A stretch of DNA of 62,486 nucleotides from Saprospiraceae bacterium (GTDB lineage: Bacteria > Bacteroidota > Bacteroidia > Chitinophagales > Saprospiraceae): the NCBI GenBank assembly GCA_022448945.1, contig JAKVCV010000006.1, positions 1 to 62,486 of the forward strand, given 5' to 3'. Within the stretch, counting starts at the first letter, position 1. Every line of letters begins with the position of its first letter. The notes below the pieces were generated by a model. That model ran no database searches, had not been told where the DNA came from, and saw nothing but the letters and a program-made list of their open reading frames with translations. The translations under genes were made by a program, and so were the position numbers. Of this stretch, positions 1 to 62,486 are shown piece by piece.

Positions 1-46
1 AAACATCATTTTCATCATAATCTATATATAAATCTTAATCATCATC

Positions 47-724
47 TTAATAATATACATCAATTTCATCATCTCCAAGGTCCAAATCATCGTCATCATC
101 ATCATCATCTAGATCCAGGTCATCGTCATCATCATCATCATCATCTAGATCCAGGTCATCGTCATCGTCATCATCATCATCGAGGTCCAGATCCAAATCA
201 TCTCCAAAGTCAAGATCCAAATCATCAAATTCTGAGTCATCATCGAGGTCCAGGTCACCAAGGTCTAGATCATCATCAAGGTCCAGGTCTAAGTCTAGAT
301 CATCATCATCATCAAGGTCCAGGTCACCAAGATCCAGATCATCATCAAGGTCTAGGTCTAAGTCCAGATCATCGTCCAGGTCAAGATCCAGGTCTAAGTC
401 CAGATCATCCCCAAGGTCAAGGTCCATATCGTCCAGATCAAGATCCAGGTCTAAGTCTAAGTCATCATCAGCATCTGAGGCATCTCCAGCACTTGAATTA
501 GGCGCATTGTATGGTATAACTTCTAAATCACTTTGTTTATAAATACCATGTTTTAGAATTGCACCTTCAAACCACATACACGTCGGGTCACCCTCACTAA
601 ATCCTTTTCCCTGCATTCGTCTGTCCATAGTTAGAAAAGAAACATTCTCTTCGTCTCCTAGTAACCGCATAACGGTCATCCGTCTCATTGAATCAATATG
701 TTCTACTATATCTCCTATTTTCAT
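47..724 (-). CDS. DUF2158-like protein with long Asp/Leu repeat tail
   Basis: The 225-residue product has two parts. Residues 1-73 (starting MKIGDIVEH, with a later GDPTCMWFEG stretch) resemble the small DUF2158/YodC-type domain, in which a short beta-rich module opens with GD-V and ends in a C-x-W-F strand. Residues about 84-218 are almost purely Asp and Leu, with alternating DL runs broken by D4 to D9 blocks, and the protein ends DEIDVYY. There is no signal peptide or membrane segment, so it is probably cytoplasmic. The tail is extremely acidic and could bind metal or basic partners, or mimic nucleic acid; this is inference. It lies 53 nt downstream of the related gene at 778-1047, on the same strand, suggesting a duplicated pair. 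The repeat could vary in length between strains. Function unknown. Confidence 0.8.
   Translation of the reverse strand: MKIGDIVEHIDSMRRMTVMRLLGDEENVSFLTMDRRMQGKGFSEGDPTCMWFEGAILKHGIYKQSDLEVIPYNAPNSSAGDASDADDDLDLDLDLDLDDMDLDLGDDLDLDLDLDLDDDLDLDLDLDDDLDLGDLDLDDDDDLDLDLDLDDDLDLGDLDLDDDSEFDDLDLDFGDDLDLDLDDDDDDDDDLDLDDDDDDDDDLDLDDDDDDDDLDLGDDEIDVYY
70..475. repeat. Degenerate short tandem repeat encoding Asp/Leu tail
   Basis: The DNA is a patchwork of atcatc and aggtccag-like units (6 to 18 bp) on the plus strand. Read on the minus strand it encodes GAT/GAC and CTN/TTA codons, giving the (DL)n and Dn blocks. Codon use varies between units, so selection on the protein rather than recent slippage alone probably keeps it, although the atcatc runs are slippage-prone. 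Confidence 0.8.
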
Positions 725-777
725 ATGCGTTATATTAGAGTATTTAATTAGTTGTTATATTGGTTTTGGAAAAGATT

Positions 778-1047
778 CTACCAGTCATCATCATCATCGC
801 CACCACCATCAGTTGGTAAAGGGGTGCCATCTTCATATATAAGCATAGCTGCTTTAAAAGTTTCTTTATGAGTTTTTATATTACTTTCGTCTATATATTC
901 TTTCCATTCACAGCTAACATCACCGGCTTTAAATCCTTTTATCGCAGCACTTTTTTCTCTGGATCCTTCAGAGTCTTTAAAAACATAAGTAATGACCATG
1001 TTAGGTCCGCCTGATTTTAATATAACAATGTCTCCTTCTTTGGCCAT
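778..1047 (-). CDS. Small DUF2158-like protein
   Basis: An 89-residue protein opening MAKEGDIVILKSGGPNMVIT, which matches the DUF2158 (YodC-like) pattern of GD-V-LKSGGP-M, followed by KGFKAGDVSCEWKEY (the conserved C-x-W strand) and KETFKAAMLIYEDG. It ends in GGGDDDDDW, an acidic tail capped by tryptophan. It shares its layout with the neighbour at 47-724. The role of DUF2158 is not established; it is a small cytoplasmic beta protein. The ATG start at 1047 is the only sensible one. Confidence 0.82.
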   Translation of the reverse strand: MAKEGDIVILKSGGPNMVITYVFKDSEGSREKSAAIKGFKAGDVSCEWKEYIDESNIKTHKETFKAAMLIYEDGTPLPTDGGGDDDDDW

Positions 1048-1200
1048 AATGTTAGATATTAAGTTGTTTATTTACTTTTTTTTTCTTCAACAATATATAA
1101 AATATGTTTAAGATATAGATAATATCTTTAATTGAATTTTGATTTTTTTATATAATAATTGTTGCGGCTATAATTATAATATAAAAATTTGTAGTGCTAT

Positions 1201-1233
1201 AAAAAAAGGACAGTGCAATATCTGCATTGTCCT
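1201..1233 (-). terminator. Intrinsic terminator of pckA
   Basis: Inverted repeat at 1207-1217 and 1223-1233 (AGGACAGTGCA / TGCATTGTCCT, one mismatch, 5-nt loop). On the minus strand it is followed by a run of seven T. It sits about 30 nt past the pckA stop codon. Confidence 0.85.
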
Positions 1234-1262
1234 GAATTTATAACTTAATAAATTTGTTGTTT

Positions 1263-2873
1263 CTATACCGAGGCTGTAACTTTTGGAGCAGCGGCTAATA
1301 TTTCATCATTAGCTTTATCTTTGTACTGTTTGAAATTTTGGACAAATCCAGCAGCCAAAGCATGTGCTTTAGCATCATATTCTTGTTGTTTTTCCCATGT
1401 GTTTCTTGGGTTTAAAACTTCATTAGGCACCTCAGGACAGGATGTGGGCATATGAAATCCAAAAACCGGAAGCGTTGTAAATTCTACATTTTCCAAATCA
1501 CCATTTAAAGCAGCTGTGATCATAGAACGCGTATATTGTAATTTCATACGTTTACCAACACCATAGGGTCCTCCTGACCATCCGGTATTGACTAACCAAA
1601 CATTAACATCATGTTCTTTCATTTTCTCGCCTAGCATCTCAGCATATTTTGTAGGATGCAAAGGAAGAAAAGGAGCGCCAAAGCATGCAGAAAACACAGT
1701 GACAGGCTCAGTAATTCCAGCTTCTGTACCAGCAACTTTTGCAGTGTAACCGGATATAAAATGGTACATAGCCTGACCAGGAGTTAATTTTGATAATGGA
1801 GGTAGTACACCAAATGCATCGCAAGTAAGAAAGAAAATGTTTTTTGGTATACCTCCTTTTGAAGGTTCTAAGGCATTTTCTATATGATGAATAGGGTAAG
1901 AAACACGCGTATTTTGAGTAATTTCAATGTTTTCATAATCAGGAGTACGTGTTCCTTCAAAAAATTTGATATTTTCAAGTATTGCACCAAATTTAATCGC
2001 GTTGTAGATTTCAGGTTCTTTTTCTGCTGATAGATCTATTGTTTTTGCATAGCAACCACCTTCAAAATTAAAAACACCTTCACTAGACCATCCATGTTCA
2101 TCATCACCGATCAGATTACGTTTTGGATCAGCAGAAAGTGTAGTTTTTCCAGTTCCAGATAAGCCGAAAAATACGGCACTATCTCCTGATTTTCCAACAT
2201 TAGAAGAACAGTGCATAGAAAGTACACCTTTATCGTGGGGTAAAACATAATTAAGTACAGAAAAAATACCTTTTTTAATTTCTCCAGTATATCCAGTCCC
2301 ACCAATTAAAATTACTTTTCGAGTAAAATTAATAATTGCAAAATTGTGTTGACGTGTTCCATCTTTTTCAGCATCAGCTTTGAATTCCGGTGCACAAATA
2401 ATTGTCCATTCCGGATCAGCATTCTCAATTTCAGATTTTTCAGGGCGCATAAACATGTTACAGGCAAACATAGCTGACCATGGCTTCTGAGCTACCAAAC
2501 GTAGTGTTAATCTATATTTGTCATCAGCGCAAACATATGCATCACGAATATATAAATCTTTACCATCAAGGTAATCAATCATTTTATTATATAAAATATC
2601 AAATTTTTGTGCATCAAAAGGCATGTTTATATCATTCCAGTCTACAGATTCGGCAGTGATATCATCTTTTACAATAAACCTGTCTTTTGGTGAACGTCCT
2701 GTAAACTCTCCAGTATTGATTACAAGAGCTCCAGAGTCAGCAATTACTCCTTCATTAATGGAGATAGTATGTTCAACAAGTTCTGCAACAGGTAAATTCC
2801 AGTAAGCAGTTGAGTTTTTAAGACCAAGGGTAGTTAAATCTGCTTCCGGATTCTTGATACCGACATTTCTCAT
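1263..2873 (-). CDS. pckA: Phosphoenolpyruvate carboxykinase (ATP)
   Basis: Converts oxaloacetate and ATP to PEP, CO2 and ADP, the first committed step of gluconeogenesis in the cytoplasm. The length of 536 residues is typical for the ATP-dependent family. Visible landmarks are the substrate segment TGEFTGRSPKDRF (residues 54-66), the kinase-1a P-loop GLSGTGKTTLS (237-247), the metal-binding IGDDEHGW (255-262) and EGGCYAK (271-277). It stands alone with its own hairpin terminator. A TAnnTTTG-type -7 element (CAAATATA on the plus strand, 2966-2973) lies about 95 nt upstream of the ATG, although no good -33 box is seen at the usual spacing. This gene suits an organism living on amino acids and other non-sugar carbon, as the rest of the window suggests. 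Confidence 0.98.
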   Translation of the reverse strand: MRNVGIKNPEADLTTLGLKNSTAYWNLPVAELVEHTISINEGVIADSGALVINTGEFTGRSPKDRFIVKDDITAESVDWNDINMPFDAQKFDILYNKMIDYLDGKDLYIRDAYVCADDKYRLTLRLVAQKPWSAMFACNMFMRPEKSEIENADPEWTIICAPEFKADAEKDGTRQHNFAIINFTRKVILIGGTGYTGEIKKGIFSVLNYVLPHDKGVLSMHCSSNVGKSGDSAVFFGLSGTGKTTLSADPKRNLIGDDEHGWSSEGVFNFEGGCYAKTIDLSAEKEPEIYNAIKFGAILENIKFFEGTRTPDYENIEITQNTRVSYPIHHIENALEPSKGGIPKNIFFLTCDAFGVLPPLSKLTPGQAMYHFISGYTAKVAGTEAGITEPVTVFSACFGAPFLPLHPTKYAEMLGEKMKEHDVNVWLVNTGWSGGPYGVGKRMKLQYTRSMITAALNGDLENVEFTTLPVFGFHMPTSCPEVPNEVLNPRNTWEKQQEYDAKAHALAAGFVQNFKQYKDKANDEILAAAPKVTASV

Positions 2874-3202
2874 TAGTTGAGGTTTTATTGATTTGTTATA
2901 GCTGTTTTTTTTCAGTATTGGATGCTATAAAATAATCTAAGATTTAGAAATTATGTTTAGTTATGCAAATATAGTTTTTAAATAAATTGATATAGCTAAA
3001 TGATAAATTTTAAGATATATTAATTAAAAAATTATACTTTAATTTGAATCATAATTAGCACTCTAAATAATATGTAAATTTACAAAAGTATTGAACATTA
3101 CTAAAAAAATGCTATTAAAAAAACATCATATTTTTTGTATTTTAATAAGCAAAAAATCACTTACTTTTACTGATAATTTTAGTAGCGTTTTAATGTATAA
3201 AT
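2874..3202. other. Intergenic AT-rich region upstream of pckA
   Basis: No coding potential was seen. The only recognisable signal is the -7-like CAAATATA at 2966-2973 (minus strand TATATTTG) for pckA. The rest is AT-rich and featureless. Confidence 0.6.
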
Positions 3203-3236
3203 AAAAAAAAGCTATTTGATGACTTTCAAATAGCTT
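3203..3236 (-). terminator. Intrinsic terminator of the aminotransferase gene
   Basis: Inverted repeat GCTATTTGA / TCAAATAGC at about 3211-3234, with a minus-strand T run (3203-3210), a few bases past the stop codon of the aminotransferase at 3249. Confidence 0.85.
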
Positions 3237-3248
3237 GAACAAATTAAG

Positions 3249-4475
3249 TTAAATTGTATTGAATTCAAGATTTTTAGAAGTGGATCTACCTGGATACACC
3301 TTAAGTGCTTCTTCTAGGCAATCCATTGCATTGTTTAAATCATTAGTATTCAACACATAAGCAATTCTAGCTTCTTGTTTTCCTAGCCCTTCAGTATCAT
3401 AAAAACCTGTTCCGGGTGCCATCATTACAGTTGATCCTTTGTAACTGAATTTTTCCAGCAACCATTGGCAAAATTTATCAGAATTATCAATGGGGAATTT
3501 TACAAAAGTATAAAATGCACCTTTAGGATTGGGACAAATAACCCCTTCCATATTTTGTAACCTATTAATAACAGTTTTTCTCCGATTGTCGTATTCTTTT
3601 GTTACTTCTGTAAAATAACTTTGGGGTGTTTCAATCAGAGCTTCTCCTAAAATTTGGGCTAGGGTAGAGGGGCTAAGGCGGGCTTGCGCAAGTTTCATTG
3701 CTTCTGAGATCAAATTTTTGTTTCTTGATACAACTACTCCCATCCTCGCTCCACATGCGCTATATCTTTTAGAAATAGAATCTACCATAACAGCATATTC
3801 TTCCATTCCATCAATGGCTAATACAGAAGTATGTTGTTCACCTTCATAGCAAAAATCACGATAGACTTCATCGGCGATTAAAAATAAATCATGTTTTTGA
3901 ACAATCTCCTTCAATTTTTTTAGCTCTTCAACAGAGTACATATATCCTGTAGGATTACTAGGATTACATATCAAAATAGCTTTAGTTTTATTAGTTATCT
4001 TTTCTTCAAAAGCTTCAATTGGTGGTAAGGCAAAACCATTTTCAATTTTCGCTGTTATCGGAACAATATCAATATCGAGACTTCTAGCAAAACCGTTGTA
4101 GTTTGCATAAAAAGGTTCTGGGACGATTATTTCATCACCAGCATCAGCGCAAGATAGAATAGCAAATAAAAGTGCTTCTGATCCACCGTTAGCTACAATC
4201 ATTTCTTCTGTAGAAATATCTACATCATATCTTTTGTAAAATTCTGTTAGCTTTTCTCGATAGGAGATCATTCCTGCAGAATGAGAGTATGCAATAACTC
4301 CCAGATCAGCTTCTTGCAAGGCTTTGACACCAGTCTTAGGTGTTTCAATATCAGGTTGACCAATATTAAGATGAAAAACTTTTATACCTCTTTTTTTTGC
4401 TGCTTCTGCATATGGAACTAATTTTCTAATAGGTGAAGCAGGGGTTTTATTAACTCTTTTTGAAGTTTTTGGCAT
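3249..4475 (-). CDS. Class I/II PLP-dependent aminotransferase
   Basis: A fold-type I PLP enzyme of 408 residues. It has the cofactor-binding motif NPSNPTGY (residues 171-178), DEVYRDF (202-208) and the Schiff-base lysine K236 in SISKRYSACGARMG, with the arginine typical of the aspartate/aromatic aminotransferase subgroup. It moves an amino group between an amino acid and a 2-oxo acid, but the substrate cannot be read from sequence. Its 3' end is closed by its own terminator. The gene upstream, in the same orientation, is a lysine/saccharopine dehydrogenase-like enzyme 155 nt away. A -7 element (CAAATGTA, 4521-4528 on the plus strand) sits between them, so the aminotransferase probably has its own promoter. 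Annotation as aspartate aminotransferase is possible but not proven. Confidence 0.93.
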   Translation of the reverse strand: MPKTSKRVNKTPASPIRKLVPYAEAAKKRGIKVFHLNIGQPDIETPKTGVKALQEADLGVIAYSHSAGMISYREKLTEFYKRYDVDISTEEMIVANGGSEALLFAILSCADAGDEIIVPEPFYANYNGFARSLDIDIVPITAKIENGFALPPIEAFEEKITNKTKAILICNPSNPTGYMYSVEELKKLKEIVQKHDLFLIADEVYRDFCYEGEQHTSVLAIDGMEEYAVMVDSISKRYSACGARMGVVVSRNKNLISEAMKLAQARLSPSTLAQILGEALIETPQSYFTEVTKEYDNRRKTVINRLQNMEGVICPNPKGAFYTFVKFPIDNSDKFCQWLLEKFSYKGSTVMMAPGTGFYDTEGLGKQEARIAYVLNTNDLNNAMDCLEEALKVYPGRSTSKNLEFNTI

Positions 4476-4630
4476 ATTCTGACAGACTTTTATGAAAATA
4501 AATCCTAATAAAAAAGTTCACAAATGTAAGTATTTATGAATTGAAAAAGACCATTGAGCACATAAAATTAGTTTAAAAATGTATATTTTTTTACATCAGA
4601 TTAAAACAAAATAAATTAATATATTTAATT

Positions 4631-5800
4631 CTATTGAGTTAAATCAACCATTTTGTTTTGTTTTGTTTTTGTAGTCCGTTTAATATAATGTATGTTTCTT
4701 TTCTTAAGGTAATCCATGAAATAATGAAAACATTTTTCGTGTTTACCAACCAACTCAGGTGGGAAAACACCTTTTTCATTAAACAGTCCTTCAAGTACCA
4801 TATTTGCGGCCGCTGTTGCAGTGTAACCAGTTGTTCGCGCCATAGATGAGGTGTTTGTTTTGTTACAATATTCATCGTGAAGATCATATATTATTTCCTC
4901 AGTTTCACCTTTTTCGTTTTCTCCTTTAATGCTTACCCTCATAACAGTAATTTCTTCTTCATTTTTACCAAGTTTCCATTCGTTGAATAGAATTTTGCAA
5001 GTAAATTCCAATGGTGAGACCTCTGTTCCAGATATATTTATATTTTCTTCATTGAAAAACCCACTTTCTTTAAGCACCTTGATATATTCCACATGTCCCG
5101 GGTATCGTAAAGTTTTTTCTTTCATATTCGGAATATGAGGCATAGTAAAAATAATAGATCGTAAACCATCTGAATTAAATGATTCCAAAGTACCAACCTT
5201 ATCGAATTCTATATATTCACAGTCCGTTAAAGGATCTCTAACCACAAGATTTCCTGCCTCTACATAACGCGCAGGTCGTGTGTATTCTTCGATTACATCT
5301 ATAGGCGAAAAAGGTGCTTTGTAACAAAATGGCCATTTTTTTACTTTTGGCAGACCTCCAACTAAGCATTCGAAATCTGTTACTTTCATTTTCTCATTGT
5401 AAAATCCTAGTATAACATTATCCATCCCAGGTGCAACACCACAATCAACTATTGCAGTAACATTGTTATTTTTTGCAAGGGTGTCAAGGTCAAGAGAGTT
5501 TTCTGGAAAGAAAGAAATATCGACAACATTTTTTCCAGCTTCAATAATTGTTTTCAATGTGCTAAAACCTAAAAATCCAGGGACTGCACAGACGACTAAG
5601 TCATGAAGTTCAATAATTTTTTTAAGTGATATTTTATCACACACATCTAATTGTTGAATATTTAAATCAGGACATCTTTCTTGTACATTTTCTAAAACAC
5701 TTTGATTTAAATCTGTGAGGGTAACTTCATGTTTTTTTATTAGATCTATCGCCATTGCACTTCCTACCATTCCTGCTCCCAATACTATAATTTTGCTCAT
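4631..5800 (-). CDS. Saccharopine / lysine 6-dehydrogenase family oxidoreductase
   Basis: An NAD(P)-binding Rossmann domain starts at the N-terminus (GAGMVG, residues 8-13). It is followed by the saccharopine dehydrogenase-type catalytic part with DCGVAPGMDNVILG, LRYPGHVEYIK, SMARTTGYTATAAANM and GVFPPELVG. At 389 residues it is closer in length and motifs to L-lysine 6-dehydrogenases and LYS9-type saccharopine reductases than to bifunctional LKR/SDH. The expected reaction is NAD(P)-linked oxidative deamination of lysine, or cleavage of saccharopine to glutamate and allysine. The neighbouring aminotransferase could act in the same lysine breakdown route, which is inference. Cytoplasmic. Confidence 0.85.
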   Translation of the reverse strand: MSKIIVLGAGMVGSAMAIDLIKKHEVTLTDLNQSVLENVQERCPDLNIQQLDVCDKISLKKIIELHDLVVCAVPGFLGFSTLKTIIEAGKNVVDISFFPENSLDLDTLAKNNNVTAIVDCGVAPGMDNVILGFYNEKMKVTDFECLVGGLPKVKKWPFCYKAPFSPIDVIEEYTRPARYVEAGNLVVRDPLTDCEYIEFDKVGTLESFNSDGLRSIIFTMPHIPNMKEKTLRYPGHVEYIKVLKESGFFNEENINISGTEVSPLEFTCKILFNEWKLGKNEEEITVMRVSIKGENEKGETEEIIYDLHDEYCNKTNTSSMARTTGYTATAAANMVLEGLFNEKGVFPPELVGKHEKCFHYFMDYLKKRNIHYIKRTTKTKQNKMVDLTQ

Positions 5801-6115
5801 GTTATTGATTTTTTGTAAAAATTAAATTAAATAAGTAATATTTATACTATAAAAGATCATGTAAGATGTAGCCAGGTATATAATTATTTTAAGCTGTTGC
5901 TGTGTCAATTTGTATAATAGAAGGGTACAAGCTTACAAGATATATGGTTTGTAGATGAGCAACTACAACCCAGGAATTAAAACCCAAGGCATTTGGTTGA
6001 TCTTAAGGATTCTTTTTAGTGTCATTTATAGTAATTTAGATTGGCTAAAATATTAAATTAAATCTTTGCTAAATATGGCTCACAAGATCGTGAAAAAAAG
6101 ATAATTAGAGTATTT
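5801..6115. other. Intergenic region with no clear content
   Basis: No open frame, tRNA or strong hairpin was found. It separates two minus-strand genes and should hold the promoter of the saccharopine dehydrogenase-like gene, but I could not place a consensus TAnnTTTG element. Confidence 0.5.
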
Positions 6116-6649
6116 TTAAAGCGTTTGCTTTTCTTTTTTTTCATTAATCTTTGTTATAATTTTATTATTTGAAATCAAATAATCGAGTCCAAGAGCACTA
6201 AATTCATCTCTATATTTACTAGAAACCTGCATTTTGTATAATATTTTATTAATAGCTCTTTCTCCTTCTGGTTTGTCTTTAATCTCTAATTTTTTATCAT
6301 TCCATTCAGTGACAGTTGAAAAGGGGCCAATAATTTCTTTATTTGAATATAGAATAACTGATTGTTTTCCATTGCCACCAATATATTCAGTTTCCAGATA
6401 TGCTATTTTGCAGCATACTGATTCTGCTATTAATAATTCCTGAAGAGAAGAGCTAAGATGTATAAATTCTTTATATGGTTTAATATTATTGTTTTTATTA
6501 AGTTCATTAATGTCTTTTAATAAGTTGATTTTTAAAGGTATAAGAGCAAATCCCTGAGGGAGAATTAATTTTTGAGCATGAACCCAATTTTTGCAAAATT
6601 TTTCGATAATTTTTTCCTTAGCAAGGATTACTTGAATTTTATGTGCCAT
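6116..6649 (-). CDS. Hypothetical protein
   Basis: A 177-residue protein I do not recognise. It starts MAHKIQVILAKEKIIEKF, has no signal peptide or membrane segment, is rich in Lys, Ile and Asn, and contains one CC pair (ESVCCKIAYLETEYIGG). The segment around ETEYIGGNGKQSVILYSNKE, then GPFSTVTEWND, looks like an alternating beta structure. The frame is clean, with an ATG start and AT-rich flanks. It stands alone between two non-coding regions. Function unknown. Confidence 0.65.
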   Translation of the reverse strand: MAHKIQVILAKEKIIEKFCKNWVHAQKLILPQGFALIPLKINLLKDINELNKNNNIKPYKEFIHLSSSLQELLIAESVCCKIAYLETEYIGGNGKQSVILYSNKEIIGPFSTVTEWNDKKLEIKDKPEGERAINKILYKMQVSSKYRDEFSALGLDYLISNNKIITKINEKKEKQTL

Positions 6650-6959
6650 GATTTTTTAAGTTTTTGGTGATTTTTCTGCGCGAATATAAATAAAAAACTG
6701 TAATTGGCATTTCCATATAATTGCTATTTTTTATTGTTGTATAATTTTATTTTTTTATTACTAAAAATATATTCGATTTTGATTTGAAAAACGGAACGGA
6801 AAGTCATTTATTTTATATAAAAAAACATTATACAAATCATTTTAATTCAAAAAATAATTAAGAATAAAAAACTATGCTATAATCACTTTATAAAATTTTA
6901 TTTAATTTAAAGCCCTAATTATCAGCATAAAATGTTGCAAAAAAGCAAATAATATTGTA

Positions 6960-7197
6960 GATTAGTACCGACTATGTGACCTTTTAAAACAACTTTTAAC
7001 TTTAACTAACAAATTTTCACGTTACAAAAAGAATTTCAAATATCTGTTTGTGTGCGTATTATTGTATACCATACATACAGTTTTATTTAGAGAAATTTTC
7101 AAAATATTGCAGGACTTTAACAGGTCTTGCTAATCGTAATAACCCTCATTTTAATTAATTTTTTAAAAAGCCTCGGATTAATTTCTGAGGCTTTTTT
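6960..7197 (+). ncRNA. Possible small RNA ending in a strong terminator
   Basis: This stretch has no protein-coding frame, yet ends in a very good rho-independent terminator (7165-7197). A separate 7-bp hairpin lies 35 nt before it (7109-7130; stem GCAGGAC / GTCTTGC, loop TTTAACAG). A terminator with no gene in front of it on this strand suggests a transcribed RNA. The 5' end is not defined and no exact TAnnTTTG promoter was found, so the coordinates are a guess. It does not match an RNA family that I can identify. Confidence 0.35.
7165..7197 (+). terminator. Strong intrinsic terminator without an upstream ORF
   Basis: AAAAAGCCTCGG, an ATTAATTT loop, then CTGAGGCTTTTTT: a long stem with an A-tract before it and a T-tract after it. 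It works best on the plus strand but could also act in reverse for the gene at 6116-6649, although that gene starts, rather than ends, on this side. Confidence 0.85.
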
Positions 7198-7241
7198 CTA
7201 TTTGATGAATTTGTATTACAGTTATTTTAATTTTTCGCTAA

Positions 7242-7596
7242 TATTTTTACTTTATATATGAACTTATTTATAGACATAGAGGCACTACTACTTTGCCTAC
7301 AGGAAAAGAAGAAATAGTGGATATTAACCATAATTATTTTAAAGCATTTCCTAATCCGTTTACCGAACATATCACCTTAAGTTTTTCGCTTAAAAGGAAT
7401 GAATATAAACATAGAAATATATAATGTTCAAGGGCATTTGGTAAAAAATATAATATTCTACAATAAAAATCCTGGAGAACATATTTTATCATGGGATGGA
7501 CGTAATAATTATGGCGCACGTCTTCCTACCGGTTTATATCTTGCAAGACTAATTTCAGGCAAATCAAGTTTAACAAAGAAACTGATATTGAAATAA
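7242..7596 (+). pseudogene. Remnant of a secreted protein: T9SS type A sorting domain with frameshift
   Basis: In one frame (7242-7423, with no start codon and a stop just before it) the sequence reads GTTTLPTGKEEIVDINHNYF, then KAFPNPFTEHITLSFSLK. The PNPF is the classic opening of a T9SS type A C-terminal signal. From about 7390 the match continues in a different frame with MNINIEIYNVQGHLVKN, then DGRNNYGARLPTGLYLARL and KKLILK, the standard ending. The switch occurs at an AAAA run near 7392-7395 and needs a one-base change. Even if the frameshift is a sequencing error, the passenger domain is missing upstream, so this is the tail of a decayed gene. Confidence 0.8.
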
Positions 7597-7916
7597 TTAA
7601 TTATTGATTATATCGTAAGTCATTATAACTATAATTAAAGATATATTATTTATGAAAGTGGAGCAATTTTAATTGATGTTATCGCTTTTTTTGTTAAATT
7701 TGATAACAGAATTTTCCAGAATATAGAAATGTTTCTATTTTTGGTCTAACCCCCGAATCCTAAAGCACTGATACACAATCACTTGTGATTGGTATGTAAT
7801 TTGTTAATTATATTCTATAAATTAACATAATTAGTCTAATATTATTAACCCAATTTATTTTAACAAGCTATTTGTTAACCCCTGTTAACATTAGGTTTAA
7901 TTTAAAACATAAGCCT
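7597..7916. other. Promoter region of the large SprB-type gene
   Basis: There is no coding content. It holds the start region of the gene at 7917, with a small hairpin-like GTTAACCCCTGTTAAC palindrome at about 7874-7889 inside the last 45 nt before the ATG. I see no clear TAnnTTTG motif. Confidence 0.45.
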
Positions 7917-10900
7917 ATGATACGTAATTTTTATACTTATCTTTTCTTATTCCTATTTTTTTTTACTCCAAATATATTGTTTTCCCAATTTGTGGCAAGT
8001 GGCACAAATCTACCAACAATAAACCCAACGACTTTAGTACAAAATGATCTACTAGGTAATGGAGTTACTATCAGTAATATTACAACTAATATAGGAATGG
8101 GGGCTAGTCCTCGACAATTTGCAAGGTTTTCGAATGCTTCTTCAGCGCTTCCCTTTAGCAATGGAGTAATGTTATGTACGGGTTATGCAGATGATTTTAA
8201 CAACGTTGGTAATACATTGGCCGGATTTACTTCTGTTGGTACTGGTTCATGTATTGCAGGTGGAATATGTGGACCAAGTGATTCTGATCTAGACGCTATA
8301 ATTACGCCTAATCCCTCTCATGATGCTGCTGTTTTAGAATTTGATTTTATTCCTTTATCAGACACCATTAAATTTAGATATGTAATGGCTTCTGAAGAAT
8401 ATCCAGAATATGTATGTGCAACATTCAATGATGTTTTTGCTTTCTTTCTTAGTGGCCCAGGAATTTCAGGAACTCAAAACATTGCAGTAGTACCTGGTTC
8501 TAATCCAGCTATGCCAGTGGCAATTAATACAATCAATCCAGGTTCTCCAGGATTATATGCATCTTTTCCACATACTTGTGTTGCACCAAATGGTTCATTA
8601 GCTTTCTCGTCTTATTATGTTGATAATTCCTTTAGTAGTACTTTTCAATTTGATGGCTTAACTACCGTACTAGAGGCTGTTGCTGTTGTTATTCCTTGTT
8701 CTACATATCATATTAAATTAGCTATTTCTGATGCTTTTGATGGTCAATTTGATTCAGCAGTATTTTTTGAAGCAAACAGTTTTTCATCTAATCTTTTGGA
8801 TGTTGATATGGCACAAGATCTTCCAGATTCAACAATCGTAGAGGCATGTCGTGTTGAACCATTAGTTACTTTAACACTTCCAGGAGGTGCTGTAAGTACA
8901 CCATATCCAATTCCATTAAATATATTTGGGACTGCAGTAAATGGTGTAGATTACCTTTTACTGCCAGATACGGTTTTTGTGAATCCTGGTGATAGTACTG
9001 TAAGTTTTAATATTTCAATAGTAGATGATGGTATTCAAGAAGGTACAGAAACAATTTTTATAGAAATTGAAAATGCTATTTGCCAAAAAGATACGATAAA
9101 ATTTGTAATCATTGACGGTGCACCAGTTAATGCTTCAGCAGTTGTTAGTTCAAATTTTAATGGAACAGATATTAGTTGTAATAGTGCTTGCGATGCTGAC
9201 ATTTTAGCTATTGGTGGCGGTGGTATTACGACAGTTACAGGAGATTTTACTTATCAATGGGATGGATCAGCAGGAAATTTGACAACTGCTGGAGTATCTG
9301 GTTTGTGTCCTGGAACTTATGAAGTGATAATTTTTGATGATAATTTCTGTTCTGATACTGTTAGTGTTTCAGTTACAGAACCTACAATAGTTAATGCATC
9401 AATTACAAACGTAATAGATAAAACCTGTACAACCGATGGTCAGGCAACGGCTTCTGGTAGTGGAGGTAATGGAGGATATAGTTATCTTTGGTCAACGAAT
9501 GCTTTTAATCAAACTACTGCTACAGCTACTGGTTTAACTAATGGTTCATACCATGTTACAGTTACTGATCAAAATGGATGTTCTGATACTATTACTGCAA
9601 TAGTGGGTTTAATATCAGGTACTTCAGTTGCTATTAATAGTTCAACAAATGTAAGTTGCAATGGTGGTAGTAATGGTTCCGTTGATATTACCTCAGTAGG
9701 AAACGGATTAACCTTTTTATGGTCAAATGGTACTTTCTCAGAGGATCTGTCTAATGTTGTATCGGGTATATATTCTATTACAGCAACAGATGTAAATGGA
9801 TGTACAGCAACAACAACTGTTACGATTTCTGAACCATCAGCAATAGTAACTACCATTGTAAATCAATCAGATCCATTATGTAATGGTAGCTTTGATGGAA
9901 CAGCGGAAGTGTCTTCAACTGGCGGGACAGGTTCCTTTACATTTCTATGGTCTTTAACCGGACAAGATAGTACAGTTGCTACTGGTTTGCCGGCAGGTAT
10001 ATTTTCTGTAACAGCAACGGATTCACTTGGTTGTAGTAGTGTTCAAAATGTAGTATTATCCGAACCAATAGCATTGGCTGTTTCGACAACTGTTGTTGAA
10101 GAAACGTGTGACTCTATAGATAATGGTTCTATATCGCTCAATGTAACTGGAGGTACGCTTCCCTATAATTATTTGTGGGATACTATGGCAGGTTCTCAAA
10201 CTATTGCTATAGTTACGGGACTATCTGCAAATACTTATACAGTAACAATAACTGATTCGAATAGTTGTGTGCTTAGTTCAGTTACTACACTAAACGGAGT
10301 TATACCTATTGATTCTGCAATGGTCCCTCTTGCATATGGAGTAGATACATTGGATTGTGATTCTACACCAAATGGTGTACTGATGATTGTTCCTTCTTCA
10401 ACTTCGAATTATACATATCTTTGGAGCAATGCATCAACTGATGCTTCAGCGCTTAACTTATCTTCTGGTCTATATACCGTTACGATCACCAATTCATCAG
10501 GATGCTCGGTTACACAAGCTGGTTCTGTTGTTAACCCATTTATTCCTTATGTTGATCCTATGTTTTTGCCATCTGGACTTACAACTTCTACTGTAGATCC
10601 CAATATATCAGAAGATATTGATGGTGGTAATGATGAGAGTACGGCTGGAGTAACATATGTTTGGTCTTCAGATAATACAGATGTAATTTTTGATGACATT
10701 AATGCTCACGCTACAAGTGTTTTTTCTGCCGTTTCAGGTAGTTATATTCTCACTTTAACTGCGACAGCTCTAAGTGGTTGCGTAGATACAGGTAGTTTAT
10801 TTTTAAATATTGAATCACCTTATATTGGCATACCTGACGCTTTTTCACCCAATGGTGATGGTGTTAATGATTTATTTGGCGCTATTGGCCTCCAAGAATT

Positions 10901-11093
10901 TCAGATTCTTAACTTTAAGGTATTTAACCGTTGGTCACAGGTAGTTTTTGATAGTGAAAAATCAGGAGCACATATGTGGGATGGTTTATGTAATGGGGTC
11001 GAACAACCAATAGATGTATACATATATTTAATTGAATTTGAAAGTGGAGGCGAAGTTCAAACCCTTAAGGGTGAGGTTACATTGATTCGATAG
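7917..11093 (+). CDS. Large secreted protein: choice-of-anchor L, SprB repeats, gliding-type C-terminal signal
   Basis: Starts at ATG 7917 (MIRNFYTYLFLFLFFF, cleavage near FSQ). An upstream in-frame TTG at 7872 would put 15 polar residues before the signal peptide and is unlikely. The product is about 1058 residues. Order of parts: signal peptide; choice-of-anchor L domain (SNASSALPFSNGVMLCTGYA through YVMASEEYPEYVCATFNDVF); a Calx-beta-like segment (GTAVNGVDYLLLPDTVFV, DDGIQEGTETIFIEIE); about six SprB-like repeats with the core YLWSTN...TGLTNGSYHVTVTDQNGC; and a C-terminal domain IPDAFSPNGDGVNDLF...NRWSQVVFDS, the gliding motility-associated (type B) T9SS signal. It is expected on the cell surface as an adhesin-like protein, secreted by PorU/Sov-type machinery encoded elsewhere. 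It is convergent with the esterase at 11126. Confidence 0.9.
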   Translation: MIRNFYTYLFLFLFFFTPNILFSQFVASGTNLPTINPTTLVQNDLLGNGVTISNITTNIGMGASPRQFARFSNASSALPFSNGVMLCTGYADDFNNVGNTLAGFTSVGTGSCIAGGICGPSDSDLDAIITPNPSHDAAVLEFDFIPLSDTIKFRYVMASEEYPEYVCATFNDVFAFFLSGPGISGTQNIAVVPGSNPAMPVAINTINPGSPGLYASFPHTCVAPNGSLAFSSYYVDNSFSSTFQFDGLTTVLEAVAVVIPCSTYHIKLAISDAFDGQFDSAVFFEANSFSSNLLDVDMAQDLPDSTIVEACRVEPLVTLTLPGGAVSTPYPIPLNIFGTAVNGVDYLLLPDTVFVNPGDSTVSFNISIVDDGIQEGTETIFIEIENAICQKDTIKFVIIDGAPVNASAVVSSNFNGTDISCNSACDADILAIGGGGITTVTGDFTYQWDGSAGNLTTAGVSGLCPGTYEVIIFDDNFCSDTVSVSVTEPTIVNASITNVIDKTCTTDGQATASGSGGNGGYSYLWSTNAFNQTTATATGLTNGSYHVTVTDQNGCSDTITAIVGLISGTSVAINSSTNVSCNGGSNGSVDITSVGNGLTFLWSNGTFSEDLSNVVSGIYSITATDVNGCTATTTVTISEPSAIVTTIVNQSDPLCNGSFDGTAEVSSTGGTGSFTFLWSLTGQDSTVATGLPAGIFSVTATDSLGCSSVQNVVLSEPIALAVSTTVVEETCDSIDNGSISLNVTGGTLPYNYLWDTMAGSQTIAIVTGLSANTYTVTITDSNSCVLSSVTTLNGVIPIDSAMVPLAYGVDTLDCDSTPNGVLMIVPSSTSNYTYLWSNASTDASALNLSSGLYTVTITNSSGCSVTQAGSVVNPFIPYVDPMFLPSGLTTSTVDPNISEDIDGGNDESTAGVTYVWSSDNTDVIFDDINAHATSVFSAVSGSYILTLTATALSGCVDTGSLFLNIESPYIGIPDAFSPNGDGVNDLFGAIGLQEFQILNFKVFNRWSQVVFDSEKSGAHMWDGLCNGVEQPIDVYIYLIEFESGGEVQTLKGEVTLIR

Positions 11094-11125
11094 CTTTAAA
11101 TATATTGTATTGATTTTATAAAAAA

Positions 11126-12256
11126 CTAATATACTACAATGCTAAAAAACATCCCTGATGTTTTTAGATAATAGATTCCCGGAAATAGATCTCTTAAGTT
11201 TATTGATGTTAAACTTGTATTGAGATTGCCAGTTTTTACTATTTTTCCTAAGGGTGAAATTATCTCATATTCTACACATTTGTTACTATTGTGTTCGATG
11301 TATATAAATGCATTAGTTGGTATAGGGAATATCTTTATTTCGAGGGTAGCATTTTGCTTTTCAAAAATAGGGTTTGTATTGCATTTTAAATCATTGAGGT
11401 TGTATTTAGATAAGAAATCCCATATTTCTTTACATGCATTTATATCATAATTTGTACCAGCGCTTCCAAATGGTGAACCTGGCCAATTATGAGCGCCACC
11501 AACAACTTTCATTAATTCAACATTTGAATTACAATTTCCGTTGTTATAAACGAAGTAGTCTACTGTGCTTCCATCGGAAGTTACAATATCTGGGAATGTT
11601 GAAGTAGATGGTATAGTATTACAATTGTTCTGACTAACCCAAAATTGTATTACGGAATCAATTGGTTGAGAGAAATTTGAACCATTATAAGGCACTGTCA
11701 AGTCGTTGGTACCATGAATTTGAAGTACAGGAGTAGGGTGATCTAGAAAGCAATTGTTAATGGTATAATTAGACATAGATCCTGTAACAGAAGCAATTGC
11801 AGCAATTTTGTGGTTGAGTCTACATGCCATATGATAGCTCATATAACCACCATTAGACATCCCTGTGCAATAAATTTTATTTTGATTGATGTTATAGTCA
11901 TTGGAGATGGTATCAATTAATGATTCAGAAAAACCAAGATCATCAACATTGCTTCCTCCAAAACCCACATTAAAATGTGTTATATTATTAGTATCTAATG
12001 CGCCTTGAGGATGCACAATAATAAAGCCTGCAGTATCAGCGATAGGTCTAAAGTCAGCAAACCACATTTGGCTATGAGCTGTAGACGTACGACCATGATA
12101 ATTTATTAATAGGGGATAGCTTACAGTAGGAGTGTAATTAGCAGGGATGTATAAAATATAGTCTCTTTGAATACCAGCATGATAGATGGTATCGTATATC
12201 GTCTGCTGACCATAGCAAAATGTTGAAAATAATAATACAATAAGGAGTAATTTCAT
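11126..12256 (-). CDS. Secreted LpqC/PHB-depolymerase-like esterase with T9SS signal
   Basis: A 376-residue alpha/beta hydrolase with a signal peptide (MKLLLIVLLFSTFCYG). The N-terminal strand YDTIYHAGIQRDYILYIPANY and the HGRTS oxyanion region are typical of the LpqC/feruloyl esterase/polyhydroxybutyrate depolymerase group. The nucleophile serine is in GMSNGGYMSYHMACR. The acid and histidine are probably DLTVPYNG and GGAHNWPG. Residues after about 305 form a T9SS type A sorting domain (IFPIPTNAFIYIEHN ... ISPLGKIVKTGNL ... LFPGIYYLKT). So it is an exported hydrolase that acts on ester substrates outside the cell. It is 12 nt downstream of the flavoprotein gene and probably cotranscribed with it. 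Confidence 0.9.
   Translation of the reverse strand: MKLLLIVLLFSTFCYGQQTIYDTIYHAGIQRDYILYIPANYTPTVSYPLLINYHGRTSTAHSQMWFADFRPIADTAGFIIVHPQGALDTNNITHFNVGFGGSNVDDLGFSESLIDTISNDYNINQNKIYCTGMSNGGYMSYHMACRLNHKIAAIASVTGSMSNYTINNCFLDHPTPVLQIHGTNDLTVPYNGSNFSQPIDSVIQFWVSQNNCNTIPSTSTFPDIVTSDGSTVDYFVYNNGNCNSNVELMKVVGGAHNWPGSPFGSAGTNYDINACKEIWDFLSKYNLNDLKCNTNPIFEKQNATLEIKIFPIPTNAFIYIEHNSNKCVEYEIISPLGKIVKTGNLNTSLTSINLRDLFPGIYYLKTSGMFFSIVVY
11144..11166 (+). terminator. Likely terminator overlapping the 3' end of the convergent gene
   Basis: Stem AAAAACATC / GATGTTTTT with a 3-nt CCT loop. It lies about 50 nt after the stop of the plus-strand secreted protein, but inside the last codons of the minus-strand esterase. 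The stem is short, so this is a moderate call. Confidence 0.5.
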
Positions 12257-12268
12257 ATCGACAATCTA

Positions 12269-13855
12269 TTAGGATATGATTTCTTTCAGGAGGTTCTTTT
12301 TGGTGATTGCAACGGCAGTCAGAAGACCCGAAAATGCAGCTCCTCCAATACCAGCTGTTGTAATATCCTGACCTGTAAGATAAAAGTTTTTAATCGCAGT
12401 TCTTGGTTTTAAAAATCTCTGTTCGAATCGTTTTGAAGTATGCTCCAATCCATAAAGTTCTCCCTTCTCATAATTAACAAAATGTTTAGTAGTAAGTGCA
12501 GAGGAGAGCTCATAATAAGAAACTTTTCCTTTTAGCTGTGGTTCTTTTTTGTATAATGCATTTAACAAACGTTGAGCAATTTTTTCTTTTAATGCTTCGT
12601 AGTCATCCCCACGTTTTTTCCATCTCTTTCCATCCCATTTTGCAAAAATCTCATAGGGTACTAATGTTATTATATCGATGGTACTTTTACCTGGATATCG
12701 ATTTGACCAATCAGGATCCTTTGCCGACGGGAAAGAGATATATACAACAGGAAATTGTTCATTAATGTCTTTTAGGTAATTTTCGACTGCTTCGTCATGC
12801 GATAATTTGTCAGGGTACAACCAATAATTAGCTTTCGGTAAATTCAATTCATCAGTACTGGTCTCTAATCCGATATAGAGGCAGACATGGGCGACTGAAT
12901 GATTAACGTTTCTTAAATGTTCGGATAATTGATGTTCTATAACAGCATCTTTAGGTAAAAGTGTTTTGTAGGTAGTAAACACACCAGCATTACTTATTAT
13001 ATTTTTAGCCCTAAATTCTTTGCCATCTTTCATTTTTACACCTACCGCCGTATTGTTTTCTATTAAAACCTTATCCACTTCTGCGCTAATAAGAATTGCA
13101 GAGCCTAATTTGTGTAAAACAGGAGCTATAGTCTCTACTATTTGCGAAGAGCCTCCAACAGGGAAAAATCCACCAGAAAAATAGTGTCTTACCAAAGCAG
13201 CATGCATCGCAAAACTGCTTTGTTTTGGCGGTAGGCCATAATCCCCATATTGTCCCGTAAGCACTTTTATCAATTCTTCATTTTTAGTAATACTACTAAG
13301 TATTTCATGTGTTGTTTTTCGTGCATATTTAAGATAAGGACGTCTGAAAAAACTACCGAATAACTTACTTAATAAAGGAGAAAATGTTTTTTCCAAAAAG
13401 AAATTACGACCTGTTTTACTTACTTTGAATACAAGATCAATATAGGTTCTGATTGCTTTTTCATCATTAGGAAAATAGGAAAGCATTTTATCGGTCCAAT
13501 TGCCTACTCCTTTAACAAAGTCATAGGTTTTGTCTCCAATAACAATTCTGTCATATACCTCACCCATATCAGCCCATTTAAGTTGTTCTTCGGTGATATA
13601 GTCAAAAATGTTTTTAAGAATACTATTCTCTTTTTCCATTCCTCCTACATAATGTATACCTACATCCCATTCATATCCTTTACGTTTGAATATATGAGTA
13701 AATCCACCAGCTGTATAATGACGTTCTAGGATAAGAACTTTTTGTCCTTGTTTTGCAAGTAGAGTGGCAGTAGTAAGACTACCCATTCCAGAACCTATAA
13801 TAATAGTGTCATAACTATCGGAAATTGTGTAGTTTTTTTTGTAGGATTGTATCAT
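12269..13855 (-). CDS. CrtI/RetSat-like FAD-dependent oxidoreductase
   Basis: 528 residues with an N-terminal FAD-binding Rossmann fold (IIIGSGMGSLTTATLLAKQG, then LILERHYTAGGFTHIF). The C-terminal ending AIKNFYLTGQDITTAGIGGA is the second FAD contact seen in phytoene desaturase, carotenoid isomerase and all-trans-retinol 13,14-reductase proteins. The VGIHYVGGM segment is common in the RetSat-like branch. It probably reduces or isomerises a polyene or other lipid; the substrate is not readable. No carotenoid genes are next to it. It is cytoplasmic or membrane-associated. Confidence 0.88.
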   Translation of the reverse strand: MIQSYKKNYTISDSYDTIIIGSGMGSLTTATLLAKQGQKVLILERHYTAGGFTHIFKRKGYEWDVGIHYVGGMEKENSILKNIFDYITEEQLKWADMGEVYDRIVIGDKTYDFVKGVGNWTDKMLSYFPNDEKAIRTYIDLVFKVSKTGRNFFLEKTFSPLLSKLFGSFFRRPYLKYARKTTHEILSSITKNEELIKVLTGQYGDYGLPPKQSSFAMHAALVRHYFSGGFFPVGGSSQIVETIAPVLHKLGSAILISAEVDKVLIENNTAVGVKMKDGKEFRAKNIISNAGVFTTYKTLLPKDAVIEHQLSEHLRNVNHSVAHVCLYIGLETSTDELNLPKANYWLYPDKLSHDEAVENYLKDINEQFPVVYISFPSAKDPDWSNRYPGKSTIDIITLVPYEIFAKWDGKRWKKRGDDYEALKEKIAQRLLNALYKKEPQLKGKVSYYELSSALTTKHFVNYEKGELYGLEHTSKRFEQRFLKPRTAIKNFYLTGQDITTAGIGGAAFSGLLTAVAITKKNLLKEIIS

Positions 13856-13967
13856 TTATGAGATCAAAATATAGGATAAGTAATAATCAAATGTACAATT
13901 CTATATTGAAAACAGAGAAAAGAATATAGAATAATTGTTCAATAAATATATGTATATGATTGATGAA

Positions 13968-16946
13968 TCACTTTAATATTGAGTCCCAAGCAAGAACCTT
14001 TAATTCTTTGGCAATTCGTGCTGAAGGTTTTGGAACAAAGAAAATCTGAATTTTATCTCCATTTATACATAATTTACCTTTGCTAACCAAGATTGTTCGT
14101 TCATTATGCGTAATTTCTTCTTCCACCAATTCATCTATTAAACCATAACTTTGGAGTGTTTCTAATAAAATATTTGAAAAAGAAATAATTTGTGATGGTA
14201 TTAAAAGATCTATGAATTGAGAAAAAATTGGAAGGCTTAAATCAAGATCTTTCTCAGATAATTGTTTTTCATCCATGCATCTAAATGGTGATAGATAGCC
14301 CTTTGTAATTGATTTGTCAGGGAAATAGTTTTGAAAAAATGAACCTAAATTACCTTGGGCTTCATATGCGCGATGAGAAAGTAATTTTTGTTCTCTATAT
14401 CCTTTTCCTTTATCGGCCATAGGGTTGAAATACAATAACAAAATTGATCCTTGAATAGGAGAGGATGGCGAAAGTTCATATTTCCATTTTACTTGTTTTT
14501 TGTTAGCAACACATAGGATGTCACTATCTTGATAAGCAGCAGATACTTGCGGCAAAATGGATTCAAACGCTTTATTTTGTGCTGATCTGTTTGCTTTTGA
14601 TACAGTTTTATATTTTGATTTGTGTTTTTCTTCCTGTACAACTTTTGTTTTGTTAAAAACTTTTGTTTGTGCTTTTGGTTCCAATACTTCAGTAATAGTT
14701 ATATTTTCTTTTTCAATCTCTAAAGCTGCTGAGTTTTTCTTAGGAGGCTTATTTTCAATATTTTCTGGGTCAAGAAGTTCCAGATCGATCTGTTTTTTAT
14801 ATTTATTAGCTCCCAAAACCCGTACCCAAACAGAATCTCCCATTTTCAGGGTTATTGATTTAGATTGAATGTAAAACATATTTTCATCTACTTCAAATTC
14901 ATCATACATTTTATTGTACCTTATCATTCCCTCGCAAAAATTTGTTTTTAGCAACACATAAATTCCATGTTCAGTAATGCCGTTTATACTTCCTTCAAAT
15001 ATTTCTTCAATGTGAGATTCTATAAATTCGGCTTGTTTGTATTTGGTTGATTCTCTTTCGGCTTCCATGGCATCACGTTCTTTTTTAGAGATATGTTTAC
15101 ATAATTCCTCTAATTTATGTGGATTCATCCGTTTGTTATTGTCACATAAATAGTCAAATAATATTCGATGTGCCAAAACATCTGCATACCGACGAATTGG
15201 AGATGTAAAGTGCGAATAAGTTAGAAAGCCAAGTCCATAATGACCAATATTATCAGTAGAATATACGGCTTTGGCCATAGTGCGTATTGCCAGTTGTTGT
15301 AAAATATTTTGTTCTGGTTTGCCTTCTGCCTTTTTAAGCATTTCCCCAAATGAGCTTTTAACTTGTTCCGGATTTTTAATTTGCATAGGATAGCCCATTA
15401 ATGATGCAAAAGCTGCGAATTGCTCTACTTTTTCCATGTTCGGTTGATCATGAATTCGATAGATCATTGGCCATTTTATACCTGTTTTCTCATGTAAACC
15501 ATCAATTAATGCACCTACACGTTTGTTCGCAAGAAGCATAAAATCTTCTACAAGCATATGGGCATCTTTTCTAGATTTCAAATACACTTCTAATGGTTTT
15601 CCTGAATCATCTAATTTAAAACGCACCTCTGGAGATTCAAAATTGATAGCTCCTTTAGAAAATCTTTTTTTACGAAGTTTATATGCTATGTAATTCAGTA
15701 ATTTCAATTCATCAGAATAATCACCTGTATTTGTATTCAATATAGACTGCGCTTCTTCATAGGTGAATCGTCTGTCAGAATAAATCACGGTCTTACCAAA
15801 CCATTCATTTATAATGTCGCCTTGCATATCAATTTCAAATACAGCTGAAAATGTTAGTTTTTCTTCGTTTGGCCGTAGAGAACATACGCCATTAGATAAC
15901 TTTTCAGGCAACATAGGTAGGACTCTATCTACTAAATATACAGATGTTGTTCTCTTTGCTGCTTCTTTGTCTAATTCTGAACCTGGTGTAATATAATGTG
16001 TTACATCTGCAATGTGAATACCTATTTCAAGATTACCATTTTCTAATTTTTGAATAGATAAAGCATCATCAAAATCTTTTGCTGTCTCGGGATCAATTGT
16101 AAACGTAGTTACTGTTCTCATGTCTCGTCTACGAGCAATTTCTTCAGATTTGATTTCAGTTTCTATCTGGGTGTTTTCATGTAAAACTTCAGCAGCGAAA
16201 GTAAGATTAAATCCTTTTTGAATGAGGATAGATTTCATTTCTATATCATTTCCTCCTTCTGTGCCGAAGTATGTTGTAATTTCTCCCTCTGGATTGCTTT
16301 TATTATTAGTATGCCATTTCGTTATACTCACAACAACTTTGGCCCCATCTTCTGCAATTTTTGGTAATTTTTTTGGATTAAGCAAGATGTCAGTTTGCAT
16401 ATTGGGATTGTCTGGGACTACAAAAGCAAATTGACGAGAAATTACAAGTGTTCCAATAAATTGTTCCGTTTTTCTTTTAATTATTCTGGTTACAAGGCCT
16501 TCTGGTTTTCCTTTGCGAGATATATACCAGTTTACTTCTACAGTATCACCATGTAAACCACCATTTGTTTTATGAGCTGGCACAAAAACATCTTTATCCA
16601 TTTCTTCAAACTCATCACAGACAATATATGCGGCACCTCTTCGGGTTACATCCATGCGCCCAATAGCAATATTGCCTTTCGTTTTTTCATTCTTTGGGAA
16701 ACGCGTACTGTTTTTATTCCACTTAAACTTACCACCTCTTGTAGTTTCTAATTTGCCTTTGATGACTAATTTTTCTAAACAATCATTTACAGAATCTTTG
16801 GAGTTTGAGATTTTAAGTTTTCTAATTATAGTTTTAGCATCAAATCTGGTAGTCACCTGCTTGCTGAATAAATCAATTAATCTTTTCTCAAGTATAGGAA
16901 CAGGGAGTGATTTATTCTTATTTTTTTTTCTGTTTTTCTTTTTCAT
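13968..16946 (-). CDS. rnr: Ribonuclease R with an extra UDG-fold-like C-terminal domain
   Basis: A 3'-5' exoribonuclease of 992 residues, far longer than the roughly 700-810 usual for RNase R. Order: basic N-terminus, a winged-helix-like region (about 15-80), two cold-shock domains (about 85-265), RNB catalytic domain with TIDPETAKDFDDALS (283-297; metal-binding D285, D291, D293, D294) and TSPIRRYADVLAHR (581-594), then the S1 domain (about 650-725). After a Lys-rich linker (735-795) comes an additional domain (about 800-992). It contains ILLLYFNPMADKGKGY (835-850), a helical middle and FFVPKPSARIAK (969-980). This pattern resembles a uracil-DNA glycosylase superfamily fold (motif near xNPG, late HPSxxR), with the key His replaced by Lys. 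The catalytic RNase part looks intact. Confidence 0.95.
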   Translation of the reverse strand: MKKKNRKKNKNKSLPVPILEKRLIDLFSKQVTTRFDAKTIIRKLKISNSKDSVNDCLEKLVIKGKLETTRGGKFKWNKNSTRFPKNEKTKGNIAIGRMDVTRRGAAYIVCDEFEEMDKDVFVPAHKTNGGLHGDTVEVNWYISRKGKPEGLVTRIIKRKTEQFIGTLVISRQFAFVVPDNPNMQTDILLNPKKLPKIAEDGAKVVVSITKWHTNNKSNPEGEITTYFGTEGGNDIEMKSILIQKGFNLTFAAEVLHENTQIETEIKSEEIARRRDMRTVTTFTIDPETAKDFDDALSIQKLENGNLEIGIHIADVTHYITPGSELDKEAAKRTTSVYLVDRVLPMLPEKLSNGVCSLRPNEEKLTFSAVFEIDMQGDIINEWFGKTVIYSDRRFTYEEAQSILNTNTGDYSDELKLLNYIAYKLRKKRFSKGAINFESPEVRFKLDDSGKPLEVYLKSRKDAHMLVEDFMLLANKRVGALIDGLHEKTGIKWPMIYRIHDQPNMEKVEQFAAFASLMGYPMQIKNPEQVKSSFGEMLKKAEGKPEQNILQQLAIRTMAKAVYSTDNIGHYGLGFLTYSHFTSPIRRYADVLAHRILFDYLCDNNKRMNPHKLEELCKHISKKERDAMEAERESTKYKQAEFIESHIEEIFEGSINGITEHGIYVLLKTNFCEGMIRYNKMYDEFEVDENMFYIQSKSITLKMGDSVWVRVLGANKYKKQIDLELLDPENIENKPPKKNSAALEIEKENITITEVLEPKAQTKVFNKTKVVQEEKHKSKYKTVSKANRSAQNKAFESILPQVSAAYQDSDILCVANKKQVKWKYELSPSSPIQGSILLLYFNPMADKGKGYREQKLLSHRAYEAQGNLGSFFQNYFPDKSITKGYLSPFRCMDEKQLSEKDLDLSLPIFSQFIDLLIPSQIISFSNILLETLQSYGLIDELVEEEITHNERTILVSKGKLCINGDKIQIFFVPKPSARIAKELKVLAWDSILK

Positions 16947-17040
16947 TTTTTTTCTTGATCAATAGGGTATACATATAGAGCCTCTACGTTTTACTGCAGC
17001 TTTTAACAGTTATTATTCCGTTGCATGTATAATTATAAAA

Positions 17041-17679
17041 TTAAATGGGAACAATTTCACCATCACCAGATAATTGAAGAGATTTATATAAGTGTTCTTC
17101 TTCAGAAGATATTGGGGCAGGATTACCTTTTTCGTCTATTTTTCCTTCTACACAACTAAATAACCAGCCAGGGCTAATTGTACAGACCATTTGATACAAT
17201 CCATCATCTTTATAATTAGTTCCGGCAATTTTAGACTTATCTATTACAATACCAGATTTTGAAAAAGTAGTTAAGTAATAAGTGGACCCTTCTAAACATG
17301 CTTCCCAATATACAATAGCAAAAAAATCTTTGGTATCTGGGATAGAAAAACAGGCGATATATTCAGTATATTCATCTATTATATCGTCTTTGCCTAATAC
17401 GAAATTAAAGAGCCATTCTGCAGAAAGTGGGTCATTGTTCAGACTTAGTAATCTCTGTGTGTCGGAAGTAATAGTAAAAGGAAGTTCAACAGGAGGAAAG
17501 AAATTGATAAAATTTGAGAAAGTTATAAGATTTGCTTCTTTTTCAGGTATGATTTTGACCTTTACTTTGTCCTCTTTGAAATTTTGCAAGTCTTCAATTT
17601 GTTTATCAATATGATTGTGATCACAATTAGGTCCACATTTGTGTTCAGGATCTTTATGATATATTTTTTTTGGTTTCAT
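17041..17679 (-). CDS. Hypothetical protein with Cys/His-rich N-terminus
   Basis: A 212-residue cytoplasmic protein. Its start, KDPEHKCGPNCDHNHID (residues 9-25), carries two Cys and three His and could hold a metal ion. The remainder has mixed alpha/beta character (LPFTITSDTQRLLSLNNDP; ACFSIPDTKDFFAIVYWEA). It is 94 nt upstream of rnr and in the same direction, so the two may be cotranscribed. A TAnnTTTG-type -7 (CAAAATTA on the plus strand, 17720-17727) lies about 40 nt before the ATG. I do not recognise the family. Confidence 0.7.
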   Translation of the reverse strand: MKPKKIYHKDPEHKCGPNCDHNHIDKQIEDLQNFKEDKVKVKIIPEKEANLITFSNFINFFPPVELPFTITSDTQRLLSLNNDPLSAEWLFNFVLGKDDIIDEYTEYIACFSIPDTKDFFAIVYWEACLEGSTYYLTTFSKSGIVIDKSKIAGTNYKDDGLYQMVCTISPGWLFSCVEGKIDEKGNPAPISSEEEHLYKSLQLSGDGEIVPI

Positions 17680-17829
17680 TTTAAGTTTTTATCGTTTTAT
17701 TACGAGTCGCTCTTTAGCACAAAATTATGCTTATGCTTTTTATATAAGTGCAAATGTCGTTTTTTTTTTACAATTATTCTACTTCTAGTAGATAATCATT
17801 AGAAGTACTTTTAATGATCTTTTTCTGTT

Positions 17830-18420
17830 TTATTTAGCCTTTAGTACATAGGTTGATTGACGAAAAAAAAGCAATATAGATTTTGAAGATTCAGCGATTA
17901 ATTCTAAACCAAGGTCATTAAAAGTTTTCTTCCACTCCAAATCAGATTTGTTTTGATAAGTCATTTTTGAAAACCCTAGGTTTATGATAGTATCCATAGT
18001 ATAGGTTAAGTACTGTTGTAATTTGTTGGTATATATATCTTCAATAATAATTATTTTTTTTGCAATACGTGCAGTTTCTAAAAGAACAACTTTAGGGTCT
18101 GTTGTATGGTGTAGTACGGTTAATAATAATGCAGTGTCAAATTCATTATCCGAAAATGGCATATTTTCTCCATTATAAATAATAGGATTTATTTGTTCAA
18201 CAATTGATAAGTCTTTTACATCCAATGGAGTGCAATTGAATTTTTGTTGCCTTAAAGCATGAGTAATCATTCCGTTTCCACAGCCTATATCAACTAATAA
18301 TTCTTCATTATTTATATGAGGACAGACTGTTTTTAATTTATTGTAAATCCAATTTTTTCCAATTCTACTGGAATAAAACCGACCAATGAAGTTATATTTT
18401 CTAATGGCACTGAGTATCAT
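17830..18420 (-). CDS. SAM-dependent class I methyltransferase
   Basis: 196 residues with motif I LLVDIGCGNGMITHAL, an acidic residue at the end of the second strand (CTPLDVKDL), and motif-IV/post-motif text FDTALLLTVLHHTTDPKVVL. This is the Methyltransf_11 layout. A small C-terminal part (FNDLGLELIAESSKSILLFFR) completes the Rossmann-like sheet. The substrate is unknown. It begins 8 nt after the MbnP-like gene, so the two are in one transcript. Confidence 0.88.
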   Translation of the reverse strand: MILSAIRKYNFIGRFYSSRIGKNWIYNKLKTVCPHINNEELLVDIGCGNGMITHALRQQKFNCTPLDVKDLSIVEQINPIIYNGENMPFSDNEFDTALLLTVLHHTTDPKVVLLETARIAKKIIIIEDIYTNKLQQYLTYTMDTIINLGFSKMTYQNKSDLEWKKTFNDLGLELIAESSKSILLFFRQSTYVLKAK

Positions 18421-18427
18421 ATATAGT

Positions 18428-19219
18428 TTACGGTTTTAGGGTAAAGGCATTCATTAAGTTATCAGCTATTTTTGATGCTAAAGGCAAGTTATCTATAGTT
18501 TTAGTACCGTGTTCTGTCTGTAAATCTACGTTCACAAATAATTTTTCTATATCAAATTCTAATTCAATAGTGTCCGATTCAGCATTTACGTGTTTATTGA
18601 TAATCAAATCAATAGACCGAAGTAATTGATTAGTACCTATCTGAAAGTCAAAAGATTCATTTTCATTTGGTATGCCATCACCGTTTCTATCAACTTTTCC
18701 AACCATTTTTAGAAAAATATAACCATCAGTACTATTCCAATGCATTGTGTCAGGACTTTGAAGCGAAAGATCATGATTTGCATCATATAGATAATTCAAA
18801 ATATTGCTATTAGTTATAGGATCAATACCAATGTTAAAATTAATATTTTCATAATGATCTACATTGACCTGCCCTAAGTTAAAATCAATATTTCCTTCTT
18901 TGAGTAGTGGATAATAATCATCTAATGACAAAATTATTTGATTCTTACTTAAGAATTGTATTTGCGATAAATAACATTGGAAAACTTTAAAAGCAGTATT
19001 GTAACCTCCCAAATTATAAATTCTATTTATTTCAAAAGGTAAAGTGCCCATAATAAGATTAATTCTAAGAATTAGTTCAGGGTATATACAACTACTGTTT
19101 GCAACTGTTAAGCTAGGATCGTAATTGATAGCTTTTGAATCAACACATCCAGCTGGTTTTGTACACTTTAATTGCCAAAAAATACATAAAGCTAATAAAA
19201 GCACAAGGATCTGTTTCAT
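18428..19219 (-). CDS. MbnP-like exported protein with GCxDxxAxNYDP motif
   Basis: 263 residues with a hydrophobic export signal (MKQILVLLLALCIFWQLKC). The mature start is GCVDSKAINYDPSLTVANSSCIYP, a motif often found in secreted Bacteroidota proteins. The rest follows the MbnP-like domain: GTLPFEINRIYNLGGYNTAFKVFQCYLSQI, a middle with NFNIGIDPITNSNIL and DLSLQSPDTMHW-STDGYIFLKMVGK, and a beta-rich end. MbnP proteins are periplasmic or outer-membrane copper/tryptophan-related partners of MbnH, a di-haem protein. No mbnH is seen here, so the partner is unknown. The lipobox is weak (Lys before Cys), so lipidation is uncertain. Confidence 0.8.
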   Translation of the reverse strand: MKQILVLLLALCIFWQLKCTKPAGCVDSKAINYDPSLTVANSSCIYPELILRINLIMGTLPFEINRIYNLGGYNTAFKVFQCYLSQIQFLSKNQIILSLDDYYPLLKEGNIDFNLGQVNVDHYENINFNIGIDPITNSNILNYLYDANHDLSLQSPDTMHWNSTDGYIFLKMVGKVDRNGDGIPNENESFDFQIGTNQLLRSIDLIINKHVNAESDTIELEFDIEKLFVNVDLQTEHGTKTIDNLPLASKIADNLMNAFTLKP

Positions 19220-19310
19220 GACAGGTTTATTTCACTATTTGAAGGAATAAAGATCTAAATTAGAATATAAAATCTCTTATTCAAAATTGCTGAAAATAAA
19301 ATACATTTTC

Positions 19311-19343
19311 TTTGTAAAAATCAGAAAGACTTGACTATCTTTG
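19311..19343 (+). promoter_or_regulatory. Bacteroidota-type promoter for etfBA
   Basis: TTTG at 19311-19314, 21 nt spacing, and TATCTTTG at 19336-19343, an exact TAnnTTTG -7 element. The gene start lies 50 nt downstream. This fits the published Bacteroidota consensus for the main sigma factor. Confidence 0.7.
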
Positions 19344-19392
19344 GCCTTGTTTTCAAAAAATATTGAAAGTTAAATAAAATAAATAAATTTTT

Positions 19393-20133
19393 ATGAAATT
19401 ATTAGTTTGTATAAGTCAAACACCTGACACTACAACAAAGGTCAAATTTGCTAACGGAGATACGGAATTTGATACAAATGGTGTACAGTTTATTATGAAT
19501 CCATATGATGAATGGTATGCACTAGTTCGTGCTCTTGAATTAAAAGAAGAAGTTGGCGGTTCTGTAACTTTATTTCATGTAGGCCCTCAATCAAATGAAA
19601 CAGTTATTCGTAAAGGGCTAGCTATTGGTGCTGATAACGCTGTACGTGTTGATTCAGACGCTACAAGTTCTATGTTTACTGCAGCTCAGATAGCAGCATA
19701 TGCTAAATCAGAAGGTTTTGATATTGTTTTAATGGGTAAAGAAACCATTGATTATAATGGCTCTGAAGTAGGGGCAATTACATCTGAATTACTTGATATG
19801 CCTTTCATCTCTTATGGCACAAAAATGGTCTTAGCTGGAAATACAGCAACTATTGACAGAGATATTGAGGGTGGTATAGAAATAGTTGAAGTAGATACGC
19901 CTTTTGTTTTAAGTTGTGCAAAGGGAATGGCTGAACAACGAATTCCAAATATGCGTGGAATTATGATGGCCAAAAGGAAACCTATTACTGTAATTCCAGC
20001 TATAGATGCACAAGACCTGGTTTCAGTAACTAAATATGAATATCCTGCCGAAAAAACCGGCGTCAAACTGGTTGATCCTGAAAACATGGATGAACTCGTA
20101 AATCTATTACATAACGAAGCTAAAGTAATATAA
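19393..20133 (+). CDS. etfB: Electron transfer flavoprotein, beta subunit
   Basis: 246 residues in the standard length range. It opens MKLLVCISQTPDTTTKV and has the AMP-binding/adenosine-loop region VLMGKETIDYNGSEVGAI. It pairs with EtfA to form the soluble FAD/AMP carrier that takes electrons from acyl-CoA and other dehydrogenases and passes them to ETF:quinone oxidoreductase. The etfA gene follows after 4 nt. It is preceded by a clear promoter. An acyl-CoA oxidase/dehydrogenase-like gene is at 59685, far away. Confidence 0.97.
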   Translation: MKLLVCISQTPDTTTKVKFANGDTEFDTNGVQFIMNPYDEWYALVRALELKEEVGGSVTLFHVGPQSNETVIRKGLAIGADNAVRVDSDATSSMFTAAQIAAYAKSEGFDIVLMGKETIDYNGSEVGAITSELLDMPFISYGTKMVLAGNTATIDRDIEGGIEIVEVDTPFVLSCAKGMAEQRIPNMRGIMMAKRKPITVIPAIDAQDLVSVTKYEYPAEKTGVKLVDPENMDELVNLLHNEAKVI

Positions 20134-20137
20134 TAAT

Positions 20138-21094
20138 ATGGCTGTTTTAGTATATGCAGAGAGCTTAACTGGCTCTATAAAAAAAGCTGCTACAGAAGCA
20201 GTTACTTATGGTAAATTAACTGCTCAGGCTTTAGGCACAGATTGTGTCGCTTTAACTATTGGAAAGGCAGAAGGTGCTGAGACTTTGGGTCAATATGGTG
20301 CTTCTAAAGTTTATAATGTTGCTGCTTCTGACGATTTTGATGCGCAATCTTATGCTGCAATTATATCCAATGCTGCAGAAGCAATTAATGCTGATGTAGT
20401 TATTTTTGTTCACTCATCATCAGGAAAATCTTTGGCTGGACGTGTAGCTGTACGAATGAATGCTGGACTTGTATCTTCTGTAACATCTGTTCCTTCGTCA
20501 GGAAGTTTTACTGTTAAAAAGGGTGTTTTTTCAGGTAAAGGATTTGCTACTTATGAAATTAGTTCTGCGAATAAGGTTGTAACAATAGCTGGAAATACCT
20601 TTCCACCTGAAGTTGTTGGTTCAGATGTTTCAGTTGAAACATTATCTGTTAATGTACCTGAATCTCGTGTTCGTGTAAAAAGTAAATCAACAGTTGATGG
20701 TGTCGTACCTTTGCCAGAGGCAGAATTAGTAGTATCCGCAGGTAGAGGGATGAAAGGTCCAGAAAACTGGAATATCATCGAAGAAATGGCTAATATTCTT
20801 GGTGCTACAACTGCATGTTCTCGTCCTGTTGCTGATGTTCATTGGCGTCCTCACCATGAACATGTAGGTCAGACAGGTGTTGCAATTAGACCAAATTTAT
20901 ATATTGCAATAGGCATTTCAGGTGCAATTCAACATTTAGCAGGTGTTAACCAGTCAAAAGTTATAGTAGTGATAAACAAAGATCCTGAGGCTCCTTTCTT
21001 TAAGGCTGCAGATTACGGTATAGTTGGTGACTTATTTGATGTTGTACCTCGACTTAATGCTGCTCTAAAGAAATTTAAGGAAGCTCAAAATTAA
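20138..21094 (+). CDS. etfA: Electron transfer flavoprotein, alpha subunit
   Basis: 318 residues. N-terminal domain MAVLVYAESLTGSIKKAATEA. The C-terminal FAD-binding domain has AELVVSAGRGMKGPENWNII, ACSRPVADVHWRPHHEHVGQ, GVAIRPNLYIAIGISGAIQH and VINKDPEAPFFKAADYGIVG, all hallmark EtfA sequence. It is the FAD-holding partner of EtfB. The gene is followed by a 32-nt near-perfect palindrome before the ethanolamine-type operon, which may end the etf transcript. Confidence 0.97.
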   Translation: MAVLVYAESLTGSIKKAATEAVTYGKLTAQALGTDCVALTIGKAEGAETLGQYGASKVYNVAASDDFDAQSYAAIISNAAEAINADVVIFVHSSSGKSLAGRVAVRMNAGLVSSVTSVPSSGSFTVKKGVFSGKGFATYEISSANKVVTIAGNTFPPEVVGSDVSVETLSVNVPESRVRVKSKSTVDGVVPLPEAELVVSAGRGMKGPENWNIIEEMANILGATTACSRPVADVHWRPHHEHVGQTGVAIRPNLYIAIGISGAIQHLAGVNQSKVIVVINKDPEAPFFKAADYGIVGDLFDVVPRLNAALKKFKEAQN

Positions 21095-21131
21095 TATAGT
21101 ATAACTATTAATTTTTATTAAACAGTATTTT

Positions 21132-21163
21132 TAATGCTCAGGTAAAATTTTACTTGAGCATTA
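21132..21163. promoter_or_regulatory. 32-bp near-perfect palindrome between etfA and the amino-alcohol operon
   Basis: TAATGCTCAGGTAAAA on the left and TTTTACTTGAGCATTA on the right: 16 pairs with only one G-T pair and no separate loop. There is no T-tract right after it, so it is not a classic terminator in either direction, although it may work as one. Its place 39 nt before the permease start codon also suits an operator or an RNA control element. Confidence 0.6.
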
Positions 21164-21201
21164 ATTCTCTATCTATTTAATTAACTCAAATTTTCCTAAT
21201 T

Positions 21202-22578
21202 ATGACTGGAGAACATGAATTAAAACGATCATTAGGTTCTCTTATGTTATGGGGACTCGGCGTTGGATATGTTATATCTGGCATGTATTTCGGTTGGAAT
21301 CTTGGTCTTGCAGAGGGAGGAACGTATGGTTTAGGTATAGCAACAATTTTTGTAATCGTAATGTATGTAACATTTACATTAAGTTATACAGAATTGGCTT
21401 GTAGTATGCCTTCTGCTGGTGGAGCATTTGTTTACGCAAATAAGGCTCTAGGAAAAAAATTGGGATTTGTTGCAGGTATGGCCCAAAATATTGAATTTAT
21501 TTTCTGTCCACCCGCTATAGCTGCAGCAATAGGAGCCTATTTTAAACTATTTTTACCCGAATCATGGATACAGGGAAGCTATCAATTATTGGGGCTTAGC
21601 TTTAGCCAAGAAGCACTTGTAACTTTATGTATAGCTATAATTGCTTATGCCATTTTTACTTTTATAAATATTATAGGTGTTGAATCTGCTGCTGCTTTTG
21701 AACTGTTGGTTACATTAATTGCTGTTGCCGGCCTTATCTTATTTGCTACTGTAAGTATGCAACATTTCAAATTTGAAAATATCCACTCCAATCCACTACC
21801 TTATGGATATTGGGGAGTGTTTGCTGCAATACCCTTTGCGATGTGGTTTTTTTTAGCAATAGAATGTTTAGCTAATGTTGCTGAAGAAACAATAGAACCA
21901 CAGAAAAAAATGGTAGTTGGTTTTGGTTCTGCTATTGTTACTTTAGTGATTCTTTGTATACTTACATTCTCATCTTCCGTAGGTATTGGAGGTTGGGAAA
22001 AAGTCGTTTACGATGCCTCTGGAGAAGTTGTAGATGCACCATTACCATTGGCAATACAATCTATATTAGGTTCAGATCATATCATTTATTCAATTTTGAT
22101 TGGGATTGGGCTTATTGGTCTAATAGCATCATTCCATGGTATAATTTTAGCTGCAGGGAGGGCTACTTTTGAGTTTGGTCGAATAGGTTATGCACCAAAG
22201 ATACTAGGTAAAGTACATAAAAAATATAAAACCCCAGCCAATGCATTGGTCGTTAATGCAATTATTGGTGTTGTTGCTATACTTTCAGGAAAAACAGGAG
22301 AGATTATCACTATTGCTTGTTTTGGTGCATTAACATTATATATTATCTCAATGATTTCATTATTCAAATTGCGAAAAGATCAACCTAAAATGGACCGCCC
22401 TTTTAAAGTGCCTTTTTATCCTTTATTTCCTTTTTTAGCAATAATTATATCATCGATAGCGCTGGTTTCAATGGCCTTTTTTAATTATAAAGTTTTCATT
22501 GTTTATATTGTTATCATGATAATGTCATTTTTATGGTTTATAGTATTTCATAAAGAAAACAGTCAGACGGCTGTATAA
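21202..22578 (+). CDS. eat: APC-family amino acid / ethanolamine permease
   Basis: 458 residues, about 12 membrane helices, with the APC signature region at the start (LGSLMLWGLGVGYVISGMYF). The early run FGWNLGLAEGGTYG, then SYTELACSMPSAGGAFVYA, matches ethanolamine permeases best. It would bring a small amine into the cell with a cation. It is the first gene of the operon: the next gene starts 10 nt after its stop. The assignment to ethanolamine is supported by the neighbours. Alternatives are other small amines or amino acids. Confidence 0.85.
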   Translation: MTGEHELKRSLGSLMLWGLGVGYVISGMYFGWNLGLAEGGTYGLGIATIFVIVMYVTFTLSYTELACSMPSAGGAFVYANKALGKKLGFVAGMAQNIEFIFCPPAIAAAIGAYFKLFLPESWIQGSYQLLGLSFSQEALVTLCIAIIAYAIFTFINIIGVESAAAFELLVTLIAVAGLILFATVSMQHFKFENIHSNPLPYGYWGVFAAIPFAMWFFLAIECLANVAEETIEPQKKMVVGFGSAIVTLVILCILTFSSSVGIGGWEKVVYDASGEVVDAPLPLAIQSILGSDHIIYSILIGIGLIGLIASFHGIILAAGRATFEFGRIGYAPKILGKVHKKYKTPANALVVNAIIGVVAILSGKTGEIITIACFGALTLYIISMISLFKLRKDQPKMDRPFKVPFYPLFPFLAIIISSIALVSMAFFNYKVFIVYIVIMIMSFLWFIVFHKENSQTAV

Positions 22579-22588
22579 ATAAAATAAA

Positions 22589-23947
22589 ATGAAAAACAAA
22601 AAAGAGATCCTGGATTATATAAAGAATCATCCTGATTCGAAAGTTAAGTTAGCTATAACGGACATTGATGGTATTTTAAGAGGTAAAGTTATACGAAAAG
22701 ATAAATTTTATAATGTTCTCGAAGGTGGCTTTGGATTTTGTGATGTTGTTTTTGGATGGGACTGTGCAGATGTAGCATACGAAAATAGTTTATTTACAGG
22801 ATGGCATAGTGGTTACCCCGATGCACATGCAGTTGTAGATGTGAATACATTCAGAAAAATCCCATGGGAAAATAATCTGCCTTTCTTTTTGGCCGATTTT
22901 GAATCTGAAGACGGAGAAAGCAATTATGTATGCCCTAGAAAACTATTAAGAAAAATCAGAAAGGATGCTATAGATATGGGATATCATCCTGTTTTTGCTC
23001 AGGAATTTGAATGGTTTAATTTTGAAGAAACGCCAGATTCTTTTGCTGCAAAAGGATATCGGGATCCTAAACCAATGACTCCAGGAATGTTTGGGTATTC
23101 ATTATTACGGTCTAGCCTCAAACACCCTTACTTTAATGATCTCTTTGAATTACTTGAAAAATTTAATGTGCCATTAGAAGGCCTGCATACAGAAACAGGA
23201 CCAGGAGTATATGAAGCGGCAATACTTTATGGAGATGTACTTGAATCAGCAGATCGTGCTGTTTTGTTTAAATCGGCAGTAAAAGAAATTGCCTATTCAC
23301 ATGGCATTATAGCTAGTTTTATGGCTAAATGGAGCATGGATATGCCTGGTTGTTCAGGGCATGTACACCAAAGTTTATGGGATGCCCATAAAGTAAATAT
23401 GTTTTATGATAGTAATGATAAAAATGGAATGAGTGAATTGATGAAGTCTTATGTTGCAGGCCAGTTATATTGCCTTCCGTTTATCCTGCCTATGTTTGCA
23501 CCCAATATTAATAGTTTTAAACGATTGGTTGAAGGAGCCTGGGCGCCTACTACACTGACCTGGGCTTCAGATAACAGAACCACTGCTTTACGTGTTTTGT
23601 GTGGTGGGGAGAAATCTGCTCGTTTAGAAACAAGGGTTTGTGGATCAGATACTAACCCGTATTTAGCAATGGCAGCATGTTTGGCTTCCGGATTATATGG
23701 AATAAAAAATAATTTAAAGTTAACCCAATCTGAAACGGTTGGTAATGGTTATAAAGATTTTAGTAATGGCAGTTTACCTAATAGTCTGAGCTTAGCAACT
23801 AAAAATATGAAAGAATCCTCTGTTGCCAAAGAATTATTTGGTTCGGATTTTGTCGATCATTTTACTAGAACCCGCGAATGGGAAATCAGTCAATTTGCAA
23901 AATCGGTTACAGATTGGGAATTTAAACGATATTTTGAAATTATTTAA
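22589..23947 (+). CDS. Glutamine synthetase-family gamma-glutamylamide ligase
   Basis: 452 residues with the glutamine synthetase catalytic fold: EFEWF (139-143), ETGPGVYEA (202-210), SGHVHQSLW (256-264), NSFKRLVEGAWAP (308-320) and ARLETRV (344-350). The N-terminus (LAITDIDGILRGKVI) is the type seen in PuuA, IpuC and GlnA4 enzymes, and the NPSRV-like ammonia-binding start and the Tyr adenylylation loop of true glutamine synthetase are not visible. Such enzymes couple an amine to the gamma carboxylate of glutamate at the cost of ATP. In this operon the amine is likely ethanolamine or a related amino alcohol, giving gamma-glutamyl-ethanolamide. It should not be annotated as glnA. Confidence 0.88.
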   Translation: MKNKKEILDYIKNHPDSKVKLAITDIDGILRGKVIRKDKFYNVLEGGFGFCDVVFGWDCADVAYENSLFTGWHSGYPDAHAVVDVNTFRKIPWENNLPFFLADFESEDGESNYVCPRKLLRKIRKDAIDMGYHPVFAQEFEWFNFEETPDSFAAKGYRDPKPMTPGMFGYSLLRSSLKHPYFNDLFELLEKFNVPLEGLHTETGPGVYEAAILYGDVLESADRAVLFKSAVKEIAYSHGIIASFMAKWSMDMPGCSGHVHQSLWDAHKVNMFYDSNDKNGMSELMKSYVAGQLYCLPFILPMFAPNINSFKRLVEGAWAPTTLTWASDNRTTALRVLCGGEKSARLETRVCGSDTNPYLAMAACLASGLYGIKNNLKLTQSETVGNGYKDFSNGSLPNSLSLATKNMKESSVAKELFGSDFVDHFTRTREWEISQFAKSVTDWEFKRYFEII

Positions 23948-23950
23948 AAG

Positions 23951-25093
23951 ATGCATGATTTTAATACATTGGTTTCATTTTCATTTCCAACAAATATACT
24001 TTTTGGATGTGGCGCAGTGCGTTCATTAGGTCCTCATTTGAAAGATAAAGGTATGTCAAGGCCTTTGATAGTTACAGATAAAAATGTAGCGCAACTGGAT
24101 TTTTTTAAAAGTATTGTAAAAAATTTAGAAAATCAGGGCTTTAGCATTCAGGTTTTTTTTGATATACACAAAAACCCTGTAAAGTCTGATGTTTTAGCTG
24201 GTGGAGAATATTATATCAAAACCAATAGAGATTGTATTATAGGAATAGGTGGAGGAGCAGGGATGGATGTTGCAAGAGCAATTGCACTTAGAATAAATCA
24301 TCATAGAGATCTTTTTGACTACGATGATCTTGAAGGAGGTGATAAATATGTTACTGAATCCGTTCCTTATTTTGTAACAATTCCAACTACTTCCGGAACA
24401 GGTTCTGAAGTCGGAAGATCTGCAATTATTTCTGAAGATGATACTAAAAGAAAACGTATTTTGTTTTCTCCCAAGTTATTAGCTTCTCAGGTTTTTGCTG
24501 ATCCTGAATTAACCTATGATTTGCCACCATTCGTAACTGCCGCTACAGGCATGGATGCATTAACGCATAACATGGAAGCATATCTTGCTAAAGGCTATCA
24601 TCCTATGGCCGATGGAATAGCAATTAAAGCTATAAAGATGATATCAGATTCCATTGAAGATGCAGTCAATAATCCACGAAACGCTAAAGCAAGAGGTGAA
24701 ATGATGTTGGCATCCTTAATGGGTGCAGTTGCTTTTCAGAAAGGACTTGGAATTGTTCATGCTACTGCTCATCCACTTAGTACATTACTGGATATGCATC
24801 ATGGGTTGGCTAATAGTATGATGCTGCCATATGGCATGGAATATAATTTACCAGGTCTAGAGGATAAGTTTAAATTGATGGAAACAGCACTTGGAACAAA
24901 CAAATCAGTTTATAATTATTTACATGAACTAAAGTCTTGTTTGGGTTTACCTGACAAATTAAGTGATCTAAATGTGACAGTTAATCATCTTGACAGACTT
25001 ACTGAATTAGCATACAATGACTTTTGCTTACCTGCTAATCCACGTAAAGCCGGGAAAAATGAATTAAGGGAAATATATGAGAAAGCCCTTTAA
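23951..25093 (+). CDS. Iron-containing (group III) alcohol dehydrogenase
   Basis: 380 residues. It has the NAD-binding GIGGGAGMDVARAIALR segment, the IPTTSGTGSEVGRSAII region, and the metal-binding helix pattern GIVHATAHPLSTLLDMHHGLANSMMLP with its histidines, as in the Fe-ADH family. It oxidises a primary alcohol to an aldehyde with NAD(P). Its place between the gamma-glutamyl ligase and the aldehyde dehydrogenase suggests that the substrate is the hydroxyl end of a gamma-glutamylated amino alcohol. Only 3 nt separate it from the ligase gene. Confidence 0.92.
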   Translation: MHDFNTLVSFSFPTNILFGCGAVRSLGPHLKDKGMSRPLIVTDKNVAQLDFFKSIVKNLENQGFSIQVFFDIHKNPVKSDVLAGGEYYIKTNRDCIIGIGGGAGMDVARAIALRINHHRDLFDYDDLEGGDKYVTESVPYFVTIPTTSGTGSEVGRSAIISEDDTKRKRILFSPKLLASQVFADPELTYDLPPFVTAATGMDALTHNMEAYLAKGYHPMADGIAIKAIKMISDSIEDAVNNPRNAKARGEMMLASLMGAVAFQKGLGIVHATAHPLSTLLDMHHGLANSMMLPYGMEYNLPGLEDKFKLMETALGTNKSVYNYLHELKSCLGLPDKLSDLNVTVNHLDRLTELAYNDFCLPANPRKAGKNELREIYEKAL

Positions 25094-25118
25094 AATTAGC
25101 CATTAAAAAATATTAAAA

Positions 25119-25868
25119 ATGATTAAGATTGGTGTAGCATCTGCTTTTATGTATCCTGATCTGAATAGAGCTGTTTTTGGAAAAAAAACACTTTGTTATA
25201 TCGAAAAGGATATGGCTAATTACATAAGTAAATATAATGTTCAACCCATATTGATCCCAGATCTTACAAATAAAAATGAAAGAAACGCATTTTTAAATCA
25301 GATGGATGCCTTTGTATTTCAAGGAGGTAATGATATTGCTCCAGAAATGTATGGAGAAAGCCCTATTAATAACGGCCAATGGAAAGGAGATCCATACAGA
25401 GATGAATATGAACTGGAGATTATGGATTTTGCAATTAAAAATAATTTCCCTGTTTTTGGTATTTGCAGAGGCATGCAATTACTTAATGTTTATTTTGGAG
25501 GGAATCTTTATCAAGATATTATCACTCAAAAGCCAAACGCTATATTGCATCGTGATGCTAATAAATATGATCAGTTAATACATAGCATAGATATTCAAGA
25601 ACACAGTATCTTATTTAAACTTACAAAAACCAATAAAGCATATGTTAACTCTGTTCATCATCAGGGTGTTAAAGATGTAGGAAAGGATATTAGTGTCTTA
25701 GCAAATTGTACTGATGATCAAATAGTAGAAACTATTCAATGGAATGGTGCTCCTGAAGGTAAAGTGATAGGAGTTCAATGGCATCCAGAATTTTTTTATA
25801 ATAGTAGTACTCCATTATTTCAAACAGATTTATTGTTCGAACATTTCTTAAGTTATATAAATAAATAA
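25119..25868 (+). CDS. Class I amidotransferase-type gamma-glutamyl hydrolase (PuuD-like)
   Basis: 249 residues with the class I glutaminase triad: nucleophile C116 in FGICRGMQLLN, and H222 and E224 in QWHPEFF. The oxyanion/entry motif QGGNDIAPEMYG is the typical start of the PuuD/gamma-Glu-GABA hydrolase group. It should cut the gamma-glutamyl amide bond, returning glutamate. In this context the proposed substrate is gamma-glutamyl-glycine. The gene is 25 nt after the alcohol dehydrogenase and 1 nt before the aldehyde dehydrogenase. Confidence 0.88.
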   Translation: MIKIGVASAFMYPDLNRAVFGKKTLCYIEKDMANYISKYNVQPILIPDLTNKNERNAFLNQMDAFVFQGGNDIAPEMYGESPINNGQWKGDPYRDEYELEIMDFAIKNNFPVFGICRGMQLLNVYFGGNLYQDIITQKPNAILHRDANKYDQLIHSIDIQEHSILFKLTKTNKAYVNSVHHQGVKDVGKDISVLANCTDDQIVETIQWNGAPEGKVIGVQWHPEFFYNSSTPLFQTDLLFEHFLSYINK

Positions 25869-25869
25869 T

Positions 25870-27243
25870 ATGCAATTAATCAATCCTGCTAATGAGACTT
25901 TTTTAGGACACTTGGTGCAAGATAGTAGTGAGATGATACTAGAAAAGTACAATAAAGTAGTTCAGGCACAAAAAGAATGGAAAAAAGTTGGTATTAAGGA
26001 TAGAATACAATGGATATCAAAGTATAAAAAACTTTTGTTGCAAAATATAGATCATCTAGCACTTACTTTAACAGAAGATATGGGTAAACCACTATCTCAA
26101 AGTAAAGGAGAAATAAAAGGTGCGATGGGCAGGCTTGATTATTTTATTAATCACTGTGAGCAATATCTTTCTACAGAAACAGTTAATGTGAGTGAAACTC
26201 ATACGGAAATGATAGCTTATGAACCTCTAGGAGTAATTGCGAATATATCAGCCTGGAATTTTCCCTACAACATTGGTTTTAATGTATTTATTCCTGCCAT
26301 AGTAGCTGGAAATGGTGTATTGTATAAACCATCAGAATTTTGTTCGCGAACAGGGGAGAAAATGATATCACTATTGTTTGATGCTGGTGTGCCTAAAAAC
26401 CTTGTAAAAGTTATACAGGGAGGTGGTAAAACAGGTGCTGCTTTATTGGATCTCGATATTGATGCAGTTTATTTTACTGGTTCTCATAAAACTGGACAAA
26501 GTATATACAATAAGGTTGCATCTAAAATGATTCCCTGTCAATTGGAACTAGGGGGCAAAGACCCTTTGTATATTACAGCAGATAACGCTAATTTAATTTC
26601 TGTAGTTGATTCTGCTATAGAAGGTGTTTTTTGGAATAATGGGCAGTCCTGTTGTGCCGTAGAACGCATCTATGTTCATCATAGCCTTTATGATCAATTT
26701 CTTGATTTATTTGTTCAAAAGGTAAATGCAATGAAGATTGGAAATCCAATGGATGATGACACCTTTATTGGACCATTAGCAAGAAAACAACAGATAAATA
26801 TTTTACAATCCCAAGTTGATGACGCTTTAGCGAAAGGAGCCACAGTACTTACTGGAGGTAAAGCCTTAGAATGTAAAGGATATTATTATATGCCTACAGT
26901 TGTTTCTAATGTCGATCATACAATGAGTATTATGAATGAAGAATCATTCGGACCCATTATAGGTATTCAAAAAGTCGCAAGTGATGAAGAGGCGATAAAA
27001 TTAATGAAAGATTCAAAATTCGGATTATCATCTGCTGTTTTTTCAGACAAATACCAAACAGCAAAACCGATTTTGGATACAATGGATACAGGTACCGTTT
27101 ATTGGAATTGCTGCGATCGTGTATCACCATATACTCCTTGGTCAGGTCGCCATAATTCTGGTATTGGAAGTACTTTAAGTCATATTGGAATAAGAGCTTT
27201 TACCCAACCTAAAGCATATCAATTGAAAAGTTTTGAAAAGTAA
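25870..27243 (+). CDS. NAD(P)-dependent aldehyde dehydrogenase of the amino-alcohol operon
   Basis: 457 residues. It has the NAD fold with SAWNFPYNIGFN (N130), the general base E226 in LELGGKDP, and the catalytic C261 in NNGQSCCAVERIYV. It oxidises an aldehyde to the acid. It is the last gene of the five-gene run, starting 1 nt after the hydrolase. The expected substrate is the aldehyde made by the Fe alcohol dehydrogenase, with gamma-glutamyl-glycine as product. This is inferred from context; the enzyme family alone is not specific. Confidence 0.9.
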   Translation: MQLINPANETFLGHLVQDSSEMILEKYNKVVQAQKEWKKVGIKDRIQWISKYKKLLLQNIDHLALTLTEDMGKPLSQSKGEIKGAMGRLDYFINHCEQYLSTETVNVSETHTEMIAYEPLGVIANISAWNFPYNIGFNVFIPAIVAGNGVLYKPSEFCSRTGEKMISLLFDAGVPKNLVKVIQGGGKTGAALLDLDIDAVYFTGSHKTGQSIYNKVASKMIPCQLELGGKDPLYITADNANLISVVDSAIEGVFWNNGQSCCAVERIYVHHSLYDQFLDLFVQKVNAMKIGNPMDDDTFIGPLARKQQINILQSQVDDALAKGATVLTGGKALECKGYYYMPTVVSNVDHTMSIMNEESFGPIIGIQKVASDEEAIKLMKDSKFGLSSAVFSDKYQTAKPILDTMDTGTVYWNCCDRVSPYTPWSGRHNSGIGSTLSHIGIRAFTQPKAYQLKSFEK

Positions 27244-27299
27244 GTTTTGAATAAAGTCCAGAGTAAAAAAACTTTATGGAGTGATTTTAATAAAAGGCA

Positions 27300-27326
27300 C
27301 AAAAAAGGAGGCCTGATGAGACCTCC
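27300..27326 (-). terminator. Terminator-like hairpin (minus orientation)
   Basis: Stem GGAGG / CCTCC around CTGATGAG (27307-27326), followed on the minus strand by a TTTTTT run (27301-27306). It lies 215 nt past the stop of the TrmH-type gene and 60 nt past the end of the aldehyde dehydrogenase gene. It may end transcription from the minus side. Confidence 0.5.
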
Positions 27327-27540
27327 GGTAAAATGATTGTATGAACTTATAACATAATAACTATATAAAAAGTTCCCGTAGTTTAATTTTTAATTTCTAT
27401 TTTTTTATTTTATTTGTTTATTGATCTCAATATCAGGAAGATATATTTTTATTTTTTTTAAAATTTAATTTAGTCGGATTACGTTTTTTTATTAAAAATC
27501 ACGAAATTTCTATTTTTTTAAATTTCTACGCTTTTAAAAA

Positions 27541-28083
27541 TCAATCAAATAATTTAGGGCGTATTTTTTTTACTAATTCCCAAATAACAATACCCATAGA
27601 TACTGAAACATTAAACGAATGTTTGGTCCCAAATTGAGGTATTTCAATACAAACATCTACGTTGTTCATAACAGATTGATCTACTCCATTTACTTCATTT
27701 CCAAAAACTATTGCAATCTTTTCATTTTCCTGAACAACCAGTTCTTGAAGTAAAGTACTATCTTTTGCTTGTTCAATAGCTGCTATTTTGAAATATTTTC
27801 CTTTATAATGATCAACAGCTTCATAAGTGTTAGAAAAATACTTCCAGTCGACAGACTTTGTTGCCCCTATAGCAGTTTTTAGTATTTCCCTGTGAGGAGG
27901 TTGTGCCGTAATACCACAAAGTGCTATCTCCTGAACCAAAAATGCATCACAAGTTCTAAAAGCTGATCCTACGTTTAAGGCAGATCTGATATTATCAAGG
28001 ATAATTACCAGGGGTGTCTTTTGTGTGTTTTTGAACTCATCAATAGATATTCTATTTAGTTCAGCTAATGATAGTTTTTGCAA
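27541..28083 (-). CDS. SpoU/TrmH-family RNA 2'-O-methyltransferase
   Basis: 180 residues with the SPOUT knot fold: PLVIILDNIRSALNVGSAFRTCDAF (motif 1 region, N and R residues), then IVFGNEVNGVDQSVMN and QFGTKHSFNVSVSMGIVIWEL (motifs 2 and 3). It should put a methyl group on a ribose in tRNA or rRNA. The start is a TTG codon (28083-28081), with no ATG close enough upstream, so the start is unusual but supported by the family length. Confidence 0.93.
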   Translation of the reverse strand: MQKLSLAELNRISIDEFKNTQKTPLVIILDNIRSALNVGSAFRTCDAFLVQEIALCGITAQPPHREILKTAIGATKSVDWKYFSNTYEAVDHYKGKYFKIAAIEQAKDSTLLQELVVQENEKIAIVFGNEVNGVDQSVMNNVDVCIEIPQFGTKHSFNVSVSMGIVIWELVKKIRPKLFD

Positions 28084-28175
28084 GGGGTATATTTTAGAAT
28101 TAATAAATTTTATGTCTATGGATGCAATAATATAGATGGCAAAAAAAATTTAATACTACTTAAACTCTCGTTACC

Positions 28176-28823
28176 CTAATATATCAATTCGACATTTTTA
28201 ATAAGATATGGTAGTTTAAGATAATCGGTCTCATTGAGTTCAAGACGTCCTTTTATCTTAATCTTTTTAGTAGTATATTCAATTGGATCTTTAGGGCTTA
28301 CCTCCATAACCGATTCAGCTCCGGCACCACCACAGAAGAAACAAGATGCAAGTGGAAAGGCAGAGAACATGAATTTTTGGCCATCATCGTTTAGATCACC
28401 CATTGCATTTGATGCAATTTCATATGGAATAATAAATCCTTCGACTTCAATTATTTTGTTTTCGTAGGCTTTAATTTTAGGAGTAAACTTTGGTTTAAAA
28501 ATTACATCATCTACTTCTTCGTCATAATTAATAGAAAATTTCAATTCCAGAAGATCTTTCCAGGGGCCAACAGGTTCTTCTTCAGACTTCACTATGAATT
28601 TTCCCTCATCAGGAGAAGTAAACTCATCACCAAAATCAGTTTCACTATATCCTTCAGCATACGCTACGGATGCTTCATCATACCCTCTGTTTATAGAAAG
28701 ACTGTCATCTTCAGAAATAGTAAAAGTTTCTTTATCCAAATTTAACAGACCTTTAAAAAGTGAAGGTTGTAAAAAAAGGAGTAATACTATAATTATAACA
28801 ATATAACCAATCTTTTTAAACAT
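28176..28823 (-). CDS. DUF3299-like exported or membrane-anchored protein
   Basis: 215 residues from the ATG at 28823 (MFKKIGYIVIIIVLLLFLQ, one N-terminal membrane helix); an in-frame TTG 12 nt upstream is less likely. The C-terminal half has EVEGFIIPYE, then MFSAFPLASCFFCGGAGAES with its Cys pair, and KKIKIKGRLELNETDYLKLPYLI. This is the core of DUF3299-type proteins, an OB-like fold linked to metal handling in some bacteria. The function is not established. The -7 element CAAAGATA (28888-28895, plus strand) is 65 nt upstream of the start. Confidence 0.8.
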   Translation of the reverse strand: MFKKIGYIVIIIVLLLFLQPSLFKGLLNLDKETFTISEDDSLSINRGYDEASVAYAEGYSETDFGDEFTSPDEGKFIVKSEEEPVGPWKDLLELKFSINYDEEVDDVIFKPKFTPKIKAYENKIIEVEGFIIPYEIASNAMGDLNDDGQKFMFSAFPLASCFFCGGAGAESVMEVSPKDPIEYTTKKIKIKGRLELNETDYLKLPYLIKNVELIY

Positions 28824-28960
28824 AATTTGTTTCAATAAGAAGCTATTACAATGAAATTATATAAAATCAAATTCTCTATATTAAACACAAAGATACATTT
28901 TCTGTTGCATATTGCACAGAACTTTACTTTTTATTAACAAGTTCAAAACACTTTATTTGT

Positions 28961-29887
28961 TTACCCTATTTTTTTGACATTTAGATTGTAACCATTCATA
29001 AAGCTACTGATGTCCATGCGTTTACGTTTAGTTAATTGAAGGTTTTTAAGATGAATATATCCATCTTTTACTGCAATCTTCATGAATTTTTTTCCATCGC
29101 TTATTATAGTTCCATTTTCATGAGAATGTGGTATAATTTCAATTTCTGAACGAAATATTTTAAGTTTTTCACCTTCAATTATTGTCCATGCAGTAGGGTA
29201 TGGACTCATTCCTCTTATAAAGTTGTGTACTTCTTTACAAGATCTATTAAAACTTATCAAGCAATCTTTATGAAAAATTTTAGGCGCATGGGAAACTTGT
29301 CGAATATCTTGTTGTTCAGTTTTATAATTACCTGATTCTAATGTTCTTACACTTTTTAAAAGTAATTTTGACCCGATCTTTTTAAGTCTATTATAAAGTT
29401 CACCAGTTGTTTCATTGTTGCCAATATCTGTTTTGGCTTGAAATAATATGTCACCGGTATCAATTTCATGCTTTAGCAAGAATGTAGTGACTCCAGTTTC
29501 TTTTTCTCCATTGATTATTGCCCAGTTTATAGGTGCAGCACCACGATATTTTGGTAAAAGAGAGCCATGTAAATTCATCGTGCCTAATGATGGCATATTC
29601 CAAACAACTTCTGGTAGCATACGGAAGGCTACAACAATTTGAAGATCAGCATTAAGGCTTTTTAGTTCTTCTAAAAAATCTTTATTTTTCAGATTTTTGG
29701 GTTGTAAAATATTTAAGCCTTTTTGTAGTGCAAATTTTTTAACGTCAGATTCTATTAATGTTTTATTTCCACGTCCACCGAATTTGTCTGTAGCTGTTAT
29801 TACACCAACCACATCATATCCATTCTCCAATAAAATTTCCAGAGAAGGAACAGCAAAATCAGGTGTTCCCATAAAAATAATTTTCAT
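28961..29887 (-). CDS. fmt: Methionyl-tRNA formyltransferase
   Basis: 308 residues, the usual length. It starts MKIIFMGTPDFAVPSLEILL, the formyltransferase start, with the catalytic HGSLLPKYRGAAPINWA segment and ETGVTTFLLKHEIDTGDI. It transfers the formyl group of 10-formyl-tetrahydrofolate to the initiator Met-tRNA. It lies 30 nt downstream of rpe, on the same strand. The C-terminal tRNA-binding part is complete. Confidence 0.97.
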   Translation of the reverse strand: MKIIFMGTPDFAVPSLEILLENGYDVVGVITATDKFGGRGNKTLIESDVKKFALQKGLNILQPKNLKNKDFLEELKSLNADLQIVVAFRMLPEVVWNMPSLGTMNLHGSLLPKYRGAAPINWAIINGEKETGVTTFLLKHEIDTGDILFQAKTDIGNNETTGELYNRLKKIGSKLLLKSVRTLESGNYKTEQQDIRQVSHAPKIFHKDCLISFNRSCKEVHNFIRGMSPYPTAWTIIEGEKLKIFRSEIEIIPHSHENGTIISDGKKFMKIAVKDGYIHLKNLQLTKRKRMDISSFMNGYNLNVKKIG

Positions 29888-29917
29888 AGAATATTAATTT
29901 TCGAATATTGAAATTGA

Positions 29918-30586
29918 TCACAATTCATTATATACTCCAACGTTTTTTAACTTATCTATCATTTCCATAGGATTATCGGCTTTGAAAACGGCAGAGCCTG
30001 CTACCAGCACATCAGCACCAGCCTGAAGTAATGATTCAGCATTTTGAAGCCCTACGCCACCATCAATTTCTATTTTGGTGTTTAAATTTCTACGGGTAAT
30101 TTCTTCTTTAAGTTGTTTTGTTTTTTTTATGGTTGAATATATAAATTTCTGCCCACCAAATCCTGGGTTTACAGACATAAGGCATACAAGATCTATTTCT
30201 TCAAGAATATCGAACAATAAATTGACAGGAGTATGTGGATTTAAGGCCACACCTGCTAAAACACCAGTGTTTTTAATTTGTTGCATAGCACGATGCAGGT
30301 GATTTGTAGCTTCATAATGAATGGTAATTACATCTGCACCTGCTTTTGCAAAATCTTCAACATATTTTTCAGGTTCTACAATCATTAAGTGGCAATCCAT
30401 TGTTTTGTTTGTTAATGGTTTTATTGCTTTAAGGACTGGAAAACCAAAAGAAATGTTTGGCACGAAGCATCCATCCATTACATCTACATGAACCCAATCC
30501 GCATTACTTTGGTCCAACATTTTAATATCCTTACCCATGTTGGCAAAATCTGCTGCTAAAATTGAAGGGGCTATTAAGTGTTTCAT
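29918..30586 (-). CDS. rpe: Ribulose-phosphate 3-epimerase
   Basis: 222-residue TIM barrel starting APSILAADFANMGKDIKML. It carries HVDVMDGCFVPNISFG and DCHLMIVEPEKYVEDFAKAG, plus SVNPGFGGQKFI and EIDGGVGLQNAESLLQAGAD, all Rpe hallmarks. It interconverts ribulose-5-phosphate and xylulose-5-phosphate in the pentose phosphate pathway. It is 39 nt after the Gfo/Idh-type gene, in one likely transcript with fmt. Confidence 0.97.
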   Translation of the reverse strand: MKHLIAPSILAADFANMGKDIKMLDQSNADWVHVDVMDGCFVPNISFGFPVLKAIKPLTNKTMDCHLMIVEPEKYVEDFAKAGADVITIHYEATNHLHRAMQQIKNTGVLAGVALNPHTPVNLLFDILEEIDLVCLMSVNPGFGGQKFIYSTIKKTKQLKEEITRRNLNTKIEIDGGVGLQNAESLLQAGADVLVAGSAVFKADNPMEMIDKLKNVGVYNEL

Positions 30587-30625
30587 GATTTTATATTAGT
30601 TATTAATTAAAGAAAAATCTTATTA

Positions 30626-31621
30626 TTAAACAGGTGCAAAATTAGTAATCCTTGATTGATGGTTTTCAATTTCATCCATAATCCAGTATGCCAATTCGAG
30701 GGCTTTTAAGCCATCTTCTATGGCAACTTTTGTTTTCGTATCAGTTAGAATACTATTCGCAAAAGATTCCAGTTCAACCATAATCGCATTATTTGGTTTT
30801 GCTTCAGGTACATCCAGTTCTATAAAACGGGTACCGTTATTGGTATGTAGTTCCATGCAATTTTCTTTCCCTGTAGGAATTGTGTTGTGTATTTTTACTA
30901 TTTCAGTTTTTTTATTCAAAAAGTCTAAACTTAAATAAGCATCAGATTGAAAAACACGAAGTTTTCGCATATTTTTCATTGATATTCGGCTAGCTGTAAT
31001 ATTTACAATAGCACCATTTTCAAATTCGATCCTGGCGTTAGCAATATCGGCTGTAGAACTAACAATAGCTACTCCGCTGGCATCGATCTTTGTAATTTTA
31101 TGGGGTATAAGTTTTAAAATAATATCAAGGTCGTGGATCATCAGATCCAATACTACTGATACATCGGTACCGCGGGGATTAAACATTGCCAAACGATGTG
31201 CTTCAATAAACATTGGACTTATATTCTTGTTTTCAATTGCCAATAGAGCAGGGTTAAATCGTTCGACATGCCCAACCTGTACTTTTACGGACTGATTTTT
31301 TACCAGCTCACAGAGCGACTGCGCTTGTTCTAAAGTATGGGTGATAGGTTTTTCAATAAAAAAGTGTTTTCCTTTTTCAAGCACTTTTTTTGCAAGGTCA
31401 TAATGCGTTATTGTTGGAGTGACAATATCTACAACATCTACTGCATCGATTAATGCTTCAGCAGATGGAAATAAAGGAACATTATACTCAGCACTTATCT
31501 TTGCCGCTAACTTTTCATTAGTGTCAAAAATACCTGTTAATTTATATTGCGAAATTTTATTTATACAATTAAGATGGATTTTTCCTAAATGTCCAAGACC
31601 TAATACACCAACTTTAAGCAT
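30626..31621 (-). CDS. Gfo/Idh/MocA-family oxidoreductase
   Basis: 331 residues with an N-terminal NAD(P) Rossmann motif (VLGLGHLGKIHLNCI) and the family EKPITHT lysine-proline site in HFFIEKPITHTLEQA. The C-terminal part has VGHVERFNPALLAI and DLMIHDLDIILKLI. It is a dehydrogenase of a sugar or cyclic polyol type, with substrate unknown. A CAAAGATA element (31665-31672) 44 nt upstream fits a TAnnTTTG -7 on the minus strand. Confidence 0.9.
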   Translation of the reverse strand: MLKVGVLGLGHLGKIHLNCINKISQYKLTGIFDTNEKLAAKISAEYNVPLFPSAEALIDAVDVVDIVTPTITHYDLAKKVLEKGKHFFIEKPITHTLEQAQSLCELVKNQSVKVQVGHVERFNPALLAIENKNISPMFIEAHRLAMFNPRGTDVSVVLDLMIHDLDIILKLIPHKITKIDASGVAIVSSTADIANARIEFENGAIVNITASRISMKNMRKLRVFQSDAYLSLDFLNKKTEIVKIHNTIPTGKENCMELHTNNGTRFIELDVPEAKPNNAIMVELESFANSILTDTKTKVAIEDGLKALELAYWIMDEIENHQSRITNFAPV

Positions 31622-31953
31622 GTTTTGTTATTTATAATCTCAAAATATGTCTTGATTATATTTTCAAAGATACGTATTATAAGAAATATAAACAGTTTTT
31701 CGCATACGATTTTAAAATAAGATAAAAAACTTTCCCTTCATGAATTATTGTTTTCATTCGAATTTATTTAATCAGAATTTTTTATTATTGCATTAAGTAT
31801 ATTTCTTTCTTATAAACTTTTATTCGATCACAAAAATCTATTTTTATTATAGACATTTTTTTTTCTAAGAATAAAGGATTATATTTTGTATTTGTGTAAA
31901 ACCATTTTATATTTGCACTGCACTAAACACAAGATTTATCTTTGTTTACTGTT
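31622..31953. other. Divergent promoter region before tRNA-Asp
   Basis: It holds the -7 element for the oxidoreductase (31665-31672, minus) and the tRNA promoter (31884-31915, plus). Otherwise it is AT-rich DNA with no ORF. Confidence 0.55.
31884..31915 (+). promoter_or_regulatory. Promoter for tRNA-Asp
   Basis: TTTTG at 31884-31888, 19 nt spacing and TATATTTG at 31908-31915, an exact fit to the Bacteroidota TTTG-N19-TAnnTTTG pattern. It lies 38 nt before the tRNA start. Confidence 0.75.
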
Positions 31954-32027
31954 GGTCCGGTAGTTCAGTTGGTTAGAATACCTGCCTGTCACGCAGGGGG
32001 TCGCGGGTTCGAGTCCCGTCCGGACCG
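31954..32027 (+). tRNA. tRNA-Asp (anticodon GTC)
   Basis: A complete cloverleaf of 74 nt: acceptor GGTCCGG / CCGGACC with discriminator G; D-arm GTTC...GAAT; anticodon stem CCTGC / GCAGG around the loop CTGTCAC; and T-arm GCGGG-TTCGAGT-CCCGT. CCA is not encoded. It is followed at once by a terminator, so it is a single-gene transcript. Confidence 0.97.
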
Positions 32028-32062
32028 CAAAAAGCTTCTTATCTTAGGATAAGGAGCTTTTT
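32028..32062 (+). terminator. Terminator of tRNA-Asp
   Basis: Stem AAAAAGCTTCTTATC / GATAAGGAGCTTTTTT with a TTAG loop and one mismatch. The T-tract is in the right arm. It starts directly after the tRNA. Confidence 0.9.
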
Positions 32063-32088
32063 TGCTTTATGGTGGAATATTATATATC

Positions 32089-32121
32089 AAAGACCTTGTT
32101 AAAAGAATACAAGGTCTTTTC
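32089..32121. terminator. Second hairpin after tRNA-Asp
   Basis: Stem AAAGACCTTGT / ACAAGGTCTTTT around a short A-rich loop. A plausible second or backup terminator; it may also act for the opposite strand. Confidence 0.6.
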
Positions 32122-32163
32122 TTATTATACCATATTTGGCCTAATATACAATAACTTAATACT

Positions 32164-32192
32164 CTCTATTTTGGAATCTTTCCAATATAGAG
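32164..32192. repeat. Inverted repeat upstream of the fibre gene
   Basis: CTCTATTTTGGAA / TTCCAATATAGAG, 12 of 13 positions pairing, with a TCT loop. There is no T-tract after it, so it is not an obvious terminator. It is 160 nt before the fibre gene start and could be an operator or an RNA structure in the leader. Confidence 0.55.
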
Positions 32193-32350
32193 AATAATAA
32201 ACATCAGGAATACTTCATAAGATACTGATAGACAGAAAGATATAAAAGGGTATAGTTTTAGTAAAATATATTAATATAATTCATATTATAATTTTAACCA
32301 ACAAATAGAGAATCAGATTAATCTATTTACCCATAAATTTCATAATTGTC

Positions 32351-35300
32351 ATGAAAAACACTTTATCCTTTTTAATCTCATTAATTTTTAGCGCAACAGT
32401 ATTTGCACAAACCGTTCCACAAGGGATTAATTACCAGGCAGTAGCAAGAGATACAACAGGTAATGAGCTTTCCAATCAATCCTTATCTGTACAATTTTCA
32501 ATTTTATCAGGAAGTGCAACTGGTACAATTACATGGCAAGAAACACATGCTGTAACGACCAATGATTATGGTTTGTTTACAGCAATTATAGGTCAGGGGA
32601 CTTCTACAGGATCTGGTTCTTCCGCAACATTTGATGCTGTTGATTGGGGTGCTGCTGCACATTATTTAAAAGTAGAGCTAGATGATGGTGGAGGAACTTA
32701 TATGGATATGGGCACAACAACATTTATGAGTGTTCCTTACGCTTTGCAATCTGGCAATACAGTATTTCAATTTAATAATAATGGTACAGGGATTCAAGCA
32801 CCTACTAATACAGCATCAGGAGATTATTCCACAGCCATGGGTTATTTAACAGAATCATCAGGAAATTATTCCACAGCCATGGGTCGGCAAACAGAAGCAT
32901 TAGGGAATTATTCTACGGCAATGGGTTCTTGGGCAGTAGCCTTAGGAGATTATTCCACAGCCATGGGTTATTTAACAGAATCATCAGGAAATTATTCCAC
33001 AGCCATGGGATTGTTTACAAAAGCTTCACAAGAAGGTTCTACAGCCATGGGCTGGAATTCAATCGCTTCAGGATGGATTTCTACATCAATGGGTTACAAT
33101 ACTTATGCTTCAGGTTATAATTCTACTTCGTTAGGTAGAAATACAATCGCTTCAGCATATGTTTCTACCGCAATGGGTTTGAATACAACCGCTTCAGCAT
33201 ATGTTTCTACCGTTATGGGCAGATTTAATGTAGGAGGTGGTGACCCTAATAATTGGATAACCACTGACCCGATTTTTGAAATAGGTAATGGTGTTGATTC
33301 TGCAAACAGAAACAATGCTTTAACAGTTTTAAAAAATGGTAGTGTAGGTATTGGCACATCATCTCCAATTGCAAAACTGCAATTAAATAATGGTCGCATT
33401 TTGTTTTCTTTAGATGATCCATCCTATAATTCATTTATTAACTTAAATAACACAAATCATAATCTAAGATTTCAAACATCAGGATCTGCCTTTGCTTCAT
33501 TTAATGGTAACAGAAACGTAGGTTTAGGATTACAAAGCTCAGATAAAGTAGGAATAGGAACCAATGCGCCTAACGAGAAACTCCACATTTATGGAGGTTC
33601 AATCAAAATTGATGATGGAACTAATCCTTATACACTTCCTTCTGGTGATGGGACTTTCAATCAGGTATTAAAAACAGATGGTGCAGGGGTAATTACTTGG
33701 GAAGATCAAATCATTGATGATTTGATAGATGCCAAAACTCAAGCAAGTAATGGCACTGCATTGCAATATTCATTATGGTTAGCTAATGGTATAAATGCAG
33801 GTGCAGCAGCACAAACAGGAACTCTTAGTGACGCTAGAGCAAACTTAGCAATAGGGCCAAATTCTCAAAAATTAATTACAAGTGGAGATTACAATATTTC
33901 CCTTGGATACCAAACACTAGATGCTTTAACCACAGGTTCTTCTAATGTTGTTATGGGATATAATGCAGGTTCTACAATTAGTACTACATCAGGTAATGTA
34001 CTAATAGGGTATAACGCAGGATACGCAACATCGGGTTCTCATCAAGTTGCTATAGGTAATGGTGCTTTAGGAGCTTCAGGTGGAGAAGGAAATGTCGCCA
34101 TTGGCAGGTATGCTTTACTTAATGCTACACATAGAATGAATATTGCTATTGGTAGATTGGCAGGAGCAGGTATTACAAGTGGTCAAGGTAACCTTGCAAT
34201 GGGATACAATACTATGTATGGATCAAGTAACTATACAGGAAGCTTTAATATAGCCTTGGGATATAATACTACTTTAAGCGGATACGGAGCAAGCAGAGAA
34301 CTTAGCATTGGATATGGACCAAATGAAATATTAATGAGGGGTATTTATCCTTCTGCTGGACAATGTAAATTATTGATTAATGCACAAGGTAGTGATACAC
34401 CTTCAGCTACACTCCATATACAAGGACAAGGACAAACAAACGCTACACAATCATTACTTATAGAGAGTACAAATAAAACTCTTATGAGAATATATGATAG
34501 TGGTGATGCAATCCAAATAGGTGCTAATGCGGGTTATGTGTCAGGAAGTGCTACTAATATATCAATTGGAGCAAGTTCGTGTTTTTATCCTAGTGGCGCA
34601 AACAATATTTCAATAGGTAACAATGCATTAACAGGAACAAGTACTGGAAATTCAAATAATAATATTGCTATTGGTGGCACTTCTCTACATGATGTAATAG
34701 ATGCAAGAAGAAACGTAGCAATAGGATATGGTGCAGGTAATGCCGTTACAGGAGGTGATGACAATATTTTTCTTGGTACATACACAGGAGATAATATTAC
34801 AACAGGAAGCACTAATATTATAATTGGAAATAACTTAGACGCAAGTTCTGCTACAGTTCAAAAAGAATTTAATTTAGGACATAGTGGTGCATACCTTATG
34901 CGAGGTACATACGAATTTCCTGGCCAAGCTAAGTTGCTAATCAATGAGCAAGGTTCAGGAACTCCCTTAGCCACCCTTCACGTAAAAGGCCAGGGCACAA
35001 CAAATTCGTCAACATCCTTTCTGGTAGAAGATAGTGGCGGCAATGCTTTACTTACTGTTAAAGATGATGGTTTATTAACAATAAACAATACTTATACTAT
35101 GCCAAATGCCGATGGAACATCAAACCAGGTATTAACAACAGATGGATCAGGTATACTTTCATGGATGACACCAACTGTTAATACAGTATTTCAATTTTAT
35201 TCAAATGGAACAGGAATTCAAGCGCCTTCTAATACGGCATCCGGTTATCGATCCACCGCAATGGGTGGCTCCACAACAGCTTCAGGACATTATTCCACCG

Positions 35301-35767
35301 CAATGGGTTCAAATACAGTAGCATCAGGATATTATTCCACCGCAATGGGTAATGGCGTAACAGCTATTGGAAATGGTGAGTTATATAATTCAGGAAATAT
35401 TAAAGGCGCCACTTTTATTTCCACTTCTGATAGAAGAGTAAAACAAAATATTGCTCCTTTTTCAGGAGCAATATCAAAAGTAATGCTAATGAGTCCAAAA
35501 ACATATTACTACAATACCGAGGAGTTTCCAAGATTTGAAGCAGAAAAAGACAAACCACAAATTGGCTTTATAGCACAAGAGGTAGAAGCAATATTTCCTG
35601 AAATGGTCACAACTGATGGAGATGAAGTTGGATTAAAAGGAGTGCGTTATGGTCAGCTTACATCTGTACTTGTTCAGGCTATTAAAGAGCAACAAGAAAT
35701 GATAATAAGTTTACAAAAGGAAAATGAAGACTTTAAAAATAGAATAATCGCTTTAGAAAATAAATAA
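32351..35767 (+). CDS. Secreted YadA-head-like fibre protein with S74 chaperone end
   Basis: 1138 residues with a signal peptide (MKNTLSFLISLIFSATVFAQ). Residues about 25-135 form a short N-terminal domain (PQGINYQAVARDTTGNELSN, common in Bacteroidota surface proteins). Next are 14-residue head repeats of the YSTAMG...A/SSG type (about 155-292), as in trimeric autotransporter heads. A middle section with repeats such as NVAIGRYAL and NLAMGYNT follows, then a second short head run (about 963-1003), and the C-terminal peptidase S74 domain (TSDRRVKQNIAPFSGAISKV...QIGFIAQEVEAIFPEMV, about 1023-1110) followed by a coiled coil (EQQEMIISLQKENEDFKNRIIALE). S74 domains help fibres trimerise and then cut themselves off. 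It may be a cell-surface or released adhesive fibre. No T9SS signal follows the S74 domain. Confidence 0.87.
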   Translation: MKNTLSFLISLIFSATVFAQTVPQGINYQAVARDTTGNELSNQSLSVQFSILSGSATGTITWQETHAVTTNDYGLFTAIIGQGTSTGSGSSATFDAVDWGAAAHYLKVELDDGGGTYMDMGTTTFMSVPYALQSGNTVFQFNNNGTGIQAPTNTASGDYSTAMGYLTESSGNYSTAMGRQTEALGNYSTAMGSWAVALGDYSTAMGYLTESSGNYSTAMGLFTKASQEGSTAMGWNSIASGWISTSMGYNTYASGYNSTSLGRNTIASAYVSTAMGLNTTASAYVSTVMGRFNVGGGDPNNWITTDPIFEIGNGVDSANRNNALTVLKNGSVGIGTSSPIAKLQLNNGRILFSLDDPSYNSFINLNNTNHNLRFQTSGSAFASFNGNRNVGLGLQSSDKVGIGTNAPNEKLHIYGGSIKIDDGTNPYTLPSGDGTFNQVLKTDGAGVITWEDQIIDDLIDAKTQASNGTALQYSLWLANGINAGAAAQTGTLSDARANLAIGPNSQKLITSGDYNISLGYQTLDALTTGSSNVVMGYNAGSTISTTSGNVLIGYNAGYATSGSHQVAIGNGALGASGGEGNVAIGRYALLNATHRMNIAIGRLAGAGITSGQGNLAMGYNTMYGSSNYTGSFNIALGYNTTLSGYGASRELSIGYGPNEILMRGIYPSAGQCKLLINAQGSDTPSATLHIQGQGQTNATQSLLIESTNKTLMRIYDSGDAIQIGANAGYVSGSATNISIGASSCFYPSGANNISIGNNALTGTSTGNSNNNIAIGGTSLHDVIDARRNVAIGYGAGNAVTGGDDNIFLGTYTGDNITTGSTNIIIGNNLDASSATVQKEFNLGHSGAYLMRGTYEFPGQAKLLINEQGSGTPLATLHVKGQGTTNSSTSFLVEDSGGNALLTVKDDGLLTINNTYTMPNADGTSNQVLTTDGSGILSWMTPTVNTVFQFYSNGTGIQAPSNTASGYRSTAMGGSTTASGHYSTAMGSNTVASGYYSTAMGNGVTAIGNGELYNSGNIKGATFISTSDRRVKQNIAPFSGAISKVMLMSPKTYYYNTEEFPRFEAEKDKPQIGFIAQEVEAIFPEMVTTDGDEVGLKGVRYGQLTSVLVQAIKEQQEMIISLQKENEDFKNRIIALENK
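32819..33009 (+). repeat. 65-bp exact direct repeat in head region
   Basis: The same 65 bases occur at 32819-32883 and 32945-33009, 126 nt apart, which is 42 codons or three 14-residue repeat units. It marks recent copying or conversion inside the head-repeat array. Confidence 0.85.
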
Positions 35768-35810
35768 TTTGATTATTATAATTATACAATATTTATATTA
35801 TTTTTTATTT

Positions 35811-35848
35811 CCAAAAAGCTACTTAACTTATGTTAAGTAGCTTTTTGG
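35811..35848. terminator. Perfect 17-bp hairpin terminator after the fibre gene
   Basis: CCAAAAAGCTACTTAAC and GTTAAGTAGCTTTTTGG with a TTAT loop, no mismatch. The T-tract lies in the right arm and an A-tract in the left arm, so it can act in both directions. Confidence 0.9.
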
Positions 35849-35976
35849 ATTAACAGGCTTTGCTTATAAATTATTTTAAAATTTTTTATTTCTAATTCAA
35901 CTACCCAATCAATTTAAATTATAACTTTGATATTGTTTAAACAATACATGATATTTTAGCTTCATAAATATTTTTT

Positions 35977-37419
35977 ATGCAAAAAATTCAGAATTATATA
36001 AATGGGATATTAGTTGCTCCTAATTCAGGTACTTATATTGATAATTACGAGCCAGCAACTGGTAAAGTGTATGGATTAATTCCTGATTCTGATTCATATG
36101 ATGTAGAACTTGCAGTTAAAGCAGCGAAGAATGCTTTTCCTGCATGGTCAACAACTACCGTTACGGAACGTTCCAAAATTTTATCAAGAATTTCTGAATT
36201 GATAGATAAGCATCTCGATCGCCTTGCCCTGGCTGAATCTATTGACAATGGGAAACCTGTTTGGTTAGCATCTATGATTGATATTCCCAGAGCAGCCAGT
36301 AATTTTCAATTTTATGCAACGGCAATTCTTCATTATGCTTCAGGAGCGCATGCTATGGCAAACAAAGCAATAAATTATACCCTCAGAGATCCAATTGGTG
36401 TAGTAGGATGTATTTCACCCTGGAACTTGCCTTTGTATTTGTTTAGCTGGAAAATTGCTCCTGCTTTAGCTGCAGGAAATTGTGTTGTTGCAAAACCATC
36501 TGAAGTTACACCGATGACAGCCTATTTATTGTCTGAAATATGTATTGAAGCTGGCCTGCCACCAGGTGTATTGAATATTGTTCATGGCTTAGGACATTCT
36601 GCAGGAAATGCTATTGTTTCACATAAGGAAGTTACTGCAATCTCTTTTACCGGAGGTACGCAAACAGGTGCACAGATTGCTAAAATTGCAGCACCCATGT
36701 TTAAGAAATTATCACTCGAATTAGGCGGAAAAAATCCCAATATTATATTCGCTGATTGTGACTATGATAAGATGTTAGCAACAACTATGCGCTCATCTTT
36801 TGCTAATCAAGGTCAAATCTGTCTATGTGGCTCACGTATTTTCGTTGAACGATCTATCTATGAAAAGTTTAAAAATGATTTTGTAGAAAAAACTAAAGCT
36901 TTGGTAGTTGGTGATCCTAATGAAAAATCAAGTAAAATGGGTGCAATCGTCTCAAAAGCGCACCAACAAAAGATATTATCCTATATTCAACTTGCAAAAG
37001 AGGAAGGAGGTGTTGTTCTTGCAGGAGGACACGCTCAACAACTTGAGGGTAGGTGTAAGGATGGGTATTTTATTGCACCTACTATAATAGAAGGACTTGA
37101 TTATAATTGCCGAACCAATCAGGAAGAAATTTTTGGCCCTGTAGTTACCATTATGCCTTTTGATACAGAGCAAGAGGTTTTGATGTATGCTAATAGTGTA
37201 AAATATGGTTTAGCCTCTACAATATGGACAAGCAATATAAGCAGGGCTACAAGTATGTCACAGCAGATTCATGCTGGTATTGTTTGGATCAATTGTTGGT
37301 TGCTGCGTGATCTAAGAACACCGTTCGGAGGGGTAAAAGCTTCTGGAGTAGGAAGAGAGGGTGGTTTCCATGCGCTCGATTTCTTTACAGAACCAAAGAA
37401 TGTTTGTATAGAATATTGA
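35977..37419 (+). CDS. Aldehyde dehydrogenase of the 2-aminomuconate semialdehyde type
   Basis: 480 residues. It has SPWNLPLYLFSWK (N150), the general base E248 in LELGGKNPN, and the catalytic C282 in ANQGQICLCGSRIFVE. The end INCWLLRDLRTPFGGVKASG is the hallmark of the 2-aminomuconate/2-hydroxymuconate semialdehyde dehydrogenase branch (ALDH8-like) that acts in tryptophan/kynurenine breakdown. No other kynurenine genes are next to it. A TAACTTTG element at 35922-35929 is a fair -7 box, 48 nt before the ATG. It is convergent with the small gene at 37469. Confidence 0.9.
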   Translation: MQKIQNYINGILVAPNSGTYIDNYEPATGKVYGLIPDSDSYDVELAVKAAKNAFPAWSTTTVTERSKILSRISELIDKHLDRLALAESIDNGKPVWLASMIDIPRAASNFQFYATAILHYASGAHAMANKAINYTLRDPIGVVGCISPWNLPLYLFSWKIAPALAAGNCVVAKPSEVTPMTAYLLSEICIEAGLPPGVLNIVHGLGHSAGNAIVSHKEVTAISFTGGTQTGAQIAKIAAPMFKKLSLELGGKNPNIIFADCDYDKMLATTMRSSFANQGQICLCGSRIFVERSIYEKFKNDFVEKTKALVVGDPNEKSSKMGAIVSKAHQQKILSYIQLAKEEGGVVLAGGHAQQLEGRCKDGYFIAPTIIEGLDYNCRTNQEEIFGPVVTIMPFDTEQEVLMYANSVKYGLASTIWTSNISRATSMSQQIHAGIVWINCWLLRDLRTPFGGVKASGVGREGGFHALDFFTEPKNVCIEY

Positions 37420-37468
37420 TATTAGCAAATAATAATTCTAGATAAATTCTATAATTATATCCTCACAA

Positions 37469-37822
37469 TTAAGCTTCTACTTTTGGGCTAATGGTAATAG
37501 AACTTTCAATTATATTCGCAATAATAAGCAATTGATTATCATTCATGCCTTTGATAATGCCTTTCCCAATTGTCAAAATTGCTTTTTTATTCATTTTTAT
37601 AGCATTTTCTATCGCTATCATTTTTATTTTCCCTAGACCGGCAGTCCGTAATGATTGTATGAAATAATAGTCGAGTCCTACATCTGACAAATCATTTATA
37701 GCTTGAAATAATTTCAATGCATATTGCCTTTTATTTGATGCTTCCTGAATGTCATTAATAACTTCTTCAACACGTTCTTCTAAATCTTTTGGAAGGGGAA
37801 AGCCCAAGTATTTTTTTGTCAT
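37469..37822 (-). CDS. Hypothetical small helical protein
   Basis: 117 residues, almost all predicted helix (DLEERVEEVINDIQEASNKRQYALKLFQ, KIKMIAIENAIKMNKKAILTIGKGIIKGM). No signal peptide, no Cys, no known motif. It reads in the same direction as the pyrimidine genes and lies 119 nt downstream of preA. I do not recognise the family. Confidence 0.65.
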   Translation of the reverse strand: MTKKYLGFPLPKDLEERVEEVINDIQEASNKRQYALKLFQAINDLSDVGLDYYFIQSLRTAGLGKIKMIAIENAIKMNKKAILTIGKGIIKGMNDNQLLIIANIIESSITISPKVEA

Positions 37823-37941
37823 GGATCAACTGATTAAAGTTTTAAAAATTAATATAATAATCGAGTTATAGTGGGAGGATATATTTTCAAGATTTCAAAT
37901 ATACAATTTTTAACTTAATGAAGATTAAATAAATCGTTTAT

Positions 37942-39261
37942 TTACTTCTTTAGTGCATCTGAAGGCTTAGGCACATAATGTCCGACTCCACCACCACGCT
38001 GATCATTAAAAGTATTAGGGGCTGAATTTTCATCGAGCCTGTTTTGCCAGGTTTTAAATTCAGTACCATCATCTGTTTGAACCATTGTTATGCATTCTTC
38101 TACCGGGCAAACTAAAGAACATAAATTACAGCCCACGCAATTATCATCTATAATACTCGGTACTCTAGTGCCTTGTTTAAGTTCAATTGCCTGATGAGCG
38201 CCATCTTCACAGGCAATATAACACAGTTGACAGCCAATACATTTATCAGCATTTATTTTAGCTTTAACTTCGTACTTAAGATTAAGGTTTTTCCATTCTT
38301 GTACTTTTGGAAGGGATAAGCCAATGAAATCATCTAATTTATTAAAACCTTTATCAGCCATGAATTGTTTTAGGCCTGTTTCCATTTCACGGACAATTCC
38401 AAAGCCATAATGCATGGCAGCTGTACATACTTGGACATTACTTGCGCCGAGAAGCAAAAATTCTACACAATCTCTCCAGGTTTCAATTCCTCCTATACCA
38501 GAGATAGGAAGACCTACACCAGCATCTAAAGCGCAATTTTTTAGCATATTTAATGCAATAGGTTTTACTGCAGGACCACAATAACCACCATTTGTAGAAA
38601 GGCCACCAACTATGGGAGTAGGGCATAATGTATCTAAATCAATATTTACAATAGATTGGATTGTGTTTATTAAAGATATAGCATCGCCACCTCCAGCTTT
38701 AGCAGCCCTGGCAGGTTCTCTGATGTCAGTTATGTTAGGCGTGAGTTTAACTATTACCGGAATATTTGCAACTTCCATAACCCATGAAGTAATGGTTGCC
38801 AATGCTTCAGGGTTTTGGCCTACTGCTGAACCCATTCCACGTTCACACATCCCATGAGGACACCCAAAGTTGAGTTCTATACCATCAGCTCCTGCATTTT
38901 GAACATCTTTTACAATTTGATGCCATTCAGCTCTAGTGTCTACCATTAAAGAAGCGATAACTGCATGATCAGGAAAGTATTTTTTTACTTCCTCAATTTC
39001 CCTTAGGTTGTCAGCTAAAGGGCGATCAGTTATTAATTCTATATTATTAAAACCCATAATACGGGTATCTCTATAGTTTATTGCACCATATCTGCTCGAT
39101 ACATTTACAACAGGAACACCAAGCGTTTTCCATACTGCACCTCCCCAGCCAGCATCGAATGCTTTCATAATTTGGTATCCTGAGTTAGTAGGTGGGGCAG
39201 AAGCTAACCAAAATGGATTTGGAGATTTAATTCCTGCTAAATTTGCTGATATATCAATCAT
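37942..39261 (-). CDS. preA: Dihydropyrimidine dehydrogenase, catalytic subunit PreA
   Basis: 439 residues. An FMN-binding TIM barrel of the dihydroorotate dehydrogenase type (SAPPTNSGYQIMKAFDAGWG; ELNFGCPHGMCERGMG 129-144; VIVKLTPNITDI; SGIGGIETWRD; GASNVQVCTAAM) is followed by a ferredoxin domain with two 4Fe-4S clusters: CIGCQLCYIAC (341-351) and CVGCNLCSLVCP (375-386). It reduces uracil or thymine to the dihydro form with electrons from PreT. It is the last gene of the four-gene pyrimidine operon. The residue at the place of the mammalian general-acid Cys (LACGQ) is Val here (SAVGQ, 145-149). Confidence 0.95.
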   Translation of the reverse strand: MIDISANLAGIKSPNPFWLASAPPTNSGYQIMKAFDAGWGGAVWKTLGVPVVNVSSRYGAINYRDTRIMGFNNIELITDRPLADNLREIEEVKKYFPDHAVIASLMVDTRAEWHQIVKDVQNAGADGIELNFGCPHGMCERGMGSAVGQNPEALATITSWVMEVANIPVIVKLTPNITDIREPARAAKAGGGDAISLINTIQSIVNIDLDTLCPTPIVGGLSTNGGYCGPAVKPIALNMLKNCALDAGVGLPISGIGGIETWRDCVEFLLLGASNVQVCTAAMHYGFGIVREMETGLKQFMADKGFNKLDDFIGLSLPKVQEWKNLNLKYEVKAKINADKCIGCQLCYIACEDGAHQAIELKQGTRVPSIIDDNCVGCNLCSLVCPVEECITMVQTDDGTEFKTWQNRLDENSAPNTFNDQRGGGVGHYVPKPSDALKK

Positions 39262-39300
39262 ATTTATTTTTTTACGTAGTATATACTTTAAGTATTTATT

Positions 39301-40626
39301 TTATTTACCAATTCCAAGTTTTAATGCTATCGCTTGTGCTGCAATTTTTGCTTCACCAGCAGCATTAACAACTTCAGCTCCTCCGTTTACGGCATCACCA
39401 GAAGCAAAATATTTAGGATTAGTAGTTTGGTAGGATTCGTTACATATAATACGATTGCTTTTATCTAATTCCAAACCATCAATTAGGTTAAGAAATTCAG
39501 GCATTTTAGCTTGACCAGTAGCCATAATAACCATATCGCATTTAATTTCGAATTCACTATTTTCTATATATGTTACTTTTCCATCAATAATTTTAGTACG
39601 AATTAAACATATACCTTCAACACTATCATTTCCAAGAATTTCTGTAGGATTGCAATTGAACATACCTGTAGTTCCAGCATTTTTGGCCAGATCGTATTCA
39701 AATGGGTAAGCACCCATTCCAGATTTACTTCTTCGGTATACCAAATGTACTTGAGCACCCATTCTTGAAGCTTCTGATGCTGCATCCATAGCTGTGTTAC
39801 CACCTCCTAAAACAACAACAGATTTTCCAATAAAAGTATCTAAAGGTTTCAATTTAAATTCTTCAATAAATTCAGTTGCCCCAATGCAATTCTTTAGGTT
39901 TTCACCATTAATACCAAGTTTTCTAGTTCCTCCCATTCCGATTCCTAAGAAAATACAATCATAATTAGCTTCAAGGTTGTTTAATTGTTCTTTTGTTGTA
40001 ATTGGATGATTGTAATGAACGGTATATCCAAATTGCGATTGAAGGTATTCCATTTCGGCAATAATCTCTTCATTTGTAATTTTATATGGTGCTACACCGT
40101 ACAAAGCTAAACCCGAAGGCTGTGCTTTACTTTCATAGAGATCAACTGTGCAACCATGAAGTCTCAATTCACAGGCAGCACTTATTCCTGCAGGTCCCGC
40201 ACCAATTATAGCTACCTTTTTGCCATTCTCTTTTCCTGGTTTATATAGTTGTTTACCTTTACTCATGGTATGGTTTGTCGCAAAAGCTTGTAAACTGCCG
40301 ATATCTATTGGTTTTACATCCTGCTCATTATATACGCAGGCTCCTTCACAGAGCACTTTTGTTGGGCAAACTTTGCCACAGATATTACCAAAGTAATTAG
40401 CATCATATATTGTTTTAGATGCACCATCAATATTTCCAGTATTGATTTGTTTTATAAAAAGCGGTATATCTATACTAGTTGGACATGCTTTTATACATGG
40501 AGCGTCATAGCAAAACAAGCATCTTGAACTTTCATAGTATGCCATATTTGCACTCATAGTAGGATGTAACGGATCAAAATTATTTAGTACATCTGAGAAA
40601 GTTTCAGGTTTTTTATATTCAGGCAT
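39301..40626 (-). CDS. preT: Dihydropyrimidine dehydrogenase, NAD(P)H-oxidising subunit PreT
   Basis: 441 residues. Starts with a Cys-rich two-cluster region (C36, C39, C44, C48; C83, C87, C93, C97) like the N-terminus of glutamate synthase small subunit and mammalian DPD. An FAD site follows at IGAGPAGISAACELR (about 141-155), and the NAD(P) site at VVVLGGGNTAMDAASEA. It passes electrons from NAD(P)H to PreA. 39 nt separate it from preA and 9 nt from the ureidopropionase gene. Confidence 0.95.
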   Translation of the reverse strand: MPEYKKPETFSDVLNNFDPLHPTMSANMAYYESSRCLFCYDAPCIKACPTSIDIPLFIKQINTGNIDGASKTIYDANYFGNICGKVCPTKVLCEGACVYNEQDVKPIDIGSLQAFATNHTMSKGKQLYKPGKENGKKVAIIGAGPAGISAACELRLHGCTVDLYESKAQPSGLALYGVAPYKITNEEIIAEMEYLQSQFGYTVHYNHPITTKEQLNNLEANYDCIFLGIGMGGTRKLGINGENLKNCIGATEFIEEFKLKPLDTFIGKSVVVLGGGNTAMDAASEASRMGAQVHLVYRRSKSGMGAYPFEYDLAKNAGTTGMFNCNPTEILGNDSVEGICLIRTKIIDGKVTYIENSEFEIKCDMVIMATGQAKMPEFLNLIDGLELDKSNRIICNESYQTTNPKYFASGDAVNGGAEVVNAAGEAKIAAQAIALKLGIGK

Positions 40627-40635
40627 AATATTTTA

Positions 40636-41502
40636 TTAAAGTTCAGTAAGTTTCTCGTATGTTTCAGGTCTTCTGTCTCTGAAAAATTGCCAGGTTGAAC
40701 GAACCTCATCTATCATATCCAGATCGAATTCTGCAATCAACAATTCGTCATCATATTCAGATGCTTCAGAGAAAATTTGTCCTCGTGGATCTACGAAATA
40801 AGAAGTGCCATAAAAGCGACCTAAATTCCAAGGTTTTTCTTCACCAACACGGTTAATACAACCCATAAAATAACCATTTGCTGCAGCATGTGCCGGTTGT
40901 TCAAGCTTCCATAGGTACTGTGATAGTCCAGCTACAGTAGCAGATGGATTAAATACGATTTCAGCACCGTTTAGCCCCAGGCATCGGGCACCATCAGGGA
41001 AGTGACGGTCATAGCATATATATACACCAACTTTGGCGTATTTTGTTTGAAAGACCGGGTACCCTAGGTTTCCTGGTTTAAAAAAGAATTTTTCCCAAAA
41101 TCCAGTAGTATGTGGTATGTGATTTTTACGATACTTACCAAGATATGTGCCATCTGCATCGATTACTGCTGCAGTATTGTATAATACTCCAGGTTGGTCT
41201 TTTTCATAAATAGGAACTACTATAACCATATTGTATTTCTTAGCGTACTTAGACATTAAGTCAGTAGTAGGTCCCGGAACAGGCTCAGCTGAAGCATACC
41301 AATCTTTGTCTTGACCGGGACAAAAATAAGGTGTATTGAAAATTTCCTGTAAGCAAAGGATTTGAACACCTGCTTCACCAGCTTTTTCAATATAAGGTAT
41401 GTGTTTTTCTACCATGGCATTGATGATTTCATCAATAGTACCTTCTCCTTCAGTCATTGGGAGGCTCATTTGGATGAGCCCCGATTTTATTATTCTTGGC
41501 AT
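40636..41502 (-). CDS. Beta-ureidopropionase (nitrilase family)
   Basis: 288 residues of the nitrilase fold with the triad E53 (LCLQEIFNTPYF), K126 (YRKNHIPHTTGFWEK) and C163 (VYICYDRHFPDGAR). The TGFWEKFFFKPGN stretch is typical of beta-ureidopropionase/N-carbamoyl-beta-alanine amidohydrolase. It cuts N-carbamoyl-beta-alanine to beta-alanine, CO2 and ammonia, the third step of reductive pyrimidine breakdown. Its gene partners encode the two steps before it. Confidence 0.95.
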   Translation of the reverse strand: MPRIIKSGLIQMSLPMTEGEGTIDEIINAMVEKHIPYIEKAGEAGVQILCLQEIFNTPYFCPGQDKDWYASAEPVPGPTTDLMSKYAKKYNMVIVVPIYEKDQPGVLYNTAAVIDADGTYLGKYRKNHIPHTTGFWEKFFFKPGNLGYPVFQTKYAKVGVYICYDRHFPDGARCLGLNGAEIVFNPSATVAGLSQYLWKLEQPAHAAANGYFMGCINRVGEEKPWNLGRFYGTSYFVDPRGQIFSEASEYDDELLIAEFDLDMIDEVRSTWQFFRDRRPETYEKLTEL

Positions 41503-41580
41503 TTTTAATTATGTTTTTATTGATATTGTAATTAAGATAATTTTAGTTTTATTTTCTAAATGAGATTTTAAATTTTGTTC

Positions 41581-42960
41581 TTATATAATTCCATTGACTT
41601 TGTTTCTTTTAATAAATTGTCCATAGCCTTTTTCAATTTTTGATTCGCCTTTGTCAATAGCAATTTGACCTCTTAATAATACAGTTTCACTTTTGCCAGT
41701 AAGTTCCCAGCCCTCATAACCTGAATAGTCAACATTCATGTGATGTGTTTGGGCAGAAATGACATGTCGTTTGTTTGGGTCAAAAATTACTAGATCTGCA
41801 TCAGAACCAATTGCTATACATCCTTTTTTGGGGTACATTCCAAATAGTTTGGAGGCATTAGTGGAAGTTAATTCAACAAATTTATTTAAAGAAATCTTAC
41901 CTTTATTTACACCTTCAGAGAAAAGTAATTCAACCCTATGTTCAATAGCTGGATGACCATTAGGTATTTTAGAGAAATCATCTTTTCCCATTAATTTTTG
42001 TTCCCATTTAAATGGACAATGGTCTGTAGCTACTACCTGTACAAGTCCTTGATTAATTCCTGCCCATAAAGCATCCTGGTCTTTTGGTTGTCTTAAAGGA
42101 GGACTCATTACCCATTTTGCACCTTCAAAATCATTTTCATAAAGGGAGGCATCAATTAATAAGTATTGAATGCAGGTTTCAACAAATACCCTCTGATTGC
42201 GTATAGTTGAACGGCGAACAGCGTTTAATGCACCTTCGCAAGTCATATGGACAATATAAGCAGGCACCCCTGTATAGTTGGCCATATCTGCAAAACGTCC
42301 GGAAGCTTCAGCTTCTGTAACTTCTGGTTGAGAAAGGTAGTGATATAGAGGTGATAATTTTCCTTCAGATTTATGTTTAGCAATAAGTTTATCTATCATA
42401 TCACCATTAGTAGCATGAACAGTGACCATTCCACCTTGCTTTTTAACCTCTTGCATAAGATCTACCATCTGTCCATCGTCAATCATTAAGGCACCTTTAT
42501 ACGCCATGAAAGTTTTGAAAGAAGTAATACCTTCTTCAATCATCTCTTTGATTTCTTTTTTGGTATTTTCATTAAAATCTGTTACAGCCATATGGAAAGA
42601 ATAATCTCCATAGGCATTCCCATCAGATCGACCACGCCAGGTTTCTAATGCATTTCGTAATGATTTTCCCTGAGTTTGTAGTATGAAGTCTATAACAGAA
42701 GTAGTTCCTCCGTGTAGGGCTGCTAATGTACCTGTAGAATAATTATCACTTGAAAATGTCCCCATAAATGGCATGTCTAAATGGACGTGAGGATCAATGC
42801 CGCCAGGGAATACAAGTTTTCCACTAGCATCAATTACTTGTTCTGCATTAATCGATAAATCTTTACCAATTGCAGCAATTTGTTCCCCTGCAATATATAT
42901 ATCTGCAACATAGTCTTCGGCCGCAGTTACAATGCGTCCATTTTTGATCAGAATAGACAT
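41581..42960 (-). CDS. hydA: Dihydropyrimidinase (hydantoinase)
   Basis: 459 residues of the amidohydrolase TIM barrel. The metal-binding GGIDPHVHLDMPFMG (H58, H60), the lysine that becomes carboxylated (K149 in TSFKTFMAYKG) and VVATDHCPF are visible. It opens the dihydrouracil ring to N-carbamoyl-beta-alanine. It is the first gene of the operon hydA - ureidopropionase - preT - preA, all on the minus strand with short gaps (78, 9 and 39 nt). Confidence 0.96.
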   Translation of the reverse strand: MSILIKNGRIVTAAEDYVADIYIAGEQIAAIGKDLSINAEQVIDASGKLVFPGGIDPHVHLDMPFMGTFSSDNYSTGTLAALHGGTTSVIDFILQTQGKSLRNALETWRGRSDGNAYGDYSFHMAVTDFNENTKKEIKEMIEEGITSFKTFMAYKGALMIDDGQMVDLMQEVKKQGGMVTVHATNGDMIDKLIAKHKSEGKLSPLYHYLSQPEVTEAEASGRFADMANYTGVPAYIVHMTCEGALNAVRRSTIRNQRVFVETCIQYLLIDASLYENDFEGAKWVMSPPLRQPKDQDALWAGINQGLVQVVATDHCPFKWEQKLMGKDDFSKIPNGHPAIEHRVELLFSEGVNKGKISLNKFVELTSTNASKLFGMYPKKGCIAIGSDADLVIFDPNKRHVISAQTHHMNVDYSGYEGWELTGKSETVLLRGQIAIDKGESKIEKGYGQFIKRNKVNGII

Positions 42961-43183
42961 TAGTATTTATTTTTATAATATTAGATATTTCTTTTGCTTA
43001 AATGACCGAGCAATTTCCGTAAAAACTATCAAAAATCATAGCTTATTACAAATCTTATTATGAAATCAGCCTTATTAAGAATTAATCTAATTAATGGGCA
43101 AGAAGTGTCTGTTTAATAAACAAACAATCACTTTATTATAAATGAAATGGTATAATTTTTCGAGCTACAATTTCTTGAATAAA

Positions 43184-43618
43184 TTACTTACGAGTTTTTA
43201 GTATAATTATAGTTAAACGACTTACACAAACTAATTTATCATTCTCATCGGTAATATCTATGTGCCATACATGTGTTTTTCTACCAATATGAATAGGTGA
43301 GACCTTGGCAAACACTTTACCACCTTCAGGAACAGATCGGAGATGATTCGCATTGATATCTAATCCTACGGGGTGATATGACAATGGGTCTTTCAAGCAT
43401 AATACGGAAGCAATTGAACCTACAGTTTCAGCTAAAGCAACTGAAGCGCCGCCATGTAAAATCCGCATTGGCTGTACATTCTTATGGTTTACAGGCATTT
43501 CAGCGATAATATAATCATCGCCCATTTCAATAAATGTAATGTCAAAAGCATCTACGAGGGTATTTGCAGACATATTGGCTAATCCTTCTAAAGTAAAATC
43601 TTGCTTCCAGAGTTTCAT
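43184..43618 (-). CDS. PaaI-type hotdog thioesterase
   Basis: 144 residues of the hotdog fold with MRILHGGASVALAETVGSIAS, the conserved HGG...E stretch of PaaI/YbgC-like acyl-CoA thioesterases. It should hydrolyse a small or aromatic acyl-CoA (substrate unknown) in the cytoplasm. It stands alone, 223 nt upstream of the pyrimidine operon, in the same direction. Confidence 0.9.
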   Translation of the reverse strand: MKLWKQDFTLEGLANMSANTLVDAFDITFIEMGDDYIIAEMPVNHKNVQPMRILHGGASVALAETVGSIASVLCLKDPLSYHPVGLDINANHLRSVPEGGKVFAKVSPIHIGRKTHVWHIDITDENDKLVCVSRLTIIILKTRK

Positions 43619-43764
43619 GTAGTAATTTTGTGCTAAGGGCTTGAATAAAATTGTTAATGAGGATTAAGTTACTTACTCTAATCAACAAATTTCAAAAAAG
43701 CAACAAAAAATATTATTCTCTATACTAGATTAGTATTGCAGATATCAATCCGGAGCATTTATAA

Positions 43765-44460
43765 TTATGTTCCTTCAAGAACGAATTTGTAACCTACACC
43801 TCTTACAGAATGAAAGAAATTAGGTATTTTAGGATTTTCTTCAAAATATTTACGGAAGGAAAGAATAAAGTTATCGATAGTTCTGGTTGAAGGATAAACA
43901 TCGTATCCCCATACATTTTGGAGAATTTGCTGCCTCGAAACTACTTCACCCCGGTGTTCTATCAACATTTTAAGTAGCATTGCTTCTTTTTTTGTTAATT
44001 TGAATTCTCCTTGTTGTCCAATAGCTTCAAAAGTTTTAAAATTGGCACTATTTTTTCCAAATTCAAAACTGTCTATAGATGTGCTGGTGTTGTTTTTACT
44101 GCGTTTAAGAAGGATTTGAATTCTGAGTAATAATTCTTCTAGATTAAAAGGTTTTGTGATATAATCATCAGCGCCTTTTTTAAGACCTAAAATTTTATCA
44201 CTAGATGTATCCTTAGCAGTCAGGAAAATAATTGGGATATCTACATTAATTAAACGAATTTGTTCGCACAGATCTAAACCACTAATTTCAGGAAGCATAA
44301 TATCTAAAAGGATGATATCAAAATGTTGTTCTTTAAACATTTTAAGTACTTTTTTACCATCATCAGTACATACAACTTCGTAGCCTTCAAGTTCCAGATT
44401 TAATTTCAAAGCAGCACTTATACTTGCTTCATCCTCGACCAAAAAAATTCGTATAGCCAT
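43765..44460 (-). CDS. OmpR-family response regulator
   Basis: 231 residues from the ATG at 44460 (MAIRIFLVEDEASISAALKL); an upstream ATG at 44556 would add 32 residues that overlap the kinase gene and do not look like a receiver. Receiver domain with phosphate-accepting D53 (IILLDIMLP) and K at the end (YITKPFN), then an OmpR-type winged helix (FKLTKKEAMLLKMLIEHRGEVVSRQQILQNVW; TIDNFILSFRKYFE; FFHSVRGVGYKF). It works with the histidine kinase just upstream (13 nt). Confidence 0.93.
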   Translation of the reverse strand: MAIRIFLVEDEASISAALKLNLELEGYEVVCTDDGKKVLKMFKEQHFDIILLDIMLPEISGLDLCEQIRLINVDIPIIFLTAKDTSSDKILGLKKGADDYITKPFNLEELLLRIQILLKRSKNNTSTSIDSFEFGKNSANFKTFEAIGQQGEFKLTKKEAMLLKMLIEHRGEVVSRQQILQNVWGYDVYPSTRTIDNFILSFRKYFEENPKIPNFFHSVRGVGYKFVLEGT

Positions 44461-44473
44461 AATTTTAAATTTA

Positions 44474-45478
44474 TTATTTGTTTTGGGGCAAAAGAATACT
44501 GAAAACAGTACCGGTAGGGTAGTTGTCACTAACTGTGATGCTTCCCTTATGTGCAATTACTACTTGTTCAGCAATGTACAATCCAAGTCCTGTTCCTTTT
44601 GTCTTTCTAGTATCTTCATTTCCAATTCTATAAAATTTATTAAAAATATTTTCACGTTCAGCTTTGGGTATTCCAGGACCAAAATCTTTAATCTCAATAC
44701 ATAAAGAATTATCTTTTTTGGTACTTAAGTTAATTAAGATCTTTGAACTATGATTTGTGTATTTAATAGCATTTTCAAGAATATTTAAAATTACATATAT
44801 TAATGTTGCCTTATCACCTTTTTTGAGAGAAATATTTTGGGATTTATTATCAAACAATATTTCTCCTGTATAATGTTTGGCGGTTATTATTATACATTCT
44901 TCAATTATTTCAATCAAGTTAACCTCTTCAAAGTTATACTGGTATCCTCCATCAACTCTGGCTGCTAATAACAAGTCTTCAACCAATTTATTCAATCTAT
45001 CTGTATCAGCCAGCGCATTTTCTGTCAACATATCGGATTGCTCTTTATTTAGTTGTCTTGTTTTGAAAGTATCCAGTGTTAATTTTATAGTAGCTATCGG
45101 TGATTTTAATTCGTGCGTAATTGAAAGTAAAAAGTTTCGCTGTTGATTTGCCAGTGCCAATTCCCTTTGTCTGCTTTTTGCAATTCTCCAGATTCCAAAT
45201 AAAGCCAGAATTAATAAAACAGCCGATTCACTGATTATCATCCACTTTTGTTTATTATATTCTGTTTCTAGTTTTGTGTATTCATTTGATTTTAGAAAAA
45301 CTTGCCTGTCTGTTATTCCTTCGGTTTTCATTTTACACCATAGTAATTCTTTTTTTGCTGAATTAGCATCTTCGTTTTTGATGTATAACAAGTATGACCA
45401 CCAGCCACCAGCCACCATTACATAGGTAATAACGAAATAGAATAAGATTTCCGCTTTTATCGATTTATTTTTTTTCAT
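44474..45478 (-). CDS. Membrane sensor histidine kinase
   Basis: 334 residues from the ATG at 45478 (MKKNKSIKAEILFYF); an ATG 54 nt upstream at 45532 is also possible. Two membrane helices (about 10-33 and 80-98) flank a short periplasmic loop. The HisKA domain has the phospho-acceptor His in LSITHELKSPIATIK, and the ATPase domain has NAIKYTNHSS (N box), DFGPGIP (G1) and GTGLGLYIA (G2). The signal is not readable. It forms a pair with the response regulator downstream. Confidence 0.93.
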   Translation of the reverse strand: MKKNKSIKAEILFYFVITYVMVAGGWWSYLLYIKNEDANSAKKELLWCKMKTEGITDRQVFLKSNEYTKLETEYNKQKWMIISESAVLLILALFGIWRIAKSRQRELALANQQRNFLLSITHELKSPIATIKLTLDTFKTRQLNKEQSDMLTENALADTDRLNKLVEDLLLAARVDGGYQYNFEEVNLIEIIEECIIITAKHYTGEILFDNKSQNISLKKGDKATLIYVILNILENAIKYTNHSSKILINLSTKKDNSLCIEIKDFGPGIPKAERENIFNKFYRIGNEDTRKTKGTGLGLYIAEQVVIAHKGSITVSDNYPTGTVFSILLPQNK

Positions 45479-45677
45479 TTTGTATTTTTGAAACACTCTA
45501 ATAAAAGAAATGTTTCTTAAATTATTGATCATATATCAAAAAAAGCACCAACTCTATGAGAATAGGTACTTTATATAGACATTTTTTGTGCTATTCTTAC
45601 ATTTCTAAATAGCGAATTTTTGTGTTTCAATGTTCAACTGAGGTTTAGGTATTACTTTTTTTAAGACATTCTAATAA

Positions 45678-45709
45678 ATTAAATATCAATTGAAGTAATG
45701 ATATTTAAT
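45678..45709 (-). terminator. AT-rich hairpin after the TonB-like gene
   Basis: Perfect 11-bp stem ATTAAATATCA / TGATATTTAAT with a 10-nt loop, starting 3 nt after the stop of the TonB-like gene. There is no long T-tract, so termination strength is unsure. Confidence 0.5.
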
Positions 45710-45712
45710 GTT

Positions 45713-46462
45713 CTAAAAATTGCCTAAGGTGATTGTAATGTCACCTACACGCTCTTTACCACCGGGAACTTTACTAAAACGATATTGTCTAGCACATCCT
45801 TCTACCAGATCTATTAATTTCTGACTAGTTATAGTAGATAATTTACGATTTATCTTTGCACTTGTCACATAGCCTTTAGCATTTACTTTTACCTTGATAG
45901 AAGCCTTTCCTTTTTCTTGCCAGCCTGCATCTCCTTGTTTATAATCTTCACACCTGGAAATAATTTTAAATGATCTTGAAGGTCCATCTCCTTCATTACC
46001 TGTACCATTGCCTGTATTGCCAAGGTCATCTTTTCCTTCCGGATTTCCTGTTTTTCCATCTCCGCTATTATTTCCATCACCATTATCGGTACCAGAGAAA
46101 GTTGTATTGGGGTTTACCTGGGGTTGGGTTTCCTCTTTAGGTTCTTCCATTTTTGAATCAGTAGCTATGTCAGGAGATTTGGTGTCTTCGATAGTTTCTA
46201 CTTCTTCAACTTCAGCAACTGGTTCGACTTTTTTAACAGGCTTTTCAATAATTTCTTTTTCAGATTTGTTATTTTCACTACTGCCAGCTATTTCTACTTC
46301 GCCAAATGAAGCCATGAGACCATCAGCTTCAGGTATAGGATAAACAATTGTAAACCATGGCCAGATAATTAGTAGAAGCAAAATTAGATGGAAAATAATT
46401 GTTCCTGTTATTCCCTTTCTTTTATCTTCCGGTTTTTCAAAATTTTTAATGTCGTAACCCAT
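45713..46462 (-). CDS. TonB-like energy transducer with Gly/Asn/Asp-rich linker
   Basis: 249 residues: cytoplasmic start, one membrane helix (GTIIFHLILLLLIIWPWFTIVYP), a long acidic/Glu-rich then Gly-Asn-Asp-rich periplasmic stretch (about 75-165), and a C-terminal TonB-type domain (KGKASIKVKVNAKGYVTSAKI...ITSQKLIDLVEGCARQYRFSKVPG). TonB passes energy from ExbB/ExbD to outer-membrane receptors. The linker is not the usual Pro-rich one. It is the last gene of the minus-strand ExbB/ExbD operon (95 nt downstream of the previous gene). Confidence 0.85.
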   Translation of the reverse strand: MGYDIKNFEKPEDKRKGITGTIIFHLILLLLIIWPWFTIVYPIPEADGLMASFGEVEIAGSSENNKSEKEIIEKPVKKVEPVAEVEEVETIEDTKSPDIATDSKMEEPKEETQPQVNPNTTFSGTDNGDGNNSGDGKTGNPEGKDDLGNTGNGTGNEGDGPSRSFKIISRCEDYKQGDAGWQEKGKASIKVKVNAKGYVTSAKINRKLSTITSQKLIDLVEGCARQYRFSKVPGGKERVGDITITLGNF

Positions 46463-46556
46463 TTTTATATAATTGAAATGTAGAAAATTAATAATATTGG
46501 TTTAATAACGATATATTTTTAAGAAAAGTTACATACTAAAATGATCAATCAGATTT

Positions 46557-46940
46557 TTATTTTTTCTTAAAATGCAATGAAAATTTTACATCCATAGCGT
46601 CTACAAGCTTAATTATGTCTGCTATTTCATTTGTGTTTTTCACTTGTGGCAACTGAACATATATTTCTATATTATTGTATTCGTACTCTTTTCTATATTC
46701 TTTTACTTGTTCACTTAATACTGATGCAAAATTCTTATAATTGGTTGTGTCATTATTGATAATAAAACAATTGCGGTCAAGCATATTTACTTTTAAATAT
46801 TGTATTTTGGCAGGTGTGTTTATAAAATCAACTCCTGTTTTTATTAGCACAACAAACAAAACTACTGCCGTAGTCATAACGATAGCTTTGTTTCGGATAC
46901 CACTATGTTCAACTCTACTAAAACTTCTTCGGAAACTCAT
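46557..46940 (-). CDS. Divergent ExbD-like protein
   Basis: 127 residues with one N-terminal helix (KAIVMTTAVVLFVVLIKTGV) and a periplasmic domain ending IEIYVQLPQVKNTNEIADIIKLVDAMDVKFSLHF, which follows the ExbD C-terminal pattern. Unlike the two normal ExbD genes beside it, it has no Asp in the membrane helix, so it is unlikely to carry protons. It sits in the operon after the two exbD genes (43 nt from the second one). Confidence 0.7.
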   Translation of the reverse strand: MSFRRSFSRVEHSGIRNKAIVMTTAVVLFVVLIKTGVDFINTPAKIQYLKVNMLDRNCFIINNDTTNYKNFASVLSEQVKEYRKEYEYNNIEIYVQLPQVKNTNEIADIIKLVDAMDVKFSLHFKKK

Positions 46941-46983
46941 TTATTGCCCAAAAATTTACTTTTAAGAATTAAGCGGCTAAGTA

Positions 46984-47397
46984 TTAATTTAATTTTGTAG
47001 CTAATATCATTTTGACACCAAAATTATTCATCATATCGACCATTGTAACCAAGGTTTGGGCATCAACTTTTTCATGAATATTTAATATTATAGTAATATC
47101 TGAACTTTTTCGACCATCTTTTTTAATTGCGCTACCAAGTTCTTGAAGTACTTTGTCTTCGGCAATTCTTTTTCCATTTAAATTGAATTGTTTCTTTTTG
47201 TTTATCGATAATTTAATTGGACTATGCGTTGATTTACTAGTGCTATTTTTACTAGAATTGGGTAACTTTAAATTTACGGCAGTAGGGCTAACGAGTGATG
47301 ATGTTAGCATAAAAAATATCAATAACAGAAAAATAATATCTGTTAAAGAGGACATGCTGAATTCTGCTGAAACTCCTGTTCTTTTTTTAAAGCCCAT
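46984..47397 (-). CDS. exbD: ExbD/TolR-family biopolymer transporter (second copy)
   Basis: 137 residues. The helix SSLTDIIFLLLIFFMLTSSL carries the conserved proton-path Asp, and the periplasmic part ends DAQTLVTMVDMMNNFGVKMILAT. It forms a channel with ExbB and powers TonB. It is 20 nt after the first exbD gene. Confidence 0.93.
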   Translation of the reverse strand: MGFKKRTGVSAEFSMSSLTDIIFLLLIFFMLTSSLVSPTAVNLKLPNSSKNSTSKSTHSPIKLSINKKKQFNLNGKRIAEDKVLQELGSAIKKDGRKSSDITIILNIHEKVDAQTLVTMVDMMNNFGVKMILATKLN

Positions 47398-47417
47398 TAT
47401 TAATCAATCTTAAGTTA

Positions 47418-47861
47418 TTAATTATTTCGTTCTGCTTCTTTATTAGGGTCTGTAGCTAAAATAAGTCGAACACCTAATTTATTGCTCATCTTCATAAAAT
47501 TTACAATAGTACCCGTTGTTTCTGAATTTTTGACACTTAATACAATTGTTACTTCTGTTTTTATATTTTTTTCTTTGTTTTTTAAGCGCTCTTCATAAAT
47601 ACGAACTTTTAGTTTTTCCTCAAGTTCACTATCTTTTGTTTCTGAACCATCAACAAAATATATCCCGTTCTCTGTTAAATCAAGAGCAATATTTTGAGGT
47701 GATGGTGTTTTGCTATTGGACACAGGTCGGTCAATATCCTGTGTATTAGGACTTGTAAGTGAAGAGGTGAGCATAAAGAAAATAAGCAAAAGGAATATTA
47801 TGTCCGTTAATGATGACATATTAAATTCTGCATTAAATTTTGATCTTTTCTTTAAAGCCAT
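47418..47861 (-). CDS. exbD: ExbD/TolR-family biopolymer transporter (first copy)
   Basis: 147 residues with the same start and helix as the next gene (NMSSLTDIIFLLLIFFMLTSSL, conserved Asp) and the periplasmic end SETTGTIVNFMKMSNKLGVRLILAT. It differs from the second copy in the middle (KDSELEEKLKVRIYEERLKNK). Two different ExbD proteins beside one ExbB are common in Bacteroidota. The gap to exbB is 26 nt. Confidence 0.93.
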   Translation of the reverse strand: MALKKRSKFNAEFNMSSLTDIIFLLLIFFMLTSSLTSPNTQDIDRPVSNSKTPSPQNIALDLTENGIYFVDGSETKDSELEEKLKVRIYEERLKNKEKNIKTEVTIVLSVKNSETTGTIVNFMKMSNKLGVRLILATDPNKEAERNN

Positions 47862-47887
47862 ATGATGCTAATTGATTGTTTTATAAA

Positions 47888-48586
47888 TTATTTAGCAGGC
47901 TCCTGAAGTAAATCAAGGAAATCTACAGTCGCTGCTTCCATTTTAAAAATAACACGGTCCATCAATGCAACAAGTGAGTTATAACCAATAAATGCAATAA
48001 TTCCAACAACCAAACCAAAGGCAGTTGTAATTAAAGCTTGATATATACCACCAGCCAATGCTTCAGTGCTTACATCACCACCTGCCATATTCATGAAGGA
48101 CAAAATCATTCCTGTTACGGTACCTAAAAAACCTATCATCGGAGCAGCACCAGCAATTGTAGCAAGCGTTGAAAGTCGTTTTTCTAATTTGAAAATTTCT
48201 AGATTTCCTACATTTTCAACTGCAGCACTTATATCTGTAAGTGGTTTACCTATTCGCTGCAATCCTTTTGCAACTAAACGAGCCACTGGTGTATCTGTAT
48301 TATTACATAAGGCCATGGCATTATTAATGTCACTGGTTTGAACGTATTGACGAATTTGATTCATAAAATTTTCATCGACTTCACCAGCACGTTTAATAGT
48401 GAGGTAGCGTTCGATAAGAATATAAACAGCAAAAATCGAAAGAATAAGTAGAACAATAGCAATTGAAATACCAATAGCACCTCCCTGAGTAATAATGCCT
48501 ATAAGTGAGAAACTTGTTTCCTGAGGTACGATACCAGTTGTATCTATTGCAGGATCCTGAAATAAGAAGATTGGATTTGAAAACAT
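47888..48586 (-). CDS. exbB: ExbB/TolQ/MotA-family proton channel
   Basis: 232 residues with three membrane helices: near the start (IGISIAIVLLILSIFAVYILIERYL), and a pair in the C-terminal half (LSTLATIAGAAPMIGFLGTVTGMILSF and ALITTAFGLVVGIIAFIGYN). These are MotA/TolQ/ExbB hallmarks. It is the first gene of the operon exbB-exbD-exbD-exbD-like-tonB. Confidence 0.95.
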   Translation of the reverse strand: MFSNPIFLFQDPAIDTTGIVPQETSFSLIGIITQGGAIGISIAIVLLILSIFAVYILIERYLTIKRAGEVDENFMNQIRQYVQTSDINNAMALCNNTDTPVARLVAKGLQRIGKPLTDISAAVENVGNLEIFKLEKRLSTLATIAGAAPMIGFLGTVTGMILSFMNMAGGDVSTEALAGGIYQALITTAFGLVVGIIAFIGYNSLVALMDRVIFKMEAATVDFLDLLQEPAK

Positions 48587-48845
48587 AGTGTTGTGATTAG
48601 TTTTGAATATATAAGTTAATTCAAGGACCTTTATTTAGCAGACCTCTATTGTTGATTTTGCCGTAATATATAAATTATAAGATTTACTTAAAACTATTAT
48701 ACGTATAAATTTACTTCAAAACGTTTTTTGTTTAAATATTAGTATTTAATAAATTGATTAATTCTTAAAAGCTTATCCAAACGAGATGTGAAAATATATA
48801 ATTTACAATTTTAAATTGATAGGGTAGAAGCCGTATAGAATTTAA

Positions 48846-49973
48846 TTACTTTTTAAAAGTTAAGATTGTCGAATATATAAATGTCTTTCCAAACTGGCCA
48901 GTTATCCAATTTTTTTCTTTTTTATGAATGTCACTAGAATAATTTAATAAATAATAACTATTGTTGTCTATTTTAGCAATTCCTGGAAATGCATTATCTC
49001 CCGTACTAGGAAAATCAAATAAATGATTGAGACAATAATTTTTTTTGTCTAATTTATATATTGCTGTATATTTTTTTGAAAACGAATATTTAATCAGATT
49101 ATTTCTTCGCTGTGCAGCAGATGGTATTTCAACATCGGTAGCAGGCCCCTTGATATGACGTCTTGCAATAACATATATTTCGTCATTATGCTCAAACATC
49201 AACGCACTATCATATTTATGTTTTGAAAACCAATGCTGCCAGATATGTAGACTGTCTTTAGACGCAAAAACAATATAAGAACCTGAGCCTTCAAGCCTTA
49301 TAGTTGCCCAAAGATTCCCTTCATTGTCAAACACAAACTCTCCTTCTTCGGCTCCTTTTGTAGTTATTTGTGCCTCTTTGCTAATAGGTGTAAAAGAAAG
49401 ACCATCATGACTAGTGAATAATCTTAATTCTGCTTTATGTTTATTTTTGTATAAATCTATTCCATAGTAAGCAGAAAGATATATTTTATCATTATGCGAT
49501 TTGAAACGCCATGGTACATAGCCATTTAATCCAGTATTTTGTTTTACAGACCATTTGCCATTACCAAAGGTTGAACTCATCCATATATGTTTTGGCTGAA
49601 ACCTAAACATATTTTTTCCTCCTTCAAAAAAATAGAAGTATAAACAGTCTTTAAAGATCACAAAACGTGGTTCACGCATGTCAGCTCCTACATAAAATTC
49701 ATTTTCATAACGCCAGTTTTCAAAATCCAATGAACTCATTATATAAGTCATTGTTTTTTTTGATGCAAAATGTGTCGGAGCTGTTCTAAAAGCAACATAA
49801 TACCGTTTTTTGTATTTTATTATGTCTAGATTGTTGTTACTATTTCGGATATTAAATTCTTTTGGAAGGTTTGTAGAGGGTATCAGTTGATGCCAACCTA
49901 AAGTATATATACTGTCTTGAGCACATAGGTTAAAAGAAGTCAGCAATAATAATAGATAATATAATTTTAACAT
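48846..49973 (-). CDS. Secreted sialidase-fold (beta-propeller) protein
   Basis: 375 residues from the ATG at 49973 (MLKLYYLLLLLTSFNLCAQ signal peptide); the 5-residue-longer TTG start at 49988 is less likely. The mature part shows repeated sialidase/BNR-like strands (YIMSSLDFENWRYENEF, LRLFTSHDGLSFTPISKEA, YIVFASKDSLHIWQHWF) and the REPRFVIFKDCLYFYFFEG blade. It may be a glycoside hydrolase-like or glycan-binding propeller; I cannot place the catalytic residues. It has no T9SS signal, so it is probably periplasmic. It stands alone. Confidence 0.72.
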   Translation of the reverse strand: MLKLYYLLLLLTSFNLCAQDSIYTLGWHQLIPSTNLPKEFNIRNSNNNLDIIKYKKRYYVAFRTAPTHFASKKTMTYIMSSLDFENWRYENEFYVGADMREPRFVIFKDCLYFYFFEGGKNMFRFQPKHIWMSSTFGNGKWSVKQNTGLNGYVPWRFKSHNDKIYLSAYYGIDLYKNKHKAELRLFTSHDGLSFTPISKEAQITTKGAEEGEFVFDNEGNLWATIRLEGSGSYIVFASKDSLHIWQHWFSKHKYDSALMFEHNDEIYVIARRHIKGPATDVEIPSAAQRRNNLIKYSFSKKYTAIYKLDKKNYCLNHLFDFPSTGDNAFPGIAKIDNNSYYLLNYSSDIHKKEKNWITGQFGKTFIYSTILTFKK

Positions 49974-50033
49974 ATAGTATCTTAACAAAAACTCAAATTA
50001 AATAATTGTATACTTAATAAAATAACATAATGT

Positions 50034-50771
50034 TTATTGTGAGACATTTGAGTCATCTATTTCAGATAAAATAATTATTTTCTGCCATATTTTTCGGCTT
50101 AGGCCAGCAGAAAGTGATTCAATCTCATTAACAGCGCCTACTATTACATCATCGGGAAGGCTTTGAGAATATAATGCCGCTACCTTACCTATAAGTGATA
50201 GCATTTCTGAACAGTAGTCGAGATAACGTTGCAATTCAAATTTCGTAAAGGTCCTTTTGGGAGAATTGTGTGTTTGCATTTTTTCTATTCCTACCATAAT
50301 AGGATCTTTAGTCAGTTGATGCATGTCGATAACATGTGCTAGTCCACGCAGTTGGTCTAGAATTTTTATTGCTTTACTACGTTTCAATCTTACTTCAAGT
50401 GTGACTAGAAAGAAAATTGCAGCACCGAGCAAAACGATATCATTAATTGTAGCTTCAGCCAATGTTACAATATCTACAAATCCAAGATTGTTAAAGCTGA
50501 AATTAACAAGAGTGAAACTATAAAAAATTCCTATTAGACCCATAGTTATTATCGCAAGCGTAAAAATTCGAATTGGCATATTTGCTTTACCAATGAACTC
50601 GATATTATCTTGACTATGTTCAGCAATCTCTAAAAATCCTTTACAGGTTTTTTTTAGGCTTGATTCAGGGAATCTATCATCGATACGTTTCTCCAATTCT
50701 GAAATTGTATTGATGATATTATCTGGCTTCAGAGCAAGATTTAGAGAAGAAGTTTTTGAAAGAATAGACAT
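50034..50771 (-). CDS. Conserved membrane protein of unknown role
   Basis: 245 residues with two membrane helices (FTLAIITMGLIGIFYSFTLV and INDIVLLGAAIFFLVTLEVR) set between an N-terminal cytoplasmic helix bundle and a C-terminal helical part with AHVIDMHQLTKDPIMVG and YLDYCSEMLSLIGKVAALYSQ. No enzyme motif is seen. The segment HxIDMHQLTKDP looks like a family mark. Function unknown. Confidence 0.72.
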   Translation of the reverse strand: MSILSKTSSLNLALKPDNIINTISELEKRIDDRFPESSLKKTCKGFLEIAEHSQDNIEFIGKANMPIRIFTLAIITMGLIGIFYSFTLVNFSFNNLGFVDIVTLAEATINDIVLLGAAIFFLVTLEVRLKRSKAIKILDQLRGLAHVIDMHQLTKDPIMVGIEKMQTHNSPKRTFTKFELQRYLDYCSEMLSLIGKVAALYSQSLPDDVIVGAVNEIESLSAGLSRKIWQKIIILSEIDDSNVSQ

Positions 50772-50990
50772 TTTATTCGCTTAATTACTTAAATGCTAAT
50801 ATAGCTTAAAATGATAAATTTATATATTTTATCGCCTTAAATCTACAATTAATATAATGATAAATTCTGATTGTTAGCAGATTAATTTTTTGTTATGATT
50901 TTGTTTGACTAATTGTTTAATTTTTATTTATTTTATCACTAACTTGTCCTTTTAAATAGTCTTTATATTCTTTCCTTAAGAAATCAACTA

Positions 50991-52529
50991 ATGAATAAAA
51001 ATTTGAATGATGACCCTTCTACTTTTAGTAGTGAAGATTTACTAGATAGCCAATTGATATTTAATAAAGCGAGCATTGCGCAGAAAGTAGTGGAGGGGCT
51101 TAGTATAAAACAAAGAATCGATTTTTTGTTGCGAGCCAATGATTATATAATGAATAATCAGGAAGCTTTAATAGATCAAATTTGTAAAGAAACTGGTAAA
51201 ACACGTTTTGATGCTCTTAGTAATGAAATATTTTCCATAGGTGATTTTGTGGATTATTATCGGAAAGCTACTACAAATTTACTTGCGGACAGAAAAGTAC
51301 AGACATCTATTGTGATGATGGGTAAAAAATCTAAGGTGTTTTTTTCTCCCTTAGGTGTTATTTTAGCAATTACACCATGGAACTATCCACTTTATCAAAT
51401 GTTTATGCCAGCAATGACTGCTTTCCTAGCAGGCAATGCAACTATTATTAAACCTTCTGAACATACTCCATTAAAGGGTGTTTTTGAACAACTTCTAGAA
51501 AAATGTGGTTTTCCTGAAGATGCTATACAAATAGTTTATGGCAATGGCTTAACAGGATCAAAATTAATTGCCTGTAGACCTGATAAAATCCATTTTACTG
51601 GCTCTGTAAATACAGGAAAAAAAATCATGGCCCAAGCAGCTAAACAACTTATTCCTGTAGAACTTGAACTTGGCGGGAATGACCCAGCTATTGTGTTTGA
51701 CGACATCAATCTTTCCAGGACAGCTAATGGTCTAGTTTGGGGTGCTTTTACAAATGCCGGACAATCTTGTACTTCAATCGAAAGGGCCTATATTCATGAA
51801 AATATTTATGATAGTTTACTTGAAGAGCTTTTAAGAATTACTAATAAATTGCGGTTTCCTTCAAATGCTCAAGATTGTAATTCAAATACCGAATTTGATC
51901 TTGGATACATAACTGTTTCTTCTCAATTAAATATAATAAATGAACACCTAGAAGATGCTTTAAGCAAAGGAGCAAAAATCGAATGTGGAGGTAAATTAAT
52001 TGAAAATTCCCAATATTTTGAACCTACAATCCTTAGTGGAGTTACCCATGATATGATAATTATGCAGGAAGAAAGTTTTGGGCCATTTTTACCACTTATG
52101 AAATTTTCTAATGAAAATCAAGTTATTAATTTAGCTAATGATTCAAAATATGGTTTAAGTGCTAGTGTATGGTCAAAGGATCTCAATAGAGCTACAAGAG
52201 TCGCTAGAAAATTAAAAACAGGTAATGTTTCTATAAATAATGTAATGCTTACTGAAGGAAACCATGCTTTGCCTTTTGGAGGTATTAATGATAGTGGATT
52301 TGGTAGAATTAAAGGAAGCTACGGCTTAGAAAGTTTTTGCAATGTTAAATCAGTTATTATAGATAAGCAATCAAAAATAATAGATCCTCATTGGTATCCA
52401 CAAACAAAAACAAAATATAATACCATGACTGATTTAATGCAGACTTTTTTTATGAAAACAAAAAAATGGATCAAATTTGCAATAAAAGGCATGAAAATGG
52501 ATGCACTAGGAAATAAAGAAAAAATATAA
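50991..52529 (+). CDS. Aldehyde dehydrogenase next to a GMC oxidoreductase
   Basis: 512 residues. It has TPWNYPLYQMFMP (N131), general base E226 in LELGGNDPA, and catalytic C260 in NAGQSCTSIERAYI. The C-terminus extends about 45 residues past the usual end and is basic and Met-rich (MTDLMQTFFMKTKKWIKFAIK), which may hold it to the membrane. It oxidises an aldehyde to the acid with NAD(P). It is 22 nt before the GMC gene, so the pair would turn an alcohol into an acid through an aldehyde. Confidence 0.92.
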   Translation: MNKNLNDDPSTFSSEDLLDSQLIFNKASIAQKVVEGLSIKQRIDFLLRANDYIMNNQEALIDQICKETGKTRFDALSNEIFSIGDFVDYYRKATTNLLADRKVQTSIVMMGKKSKVFFSPLGVILAITPWNYPLYQMFMPAMTAFLAGNATIIKPSEHTPLKGVFEQLLEKCGFPEDAIQIVYGNGLTGSKLIACRPDKIHFTGSVNTGKKIMAQAAKQLIPVELELGGNDPAIVFDDINLSRTANGLVWGAFTNAGQSCTSIERAYIHENIYDSLLEELLRITNKLRFPSNAQDCNSNTEFDLGYITVSSQLNIINEHLEDALSKGAKIECGGKLIENSQYFEPTILSGVTHDMIIMQEESFGPFLPLMKFSNENQVINLANDSKYGLSASVWSKDLNRATRVARKLKTGNVSINNVMLTEGNHALPFGGINDSGFGRIKGSYGLESFCNVKSVIIDKQSKIIDPHWYPQTKTKYNTMTDLMQTFFMKTKKWIKFAIKGMKMDALGNKEKI

Positions 52530-52551
52530 ACAAAAAATTTATTTTAACCTT

Positions 52552-53937
52552 ATGAAACAATATGATTATGTAATAGTAGGTTCAGGAGCATCAGGTGGCG
52601 TACTTGCTTATATGCTTGCCGCTTCTGGGAAAGAGGTATTAGTACTGGAAGCAGGGAAATTCTTTCGAAAAGATACTTTTCCTGATAATGAAGCAGATGG
52701 AACTACACAATTGTATTGGGGTGGTGGTATTGAATTAAGTAGAGATGCTAAAATGGCATTTTTAAGAGGCAAATGTGTCGGCGGTGGCACTGTTGTTAAT
52801 CAAGCACTTCAGGATCGTTTTGATAAATTTGTTTTTAATGATTGGTTTGATAAAACTGGGATTGACTTTTTTAATCTTGAAACGATGAATCCTTATTATG
52901 AGGCAGTAGAAAATATGTTGTCTTTACATAAGTTTACTCCTGAAGAGAAAAATGGAAGTGCAGAAGTTTTTACAAAAGGCTGTGAAAAACTTGGTATAAA
53001 ATATCAGTATTTAAGAAGAGGTCAATCAGATTGTGCAACTCAAGAAGGTAATGATTGTATTACTTGTTTATCAGGTTGCCATCGTGATTCTAAACAAAGC
53101 ACCCTGGTATCATTTATTCAACGCGCCGAAAAGGAAGGATTGCCATTAACAATTTGGGATCAGTTTCAAGTTGATAAGATTAAACACGAAGGAAAGAATG
53201 TAAGGATAAAAGGTGTTCATAAAAATGAAATGAAAGAACTAATATGTCAAAAATTGATTTTGGCGGCTGGAACATTTGGAACAAATAGAATTCTACTTCA
53301 TTCAGGGTTTAAAAAAGAATTCCCAGCATTGGGAACTAATTTTTTTACACATCCGCAATTTATGAGTTTCGGTTTATATGATCATAAAGTGAACGCACAT
53401 AAAGGTGCCTGGCAAACTGTAACAGTTAAAGGTAATGAATACAGGGAAAAAGGATTTAAGCTAGAAAATGTTTTTGCACCAGGTTCTTCATTAGCATTGC
53501 TTATAACAGAAACTGGAAGGGAGCTTCAGGAACTAATCTTAAAATATCCTTTTATGGGTTGTATTGAAGTAGCAATTAGAGACGAGACACCAGGTGAGAT
53601 ATCTGTAGACAAAAAAGGAAAACTTATTGTAAGAAAAGATCTGGGTATGATCGATGTTAAAAGAAGGGATGAAGGGCTAAAAATTGTTGGAGATATTTTT
53701 AGAGCTGCAAATGCAAAACGTGTTTACAATTCACCATATTATTTTGGTTTACATCAACTAGGAGGTTGTTCCATTGGCCACAATAAATCTAATTCCGTAG
53801 TTAACCCTTCATATTTATTACATGGGTATGACAATATATATGTTGCTGATGCGTCTACGTTCCCTTCAGCACCAGGGATTAACCCTGCTTTATCTATAAT
53901 GACTTTTGCTTACAAATTAGCTAAAGAATTAACCTAA
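52552..53937 (+). CDS. GMC-family FAD alcohol oxidoreductase
   Basis: 461 residues. FAD-binding start VIVGSGASGGVLAYML (8-23) and LVLEAG, then RGKCVGGGTVVNQAL. The C-terminal catalytic part has HQLGGCSIG (H401) and GINPALSIMTFAY. A four-Cys group (C161, C169, C172, C176 in DCATQEGNDCITCLSGCHR) followed by KQST is typical of the long-chain alcohol/sterol oxidase branch rather than choline dehydrogenases. It should oxidise an alcohol to an aldehyde. It stands between an aldehyde dehydrogenase and a small partner protein. Confidence 0.9.
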   Translation: MKQYDYVIVGSGASGGVLAYMLAASGKEVLVLEAGKFFRKDTFPDNEADGTTQLYWGGGIELSRDAKMAFLRGKCVGGGTVVNQALQDRFDKFVFNDWFDKTGIDFFNLETMNPYYEAVENMLSLHKFTPEEKNGSAEVFTKGCEKLGIKYQYLRRGQSDCATQEGNDCITCLSGCHRDSKQSTLVSFIQRAEKEGLPLTIWDQFQVDKIKHEGKNVRIKGVHKNEMKELICQKLILAAGTFGTNRILLHSGFKKEFPALGTNFFTHPQFMSFGLYDHKVNAHKGAWQTVTVKGNEYREKGFKLENVFAPGSSLALLITETGRELQELILKYPFMGCIEVAIRDETPGEISVDKKGKLIVRKDLGMIDVKRRDEGLKIVGDIFRAANAKRVYNSPYYFGLHQLGGCSIGHNKSNSVVNPSYLLHGYDNIYVADASTFPSAPGINPALSIMTFAYKLAKELT

Positions 53938-53942
53938 TAATT

Positions 53943-54341
53943 ATGTCCAAATATTTTTCAAATCGTGCATTAAAGTCTTTAAATATCTTTGGTAACTTAT
54001 TAATGCCAGAAACAGAACATTTACCTTCATTCACTCAAACAGGATGTCTTGTGCATATTGATTCTCTAGCTGAACATGCCCCTGAGGATGATATTTCTGC
54101 ACTGAATATTGCTTTAGTTCTTCTTTCGTTTATGCCTTTATTCTTTTTTAAATGGCTTATAAAAAAAATGAAACGCGCTCAAGAAACTAATGGCATGATG
54201 TCTACCATTTACAGACAATTGAATTTTGGTATAACCGGACTCTTATATAGTCTTTATTATTCCGGTAAATCAGGGGAAAATTATAAAGGCAAACCTATTC
54301 CTGAGCTTATTGGAAATGATAGTGTTCGTAAGTATGATTAA
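53943..54341 (+). CDS. Small partner protein of the GMC oxidoreductase
   Basis: 132 residues starting 5 nt after the GMC gene. It has a helical layout with a start similar to the N-terminal domain of fatty-alcohol oxidases and gluconate dehydrogenase small subunits (LNIFGNLLMPETEHLPSF), a hydrophobic helix (ALNIALVLLSFMPLFFFKWLI) and the end GLLYSLYYSGKSGENYKGKP. It may hold the GMC enzyme at the membrane or help its maturation. The family is not certain. Confidence 0.7.
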   Translation: MSKYFSNRALKSLNIFGNLLMPETEHLPSFTQTGCLVHIDSLAEHAPEDDISALNIALVLLSFMPLFFFKWLIKKMKRAQETNGMMSTIYRQLNFGITGLLYSLYYSGKSGENYKGKPIPELIGNDSVRKYD

Positions 54342-54524
54342 TGGACATTCAAACAAACATCTAATTTACTCAAGATAAAAACCGTTTTTTATCATTAAAA
54401 CGATAAAATCTTATATTTTAATAACCTTAACTGTAACTTTATTTTAAAAATGTATTATGCGAATATAATAATCATAAAAAATAGTACTTATTCATTAAAA
54501 AATATTTAATCAAAAATTATTATT

Positions 54525-55928
54525 ATGTATTCAATAAATCACGTTTTAAGATATTTTAAATTTATATTTTTAGGAGTTGTCTTACTAATTAGCTGCGATA
54601 ATGGTGAAAATTCAGTTAATGAAAAATTAAATACAACACAACAAAATCCTGAAATACCACTTTTAGCAGTTAAACCGCCTATACCTGGTTTGGATATTCC
54701 TTTTAAAACTTATTCTATTTCCACATCAAAAGGTTATACTATAGAAACTCCTAAAGGAACAACTGTAGATATACCTGCCAATGCATTTGTAGATAAAAAC
54801 GGAAAAACAATTACTGGTGATGTTGATATAAAATTCAGAGAGTTTCATGATGCATCAGAAATTATAGCAAGTGGTATTCCAATGCACAATCCACAAACTG
54901 GTGAATTTATGGAAACTGCTGGAATGTTTGAAATTAAAGGTGAATATGAGGGGGAGGAAATTTTTATAAAAGGAGATAAAGAAATTCAAGTAAATTTGGC
55001 TTCTTACAACGAAGGAGATAATTTCAATTTTTATAAATTAGGCTCAAAAGATTGCAGATGGGAAGAAAAAGGCACAGCTAAGGCAACTGTTAACCTAAAT
55101 AAAAAAGTGCGTTTACTTGAATTAGAAAATAAAATGGCTCAAAAACCTATTGGGCCCAGAAAACATAAGAATATTAAAAATTATGTCTTTGATTTACAAG
55201 TCAATTATGATATGTATCCTGAATTAAAACCATTTAAAGGAATTGTATGGGAGTATGCAGGTAAAGGTGAAGATCCGGAAAAAAACAATTGGATTTTTTC
55301 TTCAAACTGGGATGAAATTAATTTAAACCAAAATCCTACTGGTTATTATGAGCTTGTTTTAACCAATAGTAAAAAGAAATTTACAACCCTAGTGCGTCCT
55401 GTATTAAATGATAAAGATTATGATAAAGCACTTGCATTATTTAATCAATCAAAATTGAAAGAATATAATAAAATTAAGGCAGAACAGCTTGCAGAACGTA
55501 AACGTTTAGATATGCAGGCTGACATCCAAAGAAATTTTAGTATTAATGGTTTTGGAATTTATAACTGGGATGTATGGCATAACCCAGATAGAACAAAATG
55601 TATTGCAAAACCACAATTTGATGAATTGGCAAAAGTTGATATAAACAATACAAATATTTCTTATTTCTTAGTTTCTAAAGGTAGAAAAGCTGTTGTTAAA
55701 TATTCCAATGAAACATTGGCTAAATTTTCTTTTAATCCATCAGACAACAATAGCTTGTTAGCAGTTTTACCTGAAGGCAAAGTAGCAATATTTTCAGCAT
55801 ATGATTTTAAACAATTAGATGTAGAGAAAATTAAAAATTCAGATACATTGATGAGAATGGCAACATCTACTAAAACAATAAAGTCACTAGATGATCTGAA
55901 TAATATCATTGATCATGCTATGTCTTAA
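54525..55928 (+). CDS. Lipoprotein of unknown role
   Basis: 467 residues with a membrane start and a lipobox at C24 (GVVLLISCDNGEN). The next part has YTIETPKGTTVDIPANAFVD, then ITGDVDIKFREFHDASEIIA and SGIPMHNPQTGEFMETAGMFEI, a fold seen in many Bacteroidota lipoproteins that looks like an Ig-like or carboxypeptidase-regulatory fold. The C-terminal half (AQKPIGPRKHKNI and LDMQADIQRNFSINGFGIYNWDVW) is not known to me. Function unknown; anchored in the outer membrane or facing the periplasm. Confidence 0.8.
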   Translation: MYSINHVLRYFKFIFLGVVLLISCDNGENSVNEKLNTTQQNPEIPLLAVKPPIPGLDIPFKTYSISTSKGYTIETPKGTTVDIPANAFVDKNGKTITGDVDIKFREFHDASEIIASGIPMHNPQTGEFMETAGMFEIKGEYEGEEIFIKGDKEIQVNLASYNEGDNFNFYKLGSKDCRWEEKGTAKATVNLNKKVRLLELENKMAQKPIGPRKHKNIKNYVFDLQVNYDMYPELKPFKGIVWEYAGKGEDPEKNNWIFSSNWDEINLNQNPTGYYELVLTNSKKKFTTLVRPVLNDKDYDKALALFNQSKLKEYNKIKAEQLAERKRLDMQADIQRNFSINGFGIYNWDVWHNPDRTKCIAKPQFDELAKVDINNTNISYFLVSKGRKAVVKYSNETLAKFSFNPSDNNSLLAVLPEGKVAIFSAYDFKQLDVEKIKNSDTLMRMATSTKTIKSLDDLNNIIDHAMS

Positions 55929-56181
55929 TTGAAAGCTATATTATCTTTAAATCTATCTTTCCCAAAATTCAATGTCTATAATATGCATAAAGTTAATCTT
56001 TAGGATTTATCTTTGTTAAATATAGTATCTAATTTATAATACACATTTTATACAAATAGTTATATTTTTTATTTATTAATCCGATTGACTTTTATTGAGT
56101 TAACACAATTTTGCATTAATAAATTTTATTATATTGATATTTTCTATTGTATTTTTTTGCGTATTCTAATAATATCCCTAT

Positions 56182-59100
56182 ATGTTTCGTTTAATCCTTT
56201 TTGTTATGTTTTTAATTGCTAATAAGCAGAGTTATACTCAATCCTGCTTATATCCAATTCATATAAATAACATGTGGGGTTTGATGGATTCAAAAGGTAA
56301 TTTAGTATCAGATGCAGAATTTAATAGCATAGGAGAGTTTGAATCTGAAGGCATAGCATTGGCTCAAAAAGACGACTTGATAGGAGTAATTGATTCAAAT
56401 GGGCAATTAATTATTCCATGTAAATATCATTCCATGGATTATATAGGGCAAGGGCTCTTTTCAATCAAGGAAGATGGTGTTTGGAAAGTTATTAATCGTA
56501 AAGATGAAGTTGTTTTAGATAGCATGGTTGGTAAAATCAATTTTTTACAAAATGGGTATATGACCTATGAAGAAATCTCAGGTATAGGACTCGCTCATAT
56601 AAACCGTGGCATTCTTTTGCCACCTGAATATTATAAATTTAAATTCTTGACCGATCAGTATATTGTTGCTATCAATCATGATTTTCAAAAGTTTTTATAC
56701 GACAGTACAGGCACAAAAATCCTACCAAATGCTTTTGATAAAATTCAATTCACAAATTCCTGGATATGGACACAATCAAATGGGAAATGGGGTGCTTATG
56801 ACATAAAAGGACAGTTAGTTATACCACCTATTTACTCAGATTACAAACCACTCGGTAGTAATTTTTATCATTTCCTTAATGAGAAAGGAAGACATTTCCT
56901 TTATTCATTAGTATCAGGTTGTATCATTAATTCGAAAATGAAATCTTATACGCTGTTTAATAACAATTATGTTCAATTTTATAATTTTAATAATTATTGT
57001 GGACTAATTGATGTAAAGGGTAATGTTATAGTTAAAGATAAATATAACGCTATTTCAGTTTTTGGAGATAATGCGTTTTGTGTTACTTTAGATAATAAAC
57101 AGGGAGTTACTGATACTAATGGAAATGTAATTATTCCAATTATGTATGATCACATATATGATCTAGATAGTAAAGTCGCAATTGTTAACAAAGGAAAGAA
57201 ATTTGGAATTGTTAATTATAAAGGCAAATTGGTGCTTCCAGTAATTTATACGAATACATTAAGTTTAAACAATAATATAGCTAGACATAAGAAATCTGAT
57301 AATGGTCTTGAATTATTTGTTTTTGATGAAAATGGGGAACTCAAAGACAATTCAAATTTTACAAATGTCAAATCTATAAGGATTAACAATTCACAAAGAA
57401 ACTTCTCTAGTAATAGAATAACAAATAATATTACTAATAGAAATGATTTAAGACTTAGCGATAGCCTTATTTGGAAGTATCATCCAGGATCAAGAACATG
57501 GGGTCTTTACAATAGTGAAAAAAATCAATATAAATTTCCACCTAAATATAGTTCAATTACTGTTTTAAAAGATTTGGGTTTAACACTTGTCTGTAATGCA
57601 AAATATGAAATTGCAGGGACAATTAAAACAGGTGAAGTAGATTTAAAAATTAATAGAGTATACGGGTTATTCAATAATAAGCATGGTCTACCTATATCCA
57701 AAATGGAATTTCTTGATATTCGATTTTCCGATTTTGAAATACTTGGATTAGATATTGCAAGGTGCATTTTTGTAGGTGGCAGTCATGGAATCTTATCAAA
57801 AAATGGTAGAATCTTATCGCGTGGATATACATATATTGGCGAATTTATTGAAGGTAAAGCACGTGTTACACGCAAAGGAAAATTAATAGTTGATCTAGAT
57901 AAAAAAATAAAACGCCCACTTTCAACCGCAATTAATTATTTTTCTTCTTTTCGTTCAGGGTTTTCTTATGATACAAATGTATACGGAAAGAAACGTGATT
58001 TATTTATTTCTGATGGTAGACTCTATTGTAAAGGGGCACAGTGGGGGTTTTTGGATACACTAGGAGATTTATCTTCTAGTTACAGTTTTGATTATGTGAC
58101 AGATTATAGTAATAACCGATCTATGGTTAAATTGAATGGGAATTGGGGTATGTTAGATGAAGAGGGGAATTTAATTATCGAACCTCAATACGATGATTTT
58201 AATTTCCTTCCTAAATCTAATAGGCAGCTATTTTTTATATCTAAAAACATGAACTTATATGGTGCTATAGATACTAATTCAAATATAATAGTACCTGTAA
58301 AATATACTTCTATTAAAGAATATCATAATGATAGAATTGCAGTTCGCGATGTATATAGAAATTGGGGTTTTGTTAATCGTAATGCTGAAGAAATTATCCC
58401 TACTAAATATAGGTTAGTCCAAGATTTTAGCGAAAATCTTGCTGTAGTTTTTCTAAAAAACAAATGGGGTGCAATAGACAAGGATGGAAACATAGTCATA
58501 GAACCAAAATATTCCAGGATGGGTGACTTTAAACAAGGAAGAGCTTGGGTTCACTTAAGAAATGGTTACAAGGGGTACATCAATAAAAAGGGGGAATTGC
58601 TCTTTACTGGCAAGTACACGAAATTAACTAATTACAAAGATAGTATTGCAAGAGTTTATATTCGTAATAAAGGATGGGGTCTAATAGACTTTGATGGTAA
58701 TTATATCATGAAACCTAAAAGGAATTTCAAAAAAATAGAACCTTTTAACGAACATGGACTTGCAAAAGTAAAAATTGGTATAAGATACCGTTTGATCAAT
58801 AAAGAAGGTGAATTTGTAGGAAAAAGGTCGTATGGAGTAATTCGTGATTTCATTGAGGGATATGCAATGGTAAGGGTACAATCAATCAATGGTTTTCATT
58901 TAGGAAAAATTAATTTAAATTATACTTTTATTGATACAACTGGTGAATTGGTAACAAATAAAGATTTTAGGCAATTACAAAATTTTTCAGAAGGGCGTGC
59001 TGTATTTACTGGCAGCCGTTCAAAACGTGGTTATATAAATTACAAAGGTGATATTGTTGTAGAGCCACAATATTTTATGGCTGAAGATTTTAAAAACAAT

Positions 59101-59589
59101 AGGGCCGTAGTCTGGAAGTCTTATAATAAAACAGGGGTGATTGATACTATTGGAGACTGTATTTTGCCTGTGAAATATAATAAGATAATAGATATAAAAG
59201 AAGGATTGGCTTTAGTTAGGAAAAATTCGTGGACTTATTATTTTGTGTTTGAAGATTCTAAACGTCAAACTCCCATCAATTATCAAGGTGCATATGCATT
59301 TGAAAACAATCTAGCACCTGTTAAATCAGGTTCAAAATGGGGGGTTATAAACAGCAAAGGTCTTAAAACCTTGATGCCTAAATACAGTCAGATTAAACCT
59401 TTCAAAAATGGAATTGCTAAAGTTTCTGTAAGTAAACTTTTGGGAGTTGTTGATATAAATGGTAATATAATAATTGAACCCGAATATGAATATGTTTCAT
59501 ATGTTGGCGATGGGCTATTCAGAGTGGAAAAGGGTGATGAAATGGGATATTTGAATATGCAAGGAAATTGGGTTTGGGAATTGCATTAA
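56182..59589 (+). CDS. Large WG-repeat protein
   Basis: 1135 residues with a probable signal peptide (MFRLILFVMFLIANKQSYTQ). It is made of well over a dozen WG repeats, each with the pattern WG-hh-D-x-x-G-x-hh-h-P-x-Y-x-x (for example NKWGAIDKDGNIVIEPKYSR, GNWGMLDEEGNLIIEPQYDD, SKWGVINSKGLKTLMPKYSQ). WG repeats fold as beta-propeller-like modules that bind partners. Repeats in the middle are degenerate. The start at 56182 is ATG. The substrate or partner is unknown. Confidence 0.87.
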   Translation: MFRLILFVMFLIANKQSYTQSCLYPIHINNMWGLMDSKGNLVSDAEFNSIGEFESEGIALAQKDDLIGVIDSNGQLIIPCKYHSMDYIGQGLFSIKEDGVWKVINRKDEVVLDSMVGKINFLQNGYMTYEEISGIGLAHINRGILLPPEYYKFKFLTDQYIVAINHDFQKFLYDSTGTKILPNAFDKIQFTNSWIWTQSNGKWGAYDIKGQLVIPPIYSDYKPLGSNFYHFLNEKGRHFLYSLVSGCIINSKMKSYTLFNNNYVQFYNFNNYCGLIDVKGNVIVKDKYNAISVFGDNAFCVTLDNKQGVTDTNGNVIIPIMYDHIYDLDSKVAIVNKGKKFGIVNYKGKLVLPVIYTNTLSLNNNIARHKKSDNGLELFVFDENGELKDNSNFTNVKSIRINNSQRNFSSNRITNNITNRNDLRLSDSLIWKYHPGSRTWGLYNSEKNQYKFPPKYSSITVLKDLGLTLVCNAKYEIAGTIKTGEVDLKINRVYGLFNNKHGLPISKMEFLDIRFSDFEILGLDIARCIFVGGSHGILSKNGRILSRGYTYIGEFIEGKARVTRKGKLIVDLDKKIKRPLSTAINYFSSFRSGFSYDTNVYGKKRDLFISDGRLYCKGAQWGFLDTLGDLSSSYSFDYVTDYSNNRSMVKLNGNWGMLDEEGNLIIEPQYDDFNFLPKSNRQLFFISKNMNLYGAIDTNSNIIVPVKYTSIKEYHNDRIAVRDVYRNWGFVNRNAEEIIPTKYRLVQDFSENLAVVFLKNKWGAIDKDGNIVIEPKYSRMGDFKQGRAWVHLRNGYKGYINKKGELLFTGKYTKLTNYKDSIARVYIRNKGWGLIDFDGNYIMKPKRNFKKIEPFNEHGLAKVKIGIRYRLINKEGEFVGKRSYGVIRDFIEGYAMVRVQSINGFHLGKINLNYTFIDTTGELVTNKDFRQLQNFSEGRAVFTGSRSKRGYINYKGDIVVEPQYFMAEDFKNNRAVVWKSYNKTGVIDTIGDCILPVKYNKIIDIKEGLALVRKNSWTYYFVFEDSKRQTPINYQGAYAFENNLAPVKSGSKWGVINSKGLKTLMPKYSQIKPFKNGIAKVSVSKLLGVVDINGNIIIEPEYEYVSYVGDGLFRVEKGDEMGYLNMQGNWVWELH

Positions 59590-59647
59590 GCTTAATTTTT
59601 GATAGATATTTTTTAAGTTGATCTCCTATTTGCTGTTACTAAATTCC

Positions 59648-59655
59648 TATATTTG
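59648..59655 (+). promoter_or_regulatory. Possible -7 element of the acyl-CoA oxidase gene
   Basis: TATATTTG, an exact TAnnTTTG match, 29 nt before the ATG. A TTTG lies 15 nt upstream at 59629-59632, slightly closer than usual, so only the -7 part is firm. Confidence 0.45.
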
Positions 59656-59684
59656 GTTTTTACAAAAATTCAAAATTCAACGAA

Positions 59685-61988
59685 ATGTCTAATCAGGTTT
59701 TCTCTCCCCAGGTAGCTGCACTAATACCATTATTTTACATAGGATGGTCTGATTCAGTTCTCAGTCCAAGTGAGGTGCTTTTATTACAAAAAAAGATAAT
59801 AGCTTTTAATTGGCTCAACGAGAATGATAAGAATATGTTATTAGAATGGTGTAATCCAAAATCTCCTCCGTCTGATGAATTACAACAAAAATGGTTGTCT
59901 AGCATTAAGAAAACAGCTTCAAAAATAAACTCTGAAGAACGACAATCACTCGTTAGCCTTGGAATTGAAATGGCAAAAACTCAATTTGATAATCATGATT
60001 GGTTAACTGCTGATGTTGTTTCAGCCCTTAATGAATTAGAAAGTGCTGTTGGTTTGGTTAGTTTAGAAATGCATACGCATATTCTTAATTATGAACAAAT
60101 TCAGAAAGAGAGGCATTTTGTTTTAGACACTTCGAATATCAATGTTACATCATTACAAAAAATTTTAGATGATGATTATAGCGATATTCGCAAAAGGGTA
60201 TTCAAGGTTTTGCATGATCCAATGTTTTCTCTTCAAACCATTCGAAATAAGGAAGAATATAGGGAGCAGGTTTTAAAATGGTGTAAAATGTTGGCAAATC
60301 AAGGGTTTGGTGCTTTACATTTTCCAGAAATATATGGAGGGGACAATAATATGGGTGCTTTTGCTTCGGTGTTTGAAACATTAGGTTACCATGATTTAAG
60401 TTTGGCAGTTAAATTTGGTGTTCAATTTGGATTGTGGGGCGGCTCTGTTTTATGGTTAGGCACTAAGAAACATCATGAAAAATATTTAAAGGATATAGGA
60501 ACATTAGAATTACCTGGTTGTTTTGCAATGACAGAAACAGGGCATGGCTCAAATGTTCGGAATTGTGAAACGACTGCAACATATGACCAAGATAAAGATG
60601 AAATAATAATAAATTCACCTACACTTTCATCAGGTAAAGATTATATTGGCAATGCTGCTGTTCATGGTCAGATGGCTTCAGTTTTTGCTCAACTAATTGT
60701 AAACGGTGAAAATCATGGCGTCCATGCAGTTTTGGTCCAATTGCGTGATAAAAAAGGTAACATTGGAAAAGGTATCAAAATTGAGGACTGTGCATATAAG
60801 CTGGGTTTAAATGGAGTAGATAATGGGCGTATTTGGTTTGATAATGTTCGAGTACCAAGATTTAATTTACTAAACAAGTTTGGTAGTATAGATCAAAATG
60901 GTATTTATTCAAGTCCTATTAAAAGTGAATCCCGAAGGTTTTTTACTATGCTTGGAACATTAGTTGGAGGTAGATTATGTGTGCCTAGAGCCGGATTGAG
61001 CGCAGCAAAGTCCAGTTTAACAATAGCTGTACGTTATGCGCTTAAACGAAGACAATTTGGTGAACAGGGTAAACCAGAAATGTTAATTATAGATTATCCT
61101 TCTCATCAAAGAAGACTAATGCCATTAATTGCTAAAGCATATGCATTGGATTTTGCGCTTACTTATGTTACAAAACGATATTGTAATAGCAATGAAGAAG
61201 ATATGCGTGAAATTGAAACATTAGCTGCTGGACTTAAATCTGAAGCTACTTGGTTTACTACATCAGCAATTCAAATTTGTAGAGAGGCTTGTGGTGGAAA
61301 AGGTTATTTAGCTGAAAACCGTTTTGCTGACTTTAAAGCAGATTCAGATATATTCACAACATTTGAAGGTGATAACACTGTATTAATGCAATTAGTAGCT
61401 AAAGGCGTGTTGTCTGAATTCAACAAAGAAGTTACCGGAAATGGAATTATGGGTATGGTTAATTATGTGACTAAACGATTTGTTTCAACTATACGTGAAA
61501 AAAACTTTGTTAATACAAATAATACAGATGAAGGTCATCTTAGAGATCCTGAATTTTTATTGGATGCATTTAAATATAGATTAGAAGATTTATCAGTTTC
61601 GGTTGGTCAAAGACTAAGAAAGTTTAAGAAAAAGGGTCTTACTACATATAATGCTTTTCTTCGCTGTCAAAACCATATACTGGAAGTTGCAAAAGCATAT
61701 GTAGATTATATTGTCCTGGAACAATTTGTTGTACAAGTAAATCAGTGTTCTGAAATTGATTTAAGAAAAACGCTTAAGTTATTATGTGATTTATATGCGC
61801 TTCACACTATGGAGCTTAATAAAGGTTGGTATTTGGAACAAGGGTGTGTTTCTGGTAGTAAAACTCGAGCAATTCGTAGATTGGTTGATAAATTGTGCAA
61901 AGAAGTACGTAATGACGCATTCTGTCTTGTTGAGGCATTTGGCATCCCCGATGAATGTCTTTCTGCACCAATAGCAAATTATAGTTAA
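59685..61988 (+). CDS. Acyl-CoA oxidase/dehydrogenase-family enzyme
   Basis: 767 residues, longer than common acyl-CoA dehydrogenases (about 380-600) and in line with acyl-CoA oxidases. An N-terminal helical extension (about 1-150) precedes the core with FAMTETGHGSNVRNCETTAT (about 278-297), the FAD-binding VGGRLCVPRAGLSAAKSSLTIA, and the GGKGYLAENRFADFKADSDI and FTTFEGDNTVLMQL region near residues 540-565. A helical C-terminal domain follows. It takes hydrogens from fatty acyl-CoA at the 2,3 position, using oxygen or ETF. The etfBA genes at 19393 could be its electron carrier if it is a dehydrogenase. Confidence 0.9.
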   Translation: MSNQVFSPQVAALIPLFYIGWSDSVLSPSEVLLLQKKIIAFNWLNENDKNMLLEWCNPKSPPSDELQQKWLSSIKKTASKINSEERQSLVSLGIEMAKTQFDNHDWLTADVVSALNELESAVGLVSLEMHTHILNYEQIQKERHFVLDTSNINVTSLQKILDDDYSDIRKRVFKVLHDPMFSLQTIRNKEEYREQVLKWCKMLANQGFGALHFPEIYGGDNNMGAFASVFETLGYHDLSLAVKFGVQFGLWGGSVLWLGTKKHHEKYLKDIGTLELPGCFAMTETGHGSNVRNCETTATYDQDKDEIIINSPTLSSGKDYIGNAAVHGQMASVFAQLIVNGENHGVHAVLVQLRDKKGNIGKGIKIEDCAYKLGLNGVDNGRIWFDNVRVPRFNLLNKFGSIDQNGIYSSPIKSESRRFFTMLGTLVGGRLCVPRAGLSAAKSSLTIAVRYALKRRQFGEQGKPEMLIIDYPSHQRRLMPLIAKAYALDFALTYVTKRYCNSNEEDMREIETLAAGLKSEATWFTTSAIQICREACGGKGYLAENRFADFKADSDIFTTFEGDNTVLMQLVAKGVLSEFNKEVTGNGIMGMVNYVTKRFVSTIREKNFVNTNNTDEGHLRDPEFLLDAFKYRLEDLSVSVGQRLRKFKKKGLTTYNAFLRCQNHILEVAKAYVDYIVLEQFVVQVNQCSEIDLRKTLKLLCDLYALHTMELNKGWYLEQGCVSGSKTRAIRRLVDKLCKEVRNDAFCLVEAFGIPDECLSAPIANYS

Positions 61989-62037
61989 GTATTTTTAAAC
62001 TTTAATTAATATTCAAATCCAAATAAATTAGTGCTTA

Positions 62038-62486
62038 ATGGCTATTAAGAAAGAATTAATAATAAGATTATTGTTATTAGGTATAATAATGATAAGTCTG
62101 ATTTTACTTGCTAAATTTACACCAATAGGGTTGTATTTCAGTGTTGAAAAACTTCAGATTTTAATTAATGATGCAGGAAACTGGGGATTTTTTATATTTT
62201 TTGCACTTTTCTTGATGGGTACACTCATGAATGTTCCTGGGGCAGTATTTTTAATTTTTGCAATACTAACCTATGATTATTTTTTAGGAATTTTAATTTC
62301 TTATATTACAGCTCTATCATGTGCAATGATTAATTTTTTATTTGCGCGTTTTGTAGGAGGGAAAGGTTTGTCAGAAATTAAAAACAAAAGAATTCAAAAA
62401 GCTTTATCAAAAGTAGAAACGCATCCGATTTCAACACTTTTTTGGTTGCGTTTGTTTTTGTTATTATCTCCTGTTATAAATTATGC
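62038..62486 (+). CDS. VTT/TVP38-family membrane protein (start only, cut by window end)
   Basis: The frame opens at ATG 62038 (MAIKKELIIRLLLLGIIMIS) and stays open to the window end, about 149 residues. It has several membrane helices and the VTT-domain text FLMGTLMNVPGAVFLIFAIL, FARFVGGKG and HPISTLFWLRLF. VTT proteins (SNARE-associated/DedA/TMEM64) move lipids or help membrane stability. The rest of the gene lies outside this window. Confidence 0.85.
   Translation, partial: MAIKKELIIRLLLLGIIMISLILLAKFTPIGLYFSVEKLQILINDAGNWGFFIFFALFLMGTLMNVPGAVFLIFAILTYDYFLGILISYITALSCAMINFLFARFVGGKGLSEIKNKRIQKALSKVETHPISTLFWLRLFLLLSPVINY

Follow-up and report, generated by a model that had tools for sequence, protein, structure and literature searches.

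A candidate five-gene operon for cobalamin-free ethanolamine catabolism by gamma-glutamylation in a Saprospiraceae bacterium

The window, a stretch of 62,486 nucleotides from a Saprospiraceae bacterium (contig JAKVCV010000006.1), very probably carries a dedicated operon that catabolises ethanolamine via gamma-glutamylation, without cobalamin or a microcompartment. Ethanolamine is a common product of membrane-lipid breakdown, and the five genes look, from their sequences, like a complete vitamin-B12-free system for its uptake and conversion to glycine. The permease would bring ethanolamine into the cell and the glutamine synthetase (GS)-like ligase would spend ATP to link the ethanolamine amine to glutamate at the gamma-carboxyl. 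The Fe-alcohol dehydrogenase (Fe-ADH) would turn the hydroxyl into an aldehyde while the amine is still masked, the aldehyde dehydrogenase (ALDH) would yield gamma-glutamylglycine, and the C26 hydrolase would free glycine and restore glutamate. Neither cobalamin nor a microcompartment would be required. This chain had been proposed in a sequence-only reading of the window and is supported by the conserved gene content, the family and partners of the permease, hydrolase-ALDH fusions and the absence of EutB and EutC. From the observed gene content, conservation, phylogeny and permease contexts we infer the substrate, the step order and the product.

Gene layout and conservation

Five ATG-started open reading frames (ORFs) occupy positions 21202-27243 of the plus strand, with intergenic gaps of 10, 3, 25 and 1 nt. 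The protein families of all five products are plain from sequence; the ORF list and family profile searches agreed with the sequence-only reading on families, coordinates and gaps alike.

21131..21164, plus strand: terminator-like hairpin of 15 pairs separating the ETF genes from the operon (consensus match only)
21202..22578, plus strand: APC-superfamily permease, predicted ethanolamine uptake (458 aa; PF00324/PF13520; TIGR00908 above cut-off)
22589..23947, plus strand: GS-family ligase, predicted gamma-glutamylethanolamide synthetase (452 aa; PF00120)
23951..25093, plus strand: Fe-containing (class IV) alcohol dehydrogenase, predicted gamma-glutamylethanolamide dehydrogenase (380 aa; PF00465/PF25137; metal-site motifs)
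25119..25868, plus strand: Peptidase C26/PuuD-like hydrolase, predicted gamma-glutamylglycine hydrolase (249 aa; PF07722; GICRGMQ, WHPE)
25870..27243, plus strand: aldehyde dehydrogenase, predicted gamma-glutamyl-aminoacetaldehyde dehydrogenase (457 aa; PF00171; catalytic motifs)
27307..27326, minus strand: terminator-like hairpin 3' of the operon, T run on the minus strand (consensus match only)

The Fe-ADH contains the motifs DALTH and GIVHATAH, the hydrolase GICRGMQ and WHPE, and the ALDH LELGGK and GQSC, all taken to have catalytic meaning. Consensus matching returned seven terminator-like sites in 19300-27600, against 3.7 +/- 2.3 in shuffles. Two upstream ETF genes (19393-21094) were ruled out as operon members because the 15-pair hairpin intervenes and no ETF match (both ETF queries, E <= 1e-15) was found in any of the best 80 of at least 580 ligase loci.

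The same five-gene order was sought in other Bacteroidota and found. Permease, ligase, Fe-ADH, C26 hydrolase and ALDH follow each other on one strand in 41 of 80 ligase loci, a fraction of the best 80 of at least 580 confirmed ligase relatives and not a prevalence figure. In 35 of these 41 the five genes are strictly adjacent in the ORF set. The ligases of the best 80 loci are 61-69% identical to that of the window, and 77 of the loci are titled Bacteroidota. Conservation of this kind makes the operon more than a chance arrangement. In a sample of 296 genomes of the phylum, the window-type operon was present in six. Of 114 loci scanned, 7 encode the C26 hydrolase and the ALDH as one fused protein, a link between the final two pathway steps.

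The window ligase matched 689 plasmid records, and gene neighbourhoods were read at 10 of these and at five further plasmid loci from other queries (one without annotation in each set). Ligases of 34-36% identity occurred in 11 genomes of the family; among the six neighbourhoods read, a homologue of the window permease (57-60%) lay beside the ligase in three, and a short-chain dehydrogenase (SDR), an ALDH and a GATase were found together in two.

The permease and the EutB/EutC enzymes

The window permease scored 397.9 bits against the ethanolamine permease model TIGR00908 (curated cut-off 381.75), a margin of only 16 bits; two EutB-linked permeases score 506 and 514. All 55 ligase-linked permeases (that of the window and 54 relatives, leaving out those shorter than 420 aa and the second permease of locus L085) matched the model at E <= 4e-114, the equivalent of the cut-off as calculated from the window permease's own score. 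The permeases of the Allomeiothermus and S. meliloti clusters did not match it. Homologues 40-44% identical to the window permease lie directly 5' of EutB in four of the eight EutB loci of the phylum sample, the other four having no such permease adjoining EutB. Across the 296 genomes, a permease homologue (E <= 1e-60) was present in 13, where it is partnered by the window-type operon (6), EutB (4), a GS-SDR-ALDH-GATase cluster (2) or no recognised partner (1). The TIGR00908 score and the EutB-linked homologues mark the permease as the predicted ethanolamine uptake system of a gamma-glutamylation pathway, and the dehydrogenases of such a pathway are present in the operon (PF00465 and PF00171).

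A check for eutBC across the rest of the genome, suggested with the sequence-only reading, gave no match to EutB or EutC in this 99.15% complete genome, while the E. coli positive control matched in both searches. For the use of glycine, gcvP is present. Of the 296 sampled genomes, 8 had EutB and 39 matched the ligase model. Mutual exclusion of ligase and EutB was considered and fails at the ligase level, as four genomes (G158, G272, G307 and G249) contain both; their ligases are of a type associated with kinase-like and HAD genes and not of the window-type operon, and G249 gives the weakest match, of 462 bits and within a frame of 783 residues. EutB is absent from all six window-type genomes, but with EutB in only 8 of 296 genomes this means little.

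Ligase lineage and choice of substrate

The ligase carries the PF00120 GS catalytic domain and scored under the cut-off for all four NCBIfam models it matched, including GlnA and gamma-glutamylputrescine synthetase. The second PDB match found, 5dm3, is presumably C. salexigens Csal_0679. The sole other GS-domain match in the window's genome sits in a 730-residue frame, which suggests that the window ligase is probably distinct from the housekeeping GS. The ligase tree groups the window ligase with L025 and the related L023, which is annotated as ipuC (joint branch, UFBoot 100), and sets it apart from the lineage formed by eto-type and Streptomyces-like ligases, the label 'Streptomyces-like' being assigned by gene content. 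Identities are 37% to the ipuC-annotated ligase and 34-37% to the eto-type and Streptomyces-like ones. This placement corrects the earlier reading of the ligase. Ligases of Legionella lytica and Photobacterium belong to the window's wider lineage, and the ALDH and Fe-ADH beside them share 49-54% identity with their counterparts in the eto-type Marinovum operon; the L. lytica ligase, which adjoins eto-type ALDH and Fe-ADH, is 47% identical to that of the window.

The nearest paralogues of the window ligase, 52-64% identical, lie near kinase-like and HAD genes; in the phylum sample this context was seen in 28 of the 34 genomes with a strong match. Since such similar ligases occur in another gene context, ligase identity alone leaves the substrate undefined and was dismissed as a guide to it. 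The kinase-like protein had no sequence match in Pfam, NCBIfam or PDB, and its structure model was poor (mean pLDDT 45).

Given the ipuC-annotated ligase on the same branch, alaninol or another short amino alcohol of that kind is possible as substrate. The same chemistry on L-alaninol, 3-aminopropanol or 4-aminobutanol would give alanine, beta-alanine or GABA plus glutamate. Of the hydrolases compared from outside Bacteroidota, the L023 and L025 clusters supply the nearest, at 31-32% identity, and the best NCBIfam scores, both under cut-off, were to the 4-hydroxybutyrate dehydrogenase model for the Fe-ADH (329.5 against 500) and the succinic semialdehyde dehydrogenase model for the ALDH (342.3 against 521). 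Against this, the permease matches the ethanolamine model and is paired with EutB elsewhere, no alaninol-making monooxygenase is among the five genes, and these amino alcohols are rarer in nature than ethanolamine. Another amino alcohol is thus unlikely, and ethanolamine is most likely the substrate, judging from the genes and their relatives.

The order of the genes does not fix that of the steps, and the hydrolase might act before or between the oxidations, in mere detoxification or nitrogen scavenging; the Ipu pathway puts its hydrolase ahead of alaninol oxidation (PMC6776027). Early hydrolysis would, however, reverse the ligase step or release a reactive aminoaldehyde, and the hydrolase-ALDH fusions fit a product passing from ALDH to hydrolase, which leaves this order improbable. 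Polyamine catabolism of the Puu type is less probable still: the PuuA, PuuD and PuuC family models were matched, but far under their cut-offs (gamma-glutamylputrescine synthetase 188 against 650, PuuD-type 93 against 266, PuuC 219 against 850), none of the five genes encodes a PuuB-type oxidase, and an alcohol dehydrogenase would have no obvious role on a gamma-glutamyl-polyamine.

If ethanolamine catabolism is the correct reading, many Bacteroidota would use ethanolamine without cobalamin, by enzymes named in no curated NCBIfam model. Either the order of the five genes or the hydrolase-ALDH fusion would be a ready marker for the operon type, and culturable Pedobacter or Chitinophaga offer a clean genetic test. 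A wider proposal is conceivable, although we lean slightly against it: that Bacteroidota came independently to a B12-free conversion of ethanolamine to glycine, drawing each enzyme from a second lineage and building the set around an ethanolamine permease that pairs interchangeably with EutBC, a Streptomyces-like GS-SDR set or the window-type module, and that the ligase paralogues clustered with kinase-like and HAD genes represent a second, undescribed gamma-glutamylation system in many Bacteroidota.

Comparison with known systems

The published accounts consulted place the ethanolamine gamma-glutamyl route in Proteobacteria and Streptomyces, with demonstrated or proposed examples in Chromohalobacter salexigens, Phaeobacter MED193 and Streptomyces (PMC10132767, PMC6529630, PMC9397018). 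According to the same set, the Phaeobacter operon proteins go up on phosphoethanolamine. The four-step scheme of C. salexigens comprises PF00120, PF00465, PF00171 and a PF05013 hydrolase (PMC10132767, PMC9397018, which also relate the content of Vetting et al. 2015, PMC4310620).

This EtoVWX-type pathway of C. salexigens, Agrobacterium and Phaeobacter MED193 resembles the proposed one, from what the sources give, in its GS-like ligase, PF00465 and PF00171 enzymes, amidohydrolase, and glycine and glutamate as products. It differs in its transporter, of the TRAP type where the window has an APC permease, and in its hydrolase, PF05013 as against PF07722 Peptidase C26. The window ligase, Fe-ADH and ALDH share only 34-37% identity with their counterparts in Marinovum (plasmid operon L038, whose annotated gene order is the one given for MED193), Paracoccus and S. 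meliloti, and 32-37% with eto-type and Streptomyces-like enzymes overall. Close kinship with the established set was thus not found. Within these loci, seven other ALDHs are 49-71% identical to that of Marinovum and six Fe-ADHs are 46-72% identical to each other. The low identity and the different hydrolase family mean that specificity is not transferable by orthology, although the C26 hydrolase may be equivalent in role to the PF05013 enzyme.

The Streptomyces GlnA4 cluster (SCO1610-1615) shares the overall logic. Streptomyces-like GS-SDR-ALDH-GATase clusters of the window's phylum have the same permease family (57-60% identical in L032, L177 and L178), but a short-chain dehydrogenase in place of Fe-ADH and a class-I GATase in place of C26; their ligases belong to the other lineage (35% identity in L032). 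The Ipu isopropylamine pathway is similar in ligase lineage (the joint branch described above) and hydrolase (32%); cytochrome P450 genes are present in L023, the ipuC cluster, and in L025, which resembles it, whereas the five genes include none, nor any monooxygenase making gamma-glutamyl-alaninol. The Puu putrescine pathway shares the ligase, hydrolase and ALDH superfamilies, and differs in its gamma-glutamylputrescine oxidase (PuuB), an amine oxidase whose place is taken here by the alcohol dehydrogenase, and in model scores. The Eut pathway differs in its EutB and EutC.

Among open-licence papers, preprints excluded, no report of such an operon in Bacteroidota was found, and others may exist. 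The sequence-only reading had considered a complete operon of this kind in Bacteroidota notable; that stands for the Bacteroidota version but not for a new kind of pathway, since the chain has been published for C. salexigens, Phaeobacter and Streptomyces. What appears new is a Bacteroidota version with a ligase and dehydrogenases only distantly related to the known set (32-37%) and a hydrolase of another family.

The five-gene operon and its conservation

The five plus-strand ORFs put forward by the sequence-only reading were found at exactly the reported positions (21202-27243), all with ATG starts and with the same intergenic gaps of 10, 3, 25 and 1 nt in the window ORF listing. By Pfam and NCBIfam the products are, in order, an amino-acid/ethanolamine permease, a protein with the catalytic domain of glutamine synthetase (GS), an alcohol dehydrogenase of the Fe-containing type (Fe-ADH), a hydrolase of the Peptidase C26 family and an aldehyde dehydrogenase (ALDH). 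Among the curated NCBIfam cut-offs listed for the five proteins, only TIGR00908 (ethanolamine permease) was passed, by the permease with 397.9 versus 381.75 bits. The ligase, Fe-ADH, hydrolase and ALDH scored under every cut-off listed, which for the ALDH means the top 25 of its 43 models, and are therefore named by no curated family. Metal-site and nucleophile motifs were found in the Fe-ADH, hydrolase and ALDH. Terminator-like hairpins are consensus matches only (7 found versus 3.7 ± 2.3 in shuffles), including:

21131-21164, terminator-like hairpin of 15 pairs between the upstream ETF genes and the operon (consensus match only)
27307-27326, terminator-like hairpin (consensus match only)

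Named genomes were scanned with a ligase alignment, and the best 80 of 580 relatives were taken, 61-69% identical to the window ligase. Bacteroidota titles are carried by 77 of these loci; the others are titled Beijerinckiaceae (L048), 'uncultured bacterium' (L062) and 'bacterium' (L102). The gene order, which was to be sought in other Bacteroidota, recurs: 41 of the 80 loci hold the complete set on a single strand in the window order, strictly adjacent in 35 of them with the ORF set used here. Among the genera represented are Chitinophaga, Pedobacter, Parapedobacter, Olivibacter, Solitalea, Cyclobacterium, Aquirufa, Ilyomonas, Limnovirga, Ferruginibacter and Flavihumibacter. The L048 contig carries a complete Bacteroidota-type operon and is probably mislabelled or a chimeric bin.

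The other 39 loci, sorted by our own reading of the neighbourhoods, show a fused or broken-fused hydrolase-ALDH (6), a partial gene set, several ended by a contig edge (11), permease and ligase alone or with the remainder scattered (8), a ligase with none of the other four genes in its operon (7) or another cluster, of the kinase/HAD type (7). Across 114 loci (the best 80, 32 from the phylum sample, L026 and L030), fusion with the hydrolase as N-terminal part was confirmed in seven, as proteins of about 700 residues (L040, L062, L063, L065, L068, L030 and L130); in L047 the fusion appears broken. Within the window's own family, 5 of 61 genomes, its own counted, have the ligase at an identity of at least 54%. 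The order is complete in G024 and split across two contigs, with a fusion, in G048, while G018 and G006 are without the remaining operon genes. In L072, L095 and L103 (two Emticicia and one Cytophagaceae MAG) the window-type ligase has none of its operon partners and is flanked by a gene with weak ATP-grasp matches and a GntP-family permease (by Pfam on L072 only), possibly another context for the ligase.

Ligase lineages and contexts

Strong ligase matches (>680 bits) were present in 34 phylum-sample genomes, only six of them with the window-type operon; in the other 28 the ligase lies near two different genes, one for a kinase-like protein (~347 residues) and one for a hydrolase of the HAD-IIA type. 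This context was confirmed by tblastn in all 35 loci tested (28 phylum-sample and seven named loci). The three-gene cluster is conserved in Bacteroidota, its ligases being 52-64% identical to that of the window, for example:

L132:7279-10549, three-gene cluster
L148:6831-10266, three-gene cluster
L135:7022-10391, three-gene cluster

The ~347-residue protein had no Pfam, NCBIfam or PDB match and, judged by eye, contains kinase-like motifs (VFVDWNIGNFSV...DYDWF). In six of the seven named loci the cluster is immediately preceded by an ORF (about 336 residues) that, again by eye, resembles GS. The cluster may be an undescribed gamma-glutamylation system.

Window-type ligases form one clade free of kinase/HAD ligases, which are paraphyletic to it; with FastTree support of 0.91 and UFBoot 74 (reduced set), the separation is moderately supported only. 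Since related ligases also occur in the kinase/HAD context, ligase similarity alone cannot name the substrate, and the call must rest on the permease and the whole operon.

In a maximum-likelihood tree of 62 sequences, the window ligase groups with those of L023 (annotated ipuC), L025, L020, L021, Legionella, Photobacterium and Burkholderia (UFBoot 100), and apart from those of eto-type operons (as in Phaeobacter MED193) and Streptomyces-like GS/SDR/ALDH/GATase clusters. The alphaproteobacterial L020 (Rhodobacteraceae bacterium M382) and L021 (Pseudorhizobium flavum) ligases, 44% identical to the window's, adjoin an aminotransferase, a polyamine-type (spermidine/putrescine) ABC transporter and a dimethylformamidase-like gene. 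These neighbours suggest an amine pathway of another kind, so the wider ligase group spans more than one pathway.

Permease contexts and substrate

The permease is the strongest evidence for the substrate. Alignment A3 holds 55 permeases, 54 of them from the best 80 loci in addition to that of the window, and every one matched TIGR00908 at E <= 4e-114, by our arithmetic equal to its cut-off. Homologues occur in 13 of 296 phylum genomes, one copy each: six with the window-type operon (the window's own genome, G221, G185, G093, G150, G209), four directly before EutB (G158, G311, G272, G307; EutC confirmed by Pfam in G158 only), two at the end of a GS-SDR-ALDH-GATase cluster (G123, G217) and one without recognised partner (G248). 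Thus 12 of the 13 adjoin a known or look-alike ethanolamine degradation module. The short EutB loci of the phylum with a homologue directly before EutB are L123, L124, L125 and L126; the permeases of L123 and L124 pass TIGR00908.

Counting against this, a window-type permease is absent beside EutB at four of the eight EutB loci of the phylum sample, and the permeases of the Allomeiothermus and S. meliloti clusters have no TIGR00908 match. With 398 bits versus 506 and 514 for two EutB-linked permeases, the window permease is a more distant member of the family.

The rest of the window's genome, which was to be checked for eutBC, gave no match to EutB or EutC; besides gcvP, it has a single additional GS-domain match, which lies in a frame of 730 residues. 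Most likely the operon is a functional Bacteroidota version of the route that breaks down ethanolamine by gamma-glutamylation. That an amino alcohol of some kind is gamma-glutamylated is very probable, and ethanolamine is the likely substrate.

Comparison with the published ethanolamine route

The earlier proposal of ethanolamine breakdown via gamma-glutamylation gains from the conserved operon and the permease contexts; the chemistry itself is already published. GlnA4 is shown to be a gamma-glutamylethanolamide synthetase, with later steps proposed (PMC6529630), and the corresponding operon proteins of Phaeobacter are induced on phosphoethanolamine (PMC10132767). No description of the operon in Bacteroidota was found in the open-licence literature searched, a scope without preprints.

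The C. salexigens set comprises a ligase (PF00120), an iron-dependent dehydrogenase (PF00465), an aldehyde dehydrogenase (PF00171) and an amidohydrolase (PF05013) (PMC9397018), the last of a different family from the Peptidase C26 hydrolase of the window. A Marinovum plasmid operon (L038), whose annotated gene order is that listed for MED193, served as eto-type reference. The window ligase is 34-37% and its ALDH 32-37% identical to their eto-type and Streptomyces-like counterparts, and its Fe-ADH is 34-37% identical to those of eto-type, Legionella and Photobacterium loci. By contrast, the Marinovum ALDH is 49-71% identical to those of S. meliloti, Paracoccus, Burkholderia, Legionella, Allomeiothermus, Photobacterium and genome G038, and the Fe-ADHs of eto-type, Legionella, Photobacterium and Shinella loci are 46-72% identical among themselves. 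Legionella lytica and Photobacterium pair a window-lineage ligase (47 and 44% identical to the window's) with an eto-type ALDH and Fe-ADH, and form a bridge between the two enzyme sets. The operon enzymes appear to come from lineages other than the published set.
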